The notes beneath the pieces were generated by a model. The model searched no databases. It was not told the DNA's origin and worked only from the letters and a program-made list of their open reading frames with translations. Source: Plantactinospora mayteni (lineage in GTDB: Bacteria > Actinomycetota > Actinomycetes > Mycobacteriales > Micromonosporaceae). Taken from it: a stretch of 64,000 bases of DNA. This document shows, piece by piece, positions 1-64,000 of this stretch; the stretch's first letter is position 1; each line of letters starts with the position of its first letter. Where the stretch lies: the NCBI RefSeq assembly GCF_016862935.1, contig NZ_BONX01000053.1, positions 1 to 64,000 of the forward strand, read 5' to 3'. The position numbers and the translations under genes were made by a program.

Positions 1-3
1 CGA

Positions 4-37
4 CGGCACCGGCCCGCCGCGCTGCGGGCCGGTGCCG
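4..37. terminator. Perfect 14-bp GC-rich hairpin
   Basis: Positions 4-17 and 24-37 are exact reverse complements around a 6-nt loop. There is no U-tract, which is normal for actinomycete terminators. It probably ends a gene lying to the left of the window. Confidence 0.6.
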
Positions 38-266
38 CCGTTCGGCGGGACGCCGGCAAGACCAGGTAAGGCCGTCACACCGGGCCGGGGCGTCGCCACA
101 GTCTCCGGCGCCCCCGGCCCGGCGACGTGTGCGAAGACCGGCGCGGCCGACGCAGATCAAGAGTGGTTTGCGGCCGCTACTCTGACAGCCGCCGACCGAC
201 GAAGGTTTCCCGGGCCCGCACAACGGGCACTGCCCTCGGCCGACGACACGACGCAAGGAGACCATC

Positions 267-536
267 ATGGAGATCAGTGGCATCTTCACCGCCCTCGTCA
301 TCGGCCTGATCATCGGCGCACTCGGCCGACTCGTCGTACCCGGCAAGCAGGACATCCCGATCTGGCTCACCCTGCTGATCGGCATCGTCGCGGCCGTGCT
401 CGGCACCCTCGTCGCCGGCGTTCTCGGGGTGGCTGACACCCGGGGCGTCGACTGGATCGAACTGGCCATCCAGGTCGTCTTCGCCGCGGTCGGGGTGAGC
501 CTCGCCGCCGGCATCTACGGCCGCCGCCGTAGCTGA
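267..536 (+). CDS. GlsB/YeaQ/YmgE family membrane protein
   Basis: This 89-residue protein is almost entirely hydrophobic. It has three predicted membrane helices (about residues 5-25, 32-53 and 62-84), glycine-rich turns and a basic Arg-rich C-terminus, the pattern of the transglycosylase-associated (GlsB/YeaQ/YmgE) family. Members are small inner-membrane proteins linked to general stress; their biochemical role is unknown. The ATG follows a clear AAGGAG at 6-nt spacing. It stands alone, with a hairpin far upstream and non-coding sequence downstream, so it is probably monocistronic. Length and topology are normal for the family. Confidence 0.85.
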   Translation: MEISGIFTALVIGLIIGALGRLVVPGKQDIPIWLTLLIGIVAAVLGTLVAGVLGVADTRGVDWIELAIQVVFAAVGVSLAAGIYGRRRS

Positions 537-540
537 CCCG

Positions 541-1189
541 CCGACCCGCCCGCCCACCCGGCAGCAGGGCCCGGCCGAACACACGGTTGCGGCCGACGCG
601 CACCGGACCGGGTGGGCTGACGTGGGCAACACGGATTTCGAGTACTCGCCTGCGCGGCTCATGCGCAGCAACGATCGGCGCATCGACTTGAGCGCGACCT
701 GATCCCTCCTTGTTCGTGCTGCCTGCGCAGGGCGGCTACTTAGAGCGAGCGTTGCCATGACCGGGCCGGGTGACCGACCCGGCACCGCCGCGCCACCGCC
801 GCGTTCCACCGCACCGTCAAGATCAAATGCTAGACCGGCTGAACCTGCCCCGATGTGTACCCGTCGCCATGCGGCGTCAGCCGAGGGTTGTCGACCGGTG
901 AAATCACATTGAAATCGACCTGAAAGGCGTCGTCGCTGAGATGGGGACAGCCTTTGTGGAGAACGAAGGCCCGATGCGCTAAGGAGGATCCTGCTACGGC
1001 GGCACAGTCGGTACCTGGGACCTGGGCCAGCTCTACGTACAGAGTCTTGTGGGGGGCGGCTACTGGGGCAGGCTCAGGTGCGAGGATTGGCGCTCGACTC
1101 TGACGGAGTCGAAGTATCCGTGTACTTGCAGTCCGCCGAAGGCACTCACACGACGACGGCTTTCGTTTGAGCGAAAGGATATTGGAATC
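541..1189. other. Gene-free stretch, no convincing ORF
   Basis: About 650 bases with only unsupported ORFs. Two plus-strand pieces look protein-like but lack starts: one ending at the TGA near 702, and one from about 990 to 1080 rich in Gly, Trp and Tyr that would read into the frame of the next gene. A decayed secreted-protein gene is possible but cannot be shown. The long minus-strand ORF here has no RBS or recognisable domain. Confidence 0.4.
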
Positions 1190-1546
1190 ATGACCCACAG
1201 ACGGAGGGCAGTGATCGGCCTGACCGCAACGATCACGGCAACGCTGAGCATCTTCGCTGGGCCAGCAGCTGCGGAGTCCCAGCCGGGACACCAGGTCGTC
1301 GGAGCGCCTCAAGCAAAGTGTGAGTTCCTGGACTTCACGCAGCCGGATGTCCCCTTGCACCAGAAGCCGAAGTTGGATGCTCCGGTGGTCGGGCGCGGCA
1401 GCCCAGGCGATTGCTTCCTGCCGTTCTGGGCCGCGGCTGGCGATCCCGTATGGTGTCCCGAGTACGACGATTTCCTCGAACACTGGTACGAGGGCTGGAA
1501 CGTCCGCACCGGACAATACGGCTTCGTGAACTTCTGCTTTATCTGA
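1190..1546 (+). CDS. Small secreted SH3-like protein
   Basis: A 118-residue protein with a classical Sec signal peptide: basic MTHRRR, a hydrophobic stretch to about residue 24, and an Ala-x-Ala site near AAAES. The mature part resembles a bacterial SH3 fold: a PLHQKPKLDAPVVG start, a G-D-C turn, then a Trp/Tyr-rich end with GYG before a final aromatic strand. Four cysteines could form disulphides outside the cell. The ATG at 1190 is preferred over an upstream GTG because it starts the signal peptide and has AAAGG about 10 nt upstream. Partner and ligand are unknown; SH3-like domains often bind peptidoglycan or proteins. Its base composition is less GC-rich than its neighbours, which may indicate transfer. 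Confidence 0.7.
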   Translation: MTHRRRAVIGLTATITATLSIFAGPAAAESQPGHQVVGAPQAKCEFLDFTQPDVPLHQKPKLDAPVVGRGSPGDCFLPFWAAAGDPVWCPEYDDFLEHWYEGWNVRTGQYGFVNFCFI

Positions 1547-1869
1547 GTCTGTCTCGAATAGACGGTGAGATGCGGATGGTTTAGTCGAACCCCCACCGTC
1601 GGGTATCCAAGTGGATGTTTGAGAAGGGACGGGAGTGTCGTTGACCCGTCCTAAGATTCGCGACGAGGGTACGTAGCCAGGGCTTGTCCTAACGCGGGAT
1701 CGCGGCACGGGCGACGGCGTGGCGGCCGGCCCGGCTACGCCCTTGGGTGACCAGCACGGCGACCTCGGCGAGGACTGTGCCGGGTGCGGTTCGGTGAACG
1801 TCAGGTCCGGCGGCGCGCGGCGGCTGGTGGCGCCGGTTGCGTTTGATGCCGGCTTGATTACGATCTACG
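1547..1869. other. Intergenic, possible decayed minus-strand ORF
   Basis: No gene with a start and RBS. On the minus strand a frame ending at the TAG at 1689-1691 stays open for about 60 codons with strongly Arg/Ala-biased residues ending in AAIPR. It has no start codon, and I could not match it to a transposase with confidence. Confidence 0.3.
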
Positions 1870-1878
1870 GTGCGGCGT

Positions 1879-2235
1879 ATGAAACTGCGTCACGTAACGA
1901 TCGATTGCGCGGACCCGTACGAGCTGGCCACGTTCTGGAGCAGGTGGACCGGCTGGCCGATTTCCGGGATCGATCAGCCCGGCGACGACGAGGTGCTCGT
2001 CGAAGCGCCGGACCCGGTGCCGGGTCTGCTCTTCGTCCGGGTCCCCGAGCCGCGCTCGGCCAAAAACCGGGTCCACTTCGACTGGAAGCCCGACGGGCGG
2101 TCCCGCGACGAGGAGGTCGAGCGGGCCGTCAGCCTCGGCGCCGCGATCCACGAGGACCACCGCGGTCCCGAGGATCGCGGCTGGGTAACCCTGCGTGACC
2201 CCGAGGGCAATGAGTTCTGCATCGAACGGCAATGA
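1879..2235 (+). CDS. VOC family (glyoxalase-like) protein
   Basis: A 118-residue single-domain protein of the vicinal-oxygen-chelate superfamily, glyoxalase_6 type. It starts with the conserved first strand (LRHVTIDCADP), has the mid-protein R-V-H-F-D strand and ends with the signature D-P-E-G-N-E-F-C segment, where the Glu is a usual metal ligand. Two babb units fit the length. The family covers glyoxalases, dioxygenases and antibiotic-binding proteins, so the substrate cannot be assigned. A GTG three codons earlier (1870) is an alternative start; neither has a strong RBS. It precedes the PP2C-like gene by 85 nt in the same direction and may be cotranscribed. Confidence 0.8.
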   Translation: MKLRHVTIDCADPYELATFWSRWTGWPISGIDQPGDDEVLVEAPDPVPGLLFVRVPEPRSAKNRVHFDWKPDGRSRDEEVERAVSLGAAIHEDHRGPEDRGWVTLRDPEGNEFCIERQ

Positions 2236-2320
2236 ATTCAGCAGCAGCACACCCAGACCGGATGCGCGTCCGTGGTTGTTAAAGTCGACGCCTCGACCGG
2301 CGGGAGGGCGACGGCAGGAC

Positions 2321-3115
2321 ATGCGGGTGACGATGACGAGCGTCGCGGCAGGGACCGGCCGCCCGAACGAGGACTTCACCGGCGCCGTACCGACGGCGGC
2401 GGTGCTGATCGACGGCGCCGGCATCCCCGGCGCCGAATCGATCTGCCGGCACGGCGTGGCCTGGTATGCGAGCCGCCTCGGCGGCAGCCTCCTCGGCCTC
2501 TTGTCACTCGTGCGGGACGCCGGCCTTCCGGCGCTGCTCGCCGAGGCGATCGAGCGGGTGACGGACGAACATCGCGGCACCTGCGACGTCGGCAACCCGA
2601 TCAGTCCGTCGGCGACGGTGGCCATGCTGCGGCTGTCCGACGGTCTCGTCGAGTACCTGGTGCTCGGTGACTCGGTCCTGGTGCTCGACAGGGCATCCGG
2701 TGCGCCGCTCGTGGTCTCCGATCCCCGGGAGGTGATCATCAGCCAGTCGTACCGTACGGCGTTGGAGGCCGTGGCCGAGGGGAGCGACGAGTACCGCCGA
2801 ATTCTTCGGGAGTTGCGGGCCAACCGGAACCAGCCGGGCGGGTTCTGGCTGGCCAAGGACGATCCTCGGGCGGCGGACGAGGCGATCACCGGAAGCTGTC
2901 CGATCTCCGAGCTGAACGGTGCCGTCCTGCTCAGCAATGGAGCCAGCCGCATCGTGGACCGGTTCCGGCTGACCGACTGGCCAGGGGTGCTGGCCGTCCT
3001 GGCGTCGGACGGACCCGCCGAAGTCGTCCAGCGGGTCCGGCAGGCGGAGGCACGCCACGCGGTGGCGGCGGACGACGCGACGATCGCGCACTGTACCGAC
3101 CTCGGTGGGGCCTGA
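2321..3115 (+). CDS. PP2C-like protein, probable pseudophosphatase
   Basis: A 264-residue cytoplasmic protein with the PP2C (PPM) order of motifs: G-R-P-N-E-D near residue 15, an I-D-G-A-G strand/turn near 33, a central region on the state of the enzyme (EYLVLGDSVLVL), and a C-terminal D-D-A-T-I motif. As I recall the actinobacterial relatives, the late metal motif reads D-G-A-S-R-(L/I)-V-D-R-F; here it is S-N-G-A-S-R-I-V-D-R-F, so that acidic metal ligand is Asn. Catalysis is therefore doubtful and a binding or regulatory role is possible. The ATG at 2321 follows an AGGAC. A longer upstream frame to 2195 has no RBS and overlaps the VOC gene. Confidence 0.65.
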   Translation: MRVTMTSVAAGTGRPNEDFTGAVPTAAVLIDGAGIPGAESICRHGVAWYASRLGGSLLGLLSLVRDAGLPALLAEAIERVTDEHRGTCDVGNPISPSATVAMLRLSDGLVEYLVLGDSVLVLDRASGAPLVVSDPREVIISQSYRTALEAVAEGSDEYRRILRELRANRNQPGGFWLAKDDPRAADEAITGSCPISELNGAVLLSNGASRIVDRFRLTDWPGVLAVLASDGPAEVVQRVRQAEARHAVAADDATIAHCTDLGGA

Positions 3116-3331
3116 CCGTCGGCCAGCCGAGCGGCTCCGGCCACCCGGCGCGGTGTGCCTTACCGCCGCCGGTCACCCACGGCAGCGCCGCACCGCCGAC
3201 CTCGCGCCCACCATGCCCCGAACCCACCTGGGGGTACGGGTACGCGTGTCCACAGGTGACACTCGGCGCCGAGGCGGGCCGGCTTGTCCAGCGGATCTCG
3301 CACTTTTGTCGAGCGCTATGAAAGTTGGAGC

Positions 3332-3380
3332 GTTTGTGACCAAACATCTAGACATCCAAACGTAACGATCGTAGGGTTTG
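3332..3380. promoter_or_regulatory. Cluster of GTTTG/CAAAC boxes, putative operator
   Basis: GTTTG (3332-3336), CAAAC (3341-3345), CAAAC (3357-3361) and GTTTG (3376-3380) form two inverted pairs in an unusually AT-rich patch. The second pair is a 24-bp dyad, 3357-3380, with 9 of 12 positions symmetric around CGATCG. It lies about 140 nt upstream of the large secreted protein and is a candidate regulator site. Confidence 0.35.
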
Positions 3381-3517
3381 CCTCGCCAGGCAGCGGCGTG
3401 CCCGGTCAGCTACAGGACGTAGCGACGTCGTCCCGTCGGCCACCACGGCGCGCCGCCGAGCGGTTTGCCCTGCCCGTGACGGGTGCGGCGTCGTCCCGCT
3501 CACCCCTGGGAGGAAAC

Positions 3518-6500
3518 GTGTTCCTACCATCCCGACGAGCGCGTACGCCGATTCTGAGCGCGGTCGCCGTCGTACTCGCCGTCGCGGCCGTGTGCCTGCC
3601 GGCCGGCGGTGCCACGGCCGCGCCGCCGCCCCAGGAACCCGGTGTCACGCTGCGGGTATTCGACCTACAGGTGCCGCTGAACAACCTCTGCACCCTCAAG
3701 CCCGCGCAGACGCCCAACGTCGACAAGCTCATGCCGACGGTGAACTGGACGAGCGCGGCCGACTTCGGCTTCGAGAACTACTTCCTGGCCCACGTCCTCG
3801 GCAACATCAACATCGCCCAGGCCGGCAGCTACACCTTCCGGTTGCTCAGCGACGACGGGTCGCGACTCCTGATCGACGATGCCGTCGTGGTCGACCACGA
3901 CGGGCTGCACGGACCGGACCCGAAGGACGGCACGGTCGAACTCGGCACCGGCTACCACTCGCTGCGGATCGAGCACTTCGAGCGCGACGGCGGCCAGCAG
4001 TTGACATTGCAGTGGCGTACGCCCGGCTCGACGTCGTTCGTGACCGTGCCCAACTCGGTGCTGAGCACCGACGCCGGGGTCGTCCGGGTGACCGCGCCCG
4101 GCCGCAAGGAGTGCGAGGCCAGCGGTGACGCGCCCGGCGACGGGCTGCCGCTCACCGCCGTACATCCCGACTACACGCTGACGAACCTGCGGCCAAGCGG
4201 CTTCGAGCCGCAGGTCACCGGCTTCGACTGGCTGCCGGACGGGCGCCTCGCGGTGCTCACCTGGGGCGGTTCGCTGACCACCGTCGGCGAGGTCTGGCTG
4301 CTGGGCAACGTCACCGGCAACACCAGCCCGGCCCAGGTCACCCGGACCCGGATCGCCACCGGCCTCCAGGAGCCGATGGGCATCAAGTTCGTCGACGGCA
4401 AGCTGTACGTGTCGGAGAAGCACCGGCTGACGGAGTTGAACGACACCAACGGTGACGGGGTGACCGACAACTACCGGACCGTGGCCACCTGGCCGTTCGG
4501 GCAGAACTTCCACGAGTTCGGCTTCGGGCTGCTCTACGCCGACGGGTTCTTCTACCTGAACCTCTCGGTCTCGATTAACTACGGCGGTGCCACCACCAAT
4601 CCGCAGCCGGCGACGAACCGGGGCACCACCATCAAGGTGAACCGGACGACCGGCGCGGTGTCGTACATCGCGGGCGGGCTGCGTACCCCGCACGGCATCG
4701 GCTGGGGGCCGGAGAACGAACTCTTCGTCACCGACAACCAGGGCGGCTACCAGCCGGCGTCCAAGCTGCTGCACATCAAGCAGGACCGGTTCTTCAACCA
4801 CTACCTCAACCCGGCCGGGCCGTTCGACAACAACCCGGTGACCCAGCCGGTCATCTGGTTCCCGCAGAACGAGATCGGCAACTCGCCGAGCACCCCGGTG
4901 ATGATGACCCAGGGCGTCTTCGCCGGGCAGATGGCGATCGGTGACGTGACGTACGGCGGCCTCCAGCGGGCGTACCTGGAGAAGGTCAACGGGGAATACC
5001 AGGGCGCGCTGTTCCGGATGACGCAGGGGCTCGAGGCCGGCGTCTCCGAGGTCAGCGTCGGCCCGGACGGTGCCCTCTACACCGGTGGCCTGCACGGCGG
5101 CGGGAACTGGGGTCAGGAGGGCAAGCTCAGCTACGGCCTACAGAAGATCGCCACCAACGGCAGTACCAACTTCGACATGCTGGCGATGCGGGCCCGTCCC
5201 AACGGGTTCGAGATCGAGTACACCAAGCCGCTCTCGGCGGCGACCGCGACCGCGCTGGCCTCGAAATACCGGGTCAAGCAGTGGCGGTACGTCCCGACCG
5301 CCGCCTACGGCGGGCCGAAGGTGGACGAGGAGACGCTCTCGGTCTCCTCGGCGACGCTGTCGGCGGACGGCAAGAAGGTCACCCTGGTCGTCAACGGGCT
5401 CAAGGCCGGCCGGGTGGTACACGTCCGCTCGCCCCGGCCGTTCAGCGCCAGCGACGGCCAGGCACTGTGGAGCACCGAGGTCTGGTACACCCTCAACGCC
5501 ATCCCCGGCCAGGTGCCGCCGGTCAACCTCGCCCTGGGCAGGCCGGCCACGGCCGACAGCTCCTGCTCGGCGACCGAGGGCCCGGCCAAGGCCGTCAACG
5601 GGACCACCACCTCCGGGAACCTCGACAAATGGTGCTCGGCGGGCACCAACCGGTGGTTGCAGGTCGACCTGGGCTCGACCCAGAGTGTGAACCGGGTCGT
5701 CGTGCAGCACGCGGGTGCCGGTGGTGAGGCCGCCGCCTGGAACACCCGCGACTTCGCCGTCCAGGTCAGCACCAACGGCACCGCCTGGACCACCGTCGCG
5801 AACGTCACCGCGAACACCGCCAGCACCACCACGCACACCTTCGCGGCGACCCAGGCCCGGTACGTCCGGCTCGCCATCAGCACGCCGAGCAGCGACGGCA
5901 ACAACGCGGCCCGGGTCTACGAGTTCGAGGTCTACGGCGGTGCCGCGCCGGCAGAGGCCAACCTCGCCCTGGGGCGGCCGGCGACGGCGGACAGTTCCTG
6001 CGCCGGCGCCGAAGGGCCGGCGCAGGCGGTCAACGGCAGCGTGACCGGCGGCAACAGCGACAAGTGGTGCTCGCTCGGCGCGACCAAGTGGTTGCAGGTG
6101 GACCTCGGCAGCACGCTCAGCGTGCACCGGTTCGTGGTCAGGCACGCGGGTGCCGGTGGTGAGAACGCCGCCTGGAACACCCGCGACTTCGCCATCCAGG
6201 TCAGTACCAACGGCACCGCCTGGAGCACGGTCGCGACCGTCACCGGCAACACGGCGAACGTCACCACGCACGACATCCCGGCCACCCAGGTCAGGTACGC
6301 GCGACTGAACGTGACCGCGCCGACCAGTACCACCGACAACGCGGCCCGGATCTACGAGTTCGAGGCGTACGGCCCCGGTGGCAGCCCCGGCCGGATCACG
6401 CTCTTCGACGGCACCAACATGAACAACTTCCAGCAGCCCGACGGGGCCAACCCGACCTGGCCGCTGGGCAACGGTGGGGTGGAGGTGTTCGGCGGCGACA

Positions 6501-6976
6501 TCCGGAGCCGGCAGAGCTTCGGCGACTTCAAGCTGCACATCGAGTTCTGGCTGCCGAACCTGCCGCCGGAGGTCACCGGGCAGGCCCGGGCGAACAGCGG
6601 CATCTACCTCCAGGACCGGTACGAGTTGCAGGTGCTCGACTCGTACGGCGACACCACCCCGGCGACCAACGAGTGCGGCGCCATCTACGAGAAGCTGGCG
6701 CCGAGGGTGAACGCGGCGACCGCACCGCAGACCTGGCAGACCTACGACGTGACGTTCCGGGCCGCCCGGTTCGACGCCTCCGGGGCCAAGACGGAGCACG
6801 CCCGCGTCACCGTCGTGTGGAACGGCGTCACCGTGCACGACAACGCCGAGATCAACGGGCCGACCGGCGGCGGAGCGCCGGAGGGACCCTCGGTGGGTCC
6901 GATCCGTCTCCAGGACCACGGCGATCCCGGTCCCAACCTCTTCTACCGCAACATCTGGGTCGAGCCGATCAGCTAG
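3518..6976 (+). CDS. Secreted PA14 / sugar-dehydrogenase-like / 2x F5-8 C / DUF1080 protein
   Basis: A 1152-residue exported multidomain protein. Order: signal peptide (about 1-35, cleaved near TAAPPP); PA14 domain (about 42-185), usually glycan-binding; a glucose/sorbosone-dehydrogenase-like six-bladed propeller (about 215-540) with GFDWLPDGRLAVLTW and RTPHGIGWGPENELFVTD; a linker domain (550-665); two F5/8-type C (discoidin, CBM32-like) domains (about 670-808 and 814-952), each starting NLALGRPATADSSC; and a C-terminal DUF1080 domain (about 960-1152), the 3-keto-disaccharide hydrolase/LamG-like fold. The GTG start has GGGAGGA at 5-nt spacing and begins the signal peptide; a longer frame to 3284 is not needed. 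Binding modules plus two possible catalytic modules suggest extracellular oxidation or cleavage of a plant or microbial glycan. Whether the propeller binds PQQ is unknown. Confidence 0.85.
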   Translation: MFLPSRRARTPILSAVAVVLAVAAVCLPAGGATAAPPPQEPGVTLRVFDLQVPLNNLCTLKPAQTPNVDKLMPTVNWTSAADFGFENYFLAHVLGNINIAQAGSYTFRLLSDDGSRLLIDDAVVVDHDGLHGPDPKDGTVELGTGYHSLRIEHFERDGGQQLTLQWRTPGSTSFVTVPNSVLSTDAGVVRVTAPGRKECEASGDAPGDGLPLTAVHPDYTLTNLRPSGFEPQVTGFDWLPDGRLAVLTWGGSLTTVGEVWLLGNVTGNTSPAQVTRTRIATGLQEPMGIKFVDGKLYVSEKHRLTELNDTNGDGVTDNYRTVATWPFGQNFHEFGFGLLYADGFFYLNLSVSINYGGATTNPQPATNRGTTIKVNRTTGAVSYIAGGLRTPHGIGWGPENELFVTDNQGGYQPASKLLHIKQDRFFNHYLNPAGPFDNNPVTQPVIWFPQNEIGNSPSTPVMMTQGVFAGQMAIGDVTYGGLQRAYLEKVNGEYQGALFRMTQGLEAGVSEVSVGPDGALYTGGLHGGGNWGQEGKLSYGLQKIATNGSTNFDMLAMRARPNGFEIEYTKPLSAATATALASKYRVKQWRYVPTAAYGGPKVDEETLSVSSATLSADGKKVTLVVNGLKAGRVVHVRSPRPFSASDGQALWSTEVWYTLNAIPGQVPPVNLALGRPATADSSCSATEGPAKAVNGTTTSGNLDKWCSAGTNRWLQVDLGSTQSVNRVVVQHAGAGGEAAAWNTRDFAVQVSTNGTAWTTVANVTANTASTTTHTFAATQARYVRLAISTPSSDGNNAARVYEFEVYGGAAPAEANLALGRPATADSSCAGAEGPAQAVNGSVTGGNSDKWCSLGATKWLQVDLGSTLSVHRFVVRHAGAGGENAAWNTRDFAIQVSTNGTAWSTVATVTGNTANVTTHDIPATQVRYARLNVTAPTSTTDNAARIYEFEAYGPGGSPGRITLFDGTNMNNFQQPDGANPTWPLGNGGVEVFGGDIRSRQSFGDFKLHIEFWLPNLPPEVTGQARANSGIYLQDRYELQVLDSYGDTTPATNECGAIYEKLAPRVNAATAPQTWQTYDVTFRAARFDASGAKTEHARVTVVWNGVTVHDNAEINGPTGGGAPEGPSVGPIRLQDHGDPGPNLFYRNIWVEPIS
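5524..6372 (+). repeat. Duplicated F5/8 C domain DNA
   Basis: Two direct copies of about 415 bp (5524-5940 and 5956-6372) encode the paired discoidin domains. The best-kept stretch, around 5708-5795 and 6143-6230, is nearly identical at the DNA level, pointing to a recent tandem duplication or gene conversion. Confidence 0.7.
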
Positions 6977-6985
6977 TCGGCCTCC

Positions 6986-7021
6986 GGTGCACCGCCCGTC
7001 GTCGATGCCGGGCGGTGCACC
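6986..7021. terminator. Terminator between convergent genes
   Basis: A 13-bp perfect stem (6986-6998 with 7009-7021) and a 10-nt loop sit 10 nt after the stop of the multidomain gene and downstream of the convergent GH27 gene. It can serve both strands. Confidence 0.75.
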
Positions 7022-7113
7022 GGGCGTCCCCGGCGCGATGACCGTGGTCGGGCGGGGCGGGAGCGGCCCTCGGACCCGCGACCCACGTCACCGGAGTTGG
7101 CCGGGTCGGGGAG

Positions 7114-8940
7114 TCAGACCTGTGCGCGCCGCCATTGCTGGTTGGTGGCCGAGCCGCAGGTCCACTGCACCAACTGGGCACCGTCGCCGGTGGCCGCGTT
7201 CAGCACGTCGAGGCACTTGCCGCTGTGCCGGGCCACCAACTGGAGGTAGCCGGAGCCGGCGTCCTGGATCCGCCACTGCTGGTTGGTGCCGCCGTGGCAG
7301 CTCCACTGGACGATCCGTGCGCCGTCGGCGGTGGTGCCGGCGCCGCCGTACACGTCGAGGCATTTGCCGCTGTTGACGCTGGTCACGGTGACGTAGCCGC
7401 CGCCGGTGTCGGTGAAGCGCCAGCGCTGGTTGCTCTGGGCGTTGGCCGACCACTGGACGACGTCGGCGCCGTCGTCGGTGGCGGCGTTGTAGACGTCGGC
7501 GAGCTTGCCGCTGTGCCGGGCGGTCAGCGTGTACGTGGCCGGTGGCGGGACGGTGCTGGTCGGGGTGAGCCGGTACAGGCCGGCGCCGTGGCCCGGGACG
7601 GATCGGGTCAGTGTGCCGCTGACGCTGCCGAGGCTGGCCCCGGACCAGAGGTCGGTGACGGTGGCCGAGCCGATGCCCAGGGACGACAGGTCGAGCGTGA
7701 CGTTGCCGGCGCCGGCGTCGCGGTTGAACAGCGCCACGTACCGGTCGCCGCTGCCGGGCACGTCGGCGGCCCACACCTGGCGGGCGCCACCGACGAGCTG
7801 GCGGTTGTTGGTGCTGTTCTGGTCGACGGCGAGCACCCTGGCGTTGGTCATCAGCGCCAGCTCGGCGGGGCGGTTCTCGACCAGGTTGCCGCCCCACATC
7901 AGCGGTGCGCGGTTGATCGCCCACAGGGTCATCAGGGTGCGCTGTTCGTCCGGCGTGAGGTTGGAGTACCGGGGCGAGCCGACCGGCCCGTACTTGGACA
8001 GCCGGCCGATCGGGATCATGTCCGGGTCCGGCCACGCGCCGGTGGCCCGGTGCGGCGCCCAGTCGCGAAGCTGGTCGAAGAGCCGGTCCAGGCCGGGCCA
8101 GTCGTCCCACAGGTCGTTGACGATCCGCCACATGTGCGCGTTGGCCCGCACCTGCGAGCTGGCCGACAGCGGGGTCGCGCCGGGGGAGAGGCTCAGCACC
8201 ATCGGCCGGCCACTGCGCTCGATCGCCAGCCGGTAGCCGGCCACCTCCTCCTGCCGGTACGTCGGTGCCGCGATGTCGTCCACCTTCACGAAGTCGACGC
8301 CCCAGCCGGCCAGCAACTGGAACACCGAGTCCAGGTACGCCTGCGCGCACGGGTTGGACATGTTCAGGCCCCACATCAGGTTCAGCCAGGCCGCGGTGGT
8401 GTTGTTGTTGATCTGGTTGGCTCGGCAGTTGGTGCCCAGGATCGGCACGTTGTCGGCGACCGCCTGCCGGGGGATGCCCCGCATCAGGTGTACGCCGAAC
8501 TTCAGCCCCTGGGCGTGGACGTAGTCGGCCAGCGGCTTGAACCCGTTGCTGCCGGCGGCGGACGGGAACCGCGTGGTGTCCGGCAGCAGCCGGCCGTTGC
8601 CGTCCATCCGCAGCCGTGGGTTGAGGTTGCCGTCCTGGTTCGGGCTGCCGGTGTGTGCGCCCGGGTAGTACCAGGCCCAGTCGATGACGACGTACTGCCA
8701 GCCGTACTGGCGAAGGTTGTCCCGCATGTAGTCCGCGTTGGCCCGGACGTCGGCCTCGGTGACGCGCCAGTTGAACGCGTCGTAGCTGTTCCACCCAAGT
8801 GGCGGAGTGTTCGCCGTGCCGTTGTCCCAGGCCCGGGCCTGTCCGGGCGGGCTTACCACGAGGCCGACGGCCAACAGGACTCCCAGTAGGGCGAGCAGGG
8901 CGTAACGCGGCGCGGCCGGAGACCCGTGGAATCGGTTCAT
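7114..8940 (-). CDS. Secreted GH27 alpha-galactosidase with ricin-type CBM13
   Basis: A 608-residue exported glycosidase. It has a signal peptide (about 1-37, AQARA|W-like end) and a GH27 (beta/alpha)8 domain (about 40-390) starting with TPPLGWNSYDAF. The nucleophile Asp221 lies in VDFVKVDD, and the WPDPDM segment carries the acid/base Asp. A beta-sandwich follows (about 390-460), then a C-terminal ricin-B/CBM13 trefoil (about 470-608) with three QxW repeats (S-N-Q-R-W, T-N-Q-Q-W, T-N-Q-Q-W). It should release terminal alpha-galactose from plant galactosides or galactomannan outside the cell. The ATG has a textbook GGAGG at 5-nt spacing. It is monocistronic; the promoter overlaps a LacI-type operator. 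Confidence 0.92.
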   Translation of the reverse strand: MNRFHGSPAAPRYALLALLGVLLAVGLVVSPPGQARAWDNGTANTPPLGWNSYDAFNWRVTEADVRANADYMRDNLRQYGWQYVVIDWAWYYPGAHTGSPNQDGNLNPRLRMDGNGRLLPDTTRFPSAAGSNGFKPLADYVHAQGLKFGVHLMRGIPRQAVADNVPILGTNCRANQINNNTTAAWLNLMWGLNMSNPCAQAYLDSVFQLLAGWGVDFVKVDDIAAPTYRQEEVAGYRLAIERSGRPMVLSLSPGATPLSASSQVRANAHMWRIVNDLWDDWPGLDRLFDQLRDWAPHRATGAWPDPDMIPIGRLSKYGPVGSPRYSNLTPDEQRTLMTLWAINRAPLMWGGNLVENRPAELALMTNARVLAVDQNSTNNRQLVGGARQVWAADVPGSGDRYVALFNRDAGAGNVTLDLSSLGIGSATVTDLWSGASLGSVSGTLTRSVPGHGAGLYRLTPTSTVPPPATYTLTARHSGKLADVYNAATDDGADVVQWSANAQSNQRWRFTDTGGGYVTVTSVNSGKCLDVYGGAGTTADGARIVQWSCHGGTNQQWRIQDAGSGYLQLVARHSGKCLDVLNAATGDGAQLVQWTCGSATNQQWRRAQV

Positions 8941-8989
8941 CGATCCTCCAAGGAACACGTCGCCCCGGTTGGCCGATCGTCTTCGGCCG

Positions 8990-9017
8990 ATGTTAGCGAT
9001 AACATGACGAGTGTCAA
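8990..9017 (-). promoter_or_regulatory. GH27 promoter overlapped by LacI-type operator
   Basis: On the minus strand a -35 TTGACA (9012-9017) and a -10 TAACAT (8990-8995) are separated by 16 nt. The palindrome ATGTTA-nCGn-TAACAT (8990-9005) covers the spacer and -10. The central CG is typical of LacI/GalR-family operators. A repressor bound here would block RNA polymerase directly. Confidence 0.7.
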
Positions 9018-9219
9018 TGGCTGGGCCGTCGTACCTCGAGCGGAAAGGCGCCGGGGCTCGACCGCGCCACCGACGTCATCCGGGAAGAGGCCGGGCGGCT
9101 GTCCCCCGCGCGAGCTACCCCGGACTGTCCACCGTGCGGTGACGATTCCGGGCCGACGAATCCATAGCGTTCGAGGTAGTTGCGGCGCTTCGGCCGTGGC
9201 ATCTCTCGAAGGAGTCGTC

Positions 9220-10056
9220 ATGCGACTGTTGAAGCAGCTCGGGGCCGTCGGGGCGGTCGCCCTCGTGGGCAGTCTGGCCGTCAACGCGGTGCAGGGGAAC
9301 GCCTTCCTCACCCTGGGCCTCGGTGTCGCGACGGCGGCGCTCGCGCTGCTGGCGTACGCGTGGGTGGTGCGGCGGACCGAGCGCCGGGCGCCGACGGAGG
9401 TGGCCGGCGCAGGTGCCGGCGCTGCCCTCGGCCGGGGCGTACTGGTCGGCGTCGGGCTGTTCACGGCCGTCGTCGCGAACATCGCCCTGCTCGGCGGCTA
9501 CCGGGTCGACGGCGGGGGCTCGGCGACGGGCGTGGTGGCGCTGTTCGGCTTCATGGCCGCCGCCGCCGTGACGGAGGAGCTGCTCTTTCGCGGCATCCTG
9601 TTCCGGATCATCGAGGAGCGGGCCGGCACGTGGGGCGCGCTGGCGCTGACCGGCCTGCTGTTCGGCCTGGTGCACCTGTTCAACCCGAACGCCAGCCTCT
9701 GGGGCGCGCTCGCCATCGCGGTCGAGGCCGGTGGCATGCTCGCCGCCGCCTACGCCGCCACCCGTAGCCTGTGGCTGCCGATCGGCCTGCACTTCGGCTG
9801 GAACTTCGCCGCGGCCGGCATCTTCGGCGCCGACGTCTCCGGCAGGAGCGGGCCGGCCGGGCTGCTGGACGGCGTGACGTCGGGCCCGATCCTGCTCAGC
9901 GGCGGCGAGTTCGGACCGGAGGCGAGCCTCTACGCGGTACTGGCCGGCGTGGTGCTGACGGTCGTGTTCATGCGGCTTGCCCGCCGGCGCGGCCACCTGG
10001 TGGCGCGTCGCCGCCGCACCGCCCAGCCCGACACGACCGCTACGCTCTCTCGGTGA
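9220..10056 (+). CDS. CPBP (CAAX/Abi) family intramembrane metalloprotease
   Basis: A 278-residue polytopic membrane protein with about seven or eight predicted helices. It carries the CPBP motifs in order: E-E-L-L-F-R-G (glutamate pair plus Arg), F-G-L-V-H-L-F (His), and H-F-G-W-N (second His). These make up the proposed metal site of the Rce1/Abi family, which cleaves prenylated or membrane peptides and is used for bacteriocin immunity or signalling in bacteria. The tail is Arg-rich and cytoplasmic. The ATG follows GAAGGAG. An upstream in-frame extension to 8926 runs across the GH27 promoter and is rejected. The two-component pair starts 88 nt downstream on the same strand and may be linked functionally. 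Confidence 0.85.
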   Translation: MRLLKQLGAVGAVALVGSLAVNAVQGNAFLTLGLGVATAALALLAYAWVVRRTERRAPTEVAGAGAGAALGRGVLVGVGLFTAVVANIALLGGYRVDGGGSATGVVALFGFMAAAAVTEELLFRGILFRIIEERAGTWGALALTGLLFGLVHLFNPNASLWGALAIAVEAGGMLAAAYAATRSLWLPIGLHFGWNFAAAGIFGADVSGRSGPAGLLDGVTSGPILLSGGEFGPEASLYAVLAGVVLTVVFMRLARRRGHLVARRRRTAQPDTTATLSR

Positions 10057-10144
10057 ACCCGTTGCAACCTCTCCTTGCGGTCTGTCGGGGCCGCAGGGGG
10101 AAGCTGGGGCGGACGCGCCGCGCGGTCCAGGTGGGAAAGGTTCA

Positions 10145-11299
10145 GTGATCGAGCTTCGGCGGGTTCCGGACCTGTGGCGGCGGTGCGACGTCACGGTCCG
10201 GGATCTCCCGTTCGCGCTGCTGCTCGCCGTCGGGTCGGTGCTACCGGCGCTGCATGGCTACGGGACGCGGGTCGGCGACCTGCCGAGCCGGCCCTTCGAC
10301 GCGCTGGCCGTCGTGGCGGTCGCCCTCGAGTGCCTCCCGCTCGCCATCCGCCGACGATGGCCGGCCGCCTGTCTCGCCCTGGTGTCGCTCGGCTTCGCCG
10401 TCGACCAACTCCGCGGCTACCACGCGTTCGCGGGCAGCGCGCTGCCCATCGCGCTGCTGAGCGCGGGCGCCCATCTGGAACGTCACCGGCGTGCCACCGC
10501 GGTCCTCCTCTCCGTGGCGTACGTGCCGCTGGCGGTCGCGCTCGACCGGCTCGGCGCGGACGAGCGGCCGGACGAGTTCGTGACGTTCTACCTGGCGCTG
10601 GCCGCCGCGTGGGGCGTCGGGGCGTGGCTGCGCTCCACCCGGGCGGCCGAGGCCGAACGCCGCCTCCGGCTCGCCGAGGCCACCCGCGCCGTCGAGCGCA
10701 CCCGGATCGCCCGCGAGCTCCACGACGTCGTGACCCACCACGTGACGGCGATGGTGGTACAGGCCGAGGCGGCGCGATACCTGACCGCCGCACCCGGTCG
10801 CCTCGACGAGACCCTGAGCGCCGTCACCGACACCGGCCGTCGGGCCATCAGCGACCTCCGACACCTGCTCGACCTGCTCAATCCCGACCACGGCACCGAT
10901 ACCAGGGCGCCGTCCGTCGGCGAGCTTCACGCGCTGGTCGAGCAGACGCGCCGGGCCGGGCAGCCGGTGGAGTTCACCGAGGAGGGCAGACCGGCGGAGT
11001 CGACCGGCAGCGCCGAACTCGCGGCCTATCGGGTCGTGCAGGAGGCCCTGACGAACGCCCTCAAGTACGCACACGGCGCCCGTACCGTGGTCCAGGTGCG
11101 GCACGGCGAACGGGAGATCGCGGTGGAGGTCAGCACCGACGGTTCCGGCTCGCGGACCGGGTCTCCGGGCGGGAGCGGGCGTGGCCTCGCCGGGCTCCGC
11201 GAACGGGTCGACGTGCTGGGCGGCGAGTTCAGCGCGGACCGGCGGGCCGGTGGCGGCTTCGTCGTGCGGGCCCGCATCCCCGCCGGGAGCCCGTCGTGA
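10145..11299 (+). CDS. NarL-type sensor histidine kinase
   Basis: A 384-residue sensor kinase. The first 165 residues hold four to five membrane helices without a large outer domain, so it probably senses a membrane or lipid-soluble cue. The HisKA_3 dimerisation box RIARELHDVVTHHV has phospho-acceptor His193. A HATPase_c domain follows with the N-box (EALTNALKYAH) and the G-rich GRGLAGLRERV lid. The start is a GTG at 10145; its purine-rich GGGAAAGG lies 6-13 nt upstream. The stop overlaps the start of the response regulator by 4 nt, so the two are translationally coupled. The signal and targets are unknown; the CPBP protease upstream is a candidate partner. Confidence 0.9.
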   Translation: MIELRRVPDLWRRCDVTVRDLPFALLLAVGSVLPALHGYGTRVGDLPSRPFDALAVVAVALECLPLAIRRRWPAACLALVSLGFAVDQLRGYHAFAGSALPIALLSAGAHLERHRRATAVLLSVAYVPLAVALDRLGADERPDEFVTFYLALAAAWGVGAWLRSTRAAEAERRLRLAEATRAVERTRIARELHDVVTHHVTAMVVQAEAARYLTAAPGRLDETLSAVTDTGRRAISDLRHLLDLLNPDHGTDTRAPSVGELHALVEQTRRAGQPVEFTEEGRPAESTGSAELAAYRVVQEALTNALKYAHGARTVVQVRHGEREIAVEVSTDGSGSRTGSPGGSGRGLAGLRERVDVLGGEFSADRRAGGGFVVRARIPAGSPS

Positions 11300-11955
11300 C
11301 CGCGCCGGTCCGGGTCCTGGTCTGCGACGACCAGGCGCTGATCCGTACCGGGTTCGCGACGATCATCGACGCCCAGCCCGACCTGGAGATCGTGGGCGAG
11401 TGCGGGGACGGGCGGGCCGCGGTCGACCTCGCCGGCCGGTTGCACCCGGACGTGGTGGTGATGGACGTACGGATGCCGGTGCTCGACGGCATCGAGGCGA
11501 CCCGCCTGCTGGCCGGTGTCGGGGTGGCGCATCCCGTCAAGGTGCTCGTGGTGACCACCTTCAACCTGGACCAGTACGTCTACGAGGCACTGCGCGCGGG
11601 GGCGAGCGGGTTCCTGCTCAAGGACGCCCCACCGGCGCAACTGCTGCACGGCATCCGCACCGTCGCGGCCGGTGCCGCACTGCTGGCCCCCGAGGTGACG
11701 CGGCAACTCGTCGGCAGGTACGCGGCGCGGATCCGTCCGGCCGAGGACACCCCGGACGACGTCGGGCTGACCCCGCGCGAACTGGAGGTCCTCCGGCTCA
11801 TCGCCGACGGTCTGTCCAACAGCGAGATCGCCGCGACCCTGGTGATCAGCCAGGAGACCGTCAAGACGTACGTCTCGCGCATCCTCGCCAAGCTCGGCCT
11901 GCGCGACCGGGTGCAGGCGGTGGTCTACGCCTACCGCCGAGGGCTGGTGACCTGA
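11296..11955 (+). CDS. NarL/LuxR-type response regulator
   Basis: A 219-residue two-domain regulator. The receiver domain (about 5-125) has acidic residues Asp11-Asp12, phosphorylation site Asp57 (V-V-M-D-V-R-M), the conserved Thr in V-V-T-T-F and Lys in L-L-K-D-A. The C-terminal LuxR HTH (about 155-217) reads LTPRELEVLRLIADGLSNSE, then the recognition helix around ISQETVKTYVSRIL. The GTG start overlaps the kinase stop as GTGA, confirming the pair. Length is normal. DNA targets cannot be read from the window. Confidence 0.93.
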   Translation: MTAPVRVLVCDDQALIRTGFATIIDAQPDLEIVGECGDGRAAVDLAGRLHPDVVVMDVRMPVLDGIEATRLLAGVGVAHPVKVLVVTTFNLDQYVYEALRAGASGFLLKDAPPAQLLHGIRTVAAGAALLAPEVTRQLVGRYAARIRPAEDTPDDVGLTPRELEVLRLIADGLSNSEIAATLVISQETVKTYVSRILAKLGLRDRVQAVVYAYRRGLVT

Positions 11956-12004
11956 GACCTCCGCCGCCCGGCCGGTGTCTGTGGCATCTGTCACGTTGCT
12001 CTGG

Positions 12005-12031
12005 TGTCACAAGGATCGGCTCGTCGACGTC
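12005..12031 (+). promoter_or_regulatory. ECF41-like promoter upstream of doxX-like gene
   Basis: TGTCACA at 12005-12011 and CGTC at 12028-12031 are spaced by 16 nt, matching the promoter signature I recall for ECF41 sigma factors (TGTCACA at -35, CGTC at -10). It lies about 55 nt upstream of the DoxX start. An ECF41 gene is present at 62808-63728. Confidence 0.55.
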
Positions 12032-12083
12032 ACATGTCCGACCAGGCATCCGAGTGGGAGGCCGGTACCGAAGGAGAACGCTC

Positions 12084-12467
12084 ATGAACCTCGCTCTCTG
12101 GATCGTCGCCGGGCTGCTGGCCGTCGCCTTCCTGGCCGGCGGCGTCATCAAGCTTGTCCTGTCCAAGGAGCGGCTGGCCGCAGCCCCCGGCGGGGGATGG
12201 ACCGCGGACTTCGGCGCCGGCGCGATCAAGGCGATCGGCGCTGTCGAGGTGCTGGCCGCGGTGGGCCTGGTCCTGCCCGCCGTACTCGACATCGCGCCGG
12301 TTCTGGTGCCCCTGGCCGCCTCCGGCCTGGTGTTGCTGATGGGCGGCGCGATCATCACGCACCTCCGGCGGCACGAGCACAAGGCGATCGTGGCAAACCT
12401 GGCCTATCTCGCCCTGGCCGGCTTCGTGGCCTGGGGCCGATTCGGCCCCGAGTCCTTCACCGGCTGA
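12084..12467 (+). CDS. DoxX family membrane protein
   Basis: A 127-residue protein with four predicted membrane helices (about 2-24, 43-66, 69-90 and 100-120). The glycine-rich first helix (F-L-A-G-G-V-I-K-L) and the K-A-I-G-A-V-E-V-L-A-A second helix are typical of DoxX/DoxD-like proteins. These act with thiosulfate/quinone redox or oxidative-stress functions in some bacteria; most actinobacterial members are unassigned. The ATG has AAGGAG at 6 nt. Its promoter resembles the ECF41 type, which would place it under an extracytoplasmic-stress sigma factor. It stands alone between the two-component pair and a convergent NmrA-like gene. Confidence 0.85.
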   Translation: MNLALWIVAGLLAVAFLAGGVIKLVLSKERLAAAPGGGWTADFGAGAIKAIGAVEVLAAVGLVLPAVLDIAPVLVPLAASGLVLLMGGAIITHLRRHEHKAIVANLAYLALAGFVAWGRFGPESFTG

Positions 12468-12536
12468 CCCGGCCCGCGTCGAGACCACCCGCCCCCGGGT
12501 ACGACAGAAGCCCGGCGAACGTGACCGGACCCCGCG

Positions 12537-13367
12537 CTACCCGGTCGTGACGCGGGGCGCCTGGAAGCGTTCCGCGTGCTCCGTCACCCACTGGGCGAAC
12601 GTACGCGCCGGGCGGCCGGTCACCTGCGCCACGGTGTCGACCACGGTCGTGGAGGTCTCGTCGGGCTCGGCGTACCAGCCGACGACGAATTCGGCGTCCG
12701 CCCGGGACACGCCGGTGGCGACCAGCCTCTCGACGGCCTGTTCGTGCGTGATCGGGACGAAGGCGATCTCGCGGCCGATGGCCCGGGACAGGATCGCGAT
12801 CCGTTCCCGCGGGGTCAGCGACTCGGGCCCGGTGAGGTGGTAGACGCGCCCGTCGTGGCCGTCGTCGAGCAGCGCCGCCGCGGCCACCGCCGCGATGTCA
12901 GCCTCGTGGACCAGGGCGCTGGGAAAGTCGTACGGCTCGCGCACGATCCCTTCGGTCCGGATCGATTCGCTCCAGGTCAACGTGTTGGACATGAACTCCT
13001 GCGGTTCCAGGCGGGTCCATCGCACACCCGAGTCGGCCACAGCCTGCTCGACCGGCCCCACCTCGCCACCCCACAGCACGGTGATCCGGCCCACGCCCGC
13101 GTGCACCGCCCGGCGTACCAACTCGGGTCCGACCTCGGCGAGCCCCGCCGTCACCGTGACATGCAACCGGCTGACGCCGTCGAGGGCGTCGCCCAACCGC
13201 TCCGGCACAGTGTGCGTACCGGCCACCAGCTCTACTCCGGCCGGAAACCTGCCCGCGGCGGCGGCCGGATTCCGGGTCAGGGCCCGAACGCGCTCTCCAC
13301 GGCGGACGAGTTCTGCCACCACGTGTCGTCCGGTGTTCCCGGTGGCGCCCGTTACCAGCGTCGTCAC
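12537..13367 (-). CDS. NmrA-like NAD(P)-binding oxidoreductase
   Basis: A 276-residue atypical short-chain dehydrogenase. The Rossmann motif V-T-G-A-T-G-N-T-G-R-H sits at residues 5-15, followed by Arg at the end of the second strand (R-A-L-T-R-N), which favours NADPH. There is no Tyr-x3-Lys catalytic pair, as expected for NmrA/QOR2-like proteins that act as redox sensors or quinone reductases. The C-terminal part (LTGPESLTPRERIAILSRAI) matches the family. The GTG start lies 10 nt after GAGAGGAG. The promoter has the long 19-nt spacer of MerR-type control, consistent with induction by redox or electrophile stress. Confidence 0.88.
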   Translation of the reverse strand: MTTLVTGATGNTGRHVVAELVRRGERVRALTRNPAAAAGRFPAGVELVAGTHTVPERLGDALDGVSRLHVTVTAGLAEVGPELVRRAVHAGVGRITVLWGGEVGPVEQAVADSGVRWTRLEPQEFMSNTLTWSESIRTEGIVREPYDFPSALVHEADIAAVAAAALLDDGHDGRVYHLTGPESLTPRERIAILSRAIGREIAFVPITHEQAVERLVATGVSRADAEFVVGWYAEPDETSTTVVDTVAQVTGRPARTFAQWVTEHAERFQAPRVTTG

Positions 13368-13392
13368 AGTCGTACTCCTCTCGTCGCCGACG

Positions 13393-13423
13393 ACGCTAGA
13401 ACCTCAACCGAAGTCGACGTCAA
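13393..13423 (-). promoter_or_regulatory. MerR-type promoter (19-nt spacer)
   Basis: On the minus strand -35 TTGACG (13418-13423) and -10 TAGCGT (13393-13398) are 19 nt apart. An imperfect dyad of GAC(G)TC(G)AC against GTTGAGGTTC fills the spacer. This geometry is characteristic of promoters activated by MerR/SoxR-family regulators. No such regulator is in the window. Confidence 0.55.
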
Positions 13424-13530
13424 GAATCTCGTCGCGGCGGTCGGGCGGCCCGGTCCGTGCGACGGCACGAATCTCCGCTGTGGACCGCTGTTCCCCGAGG
13501 TCACCGACGAGCGGAGGCGACGACCGCCGG

Positions 13531-14856
13531 CTACCCGGGCGGGGTGGGCGTCGGGGCCGCGCCTGCGCCGACCGCAGGTGCGGCCCGGGCCGCCCACTCC
13601 TCGTCGGCGGCCCGCTTCCCGGCGAGCCCGTTCCGGCCGTCGTAGCGGACGAACGCCGGCAGGGCAGCCGCCAGCGCGAGTGTGCCGACGACACAGAGCA
13701 CGCCGCCGGAGACGATCGACCCACCGATGCCGATGAACCGGGCGGCGACGCCGGAGCGGAGCTGGCCGAGCAGCGGCCCGGTGGCGTACGAGATCATCTC
13801 GATGCCGGCCAGCCGGCCCCGCAGGTGATCGGGGATGGTCTGGTTCCAGATGGTCATCCGGAAGATGCCCGAGACCATGTCGGCCGCGCCGGCGAAGGCG
13901 AGGAAGACGAGCGCCAGCCAGAGCCAGTCGGTCAGGCCGAAGCCGATGATCCCCACGCCCCACAGCCCGGCGGCGATCACCACCATCAGCCCGTGCCGGT
14001 GCACCCGTCCGGTCCAACCGGAGGTCACCGTCGCGAGCAGCGACCCGACGGCGGGTGCCGCGTAGAGCAGGCCGAGGACGGCGGGGCCGCCGAGCTTGCT
14101 CGCCATGAAAGGGTAGAGCGCCTGTGGCATCCCGAAGAACATCGCGTTGATGTCCACGAGGTAGGTGCCGAGCAGTTCGGGCCGACTCCGGGCGTAGCGC
14201 AGGCCGGTCACCACCGAGCGCAGCGACGGGCGTTCGGCGGCCGGTGGCGGCGGCACGGCCTTGATCAGGTACAGACAGATCAGTGAGAACGCGAACGTGC
14301 CGAGGTCGACCGCGTAGACCCACGGCATGTCGACCGACGCGATCAGCAGGCCGGCGACGGCCGGGCCGCCGAGTTGGGCGAGCTGCATCCGCAGGGCGTT
14401 GAGCGCGCTGGCGGCCGGGATCTCGTCCAGGGCGACGACGCGCGGGGTGAGTCCTTCGAGTGCCGGCCGCTGGATGCCGTCGATCGCGGCGGTGATCGCG
14501 GCGATTACGTAGAGCAGCCAGAGGTGCGGCCGGTCGACGAGCGAGTTGACCAGCAGGACGCCGCAGATCACGGTGAACGCGACCTCCGCGCCCAGTACCA
14601 GCGCGCGGCGGTCGAGGTAGTCGGCCAGGGCGCCGCCGACGAAGGCCATCACCAGCAGAGGTACGAGTTCGCAGACGCCGAGGAGACCGACGAGCAGCGG
14701 ATCGTCGGTCAGCGCGTACACCTGGAAGGGGATGGTTACGTACGTGATGAACGATCCGAACCCCGACACACCGTTCGCCGCGAACAGGAGCCGGAAGTCC
14801 CTCGACGTGCGCAACGGCGTGACGTCGAGCGCCATCCGGCGGAGCAGCCGTCCCAC
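13531..14856 (-). CDS. MFS transporter, EntS-like exporter
   Basis: A 441-residue protein with 12 predicted membrane helices and an MFS_3 (enterobactin-exporter-like) layout. The start DFRLLFAANGVSGFGSFIT leads into helix 1, the loop 2-3 motif reads G-G-A-L-A-D-Y-L-D-R-R, and a second such loop lies in the middle. The tail is Pro/Ala/Thr-rich and cytoplasmic. Such transporters export siderophores or drugs; the substrate is not determinable. The start is a GTG at 14856; an ATG seven codons later (14835) is equally plausible, and neither has a strong RBS. It has its own promoter region and a 163-nt gap to the NmrA-like gene downstream. Confidence 0.85.
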   Translation of the reverse strand: MGRLLRRMALDVTPLRTSRDFRLLFAANGVSGFGSFITYVTIPFQVYALTDDPLLVGLLGVCELVPLLVMAFVGGALADYLDRRALVLGAEVAFTVICGVLLVNSLVDRPHLWLLYVIAAITAAIDGIQRPALEGLTPRVVALDEIPAASALNALRMQLAQLGGPAVAGLLIASVDMPWVYAVDLGTFAFSLICLYLIKAVPPPPAAERPSLRSVVTGLRYARSRPELLGTYLVDINAMFFGMPQALYPFMASKLGGPAVLGLLYAAPAVGSLLATVTSGWTGRVHRHGLMVVIAAGLWGVGIIGFGLTDWLWLALVFLAFAGAADMVSGIFRMTIWNQTIPDHLRGRLAGIEMISYATGPLLGQLRSGVAARFIGIGGSIVSGGVLCVVGTLALAAALPAFVRYDGRNGLAGKRAADEEWAARAAPAVGAGAAPTPTPPG

Positions 14857-14963
14857 GAACCGTGATGGTGCCCGAGCCTCGGGCGGGTGTCGATCGGATT
14901 AGCGGGAACCGGATCGGTCCCGCCGACCTGCGGCCGGGTCGAACGGCAACGACCGTTCCGGCC

Positions 14964-14998
14964 TGTCCCTCCCACCGGGTGAACCGGCGGGAGGGACA
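14964..14998. terminator. Hairpin terminator
   Basis: Stem 14964-14978 pairs with 14984-14998 with one mismatch pair, loop GTGAA. It lies downstream of the PHP gene (minus strand) and upstream of the MFS start, so it insulates the two. Confidence 0.65.
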
Positions 14999-15000
14999 AG

Positions 15001-15037
15001 GTCAGCCCTCCGTGTCAGCCCTCCGTGTCAGCCCTCC
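15001..15037. repeat. 13-bp tandem repeat x3
   Basis: GTCAGCCCTCCGT occurs three times head to tail, the last copy ending one base short, immediately beside the hairpin. Its function is unknown; it probably arose by slippage. Confidence 0.8.
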
Positions 15038-15109
15038 GGCACGTCACGCTCTCGGCGTGCGAACGGTGACGGCGGGCCGGGAAGCGGCGAGCGGCTTCGG
15101 CTCGGGCGG

Positions 15110-16606
15110 TCAGCGGATCCGGACGAAGACCGGGTTCGAGTAGAACCACAGGTCGTCCCACGGGCTCTCCTGCCCGTCGGCGAGCGGCTCGGCCTCGTCG
15201 GTGCTGGTTCCGCGGACCCGGGCGTACATGTCGGTCTCGACGTTGCGCAGGGTGTGCTTGATGACGTACTCGTTGCCCTGCTTGCGCCAGTCGCGCGGGC
15301 CGAACCGGGCCACGACCTTGGTGGTCGGGTTGGTGTCGGCGTCGCGGTTGGCGACCGGGCCGGTGATCTGGCCGACGATGAGGTCGACCCGCCGGACCTC
15401 CGGACGGTCGCCGTTGTGGTTCTTGCCGTTGAGCGGCCGGAACCTGATCTCGATCTCGACGTCGGTCCGGTTGCGGCGGCTCAGGGTGACGGTCTCGCCC
15501 ACGGCGGCGTCGCGGCCCTGGCCGGAGGCCGTGATGTCGAGGCTGGTGACCAGGTCACCGGTGGTGACCCAGATCCGCCCGTTACGCAGCCCGTCCATGA
15601 TGTCGGCGTAGTCCTGCCGCGCATGCACGTAGGTCTTGCTGTACTCGCCCGGCCAGAAGTCCGAGCCGCCGCGGGTCCAGTGCACGTGCGAGTCCGAGGT
15701 GGCGGTGATCCACCAGCGCCGGCCCTCGCCGAGCAGCGCGTCCCAGAGCCCGCCGACCCGAGCGGTCATCTGGTCGTAGCCGCCGTGGGTCGGGTAGTTG
15801 CCGTAGCCGCCCCGGTCGCCGCCGTTGAGCGGGCCGGCCTGGTGGCCGGGCGCGCCCTCGAAGCCGACGTACACGTCGGGGGCGGCGTCCTGGTTGTTGC
15901 GGAACTCCCGTGGGGTGTCCTGGCCCCACTGGTAGAAGCCGGGCGCCGACCGGGCCGCGTGGTGCGCGATGACCAGCGGCTTGTGCCGCAGGTCCTTCGC
16001 GTACTTGAGGAACTCGATCATCTTCGCCTCGGTGTTCCAGCTCGGATCAGCGGGGAAGGGATCGTTCTTGGCGAACTTGCTCTCCAGGTCGTAGAGCATC
16101 TTCGCCTCGTCGTCGTGGCGCGGGATCATCAGCGTGTGGTGGTCCATCGCCGGGGCGTCGAACTCCATGCCCCAGAACTGGAGCACCTCGGGCACCAGGC
16201 GGCGGGAGAGCAGCAGGTCGGGGTACGCCTGCTCCAGGTTCACCTTCGAGTGGGTCGGGCCACCGTGGTCGGTGCACATCGCCCAGGTCAGGCCGAAGTT
16301 CTTCGCCATGATCGCGTTGGTCACGATCGGGTACACCGCGTCGGCGCCCTTGCTGAACACCGGCGGGTTCACCGAGGTGTCGAACTCACCGCTGTACTCC
16401 GAGTGGATGTGGTGGTCCCCCGCCCGCCACACCCGGTTGCGCGAGCTGTTCTCGTTCCCCTGGTGGTCGTGCCGGTCGTCCTCCTGCGCCCATGCCGCGC
16501 CGGCACCGACGAGCGGGCTCGCGGCGGCCAGGGTCGCACCGACGCCGGCGTACTTCACCAACTGGCGCCGCGAAAGCTGCGAACGCTCGGAATCATTCTC
16601 CGTCAA
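15110..16606 (-). CDS. Tat-exported PHP-domain phosphoesterase
   Basis: A 498-residue exported protein. A twin-arginine signal (L-S-R-R-Q-L-V-K, then a hydrophobic region ending GAAWA|Q) implies folding with metal before export. The mature part is a PHP-superfamily metal hydrolase: H-H-I-H-S start, C-T-D-H-G-G, A-H-H-A-A, and D-S-H-V-H-W near the end supply the usual His/Asp metal ligands. A C-terminal beta-rich region follows. PHP proteins hydrolyse phosphoesters with Mn, Zn or Fe; the substrate here is unknown. The start is taken as the TTG at 16606, which follows AAAGAGG at 7 nt and begins the signal; the frame runs open further upstream without another RBS. Confidence 0.8.
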   Translation of the reverse strand: MTENDSERSQLSRRQLVKYAGVGATLAAASPLVGAGAAWAQEDDRHDHQGNENSSRNRVWRAGDHHIHSEYSGEFDTSVNPPVFSKGADAVYPIVTNAIMAKNFGLTWAMCTDHGGPTHSKVNLEQAYPDLLLSRRLVPEVLQFWGMEFDAPAMDHHTLMIPRHDDEAKMLYDLESKFAKNDPFPADPSWNTEAKMIEFLKYAKDLRHKPLVIAHHAARSAPGFYQWGQDTPREFRNNQDAAPDVYVGFEGAPGHQAGPLNGGDRGGYGNYPTHGGYDQMTARVGGLWDALLGEGRRWWITATSDSHVHWTRGGSDFWPGEYSKTYVHARQDYADIMDGLRNGRIWVTTGDLVTSLDITASGQGRDAAVGETVTLSRRNRTDVEIEIRFRPLNGKNHNGDRPEVRRVDLIVGQITGPVANRDADTNPTTKVVARFGPRDWRKQGNEYVIKHTLRNVETDMYARVRGTSTDEAEPLADGQESPWDDLWFYSNPVFVRIR

Positions 16607-16974
16607 GATGAAAACCTCTTTCAACACGAGGTGATGGGCTTTGTCAATGTGAGTCTCGGGACACGTACTTAATGTGTGATGAACAGAGCCCACCATGATC
16701 GAGAACACCCCTTGCCGGCCGCCTAAATCGACCGTCACCGCCATCACAGAAACGGCGGACTCGGCTGCCTGCGCTGGTCAGCGAGTATGGAGACGGGTCG
16801 GCGACCATCTCGTGTCGCGTGATCTGGTACCTGCAAAAATGTGCAACAAATCGTGTCCCGGCTGTTCGCTCCCGCGTTGGTCCCTGACCCCGGCGCATCG
16901 CGAACATCCGCTGCCCGGACGGGGAGGTTGGGTGGGCCTGCGGTGGCCGGGCGGGTCGACAGGCCGACAAGCCT
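16607..16974. other. Intergenic, no gene seen
   Basis: About 370 bases between two minus-strand genes. It should hold the promoter of the PHP gene; an AT-rich patch lies at 16650-16690. No convincing ORF, operator or terminator was found. Confidence 0.4.
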
Positions 16975-18474
16975 TTACAGCGAGCGGAGATACTCGGCGA
17001 CCGTTCCCGGCTCCGCCGGGTCGGCGACCAGCCCGATGTGTCCGTCCGGGCGGACCAGGACCAGGGCGTCGGTGCCGTACGCGTGTGCCGCGTGGCCGCC
17101 GTCGTCGAGGAGGCCGCCCGGCCCGACAAGGTGGGGCTGGACGATGCCGGTGTCGACGTCGCCGAACCCGGCTGCGCAGCGTTCGCCGATGCCGAGCAGG
17201 GTGAAGTGCGGCCCACGGAAGAGGTCGAAGAGGCGAACTGCCGAGCCGGTGACCGGGTCGCGCAGCGGTGCGTCCGGTGCCCGGTCGCCCGGCCGAGATC
17301 CGGCGGAGCGGCTCGCGGTGTGCCGGGAGAGCCGGCTCCACGGGTACCTGAGCATGAGTTGGGTGAGTTCGGGCGTGGCCACGGCGTCCACGCCGCCGCC
17401 CCTCTCCTTGATCGCTTCGAGGACGACGTCGAGCAGCTCCGAGGTGATGTCGAGTAGCCAGCTCGTGATCGGCAGTCGTTCCTCTTCGTACGTGTCGAGC
17501 AGGCCGGGCGCGGCATTGCCGGCCAGCACGAGGCCCAGCTTCCAGCCGAGGTTGTAGGCGTCCTGGATCCCGCTGTTCATGCCGAGGCCACCCGCGATCG
17601 GGTGTACGTGTGCGGCGTCCCCGGCGAGGAACACCCGGCCCACCCGGAGTTGGTCGACCATCCGAACGTTGACCCGGTAGCTGGAGCGCCAGGCCAGATC
17701 GTGCAGTCGTACGCCCGGAACACCGGCGATCCGGTCGAAGGTCTGCTGGAAACGTTCCAGGGTCGGTTCCAGTGGCGAACCGTCCGGGTCGATTTCATGC
17801 GATGCCTGCACCTGGAAGGCGTCGGTGCCGGGGAGCGGACACAGCATGATCCCGCCGTTGCCGGTGAGCCACTGGTGCCAGGCGTCCCGGCCGAGCCCGT
17901 CGACCTCGACGTCGCCGACGGCCATGAGCTGGACGTCCGGCGTCTCGCCGCGCAGGCTCAGGCCGAGCGCCTTGCGGACGGTGCTGCGGCCACCGTCGCA
18001 GCCGACCAGGTATCGCGCCTGGACCTGCGCCTCGCCGACGGTGGCGGTCACCCCGTCGGCGGATTGGCGGAAGTCGCGCAGTTCGGCGCCCAGTTCGACG
18101 GCTACGCCGAAGTCGGCCAGCCGCTCGCGGAGGATCTGCTCCACCCGCCACTGCGGGATCATGAGCCCGGTCGGGTACGGGACGTCCGGGGTAGCCGCCA
18201 CTCCGGCCTCGGGGTCGACCTCGGCGATCACCTCCGCTCCCTGGTACTTCCGATGCGGCAGGTGGGTGACCCCGGAGGCCAGCGTTCGGTCGACCACCCC
18301 GAGGTCGTCGAACACCTCCAGGCTGCGTGGGCTCAACCCCTTGCCCCGGGAGCCGCCCGGAAACTCCGGTGCCCGGTCGACGATCCGCACGGCGACGCCC
18401 CGCCGGGCAAGATCGCATGCGAGCGTCAAGCCGGTCGGGCCGGCACCCACCACCAGGACATCTGTCTGCGTCAT
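16975..18474 (-). CDS. FAD-dependent aromatic monooxygenase (PheA/TfdB family)
   Basis: A 499-residue group A flavoprotein hydroxylase. The FAD-binding G-A-G-P-T-G-L motif is at residues 10-16, and the third FAD motif reads F-L-A-G-D-A-A-H-V-H-P. The segment after it (GGLGMNSGIQDAYNLGWKL) is the classical family signature. A thioredoxin-like C-terminal domain (about 385-499) is present, as in phenol hydroxylases and rifampicin or polyketide monooxygenases. It uses NADPH and O2 to hydroxylate an aromatic or polyketide substrate in the cytoplasm. The ATG at 18474 overlaps a shared regulatory region with the divergent tetR gene, which probably represses it and responds to the substrate or a drug. 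Confidence 0.9.
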   Translation of the reverse strand: MTQTDVLVVGAGPTGLTLACDLARRGVAVRIVDRAPEFPGGSRGKGLSPRSLEVFDDLGVVDRTLASGVTHLPHRKYQGAEVIAEVDPEAGVAATPDVPYPTGLMIPQWRVEQILRERLADFGVAVELGAELRDFRQSADGVTATVGEAQVQARYLVGCDGGRSTVRKALGLSLRGETPDVQLMAVGDVEVDGLGRDAWHQWLTGNGGIMLCPLPGTDAFQVQASHEIDPDGSPLEPTLERFQQTFDRIAGVPGVRLHDLAWRSSYRVNVRMVDQLRVGRVFLAGDAAHVHPIAGGLGMNSGIQDAYNLGWKLGLVLAGNAAPGLLDTYEEERLPITSWLLDITSELLDVVLEAIKERGGGVDAVATPELTQLMLRYPWSRLSRHTASRSAGSRPGDRAPDAPLRDPVTGSAVRLFDLFRGPHFTLLGIGERCAAGFGDVDTGIVQPHLVGPGGLLDDGGHAAHAYGTDALVLVRPDGHIGLVADPAEPGTVAEYLRSL

Positions 18475-18485
18475 GCCTCCATAAA

Positions 18486-18536
18486 AGCGTTACTGGGTTA
18501 AAAAAGCAACCTGGTCATTAATGTTACGCTGACCAG
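18486..18536. promoter_or_regulatory. Shared TetR operator region
   Basis: CTGGTCA (18511-18517) and TGACCAG (18530-18536) form a perfect inverted repeat ending one base before the tetR ATG. AGCGTTAC (18486-18493) and GTTACGCT (18523-18530) form a second, near-perfect pair. The short AT-rich gap between divergent genes fits autorepression and control of the monooxygenase. Confidence 0.6.
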
Positions 18537-19166
18537 ATGACCGAGCCGACAGGTCTGCGGGCCCGCAAGAAGGCACGCACCCACGACGCCATCGCCGACG
18601 CGGCGATCTCGCTGTTCCTGGCGCGCGGCTTCGACCAGGTCTCGGTCAACGACATCGCCGCGACGGCCGAGGTCTCCAAGCCGACCCTCTTCCGATACTT
18701 CGCCACCAAGGAGGATCTGGTCCTGCACCGCTTCGCGGACCACAACGGCGAGGCCGCCCGGGTCGTACGCGCCCGCCAGCCCGGCGACTCACCGTTGACC
18801 GCGCTGCACCGGCACTTCCGGGCCGGGCTCGACCGTCACGACCCGGTCACCGGCCTCAACGACCACCCCGAGGTGGTGGCGTTTCATCGGCTGGTGTTCG
18901 GCACCCCGAGCCTGGCGGGCCGGCTCACCCGCTACCTGCTCGACGACGAGGAGGCGCTGGCGGGCGCCCTCGGCCCGGGCATCGAGGCACGACTCCGGGC
19001 CGCCCAGGTGCTCGCGGTCCAACGGGTACTCGCCCGGACCAACTGGCAGAAGATCGCCGACGGACGAACCGCCCCCGAGGTCCATCCCGAGGCTGTCGCC
19101 GACGCCGACCAGGCATTCGCCCAACTGCGGTCCGGAACCGGCGGCACCACCCACCACGGCTCATAG
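18537..19166 (+). CDS. TetR family regulator
   Basis: A 209-residue repressor with an N-terminal HTH (about 10-57): A-I-S-L-F-L-A-R-G-F, then VSVNDIAATAEVSKPTLFRY with the K-E-D-L end. The ligand domain is of the type often annotated as acyl-CoA-like TetR (MftR-like). It is divergently oriented to the FAD monooxygenase with only 62 nt between the starts. The operator repeat abuts its start codon, and the mRNA is therefore probably leaderless or nearly so, since no RBS can be seen. It likely controls the monooxygenase and itself. Confidence 0.9.
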   Translation: MTEPTGLRARKKARTHDAIADAAISLFLARGFDQVSVNDIAATAEVSKPTLFRYFATKEDLVLHRFADHNGEAARVVRARQPGDSPLTALHRHFRAGLDRHDPVTGLNDHPEVVAFHRLVFGTPSLAGRLTRYLLDDEEALAGALGPGIEARLRAAQVLAVQRVLARTNWQKIADGRTAPEVHPEAVADADQAFAQLRSGTGGTTHHGS

Positions 19167-19361
19167 GCTCGGGCGGCACACCTCTCGGCCGGCCACGATC
19201 GGGATGTCCGGGTGTAGAGCCTGGTGACATCCGTGGGCGCCGGACATCCGGCTAGCCCTACAACATCCCTTGAACGCCATCCCTGACAGCCGTCGTGCCG
19301 GTCGACTGGCAAGTCGTTCTGAGCACCTGCTAGCTTCTCTTGGCATGTGCGGGGTTTCGCT

Positions 19362-19715
19362 ATGAGTAGACCCGGCCCGACCGGTGACGACCTGGTACGG
19401 GTGCTGGCCACGCTGGCCAACCCGCACCGGTTGCGGGTCGTCGCGGCGCTGGTCCGAGAACGCAACTACGTGAGCCGGCTCGCCCGCCAGCTCGGCATCA
19501 GCCGGGCACTGCTCCAGGTCCACCTGCGAAAGCTGGAGGCGGCCGGCCTGGTGTCGGCGCAACTTGAGTTGTCAGAGGACGGGAAGGCAATGAAGTTCTA
19601 CGAGGTCAACCAGTTCGACTACCGGCTGACGCCGGACGCCGTAGCGGCGGCGGAACAGACGCTGAGCCTTCCGGAACCGGGCGAGCGGGGCGTCGAGGAG
19701 GGATCGCGGTCATGA
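19362..19715 (+). CDS. ArsR-like winged-helix regulator
   Basis: A 117-residue winged-helix protein. Helix 1 reads V-L-A-T-L-A-N-P-H-R-L-R-V-V, followed by VSRLARQLGISRALLQVHLR as the HTH and a wing with D-G-K-A-M-K-F-Y-E-V. There are no cysteine metal ligands as in ArsR proper, so the cue is not a thiol-bound metal. The ATG at 19362 starts just before the fold; an alternative GTG five codons upstream exists. Its stop overlaps the next start as ATGA, so it is translationally coupled to a small membrane protein, suggesting a two-part regulator in which the membrane protein may control the DNA-binding one. Confidence 0.8.
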   Translation: MSRPGPTGDDLVRVLATLANPHRLRVVAALVRERNYVSRLARQLGISRALLQVHLRKLEAAGLVSAQLELSEDGKAMKFYEVNQFDYRLTPDAVAAAEQTLSLPEPGERGVEEGSRS

Positions 19716-19981
19716 GCGAACACGACTGGACGGAAGTCGTCGGGGCAGTCGGTCTCTTCGCCCTGGTCATCAGCGTGATCACCACGATCATCGTGCAGGT
19801 GGCCCGGACCTGGCGGGCCAAAGCGGTGCTCGCCCGCGAGGGGGAGTACAAGCGGCTCGCCGAGACGGCGGTGCGGACCCAGGAGGGCACCGAACGTCAG
19901 TTGGCCGAACTCGGCAGCCGGCTCAGCCAGATGGAAGCCCGGATGACATCCCTGGAGCGCGTACTCAAGGAGGTCGAGTAG
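19712..19981 (+). CDS. Small membrane protein with C-terminal coiled coil
   Basis: An 89-residue protein with one membrane helix (about 9-31), a short basic stretch (RTWRAKAV), then a heptad-patterned helix (about 45-89) rich in Glu, Leu and Arg. The start codon lies inside the stop of the wHTH gene (ATGA). Such coiled coils usually drive dimerisation or bind a partner. By analogy with pairs such as PadR/ArsR-like regulators next to small membrane proteins, it may sequester the regulator at the membrane. That role is inference; no family name can be assigned. Confidence 0.75.
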   Translation: MSEHDWTEVVGAVGLFALVISVITTIIVQVARTWRAKAVLAREGEYKRLAETAVRTQEGTERQLAELGSRLSQMEARMTSLERVLKEVE

Positions 19982-20077
19982 CGGCTGCGGCCGTGCCGAC
20001 CTGCTGCGGCCGTGCCGCCCCGGCGCCTCCGTGCCGACCCGCCCCGGTTGTGCTGAGCCGCTGCGGCCGATCCGGGC

Positions 20078-20111
20078 CCTGGGCCGTCGAGCGCCAACTC
20101 GACGGCCCAGG
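20078..20111. terminator. Strong hairpin terminator
   Basis: A perfect 14-bp stem (20078-20091 with 20098-20111) with loop CGCCAA lies 97 nt after the small membrane protein gene and before the peptidase gene. Confidence 0.75.
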
Positions 20112-20182
20112 AGGAAGAAGCACCGCCTCGCCCACGGGCGAGTTCTGCGCGCAACACTCCTTCACCGAAAGGACATCACCCC

Positions 20183-21721
20183 ATGCTGTACGAACGCAAT
20201 CCGACCCGGCGTCGAGCCGTCCGCCGGGCCACCGCCTGGGGTACGGCGATCGCCGCCGCCGTGATGCTGGCCGGTGCCGGTGCTCCGGGGGCGAGCGGAG
20301 CGGCGTTGCCGCCTGACGCCCCGGGCGTCGACTGGAGTCCGTGCGCCGAGGACGCCACCGCGCGGTGCGGCACCCTCTCGGTGCCGATCGACTGGGACCA
20401 GCCGGCCGGCCCGACGTTCGAGCTGGCGCTCGCCCGCCGCACCGCCACCGATCCCGCCGCCCGGGTGGGCACCCTGGTCTTCGGGCCCGGCGGCCCCGGC
20501 GACTCCGGGGTGAGCCGGGTGGTGGAGGGCATCAACCGGTTCAGCCCCGAACTCCGGCGCCGGTTCGACATCGTCAGCTTCGACCCGCGCGGCGTCGGCC
20601 GGAGCAGCCCGGTGCGCTGTTCGACCGACCTGCTCGCCCAGCGGCCCGCACCGGTGTTGACCAGCCAGGCCGACTTCGACGCCACGGTGGCGTACAACCG
20701 GCGGCTGTGGGCGGACTGCCGGGCCCGGACCGGGCCGGTCTTCGCGCACGCCGACACCCGCGGCATGGCGCGGGACCTGGACGCCATCCGGGCAGCCCTT
20801 GGCGAGGCGAAGCTGACGTACCACGGCAGTTCGTACGGGACCCTGCTCGGCGAGCGGTACGCCGAACTGTTCCCGCACCGGGTCCGGGCGATGGTGCTGG
20901 AGAGCGTGATGGATCCCAGCCTCGACACCCGGGACTTCCTGAACACCCAGACCGCCGCCGCACAGGACTCGTTCGACGCGTTCGTGGCGTGGTGTGACCG
21001 TACCGAGAGCTGTGCGCTGCACGGGCGGGACGTCCGCGCGGTCTGGGCCGAGCTGCTCGACCGGGCCGGGCGCGGGGAGGTACCCGACCCGAAGAACCCG
21101 TCGGCGACGCTGACCCCGTACGCCCTCAGCGGTTTCCTCGCGCCGCGTGCGCTCTACGACCCCGACTACGCCGGGCTGGCGCGGACCATCAGCACGCTGA
21201 GCACGGCGACACCCGACGAGGCTGGCGAGGCGGACGAGGCGAAGCCGAACGGCCCGGCCACGTCGGCGACCCAGACCAGCAGCAACTACCTGGCGATCTT
21301 CTGCCAGGACTGGCACCTGCCGATCCGGGACTACCGGGAGTACGCCGCCCGGGTCCGTGAGATGGCCCGGATCGGGACCGACCTGCCGTACCCGCAGGCG
21401 CTGGCGGCGCTGGAGTCGTGCCTCGGCACACCCCGGGTCGACAACCCGCCGCAGCGGTTGCAGATCCGCACCGACCGGCCGCTCCTGCTGCTCAACTCCG
21501 TGCACGATCCCGCCGCCGGGTACAACTGGGCCACGAACGTCGCCCAGCAGCTTGGCCGGCACGGTGTGCTGCTCAGCTACGAGGGGGCCGGGCACGGCGT
21601 CTACAACGTCAGCCCGTGTACCCGGGACACCATCGACCGCTACCTGACCTCGTTGGTCGTGCCGGCCAGCGGCACCAGTTGCCCCGCCGTCGAACCGTCC
21701 CCGGCCCGCACCGCCCGATAG
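20183..21721 (+). CDS. Secreted TAP-like alpha/beta-hydrolase peptidase
   Basis: A 512-residue exported serine hydrolase of the tripeptidyl-aminopeptidase (SlpD/SlpE-like) group. The signal peptide spans about 1-39 (Arg-rich start, then AAVMLAGAG and an ASGA end). The oxyanion motif G-P-G-G-P-G-D-S-G is at 101-109, and the nucleophile is Ser217 in G-S-S-Y-G. The late Asp is in H-D-P-A-A-G and the His in G-A-G-H-G-V-Y, within the C-terminal TAP-C domain. It should remove N-terminal peptides outside the cell. The ATG follows GAAAGGACATCACCCC. It is flanked by hairpins on both sides and so is monocistronic. Confidence 0.88.
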   Translation: MLYERNPTRRRAVRRATAWGTAIAAAVMLAGAGAPGASGAALPPDAPGVDWSPCAEDATARCGTLSVPIDWDQPAGPTFELALARRTATDPAARVGTLVFGPGGPGDSGVSRVVEGINRFSPELRRRFDIVSFDPRGVGRSSPVRCSTDLLAQRPAPVLTSQADFDATVAYNRRLWADCRARTGPVFAHADTRGMARDLDAIRAALGEAKLTYHGSSYGTLLGERYAELFPHRVRAMVLESVMDPSLDTRDFLNTQTAAAQDSFDAFVAWCDRTESCALHGRDVRAVWAELLDRAGRGEVPDPKNPSATLTPYALSGFLAPRALYDPDYAGLARTISTLSTATPDEAGEADEAKPNGPATSATQTSSNYLAIFCQDWHLPIRDYREYAARVREMARIGTDLPYPQALAALESCLGTPRVDNPPQRLQIRTDRPLLLLNSVHDPAAGYNWATNVAQQLGRHGVLLSYEGAGHGVYNVSPCTRDTIDRYLTSLVVPASGTSCPAVEPSPARTAR

Positions 21722-21758
21722 TCCCGCACCGCCCGATAGTCCCACTCCGCCCGATGGG
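21705..21758. repeat. 18-bp tandem repeat spanning the stop codon
   Basis: Two exact copies of CCCGCACCGCCCGATAGT (21705-21722 and 21723-21740) and one diverged copy (21741-21758) overlap the end of the peptidase gene. The third copy runs into the terminator stem. Confidence 0.8.
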
Positions 21759-21798
21759 GAACTTTCCCGGCGTCCTGCCCCCGGGAAGGTTCCCCATC
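21753..21798. terminator. Long hairpin terminator
   Basis: An 18-bp stem (21753-21770 with 21781-21798) contains one G-U type mismatch and a 10-nt loop, 32 nt after the peptidase stop. The next 100 bases hold further GC-rich imperfect repeats based on GCCGAGGAGCCA but no gene. Confidence 0.8.
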
Positions 21799-22120
21799 GC
21801 CGTCTCGCCCCTGACCCGAGCGGCGCCGAGGAGCCACCTGGCCGGCGCCGAGGAGCCATCGGCCGGCGCTGGGCAGCCGTCGGCCGACGCCGGGGAGCGC
21901 CACCCGGCAGGGGCGGGGTGGCCGTCTCTCACCAGTTCGTGCCGACCTCCGCCCGGCGGGCCGGGCGGAGCGCAGGATCCTCCGCAGACTTGATGCGGGG
22001 CGACCGGGTGGCGATCATCAGGTGGATGGCCGGCCGTCAGCCCCGGGACAACTCGACGGCAGATCCTGGTGGCAGTCGCCGGGAATGCTCGGTCGACCGG
22101 TTGAACGGAGAGGTGACCAC

Positions 22121-22696
22121 GTGGATTCCGGCCTGGTACTGGTGAGCGGGCTGGCGGTGCTGGCCCTGCTGGTGATCGTCCCGCTGATCGCCGCGGTGCG
22201 CGGCTACAACCGGCTCGTACGGCTGCGTGCTCAGGTGCAGGCGTCCTGGGCGCAGGTCGACGTCCAACTCAGGCGGCGGCACTCGCTGATTCCGAACCTG
22301 GTGGAGACGGTGCGCGGATACGCGCAACACGAGCGGGCCACACTGGAGGCGGTGACCGCCGCCCGCGTCGCCGCGATGGGGACCCCGGGCGGTACGCCGG
22401 AGCGGGTCGCCGTCGAGGGTGCGCTGACCCAGGCGCTCGGCCGGTTGTTCGCGGTCGCCGAGGCGTACCCACAGTTGCGGGCCAGCGAGAACTTCGGTGA
22501 ACTCCAGCGTGAACTCGCCGGCACCGAAGACAAGATCGCGTACGCCCGGCAGTTCTACAACAGCGCCGTACAGTCGCTGAACACCGCGGTTCAGACCCTG
22601 CCCACCAACGTCATCGCCGCGATGGGCGGCTTCCGTGCCGAGCGGTACTTCGAGGCGGCCGACGGCGAGCGTGCCGACGTGCCGGTGCGGTTCTGA
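22121..22696 (+). CDS. LemA family protein
   Basis: A 191-residue protein with one N-terminal membrane helix (about 5-25), then the conserved LemA helical bundle. It has Y-N-R-L-V-R-L-R, QASWAQVDVQLRRRHSLIPN, V-E-T-V-R-G-Y, and later L-R-A-S-E-N-F-G-E-L-Q-R-E-L and ARQFYNSAVQSLN. LemA proteins are membrane-anchored with the bundle outside; their role is poorly known but they commonly pair with DUF2207 or TPM proteins. The GTG start follows GGAGAGG. The DUF2207 gene begins 27 nt downstream, so the two form an operon. Confidence 0.9.
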   Translation: MDSGLVLVSGLAVLALLVIVPLIAAVRGYNRLVRLRAQVQASWAQVDVQLRRRHSLIPNLVETVRGYAQHERATLEAVTAARVAAMGTPGGTPERVAVEGALTQALGRLFAVAEAYPQLRASENFGELQRELAGTEDKIAYARQFYNSAVQSLNTAVQTLPTNVIAAMGGFRAERYFEAADGERADVPVRF

Positions 22697-22723
22697 CGGC
22701 CGGACGAGGGCTGGAGCGGCACG

Positions 22724-24610
22724 ATGAACCCCGTTGACCTGGCCATCGAGCTGGGGCTGCCGGTGGCGGTCCTCGCCGTCTGGACCGCCGTCTACCTGAC
22801 CGCCCGGCTGCTCACCCGGCCGGTCACCCCCTCCGCCGCCCCGGCCTCGATGGAACTGCCCGGCCCGGAGTCCCCGGCGGTGGTCAGCCTGCTGGTCAAC
22901 CGGTGGAGCATCACCGTCGACGCCGCCGAGTCGACCCTGCTCGACCTCGCCGCCCGGGGCTATCTCGAACTGCGGCAGGCCGGACCCGATCCGCGCGACA
23001 GTACCGTGCATCCGACCGGCCGCAGCGACGGGCTGAACAGCTACGAGCGGCAGGTCCTCGACCGGGTGACCGAGCGCGCGGTCGGTGGGGTGGTGCCGTT
23101 GACCGCGCTGGCCTTCGCCGACGAGAAGCGCGCCGCGAACTGGTCGGGTTCGCTGGGCCGGGCGGTCATCGCCGAGGCCCGCCAGCGCGGTCTGACCCGG
23201 CGCAGGTTTCCCCGGAGCCTGGCCACCGCGCTCGGGGTACTCGGCGGGATCGCCGGACTCGGTGTCGCGGCCGGCGCCTACCACTACCTGTCCCGGACCG
23301 GGGACACCGACCGGTGGGAAGGGGTGGCCGTCGCCTTCTTCGTCACGACGACGATCCTGTCCACCGTCGCCGGACGGAACATGGGCGAACGGGACACCCC
23401 GCAGGGTCGGGCCGTCGCCGCCCGCTGGCTCGGCCTACGCGGATGGCTGGCCGGGCACGAGGCGTTCGCCGACCTGCCTCCCGCGGCCGTGACGGTCTGG
23501 GGCCGCTACCTGCCGTACGGCGCCGCGCTCGGCGTCACCCGGGTGGCCTCGCAGGTCGTCCACCTCGGCCTGGCCGACCGGAGCCGCCTCTGGTCGGCGT
23601 ACGGCGGCACCTGGCGCCAGGTCGACGTCAGCTACCCGCACACCCTGCCACGGTACGGCCAGTCGCTCGGTTGGCCCGCCGTTCGCGCGTTGGGTGCCGT
23701 CGGGTTCGGCTGGTCGCTCCTCGGCGTCGTCGGACCGGCGCTGCTCGGGGGAGAGAGCACAACTGCCACCGACCCGGGCGAGGACCTGCTCGGCCGTTGG
23801 CTCACGCCGTGGCGGCACCTTCCCGACCTGGACCCGGTCACCCTCGGCGTCATGCTGGTCGGGCTGGCCCTGCTCGGCTACGCCGGGTACACAATGATCC
23901 GGGTGTTCGTCGACCTGTCGACGCCGGCTACGGTCTCCGGCGAGGTGATCTGGCATCAGATGTGGCGGTTCACCACGCCGGAGAACAGCAGCGAGCGGAT
24001 ACCGGTCAACTACTACCTGGTCATCGACGACGGCCGGTCCGACCGGACCCGGGCCTGGATCCTGCCCAAGGAGATCGCCGGCCAGTGCGAACTGGGTGAC
24101 GTGGTCAGCGCACGGGTCCGGCGGTGGACCCGCCGGGTCAAGAAGGTCACCGTGCTACGGGCGGCCCGCCGCGTGCCGGCCGTGGTCGAGGCCCCGACCG
24201 GCACGCCGACCGCGGCAAACCTGGGCGCGGAGACCCTGCTGACCGTCGACGAACTCGGCGCCGCGGTGGGTCGCCAGGTGCGACCGGACCGGACCGCGGG
24301 CCACGTCAAGGACAAGCGATTCGGGTACGCCAACTTCAACGACCTGGCGGGCAGATCGGCGGTCTCGGTGAGTGTGGTCCACGGCCGGTCCGGTCGACTG
24401 ATCATGGTCATCGGCAAGGGAACCGGGCAACCACTGCCGACACCACAGGGCGACGAGGCGTACCTCGCCAGGGACCGGGTGGTGGGCCGTCGGGGCGACG
24501 TGGTGGTCATGCTCCAGCCGGGGCAGGGCGTCACCGCCACCCAACTGGCCGGGCTGCTTCCGGTCGCGCTGGCGCGGGCCGCCGACCAGAGCGCCGCCCG
24601 GACACCCTGA
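22724..24610 (+). CDS. DUF2207-like membrane protein
   Basis: A 628-residue membrane protein in an operon with lemA. Helices are predicted near 8-28, 168-186, 200-216, 320-345 and 375-398. The cytoplasmic region between the first helices (VSLLVNRWSITVDAAESTLLDLAARGYLEL) is the winged-helix-like segment typical of DUF2207 proteins. The C-terminal third is soluble and contains a repeat-like beta segment (V-T-V-L-R-A-A-R-R). Many DUF2207 proteins begin with an outer beta domain, which is missing here, so this is a short variant or a distinct subfamily. No enzymatic residues stand out. Together with LemA it may be part of an envelope-stress assembly. Confidence 0.7.
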   Translation: MNPVDLAIELGLPVAVLAVWTAVYLTARLLTRPVTPSAAPASMELPGPESPAVVSLLVNRWSITVDAAESTLLDLAARGYLELRQAGPDPRDSTVHPTGRSDGLNSYERQVLDRVTERAVGGVVPLTALAFADEKRAANWSGSLGRAVIAEARQRGLTRRRFPRSLATALGVLGGIAGLGVAAGAYHYLSRTGDTDRWEGVAVAFFVTTTILSTVAGRNMGERDTPQGRAVAARWLGLRGWLAGHEAFADLPPAAVTVWGRYLPYGAALGVTRVASQVVHLGLADRSRLWSAYGGTWRQVDVSYPHTLPRYGQSLGWPAVRALGAVGFGWSLLGVVGPALLGGESTTATDPGEDLLGRWLTPWRHLPDLDPVTLGVMLVGLALLGYAGYTMIRVFVDLSTPATVSGEVIWHQMWRFTTPENSSERIPVNYYLVIDDGRSDRTRAWILPKEIAGQCELGDVVSARVRRWTRRVKKVTVLRAARRVPAVVEAPTGTPTAANLGAETLLTVDELGAAVGRQVRPDRTAGHVKDKRFGYANFNDLAGRSAVSVSVVHGRSGRLIMVIGKGTGQPLPTPQGDEAYLARDRVVGRRGDVVVMLQPGQGVTATQLAGLLPVALARAADQSAARTP

Positions 24611-24617
24611 CGACGCC

Positions 24618-24678
24618 GCGCCCGGACGCACGCTGACGGCACTGCGCCCGGACGCACGCTGACGGCACTGCGCCCGGA
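24618..24678. repeat. 26-bp tandem repeat
   Basis: Two exact copies of a 26-bp unit (24618-24643 and 24644-24669, starting GCGCCCGGACGCACGCTGAC) and the start of a third lie just after the DUF2207 stop, between convergent genes. Confidence 0.8.
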
Positions 24679-24710
24679 AGCGCTGACCACGGGGCTTTCC
24701 GGGCGTCCGG

Positions 24711-26051
24711 TCAGCTCCGTGTGCCGTGCGGGTCCCAGACGAACACGTCCTGTGCCTCGTTGCTGTCGGCGGGAACGAGGTTGGAGGCGGCGGACGTGAA
24801 CACGACGTGCCGGCCATCTCCGCTGACCTGGCCCGGCAGCACACTGCCGTTGCCCTGGACGCCTGCGGTGGAGACGCTGACCCGGATCGTGCGGTGGGTT
24901 CGACGATCGTGGAGGAACATGTCCAGATCCTGGTTGGTGTCGCCCCGGACCAGGTTCGTCGCGGGCGAACTGAACGCGACGTACTGACCGTCGGCGCTGA
25001 TGGACGGGCCGCGACCGGCCGCGTCGGCCTGGATGCCGCCGGACGACACGCTGACGAGGCGGGTGGTTCCGGCCCGGCGGTCCCGGACGAACACGTCCGG
25101 GAAGCCGTTGGTGTCGCCGGGCACCAGGTTGAGGGCGAAGGAGGTGAACGCCACGTACCGGCCGTCCGCGCTGATCGCCGGGCTGCGGCTGCCAAGCTCC
25201 GGTGCCGGCCCGACCGCCTCCGCCTCGTCGTCGGTGAGGCTGACCCGGCTCGTCACCCCGGTCCGCCGGTCGTGGACGAACACGTCCGGCGACTCGTTGG
25301 TGTCGCCGGGCACCAGGTTGGCGGCGTCCGACGAAAAGGCGACGAACCGGCCGTCCGCCGAGATCGCGGACTCCTGGCTCAACTGGTTGCCCTGCACACC
25401 GAGACTCGACACACTCACCCGGCTGGTGACTCCCCTTCGGAGGTCGCGGACGAAGACGTCCGCGGCGCCGTTCGTGTCGTCGGGGACCAGAGTGGACGCC
25501 CACGAGACGAAGGCGACGAACCGGCCGTCCGCGCTGATCCGCGCACCGCTGGCGCCGCCGTTGTCGGCCTGGAGACCGTCGGTGGAGACGCTGACGATCC
25601 GGGTGGTGCCGGTACGTCGGTCGTGGACGAACACATCCGGTTCGTCGTTCGTGTCGCCGGGGACGAGGTTCGACGCCCTGGAGGTGAACGCCACGAAGCG
25701 CCCATCGGTACTGAGGACGGGCTCCACGCTCCAGCCGTTGCCCTGGACTCCGTCGCTGGCGACGCTCACCCGCGTGGTGGTGCCGGCCGCGCGGTCCCGG
25801 ACGAACACGTCGGCGTCCTCGTTGGTGTCCCCGGACACGAGATTCGAGGCGTACGACGAGAAGGAGACGTACCGCCCGTCCCCGTTTGTCGCGCCGTCGA
25901 AGGCGAGGCTGTTCCCCTGCTCGCCAGTGCCGGAGACACTGACCCGGGTCGTCGTACCGCGACCCTCCGTCGAGGAGTCGAGGGTTCCGCCGGCTCCCAC
26001 GGGTGGCAGGGTCAACGTCGCCACCATGGCCAACGACAACGTGATGGTCAT
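24711..26051 (-). CDS. Secreted seven-repeat TolB-like propeller protein
   Basis: A 446-residue protein with a signal peptide (about 1-22). The rest is seven repeats of about 58 residues. Each has D-G-R-(F/Y)-V-A-F, then N-L-V-P-G-D-T-N, D-V-F-V-x-D-R-R-T-G and R-V-S-V-S. That is one beta-propeller blade per repeat, i.e. a seven-bladed TolB/WD40-like (PD40) propeller. The D-T-N-x-x-x-D loops resemble calcium-binding turns. No catalytic residues are apparent, so it is probably a binding or scaffold protein on the cell surface. The ATG at 26051 has GGAGG at 8 nt; the frame upstream to 26108 lacks a signal-like start and is rejected. Confidence 0.82.
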   Translation of the reverse strand: MTITLSLAMVATLTLPPVGAGGTLDSSTEGRGTTTRVSVSGTGEQGNSLAFDGATNGDGRYVSFSSYASNLVSGDTNEDADVFVRDRAAGTTTRVSVASDGVQGNGWSVEPVLSTDGRFVAFTSRASNLVPGDTNDEPDVFVHDRRTGTTRIVSVSTDGLQADNGGASGARISADGRFVAFVSWASTLVPDDTNGAADVFVRDLRRGVTSRVSVSSLGVQGNQLSQESAISADGRFVAFSSDAANLVPGDTNESPDVFVHDRRTGVTSRVSLTDDEAEAVGPAPELGSRSPAISADGRYVAFTSFALNLVPGDTNGFPDVFVRDRRAGTTRLVSVSSGGIQADAAGRGPSISADGQYVAFSSPATNLVRGDTNQDLDMFLHDRRTHRTIRVSVSTAGVQGNGSVLPGQVSGDGRHVVFTSAASNLVPADSNEAQDVFVWDPHGTRS

Positions 26052-26257
26052 CGGGGCTTCACCTCCAGTCGATCCGTCCACGTTCCCGCGAGCGGATCGC
26101 CCGGGCAAGACTGACTGACTGGCCGCACAGACATTCAGTTGACGCCAAATGAAGTCCCCGCAGACCCGCCACTGTGGTCCAGTTGGGTCAATCGGACCGG
26201 ATGGTCACCTGGTGGGCGTACGAGTTTCCGCTGCTCGCCGTGCTGGCCCGGGCCCGT

Positions 26258-26528
26258 ACGCCGCCAGCGTATGTGGTCACGCTTCGGCTCACAGATCGGG
26301 CTGACGCCCAAACGCGCCGCCATGCTGGTCCGCTTCGACCACGCCGTGCACCGCCTGGTCCGAGGAGACAGCCCTGCCCGGGTGGCAGCGGACGGCGGCT
26401 ATGCCGATCAGTCCCACCTGTACAGCGAGGTCCGCGCGTTCACCGGGACAACCCCCAGCGCCGCCGCGAGCGAGCCATGGTTGGCCGTCGACGACAGAGC
26501 CTGGCCAGCAGACGCCGACGCGGCCTGA
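26258..26528 (+). pseudogene. 5'-truncated AraC regulator remnant
   Basis: About 90 codons match the C-terminal AraC HTH of the intact regulator at 28082-28930. The match begins at R-R-Q-R-M-W-S-R-F (intact copy R-R-R-L-W-S-R-F) and continues through the shared S-Q-I-G-L-T-P-K-R-A-A and D-Q-S-H-L to the stop. The N-terminal 190 residues and first HTH helix are absent; upstream bases in this frame show no similarity. It cannot encode a working regulator. It sits beyond the 3' end of the MFS gene, while the intact paralogue lies at its 5' end. Confidence 0.75.
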
Positions 26529-26571
26529 CCGGCCGGCACCATGAGCGGCCGTCGGCACCGCCGTACCACCC

Positions 26572-28026
26572 TCACCGCCGTTTGCGTGGCAGAGCGCTGA
26601 GGAGGGGCGGGGACTCCCAGGCGGGTTCCCCGCGACCCTGCCAGCGTTCCAGGTCCGGCGTCTCCAGGCGTGGCCGGCCCGACAGGTACAGCGCGGATGC
26701 GCCGACGAGCCCGACGGCGGCGATGCCGAGACAGATCCAGAGCGCGTCGCGGGTACCGGAGGTCTGGTCGTTGCCGAGGGTTCCGGCGAGGAACACCAGG
26801 ATCGGGGCGGTCAGGAACGCGGTCACGGCCCGCAGCAGCTCGATCAGGGCGAAGACCCGTTGCAGCATTCTCGCCCGCAGGGACAGGCCGGCCAGGAACA
26901 GGGCCGGCGAGACCGCCGCCGCCACGCCCAGCCCGAGCAGGCCGGTGACCGCCGCGAGGGTGGGACCGACCGCCGGGAGTGCGGCCAGCAGCAACGCCGC
27001 GGACGCCACCACCATCAGCAGTCCGCCGGCGGTCAGTACCGGGGTGAACCGGGTCCGGAACAATGCCGCGAAGAGTCCGGCGATCGCGATGGCGGCGACG
27101 AACTCGGGGAGGAAGATGAGCGCCGTGGTGGTGGGTGTGCTGGCGGTACGGAGCACCGCCAGGAGCAGTTCCATCGCGCCGAAGGCGGCGGCACTGGTGG
27201 TGAGGGCGGCGAAGATCCCGGCCAGCGGGACCGAGGTGGCGAGCGCCTTCACCGGTACGAGCGGGTTGTGCAGCCGGTACTCGTAGACCACCAGGAACGC
27301 GATCAGGGCGACTCCGGTGACGAGGGGGACCACCGACTGCACGTCGGCGCGCATGCTGGCGAGCAGTTGGCCCGCGCCGTAGAAGGACGCGCCGCAGCCG
27401 GTGACGCCCAGCACCAGCGCGACGATGTCCCAGGGCGCGCTGGGGTCCTGGGGCGGGGTGTCGCGGAACGTGAGTACGGAGAAGAGCAGCGCCAGTCCGG
27501 CCACCGCCGCGACGCCCCAGAACAGCAGTCGCCAGCCACCCGCGGCAGCCTGTAGCGCGCCGATGGTCGGGCCGATGGCCACGGCGCCGAAGATGCACAG
27601 GTTCAGGATTCCGGCGCTGATCGGCATCTTGGCCGCCGGCCAGGAGATGACCAGCGGGGGTAGCGCGGCGATCAGCATCAGGCTGGTCAGCAGCCCCTGG
27701 GCGATGAAGGCCGTGATGAAGACCGGCGCGTTCGGGGCCCAGGCGGCGAGTACGGACGCGACGAAGAAGCAGACCTCGTAGCCGAGGAGCATTCGTCGCG
27801 GCGGGAGGTGCAGGGCGAACTGCGCGGCCAGCAGGGTGCCGACGGCGTACGCCCCGGCGGAGAGGCTGGCGACGACCAGCAGCGCGGGGCGGGAGATGCC
27901 GAGGCTCGCGGAGATGAGTTCCCCGAGCGGAAGGACTGCCACCGTCAGGACCAGGTACGGGACCAGGGAACAGACGACGAGGGCGACCGCCCCCGGATAA
28001 CTGTCTGCGAGAGGTCCCTGGCGCAC
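26572..28026 (-). CDS. MFS drug-exporter-like protein
   Basis: A 484-residue transporter with 14 predicted helices, as in DHA2-type multidrug exporters (EmrB/QacA-like). The first helices read LVPYLVLTVAVLPLGELI and the loop 2-3 motif is diverged (LHLPPRRMLLGYE). Motif C in helix 5 is G-P-T-I-G-A rather than a full G-x8-G-x3-G-P-x2-G-G, so the export signature is weak. The start is a GTG at 28026 with a poor RBS. It is divergent to the AraC regulator, with an inverted repeat in the 55-nt gap, so AraC control is likely. The substrate is unknown. Confidence 0.85.
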   Translation of the reverse strand: MRQGPLADSYPGAVALVVCSLVPYLVLTVAVLPLGELISASLGISRPALLVVASLSAGAYAVGTLLAAQFALHLPPRRMLLGYEVCFFVASVLAAWAPNAPVFITAFIAQGLLTSLMLIAALPPLVISWPAAKMPISAGILNLCIFGAVAIGPTIGALQAAAGGWRLLFWGVAAVAGLALLFSVLTFRDTPPQDPSAPWDIVALVLGVTGCGASFYGAGQLLASMRADVQSVVPLVTGVALIAFLVVYEYRLHNPLVPVKALATSVPLAGIFAALTTSAAAFGAMELLLAVLRTASTPTTTALIFLPEFVAAIAIAGLFAALFRTRFTPVLTAGGLLMVVASAALLLAALPAVGPTLAAVTGLLGLGVAAAVSPALFLAGLSLRARMLQRVFALIELLRAVTAFLTAPILVFLAGTLGNDQTSGTRDALWICLGIAAVGLVGASALYLSGRPRLETPDLERWQGRGEPAWESPPLLSALPRKRR

Positions 28027-28035
28027 CTGCGCGCC

Positions 28036-28058
28036 TTACCCACGGTAGCCCTGGGTAA
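28036..28058. promoter_or_regulatory. TTACCC/GGGTAA dyad between MFS and AraC genes
   Basis: TTACCC (28036-28041) and GGGTAA (28053-28058) are exact inverted repeats 11 nt apart in the divergent gap. This is a plausible AraC-regulator or repressor site acting on both genes. Confidence 0.4.
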
Positions 28059-28081
28059 ACCGAGGCTCGTAACATGGCAGT

Positions 28082-28930
28082 ATGCGACCTGTCGGGCGGG
28101 TTCGTGTCGCTGGGACCGTGGTGGACATCGCGGTCCCGGCAGGTTCGGGCCCGATGGCCGGAGTCAGCATGGCCGGCTTTCGCGGTCGAGCCGAGGATTC
28201 GGTCGAGCTTCGGATGGTTCCGTACCCCGCGATCACGATGTTCATCGACTTCGGCGACGCGCTGCTCGTCGACGACGCCAGTGGTACGCGGAAGCGAGGC
28301 GGTGTCATCGTCGGCCCCGGCCTGGGCAGCGTTCGAGGGAGCGGGCGCGATGTCGACCTTCTACAGGTACGGCTCTCGCCGGTGGTCGCGCACGCGGTGC
28401 TGGGTGCCTCGTTCGAGTTAGCCGCGACCGTGGTCGCCCTCGAGGATCTGTGGGGCCGTGACGCCGAGCGAATGCGGGAGCAAGTTCGCGCTGCCGGGTC
28501 GTGGGACGACCGGTTCGCGGTCATGACGGCCGCGCTCGCGCGGCGGCGTGCGGCGGGCCGGGCGGTGGATCCGGAGGTCGCCTTCATCTGGCGGCAGATG
28601 ATGACGAGCCGGGGGCGGGTTCGGGTCGAGCGACTGGCGGCCGAGGTGGGATGGAGCCGTAGGCGGTTGTGGTCCCGATTCCGGTCCCAGATCGGTCTTA
28701 CCCCAAAGCGCGCCGCGACGCTGGTCCGGTTCGACCACGTGGCGCACCGCCTCGCCGCCGGGCACAGCGCCGCCCTGGTGGCGGCGGAGGGTGGCTTTGT
28801 CGATCAGTCCCACCTGTGTCGGGATGTCATGGCCTTTGCCGGGATGACACCCGCAGCCGTGGCGGCCGCGCCGTGGCTCGCGTTCGACGACGTCGCGTGG
28901 CCGGCGCGGGAGCGGGCGCTCGGGGTGTGA
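28082..28930 (+). CDS. AraC family regulator
   Basis: A 282-residue regulator. The N-terminal 160 residues form a beta-rich sensor domain (M-F-I-D-F-G-D-A-L-L-V-D-D), and the C-terminal AraC HTH (about 180-270) has two HTH units: V-E-R-L-A-A-E-V-G-W-S-R-R-R-L and A-L-V-A-A-E-G-G-F-V-D-Q-S-H-L. It is divergent to the MFS exporter and probably activates it in response to a small molecule. The ATG at 28082 has no clear RBS. A truncated paralogue of its C-terminus lies on the other side of the MFS gene, evidence of an old local duplication. Confidence 0.87.
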   Translation: MRPVGRVRVAGTVVDIAVPAGSGPMAGVSMAGFRGRAEDSVELRMVPYPAITMFIDFGDALLVDDASGTRKRGGVIVGPGLGSVRGSGRDVDLLQVRLSPVVAHAVLGASFELAATVVALEDLWGRDAERMREQVRAAGSWDDRFAVMTAALARRRAAGRAVDPEVAFIWRQMMTSRGRVRVERLAAEVGWSRRRLWSRFRSQIGLTPKRAATLVRFDHVAHRLAAGHSAALVAAEGGFVDQSHLCRDVMAFAGMTPAAVAAAPWLAFDDVAWPARERALGV

Positions 28931-28932
28931 CT

Positions 28933-28971
28933 GCGGGCCGGCGTTGTCGCGTGCCCGAAAGGACGGCCCGC
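28933..28971. terminator. Weak hairpin after AraC gene
   Basis: GCGGGCCG (28933-28940) pairs with CGGCCCGC (28964-28971) across a 23-nt loop, directly after the AraC stop. It is a possible terminator. A 20-bp near-exact direct repeat based on CCAGGCA(G/C)TGAACTACCC follows at 28982-29022. Confidence 0.4.
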
Positions 28972-29071
28972 CGCTACCCGCCCAGGCAGTGAACTACCCG
29001 ACCAGGCACTGAACTACCCGACCACGGACTGGACACGAGACCATAGCCGACCACCCCGGCGTGCACGATGT

Positions 29072-29085
29072 GGATAACGTTACCC
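29072..29085. promoter_or_regulatory. Orphan AACGTT palindrome
   Basis: GGATAACGTTACCC, centred on TAACGTTA, resembles the other AACGTT sites of this locus but sits between the 3' ends of AraC and LacI genes, with no gene to control. It may be a left-over of a lost promoter or an auxiliary looping site. Confidence 0.35.
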
Positions 29086-29124
29086 GTGGTCGACTCGGAT
29101 GCGGGAGATGTCCGGGGACGGCAG

Positions 29125-30171
29125 TTAGGGCGCGGGTGGCGGGGCGGTGGTGTGCCGGGTGACGAGGGTGGGGGAGAGCCTCACCTGCGCGGCGGGCCGC
29201 TGCCGGTCGACGATGCGGTCGAGCAGCAGTCGGGCGGCGTTGGCGCCGATCTGGTGACCGGCCTGGTCGACGCTGGTCAGGGAGATGGGGCGGAAGGCGG
29301 CGAAGGTGGTGTTGTCGTACCCGGCGACGGAGATGTCCTCGGGCACCCGCAGACCGGCCTCGGCGATGGCGTCGAGGGCGCCCATGGCGACGATGTCCGC
29401 GCCGGCGAAGATGGCGGTCGGCCGGACCGGCCGGGCGAGTAGTTGTTGGGCGCCGAGATAGCCGCCGTCCTGGGTGTAGGTGGTGGAGGCGATGTCGATC
29501 TCGTCCGCGAGACCCCGGGCCCGCATCGCCTGTTGGTAGCCCGCGGCGCGGATGGCGTTGGGCATCTCGGCGAGGCAGTCCCGGTCGGTCTCGTGGTGCT
29601 CGATGTGCGCGATCCGGGTGTGGCCGAGGTCGGCGAGATGATCCACGACCAGCGCGGCGCCGGCGAAATCGTCGTCGGCGACGCTGTCGTAGGCCCGCGA
29701 CCGGCCGTGTCGACCGACGACGACGGTGGGCACGGTCGCGGCGACGTGGTCGAGGTGGGCGCGCGTCGAGATCGGTGCGATGAGGATCAGGCCGTCCATG
29801 CTGCGGTCGATCATGGCGTGGGTGACCTTGGCCTCGGCCTCCCGGCCGTTGCAGCCCGGCCCGAGCAGGACCTGGTAGTCGGTGTCGGCGAGGTGGTCGG
29901 TGAGCCCGTCGAGGATCTCGGCGAAGAACGGGTTGCGGATGTTGGGCAGCATCACGCCGATGGTGTAGGTCTGGCCGCGCATGCCCCGCGCGGCGGCGTT
30001 GGGCCGGTAGCCGAGTTCGGCGATCGCCTGCCGCACCCGGTCCCGCATCTTCGGGCTGACGCCGTACGCGTTGCGTAGCACCTTCGACACTGCGGTCGTG
30101 GAGACCTGGGCGTGTTGGGCGACGTCGACGATGGTGATCCGCCGGGGTGGCGGCGCTACGGGGGTATCCAT
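29125..30171 (-). CDS. LacI family regulator of the rhamnoside locus
   Basis: A 348-residue repressor. The N-terminal LacI HTH reads I-T-I-V-D-V-A-Q-H-A-Q-V-S-T-T-A-V-S-K-V-L, with hinge R-P-N-A-A-A-R-G-M-R. A periplasmic-binding-type sugar domain follows (about 65-345) with IGVMLPNIRNPFFAEILDG and V-P-E-D-I-S-V-A-G-Y-D-N-T. The ATG at 30171 follows GGGAGG. It is divergent to the transporter operon; AACGTT-centred palindromes lie at 30201, 30301 and 30366 in the shared region, so autoregulation and control of the operon are both expected. The inducer is probably a rhamnoside or its product. The longer frame beyond 30171 runs into the operon region and is spurious. Confidence 0.92.
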   Translation of the reverse strand: MDTPVAPPPRRITIVDVAQHAQVSTTAVSKVLRNAYGVSPKMRDRVRQAIAELGYRPNAAARGMRGQTYTIGVMLPNIRNPFFAEILDGLTDHLADTDYQVLLGPGCNGREAEAKVTHAMIDRSMDGLILIAPISTRAHLDHVAATVPTVVVGRHGRSRAYDSVADDDFAGAALVVDHLADLGHTRIAHIEHHETDRDCLAEMPNAIRAAGYQQAMRARGLADEIDIASTTYTQDGGYLGAQQLLARPVRPTAIFAGADIVAMGALDAIAEAGLRVPEDISVAGYDNTTFAAFRPISLTSVDQAGHQIGANAARLLLDRIVDRQRPAAQVRLSPTLVTRHTTAPPPAP

Positions 30172-30200
30172 CCGGGGGGCCTCCCGGGCAACCAGGGGTG

Positions 30201-30212
30201 GGGAACGTTGCC
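30201..30212. promoter_or_regulatory. LacI operator O1, GGnAACGTTnCC
   Basis: GGGAACGTTGCC lies 30 nt upstream of the lacI start codon, positioned to repress the regulator's own transcription. Confidence 0.6.
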
Positions 30213-30256
30213 TGGGGAGTTTAATCGGTTCATCTCCCGGCCGACAGGCCGGCCTC

Positions 30257-30314
30257 TTGACGTCAAACTCGTGAACTTCTAGGGTCAGGCGCAACATCTT
30301 GGAAAACGTTGCCC
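30257..30314 (+). promoter_or_regulatory. Operon promoter with LacI operator O2
   Basis: -35 TTGACG (30257-30262) and -10 TAGGGT (30280-30285) are 17 nt apart. GGAAAACGTTGCCC (30301-30314) starts about 10 nt past the predicted transcription start. A promoter followed at once by an operator is the classical layout for LacI-family repression of the rhamnoside transport operon. Confidence 0.68.
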
Positions 30315-30365
30315 ACTCACTCTCCGTGTTGTCGTGCTGTAGAAGCCCTCGGTACGGCGCCCCGG

Positions 30366-30380
30366 ATGAAACGTTCCAAG
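30366..30380 (+). promoter_or_regulatory. LacI operator O3 near first permease gene
   Basis: ATGAAACGTTCCAAG has the same AACGTT core (30370-30375), 65 nt from O2, 166 nt from O1 and 17 nt before the permease ATG. Three sites would allow looping. Confidence 0.5.
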
Positions 30381-30396
30381 GAAGTAGATCCAACGG

Positions 30397-31311
30397 ATGA
30401 CAACTATCCCGAAAAGACATAACCGGGAACGCCGCCTGGGCTCGGGCAGCATCCCCCCGTGGTGGTTCGCGGCGCCGGCGATGCTGCTGTTCGCCTTCGT
30501 GGTCCTGATCCCGAGCGCCCGTGGCATCTACTACGCCTTCACCGACTGGGACGGCCTGAGCCCGGACTTCTCCTGGGTCGGGTTCGGCAACTTCACCGAC
30601 ATGGTCGGCGACCCGAACGCCCGGCAGGCGGTCTGGCACACCCTCGTCCTCGCGGTGGCGATCACGATCATCCAGAACGGGTTCGGGCTGCTGCTCGCGC
30701 TCGGCGTCAACACGATGATCAAATCGCGGAACGTGCTGCGGGTGCTCCTGTTCGCCCCCGCGGTGATCACCCCGATCGTGACCGCCTACCTGTGGCGCAA
30801 CCTGCTGGGACCGGACGGCGCGGTGAACAGCCTGCTCGGCGCGGTCGGGCTCGAATCGTGGCGGCAGGACTGGCTGGGCGACCCGCAACTCGCGCTGTGG
30901 GCGATCGTCGGCGTGATCGTGTGGCAGTTCGCCGGCTACTCGATGGTGATCTTCCTGGCCGGGCTTCAGTCGGTGCCGAGGGAGATCTACGAGGCCGCCG
31001 CGATCGACGGCACCGGACCGGTACGCCGGTTCTGGTGGGTGGTCCGACCGCTGCTCGCCCCGGCGTTCACGATCAACCTGATGCTCTCCATCATCGGCGG
31101 GATCAAGCTGTTCGACCAGGTGTACGCGCTGACCGGGGGCGGCCCCGGGCACGCCACCGACACGATCTCGACGCTGATCTACAAGGACGCGTTCACCCTC
31201 GGCGAGTTCGGCTACAGCATCGCCCTCGCGGTCGTGCTGACGATCATCGTCGCGGTCGCCTCGACCAGCCAGTATTTCGTGCTGTCCCGCAACGAGAGGG
31301 CGGCGTCGTGA
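30397..31311 (+). CDS. ABC sugar permease (MalF/UgpA type)
   Basis: A 304-residue CUT1-type importer permease with six predicted helices after a basic cytoplasmic start. The EAA loop, which docks the ATPase, reads E-A-A-A-I-D-G-T-G-P-V-R-R-F near residue 206. First gene of an operon: permease, permease, rhamnosidase, binding protein. Its stop overlaps the next start by 4 nt. No ATPase gene is in the operon, so it should use a shared MsiK-like ATPase. The RBS is weak (AGGAAG about 17 nt upstream), which may lower expression relative to the binding protein. The likely substrate is a rhamnose-containing oligosaccharide or glycoside. Confidence 0.92.
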   Translation: MTTIPKRHNRERRLGSGSIPPWWFAAPAMLLFAFVVLIPSARGIYYAFTDWDGLSPDFSWVGFGNFTDMVGDPNARQAVWHTLVLAVAITIIQNGFGLLLALGVNTMIKSRNVLRVLLFAPAVITPIVTAYLWRNLLGPDGAVNSLLGAVGLESWRQDWLGDPQLALWAIVGVIVWQFAGYSMVIFLAGLQSVPREIYEAAAIDGTGPVRRFWWVVRPLLAPAFTINLMLSIIGGIKLFDQVYALTGGGPGHATDTISTLIYKDAFTLGEFGYSIALAVVLTIIVAVASTSQYFVLSRNERAAS

Positions 31312-32129
31312 ACCGCTACCGCTGGCGCACCTTCGTCCTGGAGCTGGTGATGATCGCGGTCGCGCTGGTCGTCGCCTTCCCGGTGTACGTGCTGGTCAAC
31401 CTGGCGATCCGGCCAACCTCCGACACCTCGTCGCCGATCCGGCCGACCACCAGCCCCACCCTGGACAACCTCACCCAGGCGTGGCAGGAGGGCGGGCTCG
31501 GCGGCGCGCTGGCCAACAGCGTACTGGTGACCACCGCCAGCGTACTGATCGTGCTCGCGGTCTCCTCGCTGGCCGCGTACCCGCTGGCCCGGGCGACCGC
31601 CAGGTGGTCACGGGGGATGTTCCTACTGATCCTGCTGGGGCTGATCCTGCCGTTCCAACTCGCCGCGCTGCCGCTCTACCAGACGATGCGCGACCTCGGC
31701 CTGCTCGGCAGCGTCTGGGCGCTGGTCCTGTTCTACGCCGGGCTCCAGGTGCCGTTCACCACGTTCCTCTACGTCGGCTTTATGCGGGCGCTGCCCCGCG
31801 ACTTCGAGGACGCCGCGCTGATCGACGGCTGCCGGCCGCTGGAGGTCTTCCGGTACGTCGTCTTCCCGATGCTCAAGCCGATCACGGTGACCGCCCTGGT
31901 GCTCAACGCGATCGCGGTGTGGAACGACTTCTTCACCCCGCTGCTCTACCTGTCCGGCAGCGACCAGCAGACCGTACCCGTGGCGTTGGCCGGCTTCGTC
32001 GGCCAGTTCGTCTCGGACTGGAACCTCATCTTCGCCGCGCTCGTGATCAGCGTCGTGCCGATCCTGGCCGTCTACTTCGCGCTGCAACGCAGCATCATCA
32101 ACGGATTCGCCGGAGGGCTGAAGGGATGA
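31308..32129 (+). CDS. ABC sugar permease (MalG/UgpE type)
   Basis: A 273-residue second permease with six predicted helices. The EAA loop is E-D-A-A-L-I-D-G-C-R-P-L-E-V-F around residue 165. The GTG start overlaps the first permease stop (GTGA), and its own stop overlaps the GH78 start (ATGA), so the three genes are translationally coupled. It forms the membrane channel with the upstream permease. The last residues (GFAGGLKG) match the usual MalG-type ending. Confidence 0.93.
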   Translation: MNRYRWRTFVLELVMIAVALVVAFPVYVLVNLAIRPTSDTSSPIRPTTSPTLDNLTQAWQEGGLGGALANSVLVTTASVLIVLAVSSLAAYPLARATARWSRGMFLLILLGLILPFQLAALPLYQTMRDLGLLGSVWALVLFYAGLQVPFTTFLYVGFMRALPRDFEDAALIDGCRPLEVFRYVVFPMLKPITVTALVLNAIAVWNDFFTPLLYLSGSDQQTVPVALAGFVGQFVSDWNLIFAALVISVVPILAVYFALQRSIINGFAGGLKG

Positions 32130-34822
32130 CACCCTACGGCCTGACGACGGAACAGCGGCACGAGCCCCTCGGAGTAGACCCGCCACGCCCACGACTGTCC
32201 TGGAAGCTGGAGTCGGCGCGGCACGGCGCGGCGCAGAGCGCGTACCGGATCACCGCGGCCGAGCGCGCGACGGACCTGGACGATCCGGACCGGCTGGTCT
32301 GGGACAGCGGGCGGCGGGAGTCCGTGGACAGCATCGGGGTGCCGTGGGACGGTCCGGTGCTGCGGTCGGCGGCCCGCTACCACTGGCGGGTCGAGGTCTG
32401 GGACGAGACCGGCGCCCCGGCCGGGTGTGCCCAGACCTGGTTCGAGACGGGCCTGCTGCACCCCGACGACTGGACCGCAGTGTGGGTGGGCCGGGATCCG
32501 CTCGCGCTGCCGCACGCCGACCCGCCCGGCGACGACGTGCAGACCGAGTCGTCGCTGGTGGCGCCGCCGCTGTACCTGCGCCACGAGTTCCACCTGACCC
32601 GGCCGCCGGTGCGCGCCCGCCTCTACGCCACCGCCCGTGGCGTCTACGAGCCACGGCTCAACGGCACCCGCGTCGGCGACCTGGAACTGGCGCCGGGCTG
32701 GACGGAATACCACCACCGGCAGCAGTACCAGAGCTACGACGTCACCGACCAGCTCCGCGAGGGCGTCAACGTGCTCGCCGCGATCGTCGCGGACGGCTGG
32801 TGGTGCGGGTTCGTCGGCTTCGACGCCCGCCGCCCGGCCCGGCACTACGGCGACCAGCCGGCCTTCCTGGCCCAGTTGGTCGTCGACTTCGCCGACGGCT
32901 CCCGGCAGGTGGTCGGCACCGGTGCGGGCTGGACCGAGCGTCCGGGTGCGATCCGGGTCGCCGACCTGCTGATGGGCGAGCAGGTCGACGCCCGCCAGCA
33001 CGTGCCGGGCTGGGACACCGTCGGCGAGCCCGACGGGTTCGTCCCGGCCGGGGTGCTCGACCCCGCGCCCGGGCCGCTGGTGGCCGAGCCGGACGAGCCG
33101 ATCCGGGTCACCGGGGAGTTGCCCGCCGTGCAGGTGCGCCGGACCGGGCCGGGCCGGTTCGTCGTCGACTTCGGTCAGAACCTGGTCGGCCGGGTCCGCC
33201 TCACCCTCCGCGACGTCACGGCGGGGCGGCGGATCGTGTTGCGCCACGCCGAGGTACTCGACGGCGGCGAACTGTACCTGGACAATCTGCGCCGCGCCCG
33301 GGCCACCGACGTCTACGTCACGGCCGACGACCCGGTGCAGGTCTTCGAGCCCCGGTTCACCTTCCACGGCTTCCGCTATCTGGAGGTCGACAACCACCCG
33401 GGCGAGCTGCTCGGCGCGGACGTGACCGCGCGGGTGCTGCACAACGACACTCCGTTCACCGGCCGGTTCGAGTGCTCCGACCCGATGGTCAACCAGTTGC
33501 AGTCGAACATCACCTGGGGGCAGCGGGGCAACTTCCTGGCGGTACCGACCGACTGCCCGCAGCGGGACGAGCGGCTGGGCTGGCTGGCCGACGCGCAGAT
33601 CTTCGCGCCCACCGCGAGCCGTAACGCCGACGTGTCGGCCTTCTTCGCCCGCTGGCTGCGTGACGTGGTCGACGGGCAGGACGCCGACGGCGCGTTCCGG
33701 GACGTCGCCCCGGTCGTCTCCGTCACCCGCGAGGCCGCACCCGGCTGGGGCGACGCGGGCGTGATCATCCCCTGGCACCTCTGGCGCACGTACGGCGACC
33801 GCCGCACCCTGGAACGCACCTTCGACGCGATGCTGGCCTGGGTCCACCACGTGCACCGGCACAACCCGGACCTGCGGTGGCGGCACCGTACCGGCAACTC
33901 CTACGGCGACTGGCTCCAGGTCGACGCGTACACCCCTCGGGACGTGCTGGCGACGGCGTACTTCGCGCACAGCGCCCAGCTCGTCGCGCAGGCGGCGGAG
34001 GTGCTGGGCCGGTACGACGAGGCGACCGAGCTGCGGGAGCTGCACCGGGGTATCCGCGCCGCCTTCATCGACTCCTATCTGGACGAAGACGGCACGGTCG
34101 AGGGCGGCACCCAGACCGGGTACCTGCTCGCGCTGGCGTTCGGGTTGGTGCCGGAGCGGCTGGTGCCGGCGGCGGTCGGGCACCTGGCCGCCGACATCGA
34201 GAAGCGGGACCACCGGCTCAGTACCGGATTCGTCGGGGTGGCGCTGCTCTGCCCGGTACTGGCCGAGCACGGCCGGGCCGACCTCGCCTACGCCCTGCTG
34301 CACCAGGACGAATACCCGTCCTGGGGGTACTCGATCCGGCATGGCGCCACCACGATCTGGGAGCGCTGGGACGGCTGGACCGACCACGCCGGGTTCCAGT
34401 CGCCGGCGATGAACTCGTTCAACCACTACAGCCTGGGCAGCGTCGGCGACTGGCTCTTCGGCCGGGTTGCCGGCATCGACCAGACCGCGTCGTCGGTGGC
34501 GTACCGCGAACTGCTGCTCCGGCCGCTGCCCGGCGGCCGGCTGAGCTGGGCCCGGGCCGAGCAGGAGACCGTACGGGGACGTGTCGCCTGCGGCTGGTCC
34601 ATCGAAGAGGGCCGGATCACCGTGACCGCCGCGGTGCCGCCCGGCAGCACCGCACTACTGGAGATCCCGACCTCCGACCCGGAGAGCGTCCGTGCGGACG
34701 GCGCACCCGTGGCCGGTCGGCCGGGAGTTCTCGGGGTCGAGCCGGCAGCCGTTGGGGTCACCCTGCGGCTGGCGTCCGGCCGCTACACCGTCAGCGCCGC
34801 AGCACCCGGCGCGGCCACCTAA
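32126..34822 (+). CDS. Cytoplasmic GH78 alpha-L-rhamnosidase
   Basis: An 898-residue family GH78 enzyme with no signal peptide. Order: N-terminal beta-sandwich domains (about 1-340) with RYHWRVEVWDETGAPA; the conserved F-D-F-G-Q-N-L-V-G-type strand (VVDFGQNLVGR near 350); the (alpha/alpha)6 catalytic domain (about 450-800) with the signature D-C-P-Q-R-D-E-R-L-G-W, where the Glu is the usual general acid; then the N-S-F-N-H-Y segment and a C-terminal sandwich. It should hydrolyse imported rhamnosides to L-rhamnose inside the cell. The ATG overlaps the permease stop, tying hydrolysis to uptake. The much longer open frame upstream lies within the permease gene and is spurious. Confidence 0.93.
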   Translation: MTPYGLTTEQRHEPLGVDPPRPRLSWKLESARHGAAQSAYRITAAERATDLDDPDRLVWDSGRRESVDSIGVPWDGPVLRSAARYHWRVEVWDETGAPAGCAQTWFETGLLHPDDWTAVWVGRDPLALPHADPPGDDVQTESSLVAPPLYLRHEFHLTRPPVRARLYATARGVYEPRLNGTRVGDLELAPGWTEYHHRQQYQSYDVTDQLREGVNVLAAIVADGWWCGFVGFDARRPARHYGDQPAFLAQLVVDFADGSRQVVGTGAGWTERPGAIRVADLLMGEQVDARQHVPGWDTVGEPDGFVPAGVLDPAPGPLVAEPDEPIRVTGELPAVQVRRTGPGRFVVDFGQNLVGRVRLTLRDVTAGRRIVLRHAEVLDGGELYLDNLRRARATDVYVTADDPVQVFEPRFTFHGFRYLEVDNHPGELLGADVTARVLHNDTPFTGRFECSDPMVNQLQSNITWGQRGNFLAVPTDCPQRDERLGWLADAQIFAPTASRNADVSAFFARWLRDVVDGQDADGAFRDVAPVVSVTREAAPGWGDAGVIIPWHLWRTYGDRRTLERTFDAMLAWVHHVHRHNPDLRWRHRTGNSYGDWLQVDAYTPRDVLATAYFAHSAQLVAQAAEVLGRYDEATELRELHRGIRAAFIDSYLDEDGTVEGGTQTGYLLALAFGLVPERLVPAAVGHLAADIEKRDHRLSTGFVGVALLCPVLAEHGRADLAYALLHQDEYPSWGYSIRHGATTIWERWDGWTDHAGFQSPAMNSFNHYSLGSVGDWLFGRVAGIDQTASSVAYRELLLRPLPGGRLSWARAEQETVRGRVACGWSIEEGRITVTAAVPPGSTALLEIPTSDPESVRADGAPVAGRPGVLGVEPAAVGVTLRLASGRYTVSAAAPGAAT

Positions 34823-34849
34823 CCGCTCCTTTCCCCCATGGGAGTCACC

Positions 34850-36112
34850 ATGAAGATACGCACCCTCCCGGCCGTGGTAGCGGCCGTCACCGCGGCGAGC
34901 CTGCTCGCCGCGTGCAGCAGCGGTACCAACGCCGGCTCCGGCGGCGACGGCAACACCCTGACCCTCGCCTCGGTCGACCAGGGCTCGATCGAGGACGTCG
35001 TCAAGGCGTTCGAGGCGGCCAATCCCGGCGTGAAGGTCACCTTCACCACCAGCGGCGCCGACCAGTACCAGCAGCAGATCCGTACCCAGTTGGCCTCCGG
35101 TACCGCCCCGGACGTGATGACGGTGTGGCCGGGCAACGGCAACCCGGGCGCCACCTACGTGCTGGCCAAGCCGGGCTACCTGCTGGACCTGTCCGACCAG
35201 CCGTGGGCGGCCAAGCTGCCGGACGCGGTCCGCAGCGTCGCCCAGTACGAGGGCAAGACCTACAACGCGCTCTTCGGCCTCAACGGCATCGGCGCGCTCT
35301 ACAACGAGCAGGCGATGGAGAAGGCCGGGCTGAAGCCGCCGGGCACCTGGACCGATCTGCTGGCCTTCTGCAAGGCGGCCACCGCCAAGGGCACTCCCGC
35401 GTTCGCCCTCGGCATCCAGGACAACTGGGTCACCCAACTCGTCCTGTACGCGTTGGTCGCCACCACCGTCTACTCCGCCGACCGGGACTTCGACACCAAG
35501 ATGCAGGCCGGCCAGGCCAGCTTCGCCAACTCGCCGTGGACGGCCGCGATGGCGAAATACCAGGAGATGCAGAAGAGCGGCTGCTTCCAGAAGAATCCGC
35601 TCGGTACCAGCTACGAGGCCAGCCAGGAACTCGCCGCCACCGGCAAGACCCTCGGCATCATCCAGGGCAACTGGGTCGTCGCCCTGCTGAAGGGCAAGAA
35701 CCCGTCGAGCACCTACATCCTCAAGCCGCTGCCCGCCACCGACGACTCCGCGTCGTTCTTCATGCCCGCCGCGGCCGGCGCCGGCTACGGGGTGAACGCC
35801 AAGGCGAAGAACAGGGAACTCGCGCTGAAGTTCGTCAACTTCGTCATGTCGCCGGAGGGTATGAAGGTGTTCAACGGCAAGCAGGGCAGCCTGCCGTCCC
35901 TGCCGGACAGCGGCTCCACCGTGGATCCGGGTATCGCCGAGCTGAACACGTTCATCCAGGGGAACCGGACCGTGCCGTTCATGGACCAGCTCTGGCCCAA
36001 CGCCAAGGTGCAGCAGACCATGCTCGCCGGCCTACAGGAGATCTTCAGCAACCAGTCCACCCCGGACAAGGTCCTCGCGGCGATGGACGCCGACTACAAG
36101 GCCGGCAGCTAA
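34850..36112 (+). CDS. Extracellular sugar-binding lipoprotein
   Basis: A 420-residue solute-binding protein for the upstream permeases. A lipoprotein signal with lipobox L-L-A-A-C places Cys near residue 20, followed by a Ser/Gly-rich linker and the family 1 binding fold (V-V-K-A-F-E-A-A-N-P-G-V-K-V, then A-S-G-T-A-P-D-V-M-T-V-W). The ATG at 34850 has GGGAG at 6 nt and starts the signal; an ATG four codons earlier is less likely. Being the last gene rather than the first of the operon is unusual, but the hairpin after it will protect the message. Trp/Tyr-rich patches suit stacking on sugar rings. Confidence 0.92.
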   Translation: MKIRTLPAVVAAVTAASLLAACSSGTNAGSGGDGNTLTLASVDQGSIEDVVKAFEAANPGVKVTFTTSGADQYQQQIRTQLASGTAPDVMTVWPGNGNPGATYVLAKPGYLLDLSDQPWAAKLPDAVRSVAQYEGKTYNALFGLNGIGALYNEQAMEKAGLKPPGTWTDLLAFCKAATAKGTPAFALGIQDNWVTQLVLYALVATTVYSADRDFDTKMQAGQASFANSPWTAAMAKYQEMQKSGCFQKNPLGTSYEASQELAATGKTLGIIQGNWVVALLKGKNPSSTYILKPLPATDDSASFFMPAAAGAGYGVNAKAKNRELALKFVNFVMSPEGMKVFNGKQGSLPSLPDSGSTVDPGIAELNTFIQGNRTVPFMDQLWPNAKVQQTMLAGLQEIFSNQSTPDKVLAAMDADYKAGS

Positions 36113-36137
36113 CCCCGAAGGCTCCATCCCGCACCGG

Positions 36138-36166
36138 CCCCGCCGGCGGCGCCACCGCTGGCGGGG
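36138..36166 (+). terminator. Terminator of the rhamnoside transport operon
   Basis: CCCCGCC (36138-36144) pairs with GGCGGGG (36160-36166) and inner GC bases extend the stem. It lies 26 nt after the binding-protein stop. Confidence 0.6.
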
Positions 36167-36338
36167 TCACCCCAGAGCACCCACCGGACAGGCCGCACTC
36201 CGCGCTCACCGGTGTGGTGCGGCTTCCGCCCTGCCCTGTGGAGTGCGGACGTTCCTCGGCGGCGACATCACCAGCACGACCGATCAGACGCAGCATGCGT
36301 CGGCGCCTGAGGGTGGCCGGCGACAAGGGAGGGCACCA

Positions 36339-39300
36339 GTGTCAAGAGCCAGGAATCGTCGGCGCGTGCTGGCGGGAGTAGGGGTTTGCGTGACCCTGCT
36401 CGCGTCGCAGGCGCTCAACTCCGCCCCGGCTGCCGGGCAGGCCGGCGGCCAACCGCAGGTCCAGGTCGTCAACCTCCAGGTCGACGGCCGCCACGACGCA
36501 CCGCTCGGCCTCGACAACACCACGCCGACCCTCGGCTGGCAGATCGCCGAGACACGGCGCGCCGCGAGCCACCCGTGCTCCCGGGCGGCGTGCCCCGGCG
36601 ACCGGCAGACCGCCTACCAGATCCGGGCCGCCGGCAGCGAGCGTGACCTCCAGCGCGGCCGGCTGCTCTGGGACTCCGGCAAGGTGGACTCCGACCGGCA
36701 GACCGGCATCGCGTACGCCGGCCGGCCCCTCGCCTCGCGTCAGCAGGTGGTGTGGCAGGTCCGGGTCTGGGACGCCGACCGGCGCGCCTCCGACTGGAGC
36801 GGGCCGTCGGGCTGGGAGATGGGGCTGCTCGTGCCCTCCGACTGGGGAGCGGCGCACTGGATCGAGTATCCCGGCCGTACCGAGAACCAGCCGATGCCGA
36901 TTCTGGCCCGCCAGTTCAGTGTCGACCACCGTCGTACGGTCACCGGTGCCCGCCTCTACCTGTCCGGCGTCGGCCTGCACAAGCCCACCCTCAACGGCCG
37001 TACCCTCACCGACGAGGTCCTCGCGCCCGGCAACTCCAACTACCAGCTCTCCAGCGAGTACCGGACCTACGACGTCACCGAGCAGGTGCGCCGGGGTGGC
37101 AACACGCTCGGGGTCCAGCTCGGCAACGGCCCCGCGTACGTGCGCCGCAGCGTCACCAACCCGGCGGTCGGCCGTACCGCGCCGTACTCGTGGTGGCAGA
37201 GCCAGCCCAAGGGCAGCGGCGCGCTGGTCGCCGACGCCGAGGCCGGCGCGAGCACCGTGAAGCTGGACAGCGTCGCCAACTACCACGTCGGCGGCACCAT
37301 CAACGTCGACACCGGCGAGGGCGGCGACCGCCTGGAGTCCCGGGTCATCACCGCGATCGGCACCGCCGGCGCCGACGGTACCGGCATCACCCTCACCCCC
37401 GGGCTGACCAAGCCGCACACCGCCGGGGCGTTGGTGACCGGGTCGGGCAACAACATCGCGGCCAGCGACGCGAGCGCGGGTGCGGCGGTCACCCCGCGCC
37501 TGATCGCCCGGCTGGAGATCTCGTACGCGGGCGGCGGCAGCGACGTCGTCGTCTCCGACCGTCGCTGGCGGGCCGCCCTCGGACCGCTGGTCACCGACGC
37601 CTGGTACTCCGGCGCCGACTACGACGCCCGCCGCGAGCAGCCCGGCTGGGACCTGCCCGGATCCGACCTGTCGGCAACCGCGAAGCGCCGCGACGGTACC
37701 GCCACCGGCTGGGTCGACGCCGGCATCGCCCCGCCGCCGAACCTGGCCACCAGGCTGGTCGCCCGGGCAGCCGAGCCGGTGCAGGTCGTCGAGACGTTCA
37801 CCCCGGTCTCGGTGACCAATCCCGTCCCGGGCACCTGGGTCTTCGACTTCGGGCAGAACATCGTCGGCTGGCCGCAACTGCGGCTCCAGGGGCTGCCGGC
37901 CGGTACCACCGTGCGGATGTCACCGGCCGAATCGCTCGCCCCGGACGGCACGGTCGACCAGGCGTCGCTGCGCGGCGGCGGTGGGAGCCGGGGTGTCGAC
38001 CTGTTCAACACGTACACCACGGCGGGGCTGCCGGGCGGGGAGAGCTGGCATCCGGACTTCAGCTACTTCGGCATGCAGTGGGTCCAGGTCACCGGCCTGC
38101 CCGACGGGTACCTGCCGACGAAGGACACGATCAAGGGTCTCCGGTTGCAGGCGGCCACCCCGGTCGCCGGTGAGGTGGTCACCTCGAACGCCCGGATCAA
38201 CCGGATCAACAAGATGGCCCGCTACTCGTTCGCCGGCAACGTCATGTCGGTCTTCACCGACTGTCCGGGCCGGGAGAAGTTGTCGTATCCGGCGGACTAC
38301 ACGATGCCGATGGGCGCGATCCACCGCAACCACCAGCTCGCCGCGTACCTGCGCACGACCATGCACCACCTGGTCGAGGGGCAGTCCCGGGCGGACACCC
38401 CGATGTTCGGCAACGTGGCCCTGAAGACCCCGGTGTACGACTGGGGCTACAGTGGACGATTCGGCGACGAGATCAACTGGGGCAACGCGATCATCCTCGT
38501 ACCGGCGATGCTCTACGAGCTGTACGGCGACACCCAGACCATGACCCGCTACTACGACCAGATGGTCACCTTCGCCGACTACGTCCAGCGGCAGAAGGTC
38601 GGTACCGGCGCCGACGCGCACATCGTCGACGCCGCCCTCGCCGACTGGGTCTCGGCCGACCAGACCTCGGGCCGGATCACCGGTACCTGGGGCTACCACG
38701 AGATGATCAGCAAGCTCGCCATGATGGCCCGGCTGACCGGGCACACCGCCGACGCCGAGAAGTACTCGACGCTGGCCGGGGAGATCAAGGCGGCCTTCAA
38801 CGCCCACTTCTACAACAGCACGCTGCGCCGCTACACCACGGCCGGCAACGCCGGCACCGCCGGCGCCACCCAGTCGGCGCAGGCGCTCGCCCTCGACGCC
38901 GGGCTGGTCCCCGACGGTGAGCGCGGCGCCGTCCTGGACGCGCTGGTCGAACTCGTCTACGCCTACCACCCGAACGGCGACGGGCCGCACTTCAGCGGCG
39001 GCACGATCGGCATGGCACCCACCGTGCGGGCGCTGGCCGCCGCAGGACGCGACGACGTGCTGTGGGACCTGCTCCAGGAGGACGAGCAGCCCAGCTACGG
39101 CTACTTCATGGAGTCCACCACCGCCAACCCGGGCGGCATGACGACGATGGGGGAGCGGTGGAACCGTGGCGACTCGAAGAACCACATGATCCTCGCCCAG
39201 ATCGAGGAGTGGTTCCACAGCGGGATCGCCGGCATCCGCGAGGCCGCCGGCTCGACCGCGTACCGGAATCTGGTCTTCCAGCCGAAGGTCGTCGGTGACC

Positions 39301-39548
39301 TGACCTACGCCAGGGGCAGCTACCACACCCCGGCCGGCGAGGCCCGGTCCGAGTGGCGCAAGGACGCGCACTCGTTCCGGCTCACCGTCACCGTCCCCAC
39401 CAACACCAGCGCCGAGGTCTGGGTACCGACCCAGGGCGGCCGGGTGGTCGGCACGCCGGACCGGGCCCACTTCGTCCGCGTCGACGGCGGTTACGCCGTC
39501 TACCGGGTCGGCTCCGGTTCCCACACCTTCGCCACCCGCACCGCATAG
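36339..39548 (+). CDS. Secreted GH78 alpha-L-rhamnosidase
   Basis: A 1069-residue exported GH78. It has a signal peptide (about 1-31, ending SAPAAGQA), the N-terminal beta-sandwich domains with a roughly 90-residue insertion (about 290-380: A-D-A-E-A-G-A-S-T-V-K-L and onward) not present in the cytoplasmic paralogue, then V-F-D-F-G-Q-N-I-V-G-W and the catalytic barrel. Its catalytic-loop motif is D-C-P-G-R-E-K-L-S-Y rather than D-C-P-Q-R-D-E-R-L-G-W, marking a different GH78 subgroup. It likely removes rhamnose from polymers such as rhamnogalacturonan or from bulky glycosides outside the cell. The GTG has GGGAGGG at 5 nt; an upstream in-frame start at 36243 would give no signal peptide. Confidence 0.92.
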   Translation: MSRARNRRRVLAGVGVCVTLLASQALNSAPAAGQAGGQPQVQVVNLQVDGRHDAPLGLDNTTPTLGWQIAETRRAASHPCSRAACPGDRQTAYQIRAAGSERDLQRGRLLWDSGKVDSDRQTGIAYAGRPLASRQQVVWQVRVWDADRRASDWSGPSGWEMGLLVPSDWGAAHWIEYPGRTENQPMPILARQFSVDHRRTVTGARLYLSGVGLHKPTLNGRTLTDEVLAPGNSNYQLSSEYRTYDVTEQVRRGGNTLGVQLGNGPAYVRRSVTNPAVGRTAPYSWWQSQPKGSGALVADAEAGASTVKLDSVANYHVGGTINVDTGEGGDRLESRVITAIGTAGADGTGITLTPGLTKPHTAGALVTGSGNNIAASDASAGAAVTPRLIARLEISYAGGGSDVVVSDRRWRAALGPLVTDAWYSGADYDARREQPGWDLPGSDLSATAKRRDGTATGWVDAGIAPPPNLATRLVARAAEPVQVVETFTPVSVTNPVPGTWVFDFGQNIVGWPQLRLQGLPAGTTVRMSPAESLAPDGTVDQASLRGGGGSRGVDLFNTYTTAGLPGGESWHPDFSYFGMQWVQVTGLPDGYLPTKDTIKGLRLQAATPVAGEVVTSNARINRINKMARYSFAGNVMSVFTDCPGREKLSYPADYTMPMGAIHRNHQLAAYLRTTMHHLVEGQSRADTPMFGNVALKTPVYDWGYSGRFGDEINWGNAIILVPAMLYELYGDTQTMTRYYDQMVTFADYVQRQKVGTGADAHIVDAALADWVSADQTSGRITGTWGYHEMISKLAMMARLTGHTADAEKYSTLAGEIKAAFNAHFYNSTLRRYTTAGNAGTAGATQSAQALALDAGLVPDGERGAVLDALVELVYAYHPNGDGPHFSGGTIGMAPTVRALAAAGRDDVLWDLLQEDEQPSYGYFMESTTANPGGMTTMGERWNRGDSKNHMILAQIEEWFHSGIAGIREAAGSTAYRNLVFQPKVVGDLTYARGSYHTPAGEARSEWRKDAHSFRLTVTVPTNTSAEVWVPTQGGRVVGTPDRAHFVRVDGGYAVYRVGSGSHTFATRTA

Positions 39549-39554
39549 CGCCGC

Positions 39555-39589
39555 GTGGCCTGGCCTGCCCGTCCGGTAGGCCAGGCCAC
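39555..39589. terminator. Strong hairpin between GH78 and GH1
   Basis: A perfect 12-bp stem (39555-39566 with 39578-39589) with an 11-nt loop begins 6 nt after the GH78 stop and ends 23 nt before GH1. It can attenuate GH1 relative to GH78. Confidence 0.8.
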
Positions 39590-39612
39590 CCCTCTTCTCG
39601 GATCGGAGCATC

Positions 39613-40821
39613 GTGGGCATCGACTTCCCCGCCGACTTCCTGTGGGGTACCGCCACCTCGGCGCACCAGGTCGAAGGCGGCAACGTCAACAGCGACTGGT
39701 GGGACTTCGAACACGACCCGCGCACCGCCGCCCGGGAGTCCTCCGGCGACGCCATCGACCACTACCACCGGTACGCCGACGACTTCGCCCTGCTGGCCTC
39801 CCTCGGCCACAACACCCACCGCCTCTCCGTCGAGTGGGCACGCGTCGAACCGGCGCCCGGCGAGTTCAGCCGTGCCGCCGTCGGCCACTACCGGCGGGTG
39901 CTGACCACGCTCGCCGGCACCGGCATGACCGCGTTCGTCACCCTGCACCACTTCACGCTGCCCCGCTGGTTCGCCGCCGCCGGTGGTTGGCTCGCGCCCG
40001 ACGCCGTCGAGCTGTTCGCCCGCTACTGCCGGTACGTCGCCGGCGAACTCGGCGACCTGATGCCGTACGTCTGCACCGTCAACGAGCCGCAGATGGTGGC
40101 GCTGCACGGTTACCTGGAGGGCTACCACCCGCCCGGGATCACCAACCCGACCCTGTGGAAGCGGGCCGGCCGTACCCTGCTCGCCGCACACCACGCCGGC
40201 GTCCGCGCGGTCCGCGACGGGTCACCGCGGTCCCGGGTCGGACTCGCCGTGAACCTCCCGCTGCTCGCGCCCATCCGCGACGACGACGCCTGCCACGCCT
40301 TCTGCCGCCTCATGCGTCACGAGATCGTCGACCGCTACCTCGACGGCCTCACCGGCCCGGACCGCGGCGACTGGCTCGGCGTGCAGTACTACCGCAAGCA
40401 GTGGGTCGACCCCGCCGCACCCACCTTCTTCGCCGACCCGCCCGACGGCTTCACCCGGACCCAGATGGGCTGGGCCAGCTATCCGGACGGGCTGCGTCAG
40501 ATGCTGCACCGCGCCGCCCGGACCGGCCTGCCCCTCTACGTCACCGAGAACGGCATCGCCACCGAGGACGACGCCGAGCGCGTCGACTACCTGCACACCC
40601 ACCTCGCCGCCCTCGCCCAGGCCCGCGCCGAAGGCGTCGACGTGCGCGGCTACCTGCACTGGTCCGCCTTCGACAACTTCGAGTGGAGCGAGGGGTTCCG
40701 GCCGAAGTTCGGTCTCATCGCCGTCGACCACGCTGACGACCTCGCCCGGATTCCCAAACCCAGCGCCCACGCCTTCGCCAGGATCGCGGCCACCGGACGC
40801 CTGGAAACGGCGGGCGGTTAG
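39613..40821 (+). CDS. GH1 beta-glucosidase
   Basis: A 402-residue cytoplasmic retaining beta-glycosidase. The GH1 N-terminal signature is F-L-W-G-T-A-T-S-A-H-Q-V-E-G. The acid/base is Glu158 in T-V-N-E-P and the nucleophile is Glu312 in V-T-E-N-G. The sugar-binding F-D-N-F-E-W-S-E-G-F lies near 350. It is about 40-50 residues shorter than many GH1 enzymes but complete by motif. The GTG start follows CGGAG. It should hydrolyse glucosides left after rhamnose removal, so with the two GH78 enzymes it could consume rutinosides or neohesperidosides. No other promoter is obvious after the terminator. Confidence 0.93.
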   Translation: MGIDFPADFLWGTATSAHQVEGGNVNSDWWDFEHDPRTAARESSGDAIDHYHRYADDFALLASLGHNTHRLSVEWARVEPAPGEFSRAAVGHYRRVLTTLAGTGMTAFVTLHHFTLPRWFAAAGGWLAPDAVELFARYCRYVAGELGDLMPYVCTVNEPQMVALHGYLEGYHPPGITNPTLWKRAGRTLLAAHHAGVRAVRDGSPRSRVGLAVNLPLLAPIRDDDACHAFCRLMRHEIVDRYLDGLTGPDRGDWLGVQYYRKQWVDPAAPTFFADPPDGFTRTQMGWASYPDGLRQMLHRAARTGLPLYVTENGIATEDDAERVDYLHTHLAALAQARAEGVDVRGYLHWSAFDNFEWSEGFRPKFGLIAVDHADDLARIPKPSAHAFARIAATGRLETAGG

Positions 40822-40837
40822 AAGTGCTCTGTCCCGT

Positions 40838-41602
40838 CTACCAGGCGCGCAGCGCATAGCCGACGGTCATGGTGACGGCGGTGGTCAGCACGACGCCACG
40901 GAGCAGCCGGGCCGGCAGCCGGCGGGCGAGGTGGGCCCCGGCGAAGCCACCGGCCAGCGCGCCGACCAGCATGGTGCCGAGCGGCAGCGGAGTGCGCAGC
41001 ACGTCCGAGGCGGCCAGGAACAGCCCGGTCGCGGCCAGGTAGACGGCGGCGACCTGGGTCAACCGCACCGGGTTGCCGACCGAGGCGTCCAGCCCGAGCC
41101 CGACGCTCCACAGGGCCAGCAGCATTATGCCTACGGCGCCGCCGAAGTATCCGCCGTAGACCGTCAGCAGGAACTGGCCGGCCAGTACCGCCCGGGTACC
41201 CAGGCCGACCGGGCGGTCCAGTGCGGTGGCCAGCGCCCGGGACAGCCGGCGCCCGAACGCGAGGACCAGGGTGGCGAAGGCGAGCAGCCAGGGCACCGCC
41301 GCGTCGAAGGAGCTGGCCGGCAGCGCCAGCAGCAGCCCGGCACCGATGCCGCCGCCGAGCACGCTCGTCACGGTCAGCGCCCTGGTGGAGGCGCCGCCGA
41401 CCGGTACCAGATCGTGCCGGCAGACCCACGCGCCGGCCACCGCCCCGGGCAGCAGGGCGACCGTGGTCGAGGCGTTCGCGGTGACCGGCGGCAGGCCGGC
41501 GGCGACCAGGGCGGGCAGGGCCACGAAGGTACCCCCACCGCCCACGGCGTTCAACGCGCCGGCGGCGACACCGGCCAGCAGTACCAGGATGAGCTCCGAC
41601 AC
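40838..41602 (-). CDS. TauE/SafE family sulfite or organic-acid exporter
   Basis: A 254-residue membrane protein with about eight predicted helices in two halves. Each half begins with a glycine-rich segment (GALNAVGGGGTFVALPAL and GQFLLTVYGGYFGGAVGIML), the defining repeat of TauE/SafE. These proteins move sulfite or sulfoacetate-like anions. The start is taken as the GTG at 41602; a longer frame to 41638 adds an Arg-rich leader without RBS. It is divergent to a LysR regulator with a perfect operator in the gap, so its expression is probably LysR-controlled. It runs convergent to GH1 with a gap of only 16 nt. Confidence 0.87.
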   Translation of the reverse strand: MSELILVLLAGVAAGALNAVGGGGTFVALPALVAAGLPPVTANASTTVALLPGAVAGAWVCRHDLVPVGGASTRALTVTSVLGGGIGAGLLLALPASSFDAAVPWLLAFATLVLAFGRRLSRALATALDRPVGLGTRAVLAGQFLLTVYGGYFGGAVGIMLLALWSVGLGLDASVGNPVRLTQVAAVYLAATGLFLAASDVLRTPLPLGTMLVGALAGGFAGAHLARRLPARLLRGVVLTTAVTMTVGYALRAW

Positions 41603-41653
41603 CCGCCGAGCATCCCGACCCGGCCGGCGGCGGCACAATGCGCGGTTGGCGTA

Positions 41654-41682
41654 GCCAGCCTAAGGCGGAGCCGTAGGCTGGC
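41654..41682. promoter_or_regulatory. LysR operator, perfect 9-bp dyad
   Basis: GCCAGCCTA (41654-41662) and TAGGCTGGC (41674-41682) are perfect inverted repeats. The distal half includes TA...TA positions as in LysR T-n11-A sites. The site ends 3 nt before the lysR start, fitting autorepression and control of tauE. Confidence 0.65.
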
Positions 41683-41685
41683 CCG

Positions 41686-42597
41686 ATGCGGTACGACCTG
41701 GATGATCTTCGGCTCTTCGTGCACGTCGTCACGGAGGGGTCGATCACCGCCGGGGCCCGCCGGATGCACCTGACCCTCCCCTCGGCCAGTGCCCGGGTAC
41801 GGACCCTGGAACACCAGGCCGGGGTGGAGTTGCTGGTCCGGGGGCGTCGCGGCGTCCGACCCACCCCGGCGGGGACCACGCTGGCCCGGCACGCCCGGGA
41901 CGTCCTGGACCGGACGGCGCGACTGGAGAACGCCGTGACCAGCTACGGCAGGTCCCCGCGTCCCCCGCTGACCCTGCTGGCCGGCGGCTCGGCGATGTAC
42001 CGGCTGGTGCCCCGGGCCCTGGTCAGTTTCCTGCGCGAGCATCCCGACGTCGACGTCACCACCACCGAGTGCCGTACCCCGACAACCGTACGCACCCTCG
42101 CCGACGGCGCGGCGGACCTCGGGGTGGTACTGGACGCCGAGGCGGGCGACTGCGGCCTGCCCACCGAACCCCTCGGGGACGACTCGCTGGTGGTCGTCGG
42201 GCAGGCCGACGGGATCCTCGCCGGCCGTACCGGGATGCCCTACCGCGAGGTCGCCGAGCACCCGCTCGTCGGGCTCGACGTCGACTCCTCGCTGCGCCGC
42301 TGGATCGAGAAGCACGCCGGCCCGCTCGCCCCGGTGCCCCGGTATCGGACCACCGTCGCCGGCCTGGGCACCCTGGTCGCGCTCGCCGCGGCCGGGGTCG
42401 GGCTCGCCGTCGTGCCGCGTCGCGCGGTCGACCCGGACCGCCGGATCGAGGTCTGCGACATCCAGGACCCCTGGGCCCGTCGCCGGCACCTGTTGGCCTG
42501 GGGATCCCGGGAACACACCGCCACCCCGGCGCTCGCCCGGCACCTGCGCGCCGCGGCCGGGGCGACTCCGGGCGGCGGACGTACCGATCGCCACTGA
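41686..42597 (+). CDS. LysR family regulator
   Basis: A 303-residue LysR-type regulator. The N-terminal HTH (about 1-62) has L-D-D-L-R-L-F-V-H-V, S-I-T-A-G-A-R-R-M-H-L-T-L-P-S-A-S-A-R-V and E-L-L-V-R-G-R-R-G-V. The effector-binding domain covers about 90-290. It is divergent to the TauE/SafE gene, 83 nt apart by start codons, with the dyad in between. It should sense the exported anion or its precursor. The ATG at 41686 comes right after the operator, so the transcript is likely leaderless. Confidence 0.92.
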   Translation: MRYDLDDLRLFVHVVTEGSITAGARRMHLTLPSASARVRTLEHQAGVELLVRGRRGVRPTPAGTTLARHARDVLDRTARLENAVTSYGRSPRPPLTLLAGGSAMYRLVPRALVSFLREHPDVDVTTTECRTPTTVRTLADGAADLGVVLDAEAGDCGLPTEPLGDDSLVVVGQADGILAGRTGMPYREVAEHPLVGLDVDSSLRRWIEKHAGPLAPVPRYRTTVAGLGTLVALAAAGVGLAVVPRRAVDPDRRIEVCDIQDPWARRRHLLAWGSREHTATPALARHLRAAAGATPGGGRTDRH

Positions 42598-42755
42598 CCT
42601 GGTGCCGACAACTCCGGGAGACCCCCACGCTGGGGTTCGGGCCCGGCGCGGGTACCTCACCGGCACCCCGGCGACGAAGGCCGCCGACCGGTGGCCGGAC
42701 GGGGTGTACCCGCAGTACATCCCAGTTCGGCGCGGCGGGTCGTACCGTCGAGGGC

Positions 42756-43019
42756 GTGGACAACCGAGTCGAAGTGCACGAGTTCCTCACCTCGCGCCGC
42801 GCCAAGATCACGCCGGACCAGGCCGGGCTGCCGGCCCTCGTTCTGGGCGCGCAGTTCCGCGAGCCGGTCACGCTGCTCGCCTCCTGGGCCGCCACCACCA
42901 GCGACACCAGCCCCGCGACGTCGGATCGCCAGTCGACGGCGGCCAGCAGCCCGCACGAGCGGCAGGTAGCCGAGCGGGCGAACCCACGGTTTCGACGCTC
43001 GGCGGATACCGTCGGGTGA
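42756..43019 (+). pseudogene. Stub of an XRE (MmyB-like) regulator gene
   Basis: The GTG at 42756 begins 27 codons that read exactly like the N-terminus of actinobacterial XRE regulators (E-F-L-T-S-R-R-A-K-I-T-P and D-Q-A-G-L-P). After L-P the frame should enter the HTH (G-x-R-R-V-x-G-L-R-R-E-E-V) but instead continues into unrelated sequence and stops at 43019. This is a 3'-truncated gene joined to foreign DNA. Confidence 0.65.
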
Positions 43020-43205
43020 TCAACAGTCGACGCAGGGGAACCGCAGACGCATCAGAATCATGATACGCGCGAGGGTGCTGCCGGGCTGCCCGATGTACTG
43101 ATGACCGGCGCCGGCGACCTCCAGGTAGGTACGCTCCGTGCCGGCCGGGATGGTGTTGTACAGGCTCGGTGCGGAAGGTGCCGCGGCCCCGGCGGGCCAC
43201 GGCAC
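43020..43205 (-). pseudogene. C-terminal stub of a cutinase/dienelactone-type hydrolase
   Basis: On the minus strand, about 45 codons (A-P-S-L-Y-N-T-I-P-A-G-T to the stop) resemble the last part of secreted alpha/beta hydrolases of the lipase/cutinase (PETase-like) group. That includes A-Y-L-E-like T-Y-L-E-V-A-G-A-G-H, which would carry the catalytic His. The nucleophile and Asp segments are absent. The end R-L-R-F-P-C-V-D-C looks frameshifted from a usual R-F-V-D ending. It abuts the GH5 gene and cannot be functional. Confidence 0.55.
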
Positions 43206-43217
43206 CCTTCGCGGGGA

Positions 43218-45323
43218 TCAGGTGGTGCCGGTCACCGTGGTGCCGGACCTGGTGATGCGGTAGGTGGTCTGGGCGCCACTCCAGAAGTGGAACGTGAGGG
43301 TGACGGCGCCGTCGTTGACCTCGGCGAAGAACTCGGGCTTCAGGATGATGGTGTTGGCGTTGTAGTCGGGCTGGAAGTGCGTCCAGAACTCCTTGTACGA
43401 GGTCCAGTTGGCCGGTCCGGCGTTGCTGCCGTCGGCGTACCTGGCCTCCATGGTGGCGAGCTGGTCGCCGCGGAACTGTGTGGGAATGGCGAACGAGGCA
43501 GTCGTGCCGCTGGCCGCCGCCTGGGTCGGTGGGTCGTGGCTGATGATGCTGATCTGCCACGGCACGCCCTGGGAGAACCGGGCCTCGATGGTCGAGTTGA
43601 CGCCGTAGGCGCGGTTGCCGACCAGCCGGGTGACGGCGGCGGCGGTGAGGGTGAGCGTGTTGCCGGCGACGGTGTAGTCGGTGCCGTTGACCAGGTTGGT
43701 GCCGCCGTGCCGCAGGCCCTGCAACGACGTGCCGTTGAGGTTGAGCGTCAACGACTTGCTGGTGATCGTGCCGGTGCGGGGCACGTACACCTGGTCCGAG
43801 GAGGCGGTACCGGAGCGAGTGGTCCAGCTCGTCCTGAACATGTCGTACACGCCCTGGTCGCGCCAGCGCAGCTCGTTGCGGTTCAGGAACTGGCCGGCGT
43901 CCCACACCATCGTGGTGAGGTTTCTGATCCGGGCGTGATGGCCGACGGCTTCGAGGAACTTCAGGAACTCGCCGCGTTCGATGACGCCGGGCCGGTTGTG
44001 GTCCCAGTTGAGCAGGGCCCATTCGCCGATGATGACCGGGATACCGCGGGACACGAACGTACTGTGCACGCGGTCGAAGGTTCCGACGAGGTCCTGCTCC
44101 ACCTCCGCGTTGTAGCGGGTGAAGCCGGCGATGTTGACGCTGAACGGCCAGAATCCGTAGAAGTGGACGGTCGCGGCGAGGTTGGGGTCGCGAAGCTGGT
44201 TGAACTCGGCGGTCAGCGCGTCCAGCCGGCCCTGGTCGGCGTTGGTGTAGAGAGTGGGCAGCACCAGTAGCCGGGTGGCGTTGGTGCCGCCCGACGCCCG
44301 TACGATGCGGACGAACTCGGCGTTGAGGTCGCGCAGCACCTGGTAGTTCTGGTCGTCACCGGAGGTGCCGGCGAACTGCGGCTCGTTGATGCTCTCGAAC
44401 ACCAGCTTCGGCGAGTGGTTCCGGAACGCGGCGGTGATCTGCGTCCACAGTGCCCGGTACCGGTTCGTCACGTTCGCCTGGTCGGTGGGGTACGTGTTGA
44501 TCCACTGCCAGGAGTCGTGATGCAGGTTGACCATCACGTAGAAGCCCTCGGCGAGGGACCAGTCGACGATCTGGCGGACCCGGTTGAGCCAGGCCGGGTC
44601 GAGGGTGTAGCTCGGGGCGGCTCCGTGGTGGTTGCTCCAGGTGATCGGGAGGCGGATGCTGTTGTAGCCCTGCGACCGTACGTGCCGCAGCAGGGCCTGG
44701 GTGGTCAGCGGGTTGCCCCAGGCGGTCTCGTCGGGGATGGCGTCGAGGGTGTTGCCCAGGTTCCAGCCGGGCTGCATCGCCGCGACCGTCGCCATCGGGT
44801 TGCCCGACGGGGGAGGCGTCGTGGGCGGGACCGACGGCGACACCGTCGGCGAGGCGGTGGGGGAGACGCTGGCCGTCGGCGGGCTGGTGCCGCCGACGCC
44901 GCCGGTGCAGGTGACGCCGTTGAGCGCGAACGACGTCGGTGCGGTGTTGCTGCCCGTCCACGAACCGTTGAAGCCGAACGAGACCGTCGCGTTCGTCGCG
45001 ATGGCCGCGTTGTAGCTGGCGTTCACCGCGGTGGTCTGGCTGCCGGCGGAGGTGACCGTCGCGTTCCAGCCCTGGGTGACCCGTTGCCCGGACGGGAAGG
45101 CCCAGGCCAGACTCCAGCCGTTGATCGGGTCGCCGAGGTTGGTCACGTCGACGTTGGCGGTGAAGCCACCGGGCCATTGGGCCGAGATCGCGTACGCCAC
45201 TCGGCACCCGGCCGCGGCCTGGGCGCTGACGGCCACCATCATCCAGGCCACCAACAGCGCTGCCATGGTGCCGGCGAGCATCCCGACGCGGAGCCGTTCC
45301 CTTCGTATGCGTTGCAGACTCAT
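43218..45323 (-). CDS. Secreted GH5 endoglucanase: CBM2-GH5-X2-CBM46
   Basis: A 701-residue exported cellulase. Order: signal peptide (1-38); CBM2 (about 39-140; the C-R-V start and late C-T give the disulphide); Ser/Thr/Pro linker (141-176); GH5 barrel (about 178-500) with G-W-N-L-G-N-T-L-D, acid/base Glu314 in I-N-E-P and nucleophile Glu434 in I-G-E-W; an Ig-like X2 module (about 525-610, V-Y-V-P-R-T-G onward); and a C-terminal CBM46 (about 615-701, TSYKEFWTHFQPDYNANTII). GH5-X2-CBM46 is known from cellulases and xyloglucanases in which CBM46 completes the active-site cleft. The ATG follows AAGGAAG. It lies 84 nt downstream of the LPMO gene, with a hairpin between. Confidence 0.92.
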   Translation of the reverse strand: MSLQRIRRERLRVGMLAGTMAALLVAWMMVAVSAQAAAGCRVAYAISAQWPGGFTANVDVTNLGDPINGWSLAWAFPSGQRVTQGWNATVTSAGSQTTAVNASYNAAIATNATVSFGFNGSWTGSNTAPTSFALNGVTCTGGVGGTSPPTASVSPTASPTVSPSVPPTTPPPSGNPMATVAAMQPGWNLGNTLDAIPDETAWGNPLTTQALLRHVRSQGYNSIRLPITWSNHHGAAPSYTLDPAWLNRVRQIVDWSLAEGFYVMVNLHHDSWQWINTYPTDQANVTNRYRALWTQITAAFRNHSPKLVFESINEPQFAGTSGDDQNYQVLRDLNAEFVRIVRASGGTNATRLLVLPTLYTNADQGRLDALTAEFNQLRDPNLAATVHFYGFWPFSVNIAGFTRYNAEVEQDLVGTFDRVHSTFVSRGIPVIIGEWALLNWDHNRPGVIERGEFLKFLEAVGHHARIRNLTTMVWDAGQFLNRNELRWRDQGVYDMFRTSWTTRSGTASSDQVYVPRTGTITSKSLTLNLNGTSLQGLRHGGTNLVNGTDYTVAGNTLTLTAAAVTRLVGNRAYGVNSTIEARFSQGVPWQISIISHDPPTQAAASGTTASFAIPTQFRGDQLATMEARYADGSNAGPANWTSYKEFWTHFQPDYNANTIILKPEFFAEVNDGAVTLTFHFWSGAQTTYRITRSGTTVTGTT

Positions 45324-45362
45324 CGAGTTCTTCCTTGCGCTAGTCGGATGTCGGCGATGCAC

Positions 45363-45397
45363 GGTGAGCCGCCCCACGGACCGTGGAGCGGCTCACC
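45363..45397. terminator. Hairpin between LPMO and GH5
   Basis: GGTGAGCCGC (45363-45372) pairs with GCGGCTCACC (45388-45397) and CCACGG/CCGTGG extend the stem inside. It lies 10 nt after the LPMO stop. No separate GH5 promoter is obvious, so partial read-through may supply GH5. Confidence 0.78.
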
Positions 45398-45406
45398 ACT
45401 GTGGAG

Positions 45407-46477
45407 CTAGCCCGTCGCCGCGCAGCTCAGCGTGGGTGCCCGGTTCGTGTTGGCCCACGAGCCGATCAGGCCGAAGCTGGTACTGGCACCGGCGCCCAGG
45501 CTGCCGTTGTAGTCGACGTTGCGGGCGGTCGCCGTCGACCCGTTCGACGTGACCGAGGCGTTCCACGACTGGCCGACGGTCTGCCCGTCCGGGAACTGCA
45601 TGGTGACCGTCCAACCGCTGATCGCGGTGGAACCGGCGGTCACCCGGACGTCGGCCTGGAAGCCGCCGCTCCACTGGCCGGTGACGGCGTACGTGGCCGA
45701 GCAGCCGGCGTTGCCGGCGGGCGGTGTGGTCGGGGGCGGACTGGCCGGGGGCGGGGTGGTCGGCGGTGGCGTGGTCGGGTCCGGTGTGCCGCCGGGGAAG
45801 CGTACGTCGGAGCACATGTAGTAGTTCTGGTCGGCGTGGCCGGCCCGCCAGACCGCGTACATGATGTGCCGGCCGGTCCGTCCCGGTGCGCTGACCTGGA
45901 AGGAGTAGTCGACACCGTTGAGCAGCGGGTCGTTCGGTCGGGTGGGCCATCCGGTGTCCGGGAACGGGCCGGTGTCCTTGACGAGTTCCAGGTCGCTCCA
46001 GCGCAGCCGCTGGGTGAGCGGATCGAAGCCCTGTCTGGTGACGTAGATCTGGATGTACGCGGCCCCGTGCCGGGCCTGGTCGTGCATGGTCCAGGTGAAC
46101 GTGTTGTTCACCGCCTGGGCGCGCCACGGGCCCGGGTTGTCGAGGGCGGCGTAGGTGGCGTCGCCTCCGCCGCACAGCTTGCCGTCCGGGACGCGGGCCT
46201 GGTGGTTGTTGTTCACGTTGTCCTGGATCAGACCGTTCCAGGTCCACATCGCGGCTGGGTTGGCCTGGTATGCCTGCCAGCACATCGGTTCCTGGGTTTG
46301 CATGACCGGGTTCAGCCAGTCCACCCACCGGGTGGCGCAGCCGTAGTGGCGTGACGGCGGGTCGATCGCCGATCCGTGCGCCGAGGCCGGTTGCGGGTTG
46401 ATCAGAATTGCGCTGAGTGTGAGCAGGGCGAGCGCGGCGACGGTCAACCGCCGGCGCGGCTTTGCGGTCGAGGACAT
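45407..46477 (-). CDS. AA10 lytic polysaccharide monooxygenase with CBM2
   Basis: A 356-residue exported copper enzyme. The signal peptide ends P-A-S-A|H, leaving His34 as the N-terminal copper ligand; the second brace His is His137 in H-D-Q-A-R-H-G. The AA10 fold covers about 34-226 and ends with the family pattern R-H-I-M-Y-A-V-W and N-Y-Y-M-C-S-D-V. A Pro/Thr linker (about 228-262) leads to a CBM2 (about 263-356). It probably cleaves crystalline cellulose oxidatively, boosting the neighbouring GH5. The ATG at 46477 has GGAGG at 4 nt; upstream codons to 46609 are unsupported. The promoter carries a CGAAAGTTTCG operator at the start point. Confidence 0.92.
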   Translation of the reverse strand: MSSTAKPRRRLTVAALALLTLSAILINPQPASAHGSAIDPPSRHYGCATRWVDWLNPVMQTQEPMCWQAYQANPAAMWTWNGLIQDNVNNNHQARVPDGKLCGGGDATYAALDNPGPWRAQAVNNTFTWTMHDQARHGAAYIQIYVTRQGFDPLTQRLRWSDLELVKDTGPFPDTGWPTRPNDPLLNGVDYSFQVSAPGRTGRHIMYAVWRAGHADQNYYMCSDVRFPGGTPDPTTPPPTTPPPASPPPTTPPAGNAGCSATYAVTGQWSGGFQADVRVTAGSTAISGWTVTMQFPDGQTVGQSWNASVTSNGSTATARNVDYNGSLGAGASTSFGLIGSWANTNRAPTLSCAATG

Positions 46478-46616
46478 GGGGCCTCCGTCGATTGGAAGGG
46501 CGCGCGACGCTGTCGCGGGGTCCCGCCGGGGCACTCCCGCGAGCGGGCGCAGGATCGATAGCTGGCGGAGGCTGCCCATTCCTCCGCGCGTGCCGCACGG
46601 CTCCCACACCGTGGCG

Positions 46617-46682
46617 CACTTTCGATGCCCGAGGGTCGAAAGTTTCGGGCCGGACGCTACGCCTTTCTTAGACCGTCGTCAA
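46617..46682 (-). promoter_or_regulatory. LPMO promoter with CGAAAGTTTCG operator
   Basis: -35 TTGACG (46677-46682) and -10 TAGCGT (46654-46659) are 17 nt apart on the minus strand. The perfect 11-bp palindrome CGAAAGTTTCG (46637-46647) covers the predicted +1. A half-site ACTTTCGA follows at about 46618-46625. LacI regulators of xylan genes (BxlR/XlnR type) use CGAA-N-TTCG-like sites. Confidence 0.7.
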
Positions 46683-46828
46683 TGCCGGGGTGGTTATGGG
46701 GTAGCCTGGCGGGTGGTTGCTTCCGGCCACATCGCCGGGATGCCAGGCGGCCGGGCTGCTGGCCGGAGCGGTCGCGCGGGCACCGGTCGAGGTGGCTCGA
46801 GGCGGGTTCCCCCGGGGGCTGGGCGTCG

Positions 46829-46895
46829 TTGACGGAATCGCTGACCTTCACTACGCTTCGTCCAGAAAACTGTCGAGGTCGCTCAAGAAACTTTC
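46829..46895 (+). promoter_or_regulatory. GH43-lacI promoter with GAAACTTTC operator
   Basis: -35 TTGACG (46829-46834) and -10 TACGCT (46852-46857) are 17 nt apart. AGAAACTTTCG (46886-46896) lies about 25 nt past the predicted start, with a weaker GAAAACTGTCG at 46865-46875. The 5' leader is about 220 nt long and includes a 15-bp tandem repeat (GACGTCGGGGGTGCT, 46925-46963); no gene lies in it. Confidence 0.68.
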
Positions 46896-47087
46896 GGGTC
46901 TCTCTGTCGTGTTCGCGGGTGGTCGACGTCGGGGGTGCTGACGTCGGGGGTGCTGACGTCGGGCCCTGCCTTCTCGACGGCGCATCACCCGGCCGATGGC
47001 AGCCCGGGCCTCGGCCGGGATTCCGCCGCGACCCGCACCGGCAACACCTTTGGCCCGCCGAACGACCAGTGTGAATGGGAGATCCGC

Positions 47088-48695
47088 ATGAGCGTGGCGC
47101 AAGACAGCGCTGTCGCGGCTGGCGCGACGACCGGTTCGGGTGACTGGGTCGACGGTCTGTTCACGAATCCGGTGGTCGCCGGCTTCCACCCCGATCCGAG
47201 CGTGTGCCGGGTCGGCGAGGACTACTTCCTGGCCTGCTCCAGCTTCGAATACTTCCCCGGCGTCCCGATCTTCCACAGCCGGGACCTGGTGCACTGGGAG
47301 CAACTCGGCAACGCCCTGGACCGACCCAGCCAGCTTTCCCTGCCGCCGGAAACCCCCTCGTCCGGTGGTATCTACGCGCCGACCCTGCGGCACCACGACG
47401 GCCGCTTCTGGCTCATCGTCACCAACGTCGCGCCCGGCGGGGGCAACCTGGTCGTCACCGCCACGGACCCCGCCGGACCCTGGTCGGAGCCGGTCAGGCT
47501 GGCCGGAATCGCGGGTATCGACCCGGATCTGGCCTGGGACGGCGAGGGGCGGTGCTGGTGCACGTACGCCGGGGTCCACCAGGTGCGCGTCGACCCGGAC
47601 ACCGGGGAGACCTTCGGCTCGCCGAAGCGGCTCTGGTCCGGCGCGCCGGGCGCCCAGGCCCCGGAGGCGCCGCACCTGTACCGGATCGGCGGCTACTGGT
47701 ACCTGCTGATCGCCGAGGGCGGCACCGAGCGGGGGCACGCGGTCTCCGTCGCCCGTGCGGCGGCGCCCGACGGGCCGTTCGAGCCCTGCCCGGCCAACCC
47801 GATCCTCACCCATCGCGGCACCAACCGGCCGATCCAGAACACCGGCCACGCCGACCTCGTCCAGGCCGCCGACGGCTCGTGGTGGATGGTGCTGCTCGGG
47901 GTACGCCCGCGCGGTGGTACCCCCGGTTGGCACGTCCTGGGCCGGGAGACCTTCCTGGCACCGATCGCCTGGGTCGATGGCTGGCCGGTCGTCGGCGAGG
48001 TCGGGCCGGCCATGGCGGCGCCACCGTGGCCGCCGCAGCCGGTGGCCGAGCCGCCGCTACGGGACGACTTCGACGCGGAGCGCCTGCACCCACGCTGGAT
48101 CTCGGTCCGCTCTCGGCCGGCCGAATGCTGGTCGACCACCGACCGTCCGGGCTGGCTCACCCTGCACGCGCGGGGCGGATCCCTCGATGATCCCGACGTC
48201 ACCTTCCTCGGCCGTCGCCAGCAACACCTGTCCTGCCGGGTACGGGCGCTGGTCGACGCCGGCGACGGGCGGGGCGGGCTCGCCGTACGCCTGGACGAGC
48301 GGCACCACTACGAGATCGAGGCCGGCGACGGGCAGGTGCTGGTCACGGCGCGAACCGGCTCGCTCCGGTCCACGGTCGCCACCCGAACGCCACCGGCCGG
48401 ACCGGTCCGGCTGCGGATCGACGTGGTCGCCTCGCCGGCCGAGAGCTGGCACCCGCGCGAGGAACCCGATCTGCTGCGCCTCGGTGTCGAAGCGTCGGAC
48501 GGCACCTTCGACGTGCTGGCCGAACTCGACGGCCGGTACCTGTCGACAGAGGTGGCCGGTGGCTTCACCGGGCGGGTGATCGGGATGTACGCCGTGGCCG
48601 GGACGGTGCGGTTCGACTGGTTCGACTACGAGCCGGTCGAGGCGGGCGCGACGCCGGGCTCGGAGTCGGCCGGGGAGACTATCGTTGCGCCGTGA
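47088..48695 (+). CDS. GH43 beta-xylosidase/arabinofuranosidase
   Basis: A 535-residue cytoplasmic GH43. The five-bladed catalytic propeller (about 25-310) has the general base Asp36 in G-F-H-P-D-P-S, a pKa-tuning Asp in G-I-D-P-D-L-A and the acid Glu in A-P-E-A-P-H-L-Y. The C-terminal beta-sandwich (about 325-520) matches the xylosidase-type accessory domain. There is no signal peptide, so it acts on imported xylo- or arabino-oligosaccharides. The ATG has GGGAG at 7 nt; starts further upstream lie in the tandem-repeat leader. The lacI gene starts 45 nt downstream on the same transcript. Confidence 0.92.
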   Translation: MSVAQDSAVAAGATTGSGDWVDGLFTNPVVAGFHPDPSVCRVGEDYFLACSSFEYFPGVPIFHSRDLVHWEQLGNALDRPSQLSLPPETPSSGGIYAPTLRHHDGRFWLIVTNVAPGGGNLVVTATDPAGPWSEPVRLAGIAGIDPDLAWDGEGRCWCTYAGVHQVRVDPDTGETFGSPKRLWSGAPGAQAPEAPHLYRIGGYWYLLIAEGGTERGHAVSVARAAAPDGPFEPCPANPILTHRGTNRPIQNTGHADLVQAADGSWWMVLLGVRPRGGTPGWHVLGRETFLAPIAWVDGWPVVGEVGPAMAAPPWPPQPVAEPPLRDDFDAERLHPRWISVRSRPAECWSTTDRPGWLTLHARGGSLDDPDVTFLGRRQQHLSCRVRALVDAGDGRGGLAVRLDERHHYEIEAGDGQVLVTARTGSLRSTVATRTPPAGPVRLRIDVVASPAESWHPREEPDLLRLGVEASDGTFDVLAELDGRYLSTEVAGGFTGRVIGMYAVAGTVRFDWFDYEPVEAGATPGSESAGETIVAP

Positions 48696-48740
48696 TCGGC
48701 GCCTGACGGTGTCCGCACGGCTGGGCGGGGAGGGAGCCAG

Positions 48741-49796
48741 GTGTCACACGCCGAATCGGGCGACGTGGTCGCCGACCGGGAGGACCCACGTGGTGATCCG
48801 GCCCGTCCGGTGACGATCTCCTACATCGCGGAGAGCGCGGGGGTGTCGGTCCCGACCGTTTCAAAAGTGATCAACGGCCGCTCCGGCGTGGCCGCCGACA
48901 CGCGCGCCAAGGTCGAGGCGCTGATCAGCCAGTACGGCTATCGCAGACCGACGCCCGCCACCCGCAGCAACATGATGGAGCTGGTCTTCGAGCAGCTTGA
49001 GCACATGTGGGGGGTCGAGATCATCCGGGGCGTGGAACGGGTGGCCCGGCAGAACCGGGTCGGCGTGGTGCTGACCGAGTTCGGGCCGGAGCGCAGCGCG
49101 ATCCACTACTGGATCGACGACACCCTCGCGCGCCGCCCGGACTGCGTCGTCTCGGTGGCCCAGCTCTCGGACGAGCAGCGTGACCTGTTGCGAGCCCGGG
49201 GCATCCCGTTCGTGGTCTTCGATCCCACCGTCGAGCTGCCGGACGGCGTTCCCTTCGTCGGGGCGACGAACTGGACCGGTGGCCGTTCGGCAACCCGCCA
49301 TCTGATCCAGCTCGGACACCGCCGCATCGCCACCATCGCCGGTCCCGACCGGGTGCTGTGCTGCCGTGCCAGGCTGGACGGCTACCGTTCGGCGATGGAG
49401 GCGGCCGGCCTGCCGGTCGACCCGGATCTCGTCGCTCGTGCCGATCTCACCACCGAAGACGGCCACGCGGCCGCCCTGCGTCTGCTCGACCGTCCGGGCC
49501 GTCCCTCGGCCATCGTCACCGGCAACGACCTCCAGGCGCTCGGTGTCTATCAGGCGGCGCGGGAACTCGGCCTGCGGATCCCGGCCGACCTGAGCGTGGT
49601 CGGTTTCGACGACCTGCCCGTCGCTGCCTTGGTCGAGCCGCCGCTGACCACGGTCCACCAGCCGCTCACGGAGATGGCCGTGGCCGCGACCGAACTCGCG
49701 CTCGCGCTCGGCCGTGGGGAGAAGACCGCACAGATCGGGTTCGAGCTGGCGACCACCCTCACCGTCCGAGCAAGCACCGCAGCGCCGCCCCGCTGA
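48741..49796 (+). CDS. LacI family regulator of the xylan locus
   Basis: A 351-residue repressor. A 27-residue acidic leader precedes the HTH (V-T-I-S-Y-I-A-E-S-A-G-V-S-V-P-T-V-S-K-V). The sugar-binding domain (about 85-340) has G-R-S-A-T-R-H-L-I-Q-L-G-H-R-R-I-A and L-S-V-V-G-F-D-D-L-P. The start is a GTG after GGGAGG-type purines. It is cotranscribed with GH43 and so is autoregulated through the GH43 operator. The same palindrome precedes the LPMO and the importer, defining a local regulon; the HTH type fits BxlR/XlnR-like xylan regulators. The inducer is probably a xylo-oligosaccharide. Confidence 0.92.
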   Translation: MSHAESGDVVADREDPRGDPARPVTISYIAESAGVSVPTVSKVINGRSGVAADTRAKVEALISQYGYRRPTPATRSNMMELVFEQLEHMWGVEIIRGVERVARQNRVGVVLTEFGPERSAIHYWIDDTLARRPDCVVSVAQLSDEQRDLLRARGIPFVVFDPTVELPDGVPFVGATNWTGGRSATRHLIQLGHRRIATIAGPDRVLCCRARLDGYRSAMEAAGLPVDPDLVARADLTTEDGHAAALRLLDRPGRPSAIVTGNDLQALGVYQAARELGLRIPADLSVVGFDDLPVAALVEPPLTTVHQPLTEMAVAATELALALGRGEKTAQIGFELATTLTVRASTAAPPR

Positions 49797-49895
49797 GCGC
49801 CGGCCCGTTGAGTCCCGGAGTACCACGCCGAGGTTGGCGGCCTTGACTCCGGCGCTGTCGGCGGTCTGTGTTCCGGTACGCGGGACGAGCACGGC

Positions 49896-50819
49896 TCAGC
49901 CTTTGACCGCGCCGATGAGCACGCCCTTGATGAAGTGCCGTTGGACGAAGGGGTAGACGGCGACGATGGGCGCGACGGTGAGGACGACGACGGCCATCTT
50001 GATCGCCTCGGTGGGTGGCATGGTGGTGCCGACGGTGGCCCCGGAGGTGTGCGGTGCCTGGCCGGCCAGCAGGTAGCTCTGTAGGACCCGCTGGATGGGA
50101 TACATGTCGTTGCGGTCGATGAACAGCAGTGCGTCGAACCAGACGTTCCAGTAGCTGACGGCGTAGAACAGCCCGATCACCGCGACGACCGCCTTGGACA
50201 GCGGCAGCGCGATGCGGACCAGGATGCGGAAGTCGCCGGCACCGTCGATGCGGGCGCTGTCCAGCAGTTCCTGCGGGATGGCTTGGAAGAACCCGCGGAC
50301 GACGACCAGGTTGAAGACGCTGATCGCCGACGGCAGGATCAGTGCCCAGATTGTGTCCTTGAGGCCCAGGCCGGTCACGACCAGGTATTTGGGCACCAGT
50401 GGTGGGTAGATCAGGAACGGCAGCAGGAAGTACGCCAGCAGCCAGCGGTAGCCCAGCGATCCGGGGCGGGACAGGCTGTACGCGGCCAGCACGGTCACGG
50501 CGAGCGCGACGGCGGTGCCGATGACGGTCACCTGGGTGCTGATCCACAGCGCGCGGGTGACGGCGCCGCCGGCGAAGATGGTCTCGTACGCGGAGGTGTC
50601 GATGCCGCGCGGGACGATCACGAACCCGCCGGCCTCCGCGATCGTCTCCCGCGAGGAGAGGCTGGTGACCAGGACCGTCCACAACGGAAAGAGCACCCCG
50701 AGCACCAGCAGGGTGAGCACGATCGCCCTGAGGAGCTGGCCGGCCCGGGTCGGCTGGTCCTCCCAGGCGGGGCGGTTACCGCGCCTCGGGCGTGGCTTCA
50801 GCACGGCGGTGCCGCTCAT
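49896..50819 (-). CDS. ABC permease (LplC/YtcP, MalG-type)
   Basis: A 307-residue permease with six predicted helices after an Arg/Pro-rich start. The EAA loop reads D-S-A-R-I-D-G-A-G-D-F-R-I-L near residue 192, and it ends in K-G-V-L-I-G-A-V-K-G as is usual for the LplC/YtcP group. Last gene of a minus-strand operon: binding protein, permease, permease. The gap to the upstream permease is 13 nt. No ATPase gene is present, pointing to MsiK-type sharing. It likely carries xylo-oligosaccharides or related plant-wall sugars. Confidence 0.92.
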   Translation of the reverse strand: MSGTAVLKPRPRRGNRPAWEDQPTRAGQLLRAIVLTLLVLGVLFPLWTVLVTSLSSRETIAEAGGFVIVPRGIDTSAYETIFAGGAVTRALWISTQVTVIGTAVALAVTVLAAYSLSRPGSLGYRWLLAYFLLPFLIYPPLVPKYLVVTGLGLKDTIWALILPSAISVFNLVVVRGFFQAIPQELLDSARIDGAGDFRILVRIALPLSKAVVAVIGLFYAVSYWNVWFDALLFIDRNDMYPIQRVLQSYLLAGQAPHTSGATVGTTMPPTEAIKMAVVVLTVAPIVAVYPFVQRHFIKGVLIGAVKG

Positions 50820-50832
50820 GGTGTGTACCCCG

Positions 50833-51861
50833 TCATGGTCGTGAGTAGATTCCTCGTTCGCCGAGTTTGTGCGCGACCTTGTTGGCGGCCAGGATCAGGC
50901 AGAGTCCGATCGCGGCCTTGACCAGGCCGGCCGCCGCGCCGTAGCCGTAGTTTCCGGTGGCGATGGAGAAGTGGTAGACGAAGGTGTCGAGCACCTCGGC
51001 GGCCTCCCGGCCGACCGCGTCCCGTTGCAGGATGAACTGTTCGAAGCCGACCGAGAGCGCGTCGCCGAGCCGCAGGATGAGCAGCAGCACGATCACCGGC
51101 CGCAGGCCCGGCAGGGTGATGTGCCACAGCCTCCGCCACCGGCCGGCGCCGTCCGTGGCAGCCGCCTCGTAGAGGTTGGTGTCGATGGTGGACAGTGCGG
51201 CGAGGAAGACGATCGTGCCCCAGCCGACGTCCTTCCAGACCGCCTCGGCGGTGACCAGCAGGATGAAGGTGTCCGGGTTGGACATGATGTTCCACGGCTG
51301 TAGGCCCGCGTCGCGCATCGTCTGGGCCAGTAGCCCGGCGCCGCCGAGCATCTGCACGAAGAACGTGATGACCAGGACCCAGCTGAAGAAGTGCGGGAGG
51401 TAGACGACGGTCTGGATGAAGCCGCGCAGCCGGCTGGAGAGCAGGTTGTGCAGCATGATCGCCAAGACGATCGGCAGGGGGAAGAAGAAGACGAGCTGGA
51501 ACGCCGTGATGGTGAGCGTGTTGGCGAAGGCGTGCCAGAACGCCGGATCCTCGACGAGCAGCTGGAACTGGCCGAAGCCGATCCACTCGCTGCGTAGGAA
51601 CGCCTCGAGCGGGTCGTCGCCGACGTAGGGGTTGTAGTCCTGGAAGGCGATGACGTTGCCGGCGATCGGCAGGTAGCTGAACACCAGCAGGATCACGAAG
51701 CCCGGCACGGCCATGACCAGCAGCTGCCAGTCGCGGCGTAGGCGTACCCGCAACGGCAGCCGGCGTCGTCGGCCGGTGCCCGCCGGCCTGGCCGGGCGGC
51801 GAGGCCCACGCGGCCGGGTCCGGTCGGCCCCGGCCACGGCGGTGACCCCGCTCGTCGTCAT
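50833..51861 (-). CDS. ABC permease (LplB, MalF-type)
   Basis: A 342-residue permease. A long basic cytoplasmic leader of about 45 residues (R/P-rich) precedes six helices; the EAA loop is E-A-A-A-T-D-G-A-G-R-W-R-R-L near 237. The ATG overlaps the stop of the binding-protein gene (ATGA), so it is translationally coupled. Residues Y-L-P-H-F-F-S-W in the middle match LplB proteins. Pairs with the MalG-type permease downstream. The open frame continuing upstream to 53217 lies in the binding-protein gene and is not real. Confidence 0.92.
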   Translation of the reverse strand: MTTSGVTAVAGADRTRPRGPRRPARPAGTGRRRRLPLRVRLRRDWQLLVMAVPGFVILLVFSYLPIAGNVIAFQDYNPYVGDDPLEAFLRSEWIGFGQFQLLVEDPAFWHAFANTLTITAFQLVFFFPLPIVLAIMLHNLLSSRLRGFIQTVVYLPHFFSWVLVITFFVQMLGGAGLLAQTMRDAGLQPWNIMSNPDTFILLVTAEAVWKDVGWGTIVFLAALSTIDTNLYEAAATDGAGRWRRLWHITLPGLRPVIVLLLILRLGDALSVGFEQFILQRDAVGREAAEVLDTFVYHFSIATGNYGYGAAAGLVKAAIGLCLILAANKVAHKLGERGIYSRP

Positions 51862-53516
51862 CGTCCGGCCTCGTCGAGCGCTCTGGCCAACAGGGCGCGT
51901 GCCTCCTCGCCGCCGTTGGACTTCCACTCCCGCACGATGGCGTCCGCGTCGGAGAGCGGTCGACGACCGCGCAGCAGGTCGGTGAACTTCTCCTCCGCCG
52001 GTACGGCGAAAGCCTTGAACCGGTCCGGCATCTCCAGCTTCAGCCCGTCCCACGGGTCCTTCTCCAGGTACTTGACCGTTTCGTTGGAGAAGGCCAGCAG
52101 GTCCGGTACGTACCGGGGGGTGTCCGGGAACGGGCCGATGGTGGGGTTTCGGCCGCTGACGAAGAAGTACTGGTTGGCGATCTCCTTGAAGGCCAGGTCG
52201 GTCTTCACCGGCCCGTTCGGGCCCCTGGTGTGGTGCTTGCCCGCCAGGCCGTAGTCGCGCAGTTGTGCCTCCTGCGTGCCCAGCGGTGCCGAGCACCAGT
52301 TGATGATCCGCAACAGTTCCTCGACGCGCTCCTTCCCGACGCCCTTTCTGACGAAGGTGTAGGAGATCGGCTCGGTGGCCACCCACATCAGCGGGTCGCC
52401 GCCGATGGCCGAGAAGACCGGCACGGGCTGGATGTCGAGCCTCGGGTTGACCTTCTGGTGCTCGGCCTGGACGCCCTGCCAGAAGCCCACCCCGGCCTGC
52501 TTGAAGACGACGCTGCCGGCCCGGGCGAACAGCAGGTTCGCGTCGGCACCCTTGCTGGCGACGATGTCCGGATGGACCAGCCCGTCCTGGTAGATCCTGG
52601 CCATCACTTCGAGGGCCTGCCGGTACTCCGGAGTTTCGTACTTGAACTCCGGGGTGCCGTCGGACTTCAGCCGCCAGCCCAGCTTGGCGCCGGGCACCTT
52701 GTGGTAGATCTGGATCATCGCGAAGACGTCGTCGAACGCCCACACCTTCCGGGCCGGGTCGGTGACCTGCCTGGCCGCGGTGAGCAGCTCGTCGAGGGTC
52801 TTCGGGATGGCCAGGCCGCGTTCGTCGAGCAGGTCCTTGCGGGTGAACAGCGCCCAGGGGAACGGGCCTTCGCTGGGGTTGGGGACGGCGGCGAGGCGCT
52901 CGTTCCAGATGGAGTGGCGCCACGCGGCGGTGGGAAAGCCGGCCAGCATCGGGTACGTGTTGACGACGTCGCCCTTGAGATGGTCGGTGAGGTCCTCGAA
53001 GAGCGCCTTGACCGCCTCGGCGAAGCGGGGGATCTTTCCCACTTCCCAGCCCGGCACACACAGCAGCTCCGGTACGTCCCGGGCGCCGAGCATCGCGTTG
53101 AGCTTGTCGGCGTAGGTGTTGCCGTCCTGGATGGTGAAGTTGATCGGCGTGCCGAGTTCGGCGTTGACCGCCTGTAGGTAGGCACTCTGCTGGTAGCCGG
53201 GCGGCGCGGGTCCCCACACCGGAGTCATCGCGGTCACGACCTGGCCGCTCGTGCCGGGCTTGCCGGTGATCGCGTCGACCAGTGTGCCGGGGTATGTCGT
53301 GTAGCCGTCAGGCACCGGCGTGCTGCCCCTGATGTCCGGCGTGATGCCCAGCGACAGCTCCCTGCGGGTGGGCAGGACACCGGCGAAGCTGTCGAGGTTC
53401 TCGGCAGAGCCGGAGCCGGTCGGCTTTTCGCTGCACCCGGCCAGCAGCGGCCCGCCGGCGACTGCCGCCGCGCCCATCCCGATGAGACCGAGAAGGCTGC
53501 GTCGTGAGGTTGTCAT
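51858..53516 (-). CDS. Oligosaccharide-binding lipoprotein (LplA type), Tat/Sec lipobox
   Basis: A 552-residue binding protein of the large LplA class. The signal has both a twin-arginine motif (S-R-R-S-L-L-G) and a lipobox (L-L-A-G-C) with Cys28, so export may go by Tat before lipidation. The mature part carries the family pattern with P-V-W-G-P-A-P-P-G and many aromatic residues. The large size is usual for proteins binding long oligosaccharides. The ATG at 53516 follows GAAGGG at 6 nt. Its promoter contains the GAAACTTTC site of the local LacI regulon, linking uptake to GH43 and LPMO. Confidence 0.92.
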   Translation of the reverse strand: MTTSRRSLLGLIGMGAAAVAGGPLLAGCSEKPTGSGSAENLDSFAGVLPTRRELSLGITPDIRGSTPVPDGYTTYPGTLVDAITGKPGTSGQVVTAMTPVWGPAPPGYQQSAYLQAVNAELGTPINFTIQDGNTYADKLNAMLGARDVPELLCVPGWEVGKIPRFAEAVKALFEDLTDHLKGDVVNTYPMLAGFPTAAWRHSIWNERLAAVPNPSEGPFPWALFTRKDLLDERGLAIPKTLDELLTAARQVTDPARKVWAFDDVFAMIQIYHKVPGAKLGWRLKSDGTPEFKYETPEYRQALEVMARIYQDGLVHPDIVASKGADANLLFARAGSVVFKQAGVGFWQGVQAEHQKVNPRLDIQPVPVFSAIGGDPLMWVATEPISYTFVRKGVGKERVEELLRIINWCSAPLGTQEAQLRDYGLAGKHHTRGPNGPVKTDLAFKEIANQYFFVSGRNPTIGPFPDTPRYVPDLLAFSNETVKYLEKDPWDGLKLEMPDRFKAFAVPAEEKFTDLLRGRRPLSDADAIVREWKSNGGEEARALLARALDEAGR

Positions 53517-53645
53517 CGTTTCCCTTCGAGGTGGTGGTGGACGATCAGGCAGGCCGATGGGACAGCGGACGACGAGGGTGGCTGCCGAACCGCCTCGAAA
53601 CGCGTACCGGTCCCCGGACGGGGTGCTGGATCCGACTGAGCGCCA

Positions 53646-53674
53646 GAAACTTTCGCTAGTGAGGCGGAAATTTA
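53646..53674 (-). promoter_or_regulatory. Importer promoter with GAAACTTTC operator
   Basis: A TGCTAAATT extended -10 (hexamer 53669-53674) is followed 14 nt later by CGAAAGTTTC on the minus strand (53646-53655), at or just past the predicted +1. The -35 is poor. The operator position matches that in the LPMO promoter. Confidence 0.6.
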
Positions 53675-54134
53675 GCATGGGCCATCATCGAAATCTATGG
53701 GTAGACCGATGTGGATCCCGAGCCGTGTCGATGCCCGGCGGAACGCCCCTGGTAGCGCTCCCAACCCTGGTGCGAAGAGGTGTGGCGGTGTGCGGTCGGT
53801 ACCGGGTGCCGGGTCGGATCCGCGCGGTCGCAAAGCGCCCTTCTAGCGCATTTGCCATGGAACAACGGTAGATAGTTTCTGGAATCTTGTCCGACGTGTT
53901 GCTTCGACATCCTTCGACTCAGCGAGGCGCGGGTCGCCGACACCACGGTCTGACGCTGGCGTACGGACAACCGGCCCGGCGGCCAACCGGACCAGAACCG
54001 TTAGAGGTCGTAGCCCTGCTCCGCGACGCCGGCGCAGGAAACCGTGGGAATCCCGCGCGTGCCGAGACGACCGCACCTTCGAGGTCGACCAGCCGGCCAG
54101 CCAGCAGGACAGGCGCGACGGGCGGCAACCGGCG
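53675..54134. other. Intergenic, no gene seen
   Basis: About 460 bases between the importer promoter and the MFS stop. A minus-strand frame from 54128 starts like a GNAT acetyltransferase (P-V-L-L-A-G-R-L-V-D-L-E) but loses similarity at once. It could be a stub; I do not call it. Confidence 0.35.
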
Positions 54135-55337
54135 CTATTCGATCGGCACTGTCCGGCGGTCGGGCGTAGCGGCCAGCAGGAGCGTCGACACGGCCGCGAA
54201 AGCGGCTGCACCGACGAAGACCAGACCTGGTGATGCGTACGTCAGCGACCAGCCGAACGCCAGGCCAGCGGTAACCGGCACCACGGTCTCCGCGACGGCA
54301 CCGATCCCGGTCAGCGTGCCCTGCACGATCCCTTGCTCGTCGGCCCGGACATGACGGGAGATCCATGACTGCGCGGCCGGACCGCCGACCGAGCCGAGTA
54401 CGCCGACCGCCTGTAGGACGTAGAGCATCCACGGAACGGACACGAACGCCGTACCCGCCAGCGCCGCGACGCCGAGCAGGCTGCCGGCCACCGCGGCACG
54501 CCTGTCGCCGAGCCGGCGGACGATCGGGCCGACGGCCCGCGCCTGGAAGACCGCGCCGACCAGCGCGCCCGCCGCCAGCACGACGCCGATCTGCACGGTG
54601 CTCCAGGCGAACTGGTACGTGAGGAAGAACGTCCAGGTCGACTGGTGGGTCATCCGGGCGACGTCGGCGCAGAGGCGGGCGTACGCGAGCCGCCCGAGCA
54701 CCGGGCGGCGCAGGACGACGGTGACGGCGCCGACCGGGTTCGCCGTCCGCAGGGTCAGCGGGGTGGTCCGGTCGCCGGGCCGCGACTCCGGCAGCACGAA
54801 CCAGCCGTACGCGACGTTGGCGAAGGAGAGCGTGGCCGCGGCGAAGAACGGCAGGCGTACGTCGACGGCACCGAGCAGGCCGCCGATGGTCGGACCGGCG
54901 ACGAAGCCGAGCCCGAACGCGGAGCCGATCAACCCGTACGCGCGAGCCCGCGACTCGGCCTCCGTGACGTCCGCGATGTACGCGTTGACCACGGTCTTCG
55001 TGCCCGCGCACGCGCCGGCGAGAGCGTGGAACACCAGGAGTGTCCAGGGGCTGGGTGAGATCGCGTGGGCCAGCCAGTCGAGGCCGAGGCAGGCCAGCGA
55101 CGCGAGCAGGACGGGCCGCCGGCCGTACCGGTCGGAGAGCCGCCCGAGCAGCGGCGAGACGGCGAACTGGAGCAGGCCGTAGATCGAGCCGAGCAGTCCG
55201 GACCAGAAGACCGCGGCGGCGGCGTCCCTGGTGACGGCCGACATCAGGGCCGGCACGATCGGCACGATCAGGCCGAGCCCGAGCATGTCGAGGAAGACGG
55301 TGCCGAAGAGGAAGGAGAGGGCGGGCGCCCGGCGCAT
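54135..55337 (-). CDS. MFS transporter, TetA-like
   Basis: A 400-residue transporter with 12 predicted helices. The loop 2-3 motif G-R-L-S-D-R-Y-G-R-R-P is perfect, and motif C in helix 5 reads G-L-G-F-V-A-G-P-T-I-G-G-L, the drug:H+ antiporter signature. It begins with the TetA-like FGTVFLDMLGLGLIVPIVP. Tetracycline or a related drug is a plausible substrate, but this group includes many unassigned exporters. The ATG at 55337 has AGGAG at 5 nt; an upstream start to 55382 is unsupported. It is not flanked by a TetR gene. Confidence 0.9.
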   Translation of the reverse strand: MRRAPALSFLFGTVFLDMLGLGLIVPIVPALMSAVTRDAAAAVFWSGLLGSIYGLLQFAVSPLLGRLSDRYGRRPVLLASLACLGLDWLAHAISPSPWTLLVFHALAGACAGTKTVVNAYIADVTEAESRARAYGLIGSAFGLGFVAGPTIGGLLGAVDVRLPFFAAATLSFANVAYGWFVLPESRPGDRTTPLTLRTANPVGAVTVVLRRPVLGRLAYARLCADVARMTHQSTWTFFLTYQFAWSTVQIGVVLAAGALVGAVFQARAVGPIVRRLGDRRAAVAGSLLGVAALAGTAFVSVPWMLYVLQAVGVLGSVGGPAAQSWISRHVRADEQGIVQGTLTGIGAVAETVVPVTAGLAFGWSLTYASPGLVFVGAAAFAAVSTLLLAATPDRRTVPIE

Positions 55338-55531
55338 TGCGGCTCCTGAGTGGTGAGAGGGCAGGGCCCCCTCACGACTCACGGTCCGCCGAAAGTACGG
55401 AGGATCAGACTATCTCGGCTGTCAAATTGTTTTTCCCCTCCTATCCACCGCGCCGGCATCGGTCGCCGATGACGGTTGCCGAACGGGGAACATCTCGCGA
55501 GTCGGTGCGCCCCCGCTGCCCGGGCCTGGTG

Positions 55532-56770
55532 TCAGTCGATCGCCTGGTAGAGCGTGGTCCAGAAGTCGTGGATGAGCCGGGCCGAACTCGGGACCGACAT
55601 CCCGACCTGGGTGAGCAGGAGCCCGGTGAGCTGACTGTCCGGATCGGCGTACGTCGAGGTGCCGCTTCCGCCGTCCCAGCCGAACTGGCCGATGGACGCG
55701 TAGTCGCCACGGTGGGTGCGTACCGCCATCCCGAAGCCCCACCCGCCGTGCTGCCCCTGGCCGAACGACACGTGGACGTTGTCGCGGGCCATGGCGGTCC
55801 GGGCGGCCTGTTGCTCGGGCGTGAGGCTGTTGGTGGTCATCAGTTCGACGGCGGGCCGGGACAGCACCCGTTCGGTCCCGTGCATCCCGCCATTCAGCAG
55901 CATCCGGAAGTAGGCGTGGTAGTCGTCGACGGTGGAGACGAGCCCACCGCCGCCGCCCTGGAACGCCGGAGGTCGGCTCCACCGTCCACCCGCGGCCTCG
56001 TCCCACACGGTGAACTCTCCGGTCCGCGGGTCGGGGGCGTAGAGGGTCGGCAGCCGGCCGATCTTGTCGGCGGGCACGTGGAAACCGGTGTCCGCCATCC
56101 CCAGCGGCTCGAAGATGCGTTCGCGCAGGAACTCCTCGAACGACTGGCCCGTGACCCTGGCGACGAGTACGCCGAGCAGATCGTTGCTGATGTGGTATTG
56201 CCAGCGCTCTCCGGGTTGGTGCATCAGTGGCAGCGTGCCGAGGCGGCGCATCCACTCGTCCGGCTCGGGCATCGGCTCCGGCAGATCGGGCGTGAGCCCC
56301 TGCTCGAAGATCGCGCCCATGATCGGGGTACCCAGCGACGTCATGTCCATCCCGAGCCCGAACGTGGAGGTCAGCAGGTCCCGTACGGTGATCGGCCGCC
56401 GCGCCGGCACGGTGTCGTCGAGCGGCCCGTCGATCCGCTTCAGCACCCGCCGGTCGGCGAGTTCGGGCAGCCACTGCTCCACCGGGTCGTCCAGCCGCAG
56501 CCGGCACTCGTCGAGCAGGATCATCGCCGCCGCGACCGCGACCGGCTTGGACGTCGAGGCCATCCGGAAGATGGTGTCCCGCCGCATCGGCGCACCACCG
56601 TTGTGGCGCATCGTCCCGATTGCCTCGACGTGCGTCTCGACACCCCGGCTGACCAGGGCGACAAGCCCGGGAATCCGCCCGGACTCGACGTGCCGCGCCA
56701 GCACCTCACGCAGTCTGCGCAGCCCTGCTTCGGAGAAGCCGCTGTGCTGGTCCCTGAGGGTGATGGACAT
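55532..56770 (-). CDS. Serine hydrolase, class C beta-lactamase/EstB family
   Basis: A 412-residue cytoplasmic enzyme. The S-x-x-K nucleophile motif is S-T-S-K in F-R-M-A-S-T-S-K-P (about residue 72), the Tyr motif is in Q-Y-H-I-S-N-D-L, and the third motif is H-G-G-W-G-F-G. Spacing and length match esterases of the EstB/class C beta-lactamase fold, which act on esters or D-amino-acid peptides; true cephalosporinase activity is unlikely without a signal peptide. The ATG is preceded by AAAGGAGCACACAACC. A terminator hairpin lies between it and the SRPBCC gene upstream. Confidence 0.88.
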   Translation of the reverse strand: MSITLRDQHSGFSEAGLRRLREVLARHVESGRIPGLVALVSRGVETHVEAIGTMRHNGGAPMRRDTIFRMASTSKPVAVAAAMILLDECRLRLDDPVEQWLPELADRRVLKRIDGPLDDTVPARRPITVRDLLTSTFGLGMDMTSLGTPIMGAIFEQGLTPDLPEPMPEPDEWMRRLGTLPLMHQPGERWQYHISNDLLGVLVARVTGQSFEEFLRERIFEPLGMADTGFHVPADKIGRLPTLYAPDPRTGEFTVWDEAAGGRWSRPPAFQGGGGGLVSTVDDYHAYFRMLLNGGMHGTERVLSRPAVELMTTNSLTPEQQAARTAMARDNVHVSFGQGQHGGWGFGMAVRTHRGDYASIGQFGWDGGSGTSTYADPDSQLTGLLLTQVGMSVPSSARLIHDFWTTLYQAID

Positions 56771-56850
56771 GGTTGTGTGCTCCTTTGATCGAACGGAGGG
56801 ATGGTGGAAGGCGATCCGGTTCGTGCCGGTTACCTGGATCGCTGAGGTCA

Positions 56851-56883
56851 GGGCGCCCGAGGCGATCTCCCGCTCGGGCGCCC
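56851..56883. terminator. Hairpin after SRPBCC gene
   Basis: GGGCGCCCGAG (56851-56861) and CTCGGGCGCCC (56873-56883) form an 11-bp perfect stem with an 11-nt loop, and flanking GTCA/TGAC bases extend it. It ends the SRPBCC gene. Confidence 0.75.
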
Positions 56884-56907
56884 CGACCCTGACGGGAGAG
56901 CGGACTG

Positions 56908-57390
56908 TCAGCAGCCGAGCCGGTCGGCAATCACACCCAGCACTTGCCGCAGGTCACGGGACATGCGGGCGCGCAGGCCGAGCTCGGCGATCCCGGCCAC
57001 GAACCCCGGATGGTCGGGGAGGACCCGGTGGACACGATGGGTCACCCGGGTGCCGGCGGGGCAGGCAGTGGCGGCGTGCACCCCGGCGTACCAGCTCTGC
57101 ACCGCCACCCTGGACCGGGCCCGGTCCACCTGGATCTCCACCGGCTCCACCGGCCCGGCGAGCTCGGCGCGGTAGACGCCGGCGCCGGACCCGGCCACCA
57201 CGGTCATCGCCCCCTGTCGTGCCGCCGAAGCCCTGGCCAGCACCAGCAGGTTGTCGTCGCCAACCCGCCCCTCGGCGACGGTCAGCAGGACCGCGGCGAC
57301 CGCGGCGACCGGCGCGGCGAGCGTCCCGTGTACCTCCCACCGGGCGGGCAGCGCGTCCAGCTCGGCGAGCAGCGAAGGCGTCGTGTGCAT
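56908..57390 (-). CDS. SRPBCC (START-like) family protein
   Basis: A 160-residue single-domain protein. The strand order fits the helix-grip fold: W-E-V-H-G-T-L-A-A-P near the start, E-I-Q-V-D-R-A-R-S-R-V-A-V-Q in the middle, G-T-R-V-T-H-R-V-H-R-V, then a long C-terminal helix. Such proteins bind hydrophobic ligands; some are polyketide cyclases. No catalytic residues can be named. The ATG at 57390 has no strong RBS. It lies 169 nt downstream of the STAND regulator on the same strand and could be in its transcript. The family call is moderate because similarity is low. Confidence 0.55.
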   Translation of the reverse strand: MHTTPSLLAELDALPARWEVHGTLAAPVAAVAAVLLTVAEGRVGDDNLLVLARASAARQGAMTVVAGSGAGVYRAELAGPVEPVEIQVDRARSRVAVQSWYAGVHAATACPAGTRVTHRVHRVLPDHPGFVAGIAELGLRARMSRDLRQVLGVIADRLGC

Positions 57391-57559
57391 GGCGAAGAGC
57401 CTGGACGCGGCGGCCTGTCCCGGACAACGCGTGCCGCGCCTTCCGGGACGCGGACCATCCCAGAGATACCCGGCTGACCTGCACCGTTACGCCAACGGAC
57501 GGCTGTCGCGCGGGTGTCCCGGGACGGGACGGGACACCCGCGCCACCGCTGCGACGGGC

Positions 57560-59842
57560 TCAGGACATCCGGGCCAGACCCGCCCGCGCCGCGGACACCA
57601 CGTGGTCGAGGCCGTGCGCGGTGGCGAGTTCCAGCACCGCCTGGAAGTGCCGTGCCGCGGCGTCCCGATCGCCCGTGGCCAGACATGCCTCCGCGTACGG
57701 GAGGAGGCTGCGCGCCAGCCGGTGCGGCTCGCCGGCCCGGTCGAGAATCCGTACGGCCTCGGCGTGCCTGTCCGTTGCCTCCTCGGCGCGACCGAGGTGG
57801 CGCAGGGCGACGGCGGTGTCCGTGAGGCTGGCCGCCTCGAAGATCGGATGGCGTGTCGCCCGGTTGAGCGCGACGGCCTGCTCGGCGAAATCGAGGGCGG
57901 TCTGGGCGTCACCCAGGCCGAGTGCCGCCCGGCCGAGCACTTCCAGGCACATCCGCTCCGTCTGCCGGTCCAGCCCCCGCGCGGTCTCGGTCACCTCCGC
58001 GACGACCTCGCGGGCCTCGTCGTACTTCCCCGACTGCACCAGAGCCTGGCCGAGACCGGTGCACACCCGCACGCGGACGGCGGCCTCACCGGGGGGCAGC
58101 ACGGCGGTCGCCTGGCGCAGAAGTTCGACGGCACCTTCGGCGTCGTCGACGTACATTCGGATCTCGGCCAGCTGTAGCAGGGTGATGGCCTCGCTGACCA
58201 CGTCGCCCTCCGCGGCCATCAGCACCCGGGCCGCCTCGAGTTCCGGCACCGCCTCCGCCAGCCGGCCGACGCGCATCAGCGCGGCGCCCAGCAGGTACCG
58301 GTGCGAGGCGAGCACGCGGCGCTCGCCGAGCCTCTCCGCGGCGGGCATGCTGACCTCGAGCCCGTGGCGCAGCTGCGCCATGCCACCGCGTCGCGCGTGG
58401 GCGATCAGGGCGAGCTGGCCGAGCCCGACCGCCGGCGCGTCGATACGCAGCTCCACGGCGAGCGAGAACGTCGCGGTGAGGTTGGCCCACTCGGTGTCCA
58501 TCCAGTCGACGGCCGCGTCGTAGCTGGAGAGGTCCGGCAGCGCCGGAGGCGGCTGCGACACGGCGACCGGCAGCGGGATGACGATCTCGACCAGCTCCTT
58601 CACGGCCAGCATGCCGCTCAGGTAGTAGTCACCGAGCCGGGCGATCGCCGGCACGGGGTCGGCCGCGGCGTCGTCGGCACGGGCGGCCTGCCGCAGCAGG
58701 TCGTGCATCCGGTACCGACCCGCCGCCGGCTCCTGGACCAGGTGGACGTCGACCAGGTCCTCCAGCAGGGAACGGGCGTTGGCCAGCGGGATCCCGGCCA
58801 GCGCGGCGGCGCCGTACGCGTCGATGTCCTCGCCCGGCACCAGCCCCAGCAGCCCGAACATCCGCCGCTGGGCGGGGTCGAGCTGCCGCAGCGACATCTC
58901 GAACACGTCCGACACCGCCAGCTCGCCCTCGCGCAGCCGTTCCACCAGGGTGTCGAGCGTCCACGCGGGCCGGTGCCGCAGCCGCGCGGCGGCCACCCGG
59001 ATGGCCAGCGGCAGGTTTCCGCATCGGCGGAGTACCTCGCCGACGTCACCGGGCCGAGCCCCGCCCGCGGATTCGACGAACAGCTCCGCCGCCTCCTCGG
59101 ACGGCAGGACGTCCAGCGAGATCGGCTGGACGCCGTCCAGCTCCACCATCCGGCGGCGACTGGTGATCACGACGAAGCTCTGGCCGGCGCCGGGCAGCAG
59201 ATCGCGTACGTGACCGGCGTCAGCGGCGTTGTCCAGCAGTACGATCGCCCGCCGCGTCGCCAGCTCCGACCGCCACAGCGCGGCCCGCTCGGCGACCCCG
59301 TCGGGAATCCTGCCGGGTGGCAACCCGAGCGCGGTCAGCAGTACCCGCAGCGCCTCGGCGGGCTCGACCCGCTCCCGGCCCGGAGTGAACCCGTGCAGGT
59401 CCAGGTAGAGCTGGCAGCCGGGGAAGTCGGCGGTCAGCAGGTGCGCGGCGTGCACGGCCAACGCGGACTTACCCACCCCGCCCATGCCGTCGATCGCCAC
59501 CACCGACCTGTCCCGGGCGGCGCCGAGGAGGGCGTCCAACTCCGCCCGGCGCCCGGTGAAGGCGGTGATGTCGTGTGGCAGGTCATTGCGTACCGGCGCA
59601 GCGGCAGCCCGGCCCGGCTGGGGCCCGTCCTTGGCCCGCTCCCACACCCCACGCAGTGGCCTTGGGTCCCGACCGGCCGCCTTGCAGAGCGCCACCACCG
59701 TCGGCCAGGGTGGAACGGCCTGGCCGGAGAAGTAGCGCGACAGCGAGGAACTGCTGACGTGGATGTCGCGGGCGAGCTCGCGCAGGCTGCGTCCGGTCAG
59801 GTCACGCAGCTGCCGTAGCCACCCTGCCAACTCCTCGGGCAC
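57560..59842 (-). CDS. XRE-HTH / NB-ARC / TPR STAND regulator (AfsR-like)
   Basis: A 760-residue signal-transduction ATPase. Order: XRE HTH (about 1-60; L-R-E-L-A-R-D-I-H-V-S-S-S-S-L-S-R-Y-F), NB-ARC ATPase (about 90-380) with P-loop G-M-G-G-V-G-K-S at 119-126 and Walker B around I-V-L-L-D-N-A-A-D, winged helix with M-H-D-L-L-R, then TPR repeats (about 440-760). It lacks the SARP activation domain, so it is an AfsR-like regulator with an XRE head, common in actinomycetes near secondary-metabolite or stress genes. The start is a GTG at 59842 without a clear RBS. Targets and ligand are unknown. Confidence 0.9.
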   Translation of the reverse strand: MPEELAGWLRQLRDLTGRSLRELARDIHVSSSSLSRYFSGQAVPPWPTVVALCKAAGRDPRPLRGVWERAKDGPQPGRAAAAPVRNDLPHDITAFTGRRAELDALLGAARDRSVVAIDGMGGVGKSALAVHAAHLLTADFPGCQLYLDLHGFTPGRERVEPAEALRVLLTALGLPPGRIPDGVAERAALWRSELATRRAIVLLDNAADAGHVRDLLPGAGQSFVVITSRRRMVELDGVQPISLDVLPSEEAAELFVESAGGARPGDVGEVLRRCGNLPLAIRVAAARLRHRPAWTLDTLVERLREGELAVSDVFEMSLRQLDPAQRRMFGLLGLVPGEDIDAYGAAALAGIPLANARSLLEDLVDVHLVQEPAAGRYRMHDLLRQAARADDAAADPVPAIARLGDYYLSGMLAVKELVEIVIPLPVAVSQPPPALPDLSSYDAAVDWMDTEWANLTATFSLAVELRIDAPAVGLGQLALIAHARRGGMAQLRHGLEVSMPAAERLGERRVLASHRYLLGAALMRVGRLAEAVPELEAARVLMAAEGDVVSEAITLLQLAEIRMYVDDAEGAVELLRQATAVLPPGEAAVRVRVCTGLGQALVQSGKYDEAREVVAEVTETARGLDRQTERMCLEVLGRAALGLGDAQTALDFAEQAVALNRATRHPIFEAASLTDTAVALRHLGRAEEATDRHAEAVRILDRAGEPHRLARSLLPYAEACLATGDRDAAARHFQAVLELATAHGLDHVVSAARAGLARMS

Positions 59843-60307
59843 TCTTGTCAGCCTTTTTCCAACTTCACGCGCTGATCATAGAGCGGGTGCGGTGGGGCCG
59901 AGCGCGCGTCCGGAAATGGTCCGCGACGACGAGCGCCGTGACATCGCTATTTTGGTCGGGATGGACGGAGTGATCGTCGAGGCCGGCGCAGCGCCCGATA
60001 TTCCTGGCGACCGATCCGTTGGGACGGCACGTCGCCACCCTCGCGGATGGCGTGTCGACCGTGCACGACCGGCCCGCGACCTGGCCGAAGTCGGGTCGCG
60101 ATCCATGCCGCCGCCGCGTCACCTCACGGTCCATCCCAGCGGAACGTCGATCGCGGTGCTGTCCGAGCACGGAGAACTCGAGGTGTGCCGCCCCGGCGCG
60201 GCTGCCTATGCTGGTCCGGGTTCGGGTGTTGCTCCGAGTCCACTGTGGCCAGCGAATTCGGCGGTCCTGGGCAGGCATCGAACCTCACCATCCTGGAAGG
60301 GTGTGCC
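59843..60307. other. Intergenic, no firm gene
   Basis: About 465 bases, less GC-rich near 59845-59885 and 59950-59965. A plus-strand frame (about 59920-60200) ends with a stretch resembling a beta-propeller strand (H-P-S-G-T-S-I-A-V-L-S-E-H-G) but has no RBS or recognised family. It should hold promoters for the flanking divergent genes. Confidence 0.4.
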
Positions 60308-61123
60308 ATGACCGATCACGCCGGGTCGCCGGACGCCGAGCGAGCGCCGAAGATCGACACCACTGTGCCGCATCAGGCCAGGGTGTGGAACTACCTGTTG
60401 GGCGGCAAGGACAACCACCTGGTGGACGAGCGGGCCGGCAAGGCGGTGCTGGCTGCCGCTCCGGGGCTGGTCGCGATGGCCCGCGCGTCCCGGGTCTTCC
60501 TGACCCGCGCGGTGCGCTACCAGGTCGAGCAGGCAGGCATCCGCCAGTTCCTGGACATCGGCACCGGGCTGCCGACCGCGAACAACACCCACGAGACCGC
60601 CCAGGCGCTCGCCCCGGAGTCCCGCATCGTGTACGTGGATTTCGACCCGCTGGTGCTGGTGCACGCCCGTGCCCTGTTGACCAGCGACCCGCTGGGTGCG
60701 ACCGACTACATCGACGCCGACCTGCGCGACACCGAGAAGATCCTGCACCTGTCCCAGCGGACGCTGGACTTCACACGGCCGGTCGGGATCATCCTGCTCG
60801 GGATCCTGGGCGCGATCGAGTCCTACGCCGAGGCCCGAGTGATCGTGCGTACGCTGCTGGACGCGGTACCCGCCGGCAGCTACCTACTGGTCGGCGACGG
60901 CACGAACACCAGCGAGGCGATGGTGACGGCGGCCCGGGTCCGCAACGAGTCGGTCAAGCCTCCCTACATCGTGCGCAGCCCCGAGCAGATCGCGGGGTTC
61001 CTCGACGGGCTGGACCTCGTCGAGCCCGGCGTGGTCTCCTTCCCGCACTGGCGACCCGAGCCGGGTTCCGCCCAGCACCCTGCCCACGTCGACGGCTACG
61101 GTGGCATCGCCTACAAGCGCTGA
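60308..61123 (+). CDS. DUF574 SAM-dependent methyltransferase
   Basis: A 271-residue member of the actinobacterial DUF574 (Methyltransf_19) family. It opens with T-V-P-H-Q-A-R-V-W-N-Y-L-L-G-G-K-D-N, the family hallmark, and has the SAM-binding motif L-D-I-G-T-G-L-P-T and acidic V-Y-V-D-F-D-P. The C-terminus G-Y-G-G-I-A-Y-K is also typical. Substrate unknown; the family is found in many copies per genome, often next to XRE/DUF397 genes. The ATG at 60308 has GGAAGGG at 6 nt. The reading frame stays open upstream to 60047 but without similarity. Confidence 0.9.
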   Translation: MTDHAGSPDAERAPKIDTTVPHQARVWNYLLGGKDNHLVDERAGKAVLAAAPGLVAMARASRVFLTRAVRYQVEQAGIRQFLDIGTGLPTANNTHETAQALAPESRIVYVDFDPLVLVHARALLTSDPLGATDYIDADLRDTEKILHLSQRTLDFTRPVGIILLGILGAIESYAEARVIVRTLLDAVPAGSYLLVGDGTNTSEAMVTAARVRNESVKPPYIVRSPEQIAGFLDGLDLVEPGVVSFPHWRPEPGSAQHPAHVDGYGGIAYKR

Positions 61124-61263
61124 CGTACGACGGAGCGGGAGGACTCGCTGCCCGGCCTTGTCGCCCGGCGAGCCGAGCTGCGTACCGGGGCCGAGCTTCC
61201 GGGTCGACTGACGCGTTGCCGGCCCGGTGGCGACGCGTGGGCCGTCACCGGAGTGGCGTGCGG

Positions 61264-61800
61264 CTACTTCGTCGCCGGCCGGTACCGCACGCTCACCTCG
61301 GCCGTCGGATCGTCCGCGCCGACGTGGTGGAGGTAGATCGGGCTGCCGCCGAGGTGCTCGTACAGCCGGATGCCCTGGCCCAGCAGCACCGGCGCGATGT
61401 GCAGGTCGATCTCGTCGAGCAGTCCCCGCTGGAGGAGTTGGCGGCCGATGTCCGGCGACAGCACCTCCACGTTCTTGCCGCCGGCCGCCGCCAGCGCGAT
61501 CCGCACCGCCTCGGCCAGGTCGCAGTCGAGGAACGTGACGCGGTCGGCTGGCTCGGCGTCCTCCGGGTGGTGGGTCATCACGAAGACCGGCCCGGTGACC
61601 TCCTGCACCAGGTCTTCGGCCTGGTCGAACGACCCGAGCATGCGGTAGCAGTGCACCCGCAGTTCGCGCCGGTGCTGTTCGACCCGTTGGGCGAAGGCGT
61701 CGTCGTCGGTCACCGGGCGACCGTACCCGTTGCCGGCGCGTGCACGCAGCGCCGCGGCGTGCTCGTCAGGTTGAAAAGGGTTCGTTGTTGCCACGGCCAC
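61264..61800 (-). CDS. Chimera: ECF sigma region 2 fused to RibD/DHFR-like C-terminal half
   Basis: A 178-residue ORF made of two unrelated pieces. Residues about 30-66 are the start of an ECF (SigG-like) sigma factor: [27 protein letters not shown] and A-E-D-L-V-Q-E. At that point region 2 should continue (T-x-L-R-A-W); instead residues 68-178 are the C-terminal half of a RibD/dihydrofolate-reductase-like protein: P-V-F-V-M-T-H-H-P, then [20 protein letters not shown]. The junction (near 61603) is in frame without a stop. The reductase lacks its N-terminal NADPH/substrate half and the sigma factor lacks its DNA-binding parts. The start could be the GTG at 61800 or 61713. Either a deletion fusion or an assembly error. 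Confidence 0.75.
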
Positions 61801-61855
61801 CGTCCGTGATTCTTCGTCCCGCCGGGAAACCGAAGGATCATCGGACGGTGGCCGT
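61793..61855. repeat. 14-bp perfect inverted repeat at the chimera start
   Basis: ACGGCCACCGTCCG (61793-61806) and its exact complement at 61842-61855 are 35 nt apart and bracket the upstream region of the chimera, overlapping its GTG. A terminator for the convergent strand, a regulator site or an mRNA structure hiding the start are all possible. Confidence 0.6.
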
Positions 61856-61931
61856 TACGCGTCACGCCGACATCCGCAAGGGACCAGGCCGGCAACCCAG
61901 GCCGGCAACGACGAAAGGTCGAAGAACAGAT

Positions 61932-62570
61932 CTAGATGTAGGCGAGAACGTAGTTGTAGCTTGCCGATCCGCCGTGCCGGCCACTGGCCGGGCAGGCGCT
62001 GGCAGACTGTTGGGGTCCGTAGTAAAGCCCCTGACACCTACTGCACCAGCGCCAGTTGGGTTGTTCCAGGGTGCCAATTGTCGTGTCGTGGAACAGGTGG
62101 TAGTTGTAGCTGGCGGTGAAGTTGTGACCTGAGCCGGCGGGGCACCGGCCCGACGTACCGTTGCCGGCAAAGGCCAGGCCCTGGCACTTGCGGCACCAAC
62201 GCCAGTTCGATTGTATGTCTGGTGCGGAGACCGAAGGCTCCCCGAAGAGGAGTTGGTAGTTGCTGCTGGACGAGCCGTTGTGTCCGCCCCCGGATGGGCA
62301 AACTCCGTTCGTGCCGTTGAGTATGTAGAACAGCCCGCGGCACTTGCCGCACCACTGCCATCCAGCCTGAACTGCGTAATCCGCCGTGCTTGCCAGGCTC
62401 GCGAGCCTGGCGGATGCGGTCGCTGGCCGGCTCGCCGACTCGGTCGATGCGGATGCCGAAGATGCGATGGTGAGGTTGGCGGCGGCCACTCCGATCCCGG
62501 CCAACAGGCTGTTCCTCAACAGTACTCGCCGGCTGGTGTTGCCGGTTGTCGGCGGTACGCTGTCTGCCAT
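61932..62570 (-). CDS. Tat-exported protein with three Cys-rich W-x-W-C repeats
   Basis: A 212-residue exported protein. The Tat signal (T-S-R-R-V-L-L-R-N, hydrophobic core, ending A-S-A-S) is followed by three repeats of about 45 residues. Each repeat reads (N/G)-W-x-W-C-x2-C-x-G-L-x-(F/Y), then G-x-C-P-x-(G/S)-G-x-H, then S-x-N-Y-x-L. The CxxC plus a later Cys and His per repeat suggest a small zinc ribbon or disulphide module. I know such repeats in uncharacterised actinobacterial and myxobacterial secreted proteins but no Pfam name. The ATG at 62570 follows GAGAG; codons upstream to 62690 are unsupported. Function unknown; Tat export fits cofactor loading before export. Confidence 0.75.
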   Translation of the reverse strand: MADSVPPTTGNTSRRVLLRNSLLAGIGVAAANLTIASSASASTESASRPATASARLASLASTADYAVQAGWQWCGKCRGLFYILNGTNGVCPSGGGHNGSSSSNYQLLFGEPSVSAPDIQSNWRWCRKCQGLAFAGNGTSGRCPAGSGHNFTASYNYHLFHDTTIGTLEQPNWRWCSRCQGLYYGPQQSASACPASGRHGGSASYNYVLAYI

Positions 62571-62807
62571 GATCACTCTCTTTCGTTTCAGGCAATAGTT
62601 GTCGAAGGTGGCTGGTGGAGAGTCCGTGTTCCACGAACCGAGAATGAGGCCGCAGATCGTGCTGGTGCGGCAGAAACCGAATCTCTCCATCGCTATGTCA
62701 TCCTTGCCTCCAAGCCTCGGTTTCCTCGCACACGTGGTCCAGGGTGAGTAAAAGAGGTGGGTTCGTCGGGCAGCCGGACCCGCAAGGCGGTTGTGGCGGT
62801 GAGCGGT

Positions 62808-63728
62808 TCAGGCGTCGCGGGGTGGCCGGCTCGCGCGTATCAAGGCGCGCAGGTCGCCGACCCGGTCGAAGTGCCGTAGCTTGTCGGGGTTGACGATGGA
62901 GTGGATTGCCTGGACATGGGTGTCGGTGATGTCCAGTCCGATCACGGCGATCAGTCGGTCCTCCGCGTCGAACGCGATTCCGCCGGGCTGGCCGTTGACC
63001 TCGGCGATCTGGACGCGGACGTCAACGCGTGCCGATGCGGACATCCCGGCTGCCAGGGTCCGTGCCACGCGGTCCCGGCCGATGACCGGCCTCGGTGGCG
63101 CCGGCACGTTGCCGCCGCTGTCGGTGTGCAGCGCCACATCCTGGGCCAGCAGCGCCTTCAGTGCGGGCAGGTCGCCTTGCGCGGCGGCGGCGAAGAAGCG
63201 CCGAGCCAGCTCTTCCCGCTGGCCCCGAGACGCGTAGTAGCGCGGTCGCCGCTTGCGAAGATGCTCGCGAGCCCGCGCGACCAGGTGCCGAGCGCTGTCC
63301 ACATCGGTGTCGACGAACTCGGCGACCTCCGCGTACGGATAATCGAACACCTCCCGCAACAGGAACGCGGCCCGCTGCTGCGGCGACAGGGTCTCCAGCA
63401 GCACCAGGAACGCCAGCGACAGCGAGTCGGCGGTCTCGGTGCGCTCGGCCGGGGTCGGATCGGTGACCAGTGGCTCCGGCAGCCACTCGCCGACGTACCG
63501 CTCCCGCCGCACGCGCGCCGAGCGAAGATGATCGATGGCCAGCCGGGTGACCAGCGTGGCGATGTACGCCTGCGGCGAGGCGATGTGCTCGTCCCGCTGG
63601 AGGGTCTGGTGCATCCGCAGGAACGCTTCCTGCACCACGTCCTCGGCTTCGCTGACGCTGCCGAGCATCTGGTAGCCGATGGCGAACGCCCGCGGTCGCA
63701 GCTCGCCGTACAGATCCGAGATGGACAT
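62808..63728 (-). CDS. ECF41 sigma factor (SigJ-like) with C-terminal SnoaL-like domain
   Basis: A 306-residue ECF sigma factor of group 41. Sigma region 2 (about 5-70; A-F-A-I-G-Y-Q-M-L-G-S, E-A-E-D-V-V-Q-E) and region 4 (about 110-160; L-L-R-E-V-F-D-Y-P-Y-A-E-V-A) are joined by a linker with the group hallmark W-L-P-E-P-L at 82-87. The C-terminal SnoaL/NTF2-like extension (about 170-306) replaces the anti-sigma factor and contains N-P-D-K-L near 280. The D-G-G-G-(R/K) motif is D-S-G-G-N here, a variation in a key control motif. These sigma factors usually sit next to a COE gene (carboxymuconolactone decarboxylase, oxidoreductase or epimerase); here only a stub of an epimerase remains upstream. 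Confidence 0.92.
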   Translation of the reverse strand: MSISDLYGELRPRAFAIGYQMLGSVSEAEDVVQEAFLRMHQTLQRDEHIASPQAYIATLVTRLAIDHLRSARVRRERYVGEWLPEPLVTDPTPAERTETADSLSLAFLVLLETLSPQQRAAFLLREVFDYPYAEVAEFVDTDVDSARHLVARAREHLRKRRPRYYASRGQREELARRFFAAAAQGDLPALKALLAQDVALHTDSGGNVPAPPRPVIGRDRVARTLAAGMSASARVDVRVQIAEVNGQPGGIAFDAEDRLIAVIGLDITDTHVQAIHSIVNPDKLRHFDRVGDLRALIRASRPPRDA

Positions 63729-63734
63729 ATCCGC

Positions 63735-63824
63735 CTAGCTCAACCCCTCGATGACCCCGTACTCGGAGTGGCGAACGAGATGGTTGCCGACCGGGCCGGA
63801 CGCTCCGGCAAGGAAGATCTTCAC
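63735..63824 (-). pseudogene. 29-codon stub of an NAD-dependent epimerase (ECF41 partner)
   Basis: A GTG at 63824, with GGAG at 7-nt spacing, starts the Rossmann motif V-K-I-F-L-A-G-A-S-G-P-V-G, exactly like the N-terminus of atypical SDR/epimerase proteins that accompany ECF41 genes. After about 17 residues the frame ends quickly (E-G-L-S, stop at 63735). An internal deletion joining the first and last codons would explain it. The stop is 7 nt before the ECF41 start, so the stub still sits in the partner's position. Confidence 0.65.
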
Positions 63825-64000
63825 GACGTCTCCGCTCGTTGTGCTTCCACCAACAACAGACGAGGCGCTCCGGTGCCCCATGACCGGCCGTGACCCAGCT
63901 CACAGGAGGGCTGCCGTCGGCGTTCGTTTGTACGGTCTGGCTCGGGCCGGTGTCGACGACGCCGTACCGGGCATCGCCGTCCGGTCACGGACCACCGTGC

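Follow-up and report, generated by a model that had tools for sequence, protein, structure and literature searches.

Fusion pseudogenes arise by deletion between co-directional neighbours, and the locus described here can be compared both with these and with two kinds of intact protein. The first of the latter comprises the ECF sigma factors with a SnoaL_2 domain that are recognized by the NCBIfam models PRK08241 and TIGR02960, which we take to denote a SigG-like kind of sigma factor; the intact representative from Dactylosporangium fulvum scores 411 bits against PRK08241 (cut-off 240), and its best-scoring solved chain is PDB 7qh5. The second comprises the RibD_C/DHFR-like proteins (PF01872), among which the reductase of D. 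fulvum has the solved relatives 2xw7, 3kgy and 7xh2. A comparison case for the SigG-like sigma factors is SigG1 of Streptomyces tsukubaensis, a member of group ECF56 (PMC7730460), and we would place the sigma gene discussed below near this group. Searches of the literature combining sigma-factor terms with reductase or context terms found no paper.

The window, a stretch of 64,000 nucleotides from the genome of Plantactinospora mayteni, contains a minus-strand open reading frame (ORF) at 61264-61800 that yields 178 residues on translation when begun at an upstream GTG. The original prediction described it as an in-frame chimera of an ECF sigma factor start and a RibD/DHFR-like C-terminus, and this description is borne out by Pfam matches to both. 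On the 178-residue translation, RibD_C is matched at residues 62-149 (profile positions 87-175 of 197; E 4.5e-9) with 36.8 bits, above the cut-off of 24.1, and Sigma70_r2 at residues 40-68 (profile positions 2-30 of 71; E 6e-5) with 23.2 bits, slightly under the cut-off of 24.0, with region 2 being incomplete. Pfam recovered neither region 4 nor SnoaL_2 in the window ORF, whereas both are found in the D. fulvum sigma factor. PRK08241 and TIGR02960, both sigma-70 factor models, are among the best NCBIfam matches for the first part of the ORF; the top match, PRK08241 (E 1.1e-14), reaches 54.3 bits, far under its 240-bit cut-off, because the ORF holds just the N-terminal start of that family. The predicted length of 178 residues is that of the ORF and not of the likely product: by comparison with D. 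fulvum, whose intact sigma gene begins at the corresponding GTG (position 3683 of the locus L034), the GTG at 61713 is probably the true start, which leaves a product of 149 residues, and the first 29 of the 178 residues are upstream sequence translated in frame. The fused ORF thus delimited consists of the 39 N-terminal residues of an ECF sigma factor, residue 39 coming from a shared codon, and the C-terminal 110 residues of a RibD_C/DHFR-like protein. The features of the locus are as follows:

61217..61768, minus strand: whole stretch resembling the D. fulvum locus (blastn of window positions 54001-64000 against 10,330 bases of L034, which returned two segments only)
61264..61713, minus strand: fused ORF in its likely true extent, from the GTG at 61713 (equivalent to the GTG at L034:3683) to the stop, 149 residues
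61598..61713, minus strand: sigma-derived part, the 38 N-terminal codons of an ECF sigma factor of the SigG-like kind and two bases of the next codon, 39, within a 171-base, 94.7% match to L034:3628-3798; Sigma70_r2 profile positions 2-30 of 71
61264..61597, minus strand: reductase-derived part, the last base of codon 77, 110 C-terminal residues and the stop codon, within a 382-column, 97.1% match to L034:4999-5379; matches RibD_C
61597..61598, minus strand: deletion breakpoint, at which some 1,201 bases of the D. fulvum sequence (L034:3799-4999) are lacking, placed by base-by-base comparison with both D. fulvum flanks
61793..61855, no strand: inverted repeat with perfect 14-base arms and a 35-base spacer, adjoining the fusion on its upstream side

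In a search for relatives that used one genome per species and kept the best 80 of 115 relatives, the closest match was the locus L034 of D. fulvum, which belongs to another genus of the same family as the window; the D. fulvum genome in our family-wide set (G107) is identical to L034 over 3,336 bases. This locus carries an intact sigma gene (L034:3683-4681) coding for 332 residues with regions 2, 4 and SnoaL_2 and, about 88 bases downstream on the same strand, a RibD_C-like reductase gene of 187 residues (from the ATG at 4770 to a stop codon that ends at 5333). Identity between the window and L034 is 94.7% over L034:3628-3798 and 97.1% over L034:4999-5379, and since both halves of the ORF align at 95-97% at the nucleotide level to an intact pair of neighbouring genes in a single other genome, their resemblance to real genes is evidently not due to chance. 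The two matches are collinear and meet at a single window position, 61598|61597: read base by base, the window tracks the sigma gene through 61598 and, starting at 61597, the reductase gene, so that the gap runs from sigma codon 39 to reductase codon 77. A switch had been predicted at about 61603, and it does occur, five bases away from there, in codon 39. The sequence shared by the two ends of the deletion amounts to one base, 61598, which fits both sides. The sigma and reductase frames of D. fulvum are offset by a single base, and 1,201 is one more than a multiple of three, which explains why the fusion is in frame; such retention of the frame is a one-in-three chance and is therefore no sign of function.

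Removing some 1,201 bases in one step from an intact tandem gives the window sequence, and this supports the reading that we hold with high confidence, namely that the fused ORF is the scar of one illegitimate deletion between neighbouring genes. The ancestor would have been a two-gene tandem, with a SigG-like ECF sigma factor (sigma2, sigma4 and SnoaL_2) followed about 88 bases downstream by a RibD_C/DHFR-like reductase. A loss of about 1.2 kb from sigma codon 39 to reductase codon 77, perhaps through end joining, would then have brought together ends with one base in common, and the frames would have matched by luck, leaving a single short reading frame made from two gene stumps. The supposition of the original prediction that two neighbouring genes were involved agrees with the intact neighbours of D. 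fulvum and of a second genome (G003), which are ordered and oriented as expected. The locus shares with fusion pseudogenes its ordered neighbours, its one breakpoint and its restriction to one genome, and differs from them in no unusual respect, the frame merely happening to be kept; the feature is an ordinary in-frame deletion fusion of co-directional neighbours.

An error of assembly, by which an intact tandem in the genome would have been reduced when the assembler skipped about 1.2 kb, is the least improbable of the other explanations and is still unlikely. The assembly is a draft of 123 contigs, but the join lies 61.6 kb inside a contig of 151,769 bases, far from its ends, and the ends share one base only, so that there is no repeat to make an assembler collapse them. 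Moreover, the missing 1,201 bases were not recovered from another contig, and only pieces of 66-81% identity were found in the assembly, partly at other sigma-factor genes, among the 40 of 785 first-look candidates that were scored. As a separate matter, a second copy of either half in the same genome was considered and rejected, the best other proteins matching the sigma start at 68% and the reductase end at 31-35%.

The tandem itself recurs among the relatives. All 113 relative loci have a reductase match by tblastn, and in 21 of them (16 distinct copies by reductase sequence) a same-strand sigma gene lies close upstream, this count referring to tandem order, with open frames checked in D. 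fulvum and G003 only. Separate sigG-like and reductase genes had been expected side by side in relatives, and so they are in these 21 loci; in the other 92 tblastn finds no matching sigma gene ahead of the reductase, and the tandem is thus not universal. G003, which is of the same genus as the window, has the tandem in the same order and orientation with both frames open. Reductases from three of the 21 loci (L009, L010 and L011, same genus) are 42-46% identical to that of D. fulvum and represent a more distant pair. The reductase match starts no later than residue 14 in 111 of the 113 loci, which therefore possess the first half; the exceptions are L080, where it begins at residue 39, and L011, where the first half is there in another frame. 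At L011:1298-1770, in the same-genus genome G005, the reductase lies behind an apparently full-length sigma gene and carries an apparent frameshift near residue 80, which seems, from the sequence, to be a second sign that such reductases can be lost.

The fused form has a far narrower distribution. A 33-mer spanning the junction, allowing up to 3 mismatches, was found in one of 354 genomes of the family, that of the window itself. A protein search of 300 family genomes gave a match in 271, and among the matches listed (13 candidates scored for most genomes) residues 1-149 were spanned only in the window's genome. Among the genomes searched the deletion is, on these sequence comparisons, private to that of the window.

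Relative to the SigG-like sigma factors, the window frame is the same over its first 38 residues, breaks off in the first half of region 2 and is without region 4 and SnoaL_2; most of region 2 has been lost with them, and 38 full codons of 332 are left. Relative to the RibD_C/DHFR-like proteins, it keeps residues 78-187, these 110 C-terminal residues having 98% identity with their D. fulvum counterpart, and the first 77 are gone. An alignment of 22 rows has 67 invariant reductase columns, of which 29 fall in the lost part, including the invariant MSLDG (the nearly invariant TTGAVLGGR lies in the same stretch), and 38 in the kept part; the window retains all 38. Given both folds, we would expect neither half to perform its normal function. 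In structure predictions made from 22-row alignments, mean pLDDT was low both for the fusion (57.6) and for an intact reductase control (54.1). On the window branch there are 3 nonsynonymous and 4 synonymous codon changes, where 74% nonsynonymous would be expected without constraint (P 0.076, not significant); the D. fulvum branch, whose genes are intact, has 2 and 1. These changes are few (7 and 3), G029 alone serves as outgroup, and the change at codon 130, ambiguous with this outgroup, was given to the window since many other relatives have R. Many of the changes on the window branch may be older than the deletion.

The original prediction had also allowed for a new small protein able to bind core RNA polymerase and a nucleotide, and we regard it as very improbable that the 149 residues are made and work, with the region 2 stump binding core RNA polymerase or acting as a decoy and the reductase half binding a nucleotide. 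The frame is open, the retained invariant residues of the reductase are all conserved, and there is the weak, non-significant surplus of synonymous changes given above. Against this, Sigma70_r2 is matched at only 29 of its 71 positions, the reductase is without its first 77 residues, with MSLDG and TTGAVLGGR, and none of the 353 other family genomes has the junction; with a region 2 that ends within its first half and a junction found in one genome, the proposal has no support. Slighter still is the chance that the cell expresses these 149 residues and has retained them as a small regulator, whose sigma stump would compete for core polymerase and whose reductase half would dimerise or sense a nucleotide. 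The fused product most likely does nothing, and the ORF would be a dead remnant, a pseudogene of both genes. That it represents a standing two-domain family across many species, with a sigma region 2 start and a reductase end, is next to negligible and is rejected within this bacterial family, given that, of 354 family genomes, only the window's own has the junction pattern and that 111 of the 113 relative loci have the first half of the reductase; such a fusion as a standing architecture, which the original prediction had named as counting against a scar, was seen in no relative searched.

Resemblance to the D. fulvum locus ends 55 bases ahead of the sigma start and 47 bases beyond the reductase stop, and the window locus sits among different neighbours than its D. 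fulvum counterpart. The rpoB pieces of the two genomes are 89.2% and 90.5% identical, and the recA pieces, counting only those inside the gene, 82.6% and 86.0%. The G003 copy is 84.8% identical to the window in the reductase part and 87% identical along 102 bases of sigma sequence, though the rpoB genes of these two genomes agree at 95.4%. Because D. fulvum is closer to the window's genome at this locus than in rpoB or recA, comparison with these two marker genes suggests that the tandem or its remnant was gained by horizontal transfer; it could have arrived from a lineage near D. fulvum either before or after the deletion. The deletion is younger than the split of the window and D. fulvum copies. 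The recA gene (L149, G000:C22:41689-43566) presents a peculiarity of its own, in that the RecA of the window's genome has an in-frame insert of about 360 residues, beginning CMSYSTRVTLADG and ending VMVHN, which by its motifs is presumably intein-like; the RecA flanks in G003, G107 and G029 align without such a gap.

Several further elements were noted around the locus. Lookalikes of the inverted repeat at 61793-61855, with 76-79% identity, were found in 3 of the 7 genus genomes, namely a further one in the window's own (contig C69), two in G003 and one in G004. A scan of 61000-62000 gave a terminator-like site on the plus strand at 61792-61808, and the promoter scan of the same interval gave no sigma-70 type site. 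At 60047-61123 lies a gene for an S-adenosyl methyltransferase (Pfam Methyltransf_19), with many related copies across the genus genomes, one of them 90% identical in G006, and 61932-62690 codes for a protein with three W-x-W-C-x-x-C-x-G-L repeats that matches no family above the cut-off. A search of the genus for an empty site showed none: the methyltransferase gene next to the locus has a 90-91% match in G006, past which no sequence matches.

The fusion has little significance beyond the window's genome. It offers a clean example of an in-frame deletion fusion and cautions that two-domain proteins predicted automatically can be scars. That a SigG-like sigma gene and a RibD_C/DHFR-like reductase gene recur side by side (21 of 113 loci) hints that the two may be functionally linked, for instance through a sigma factor that drives the reductase gene.
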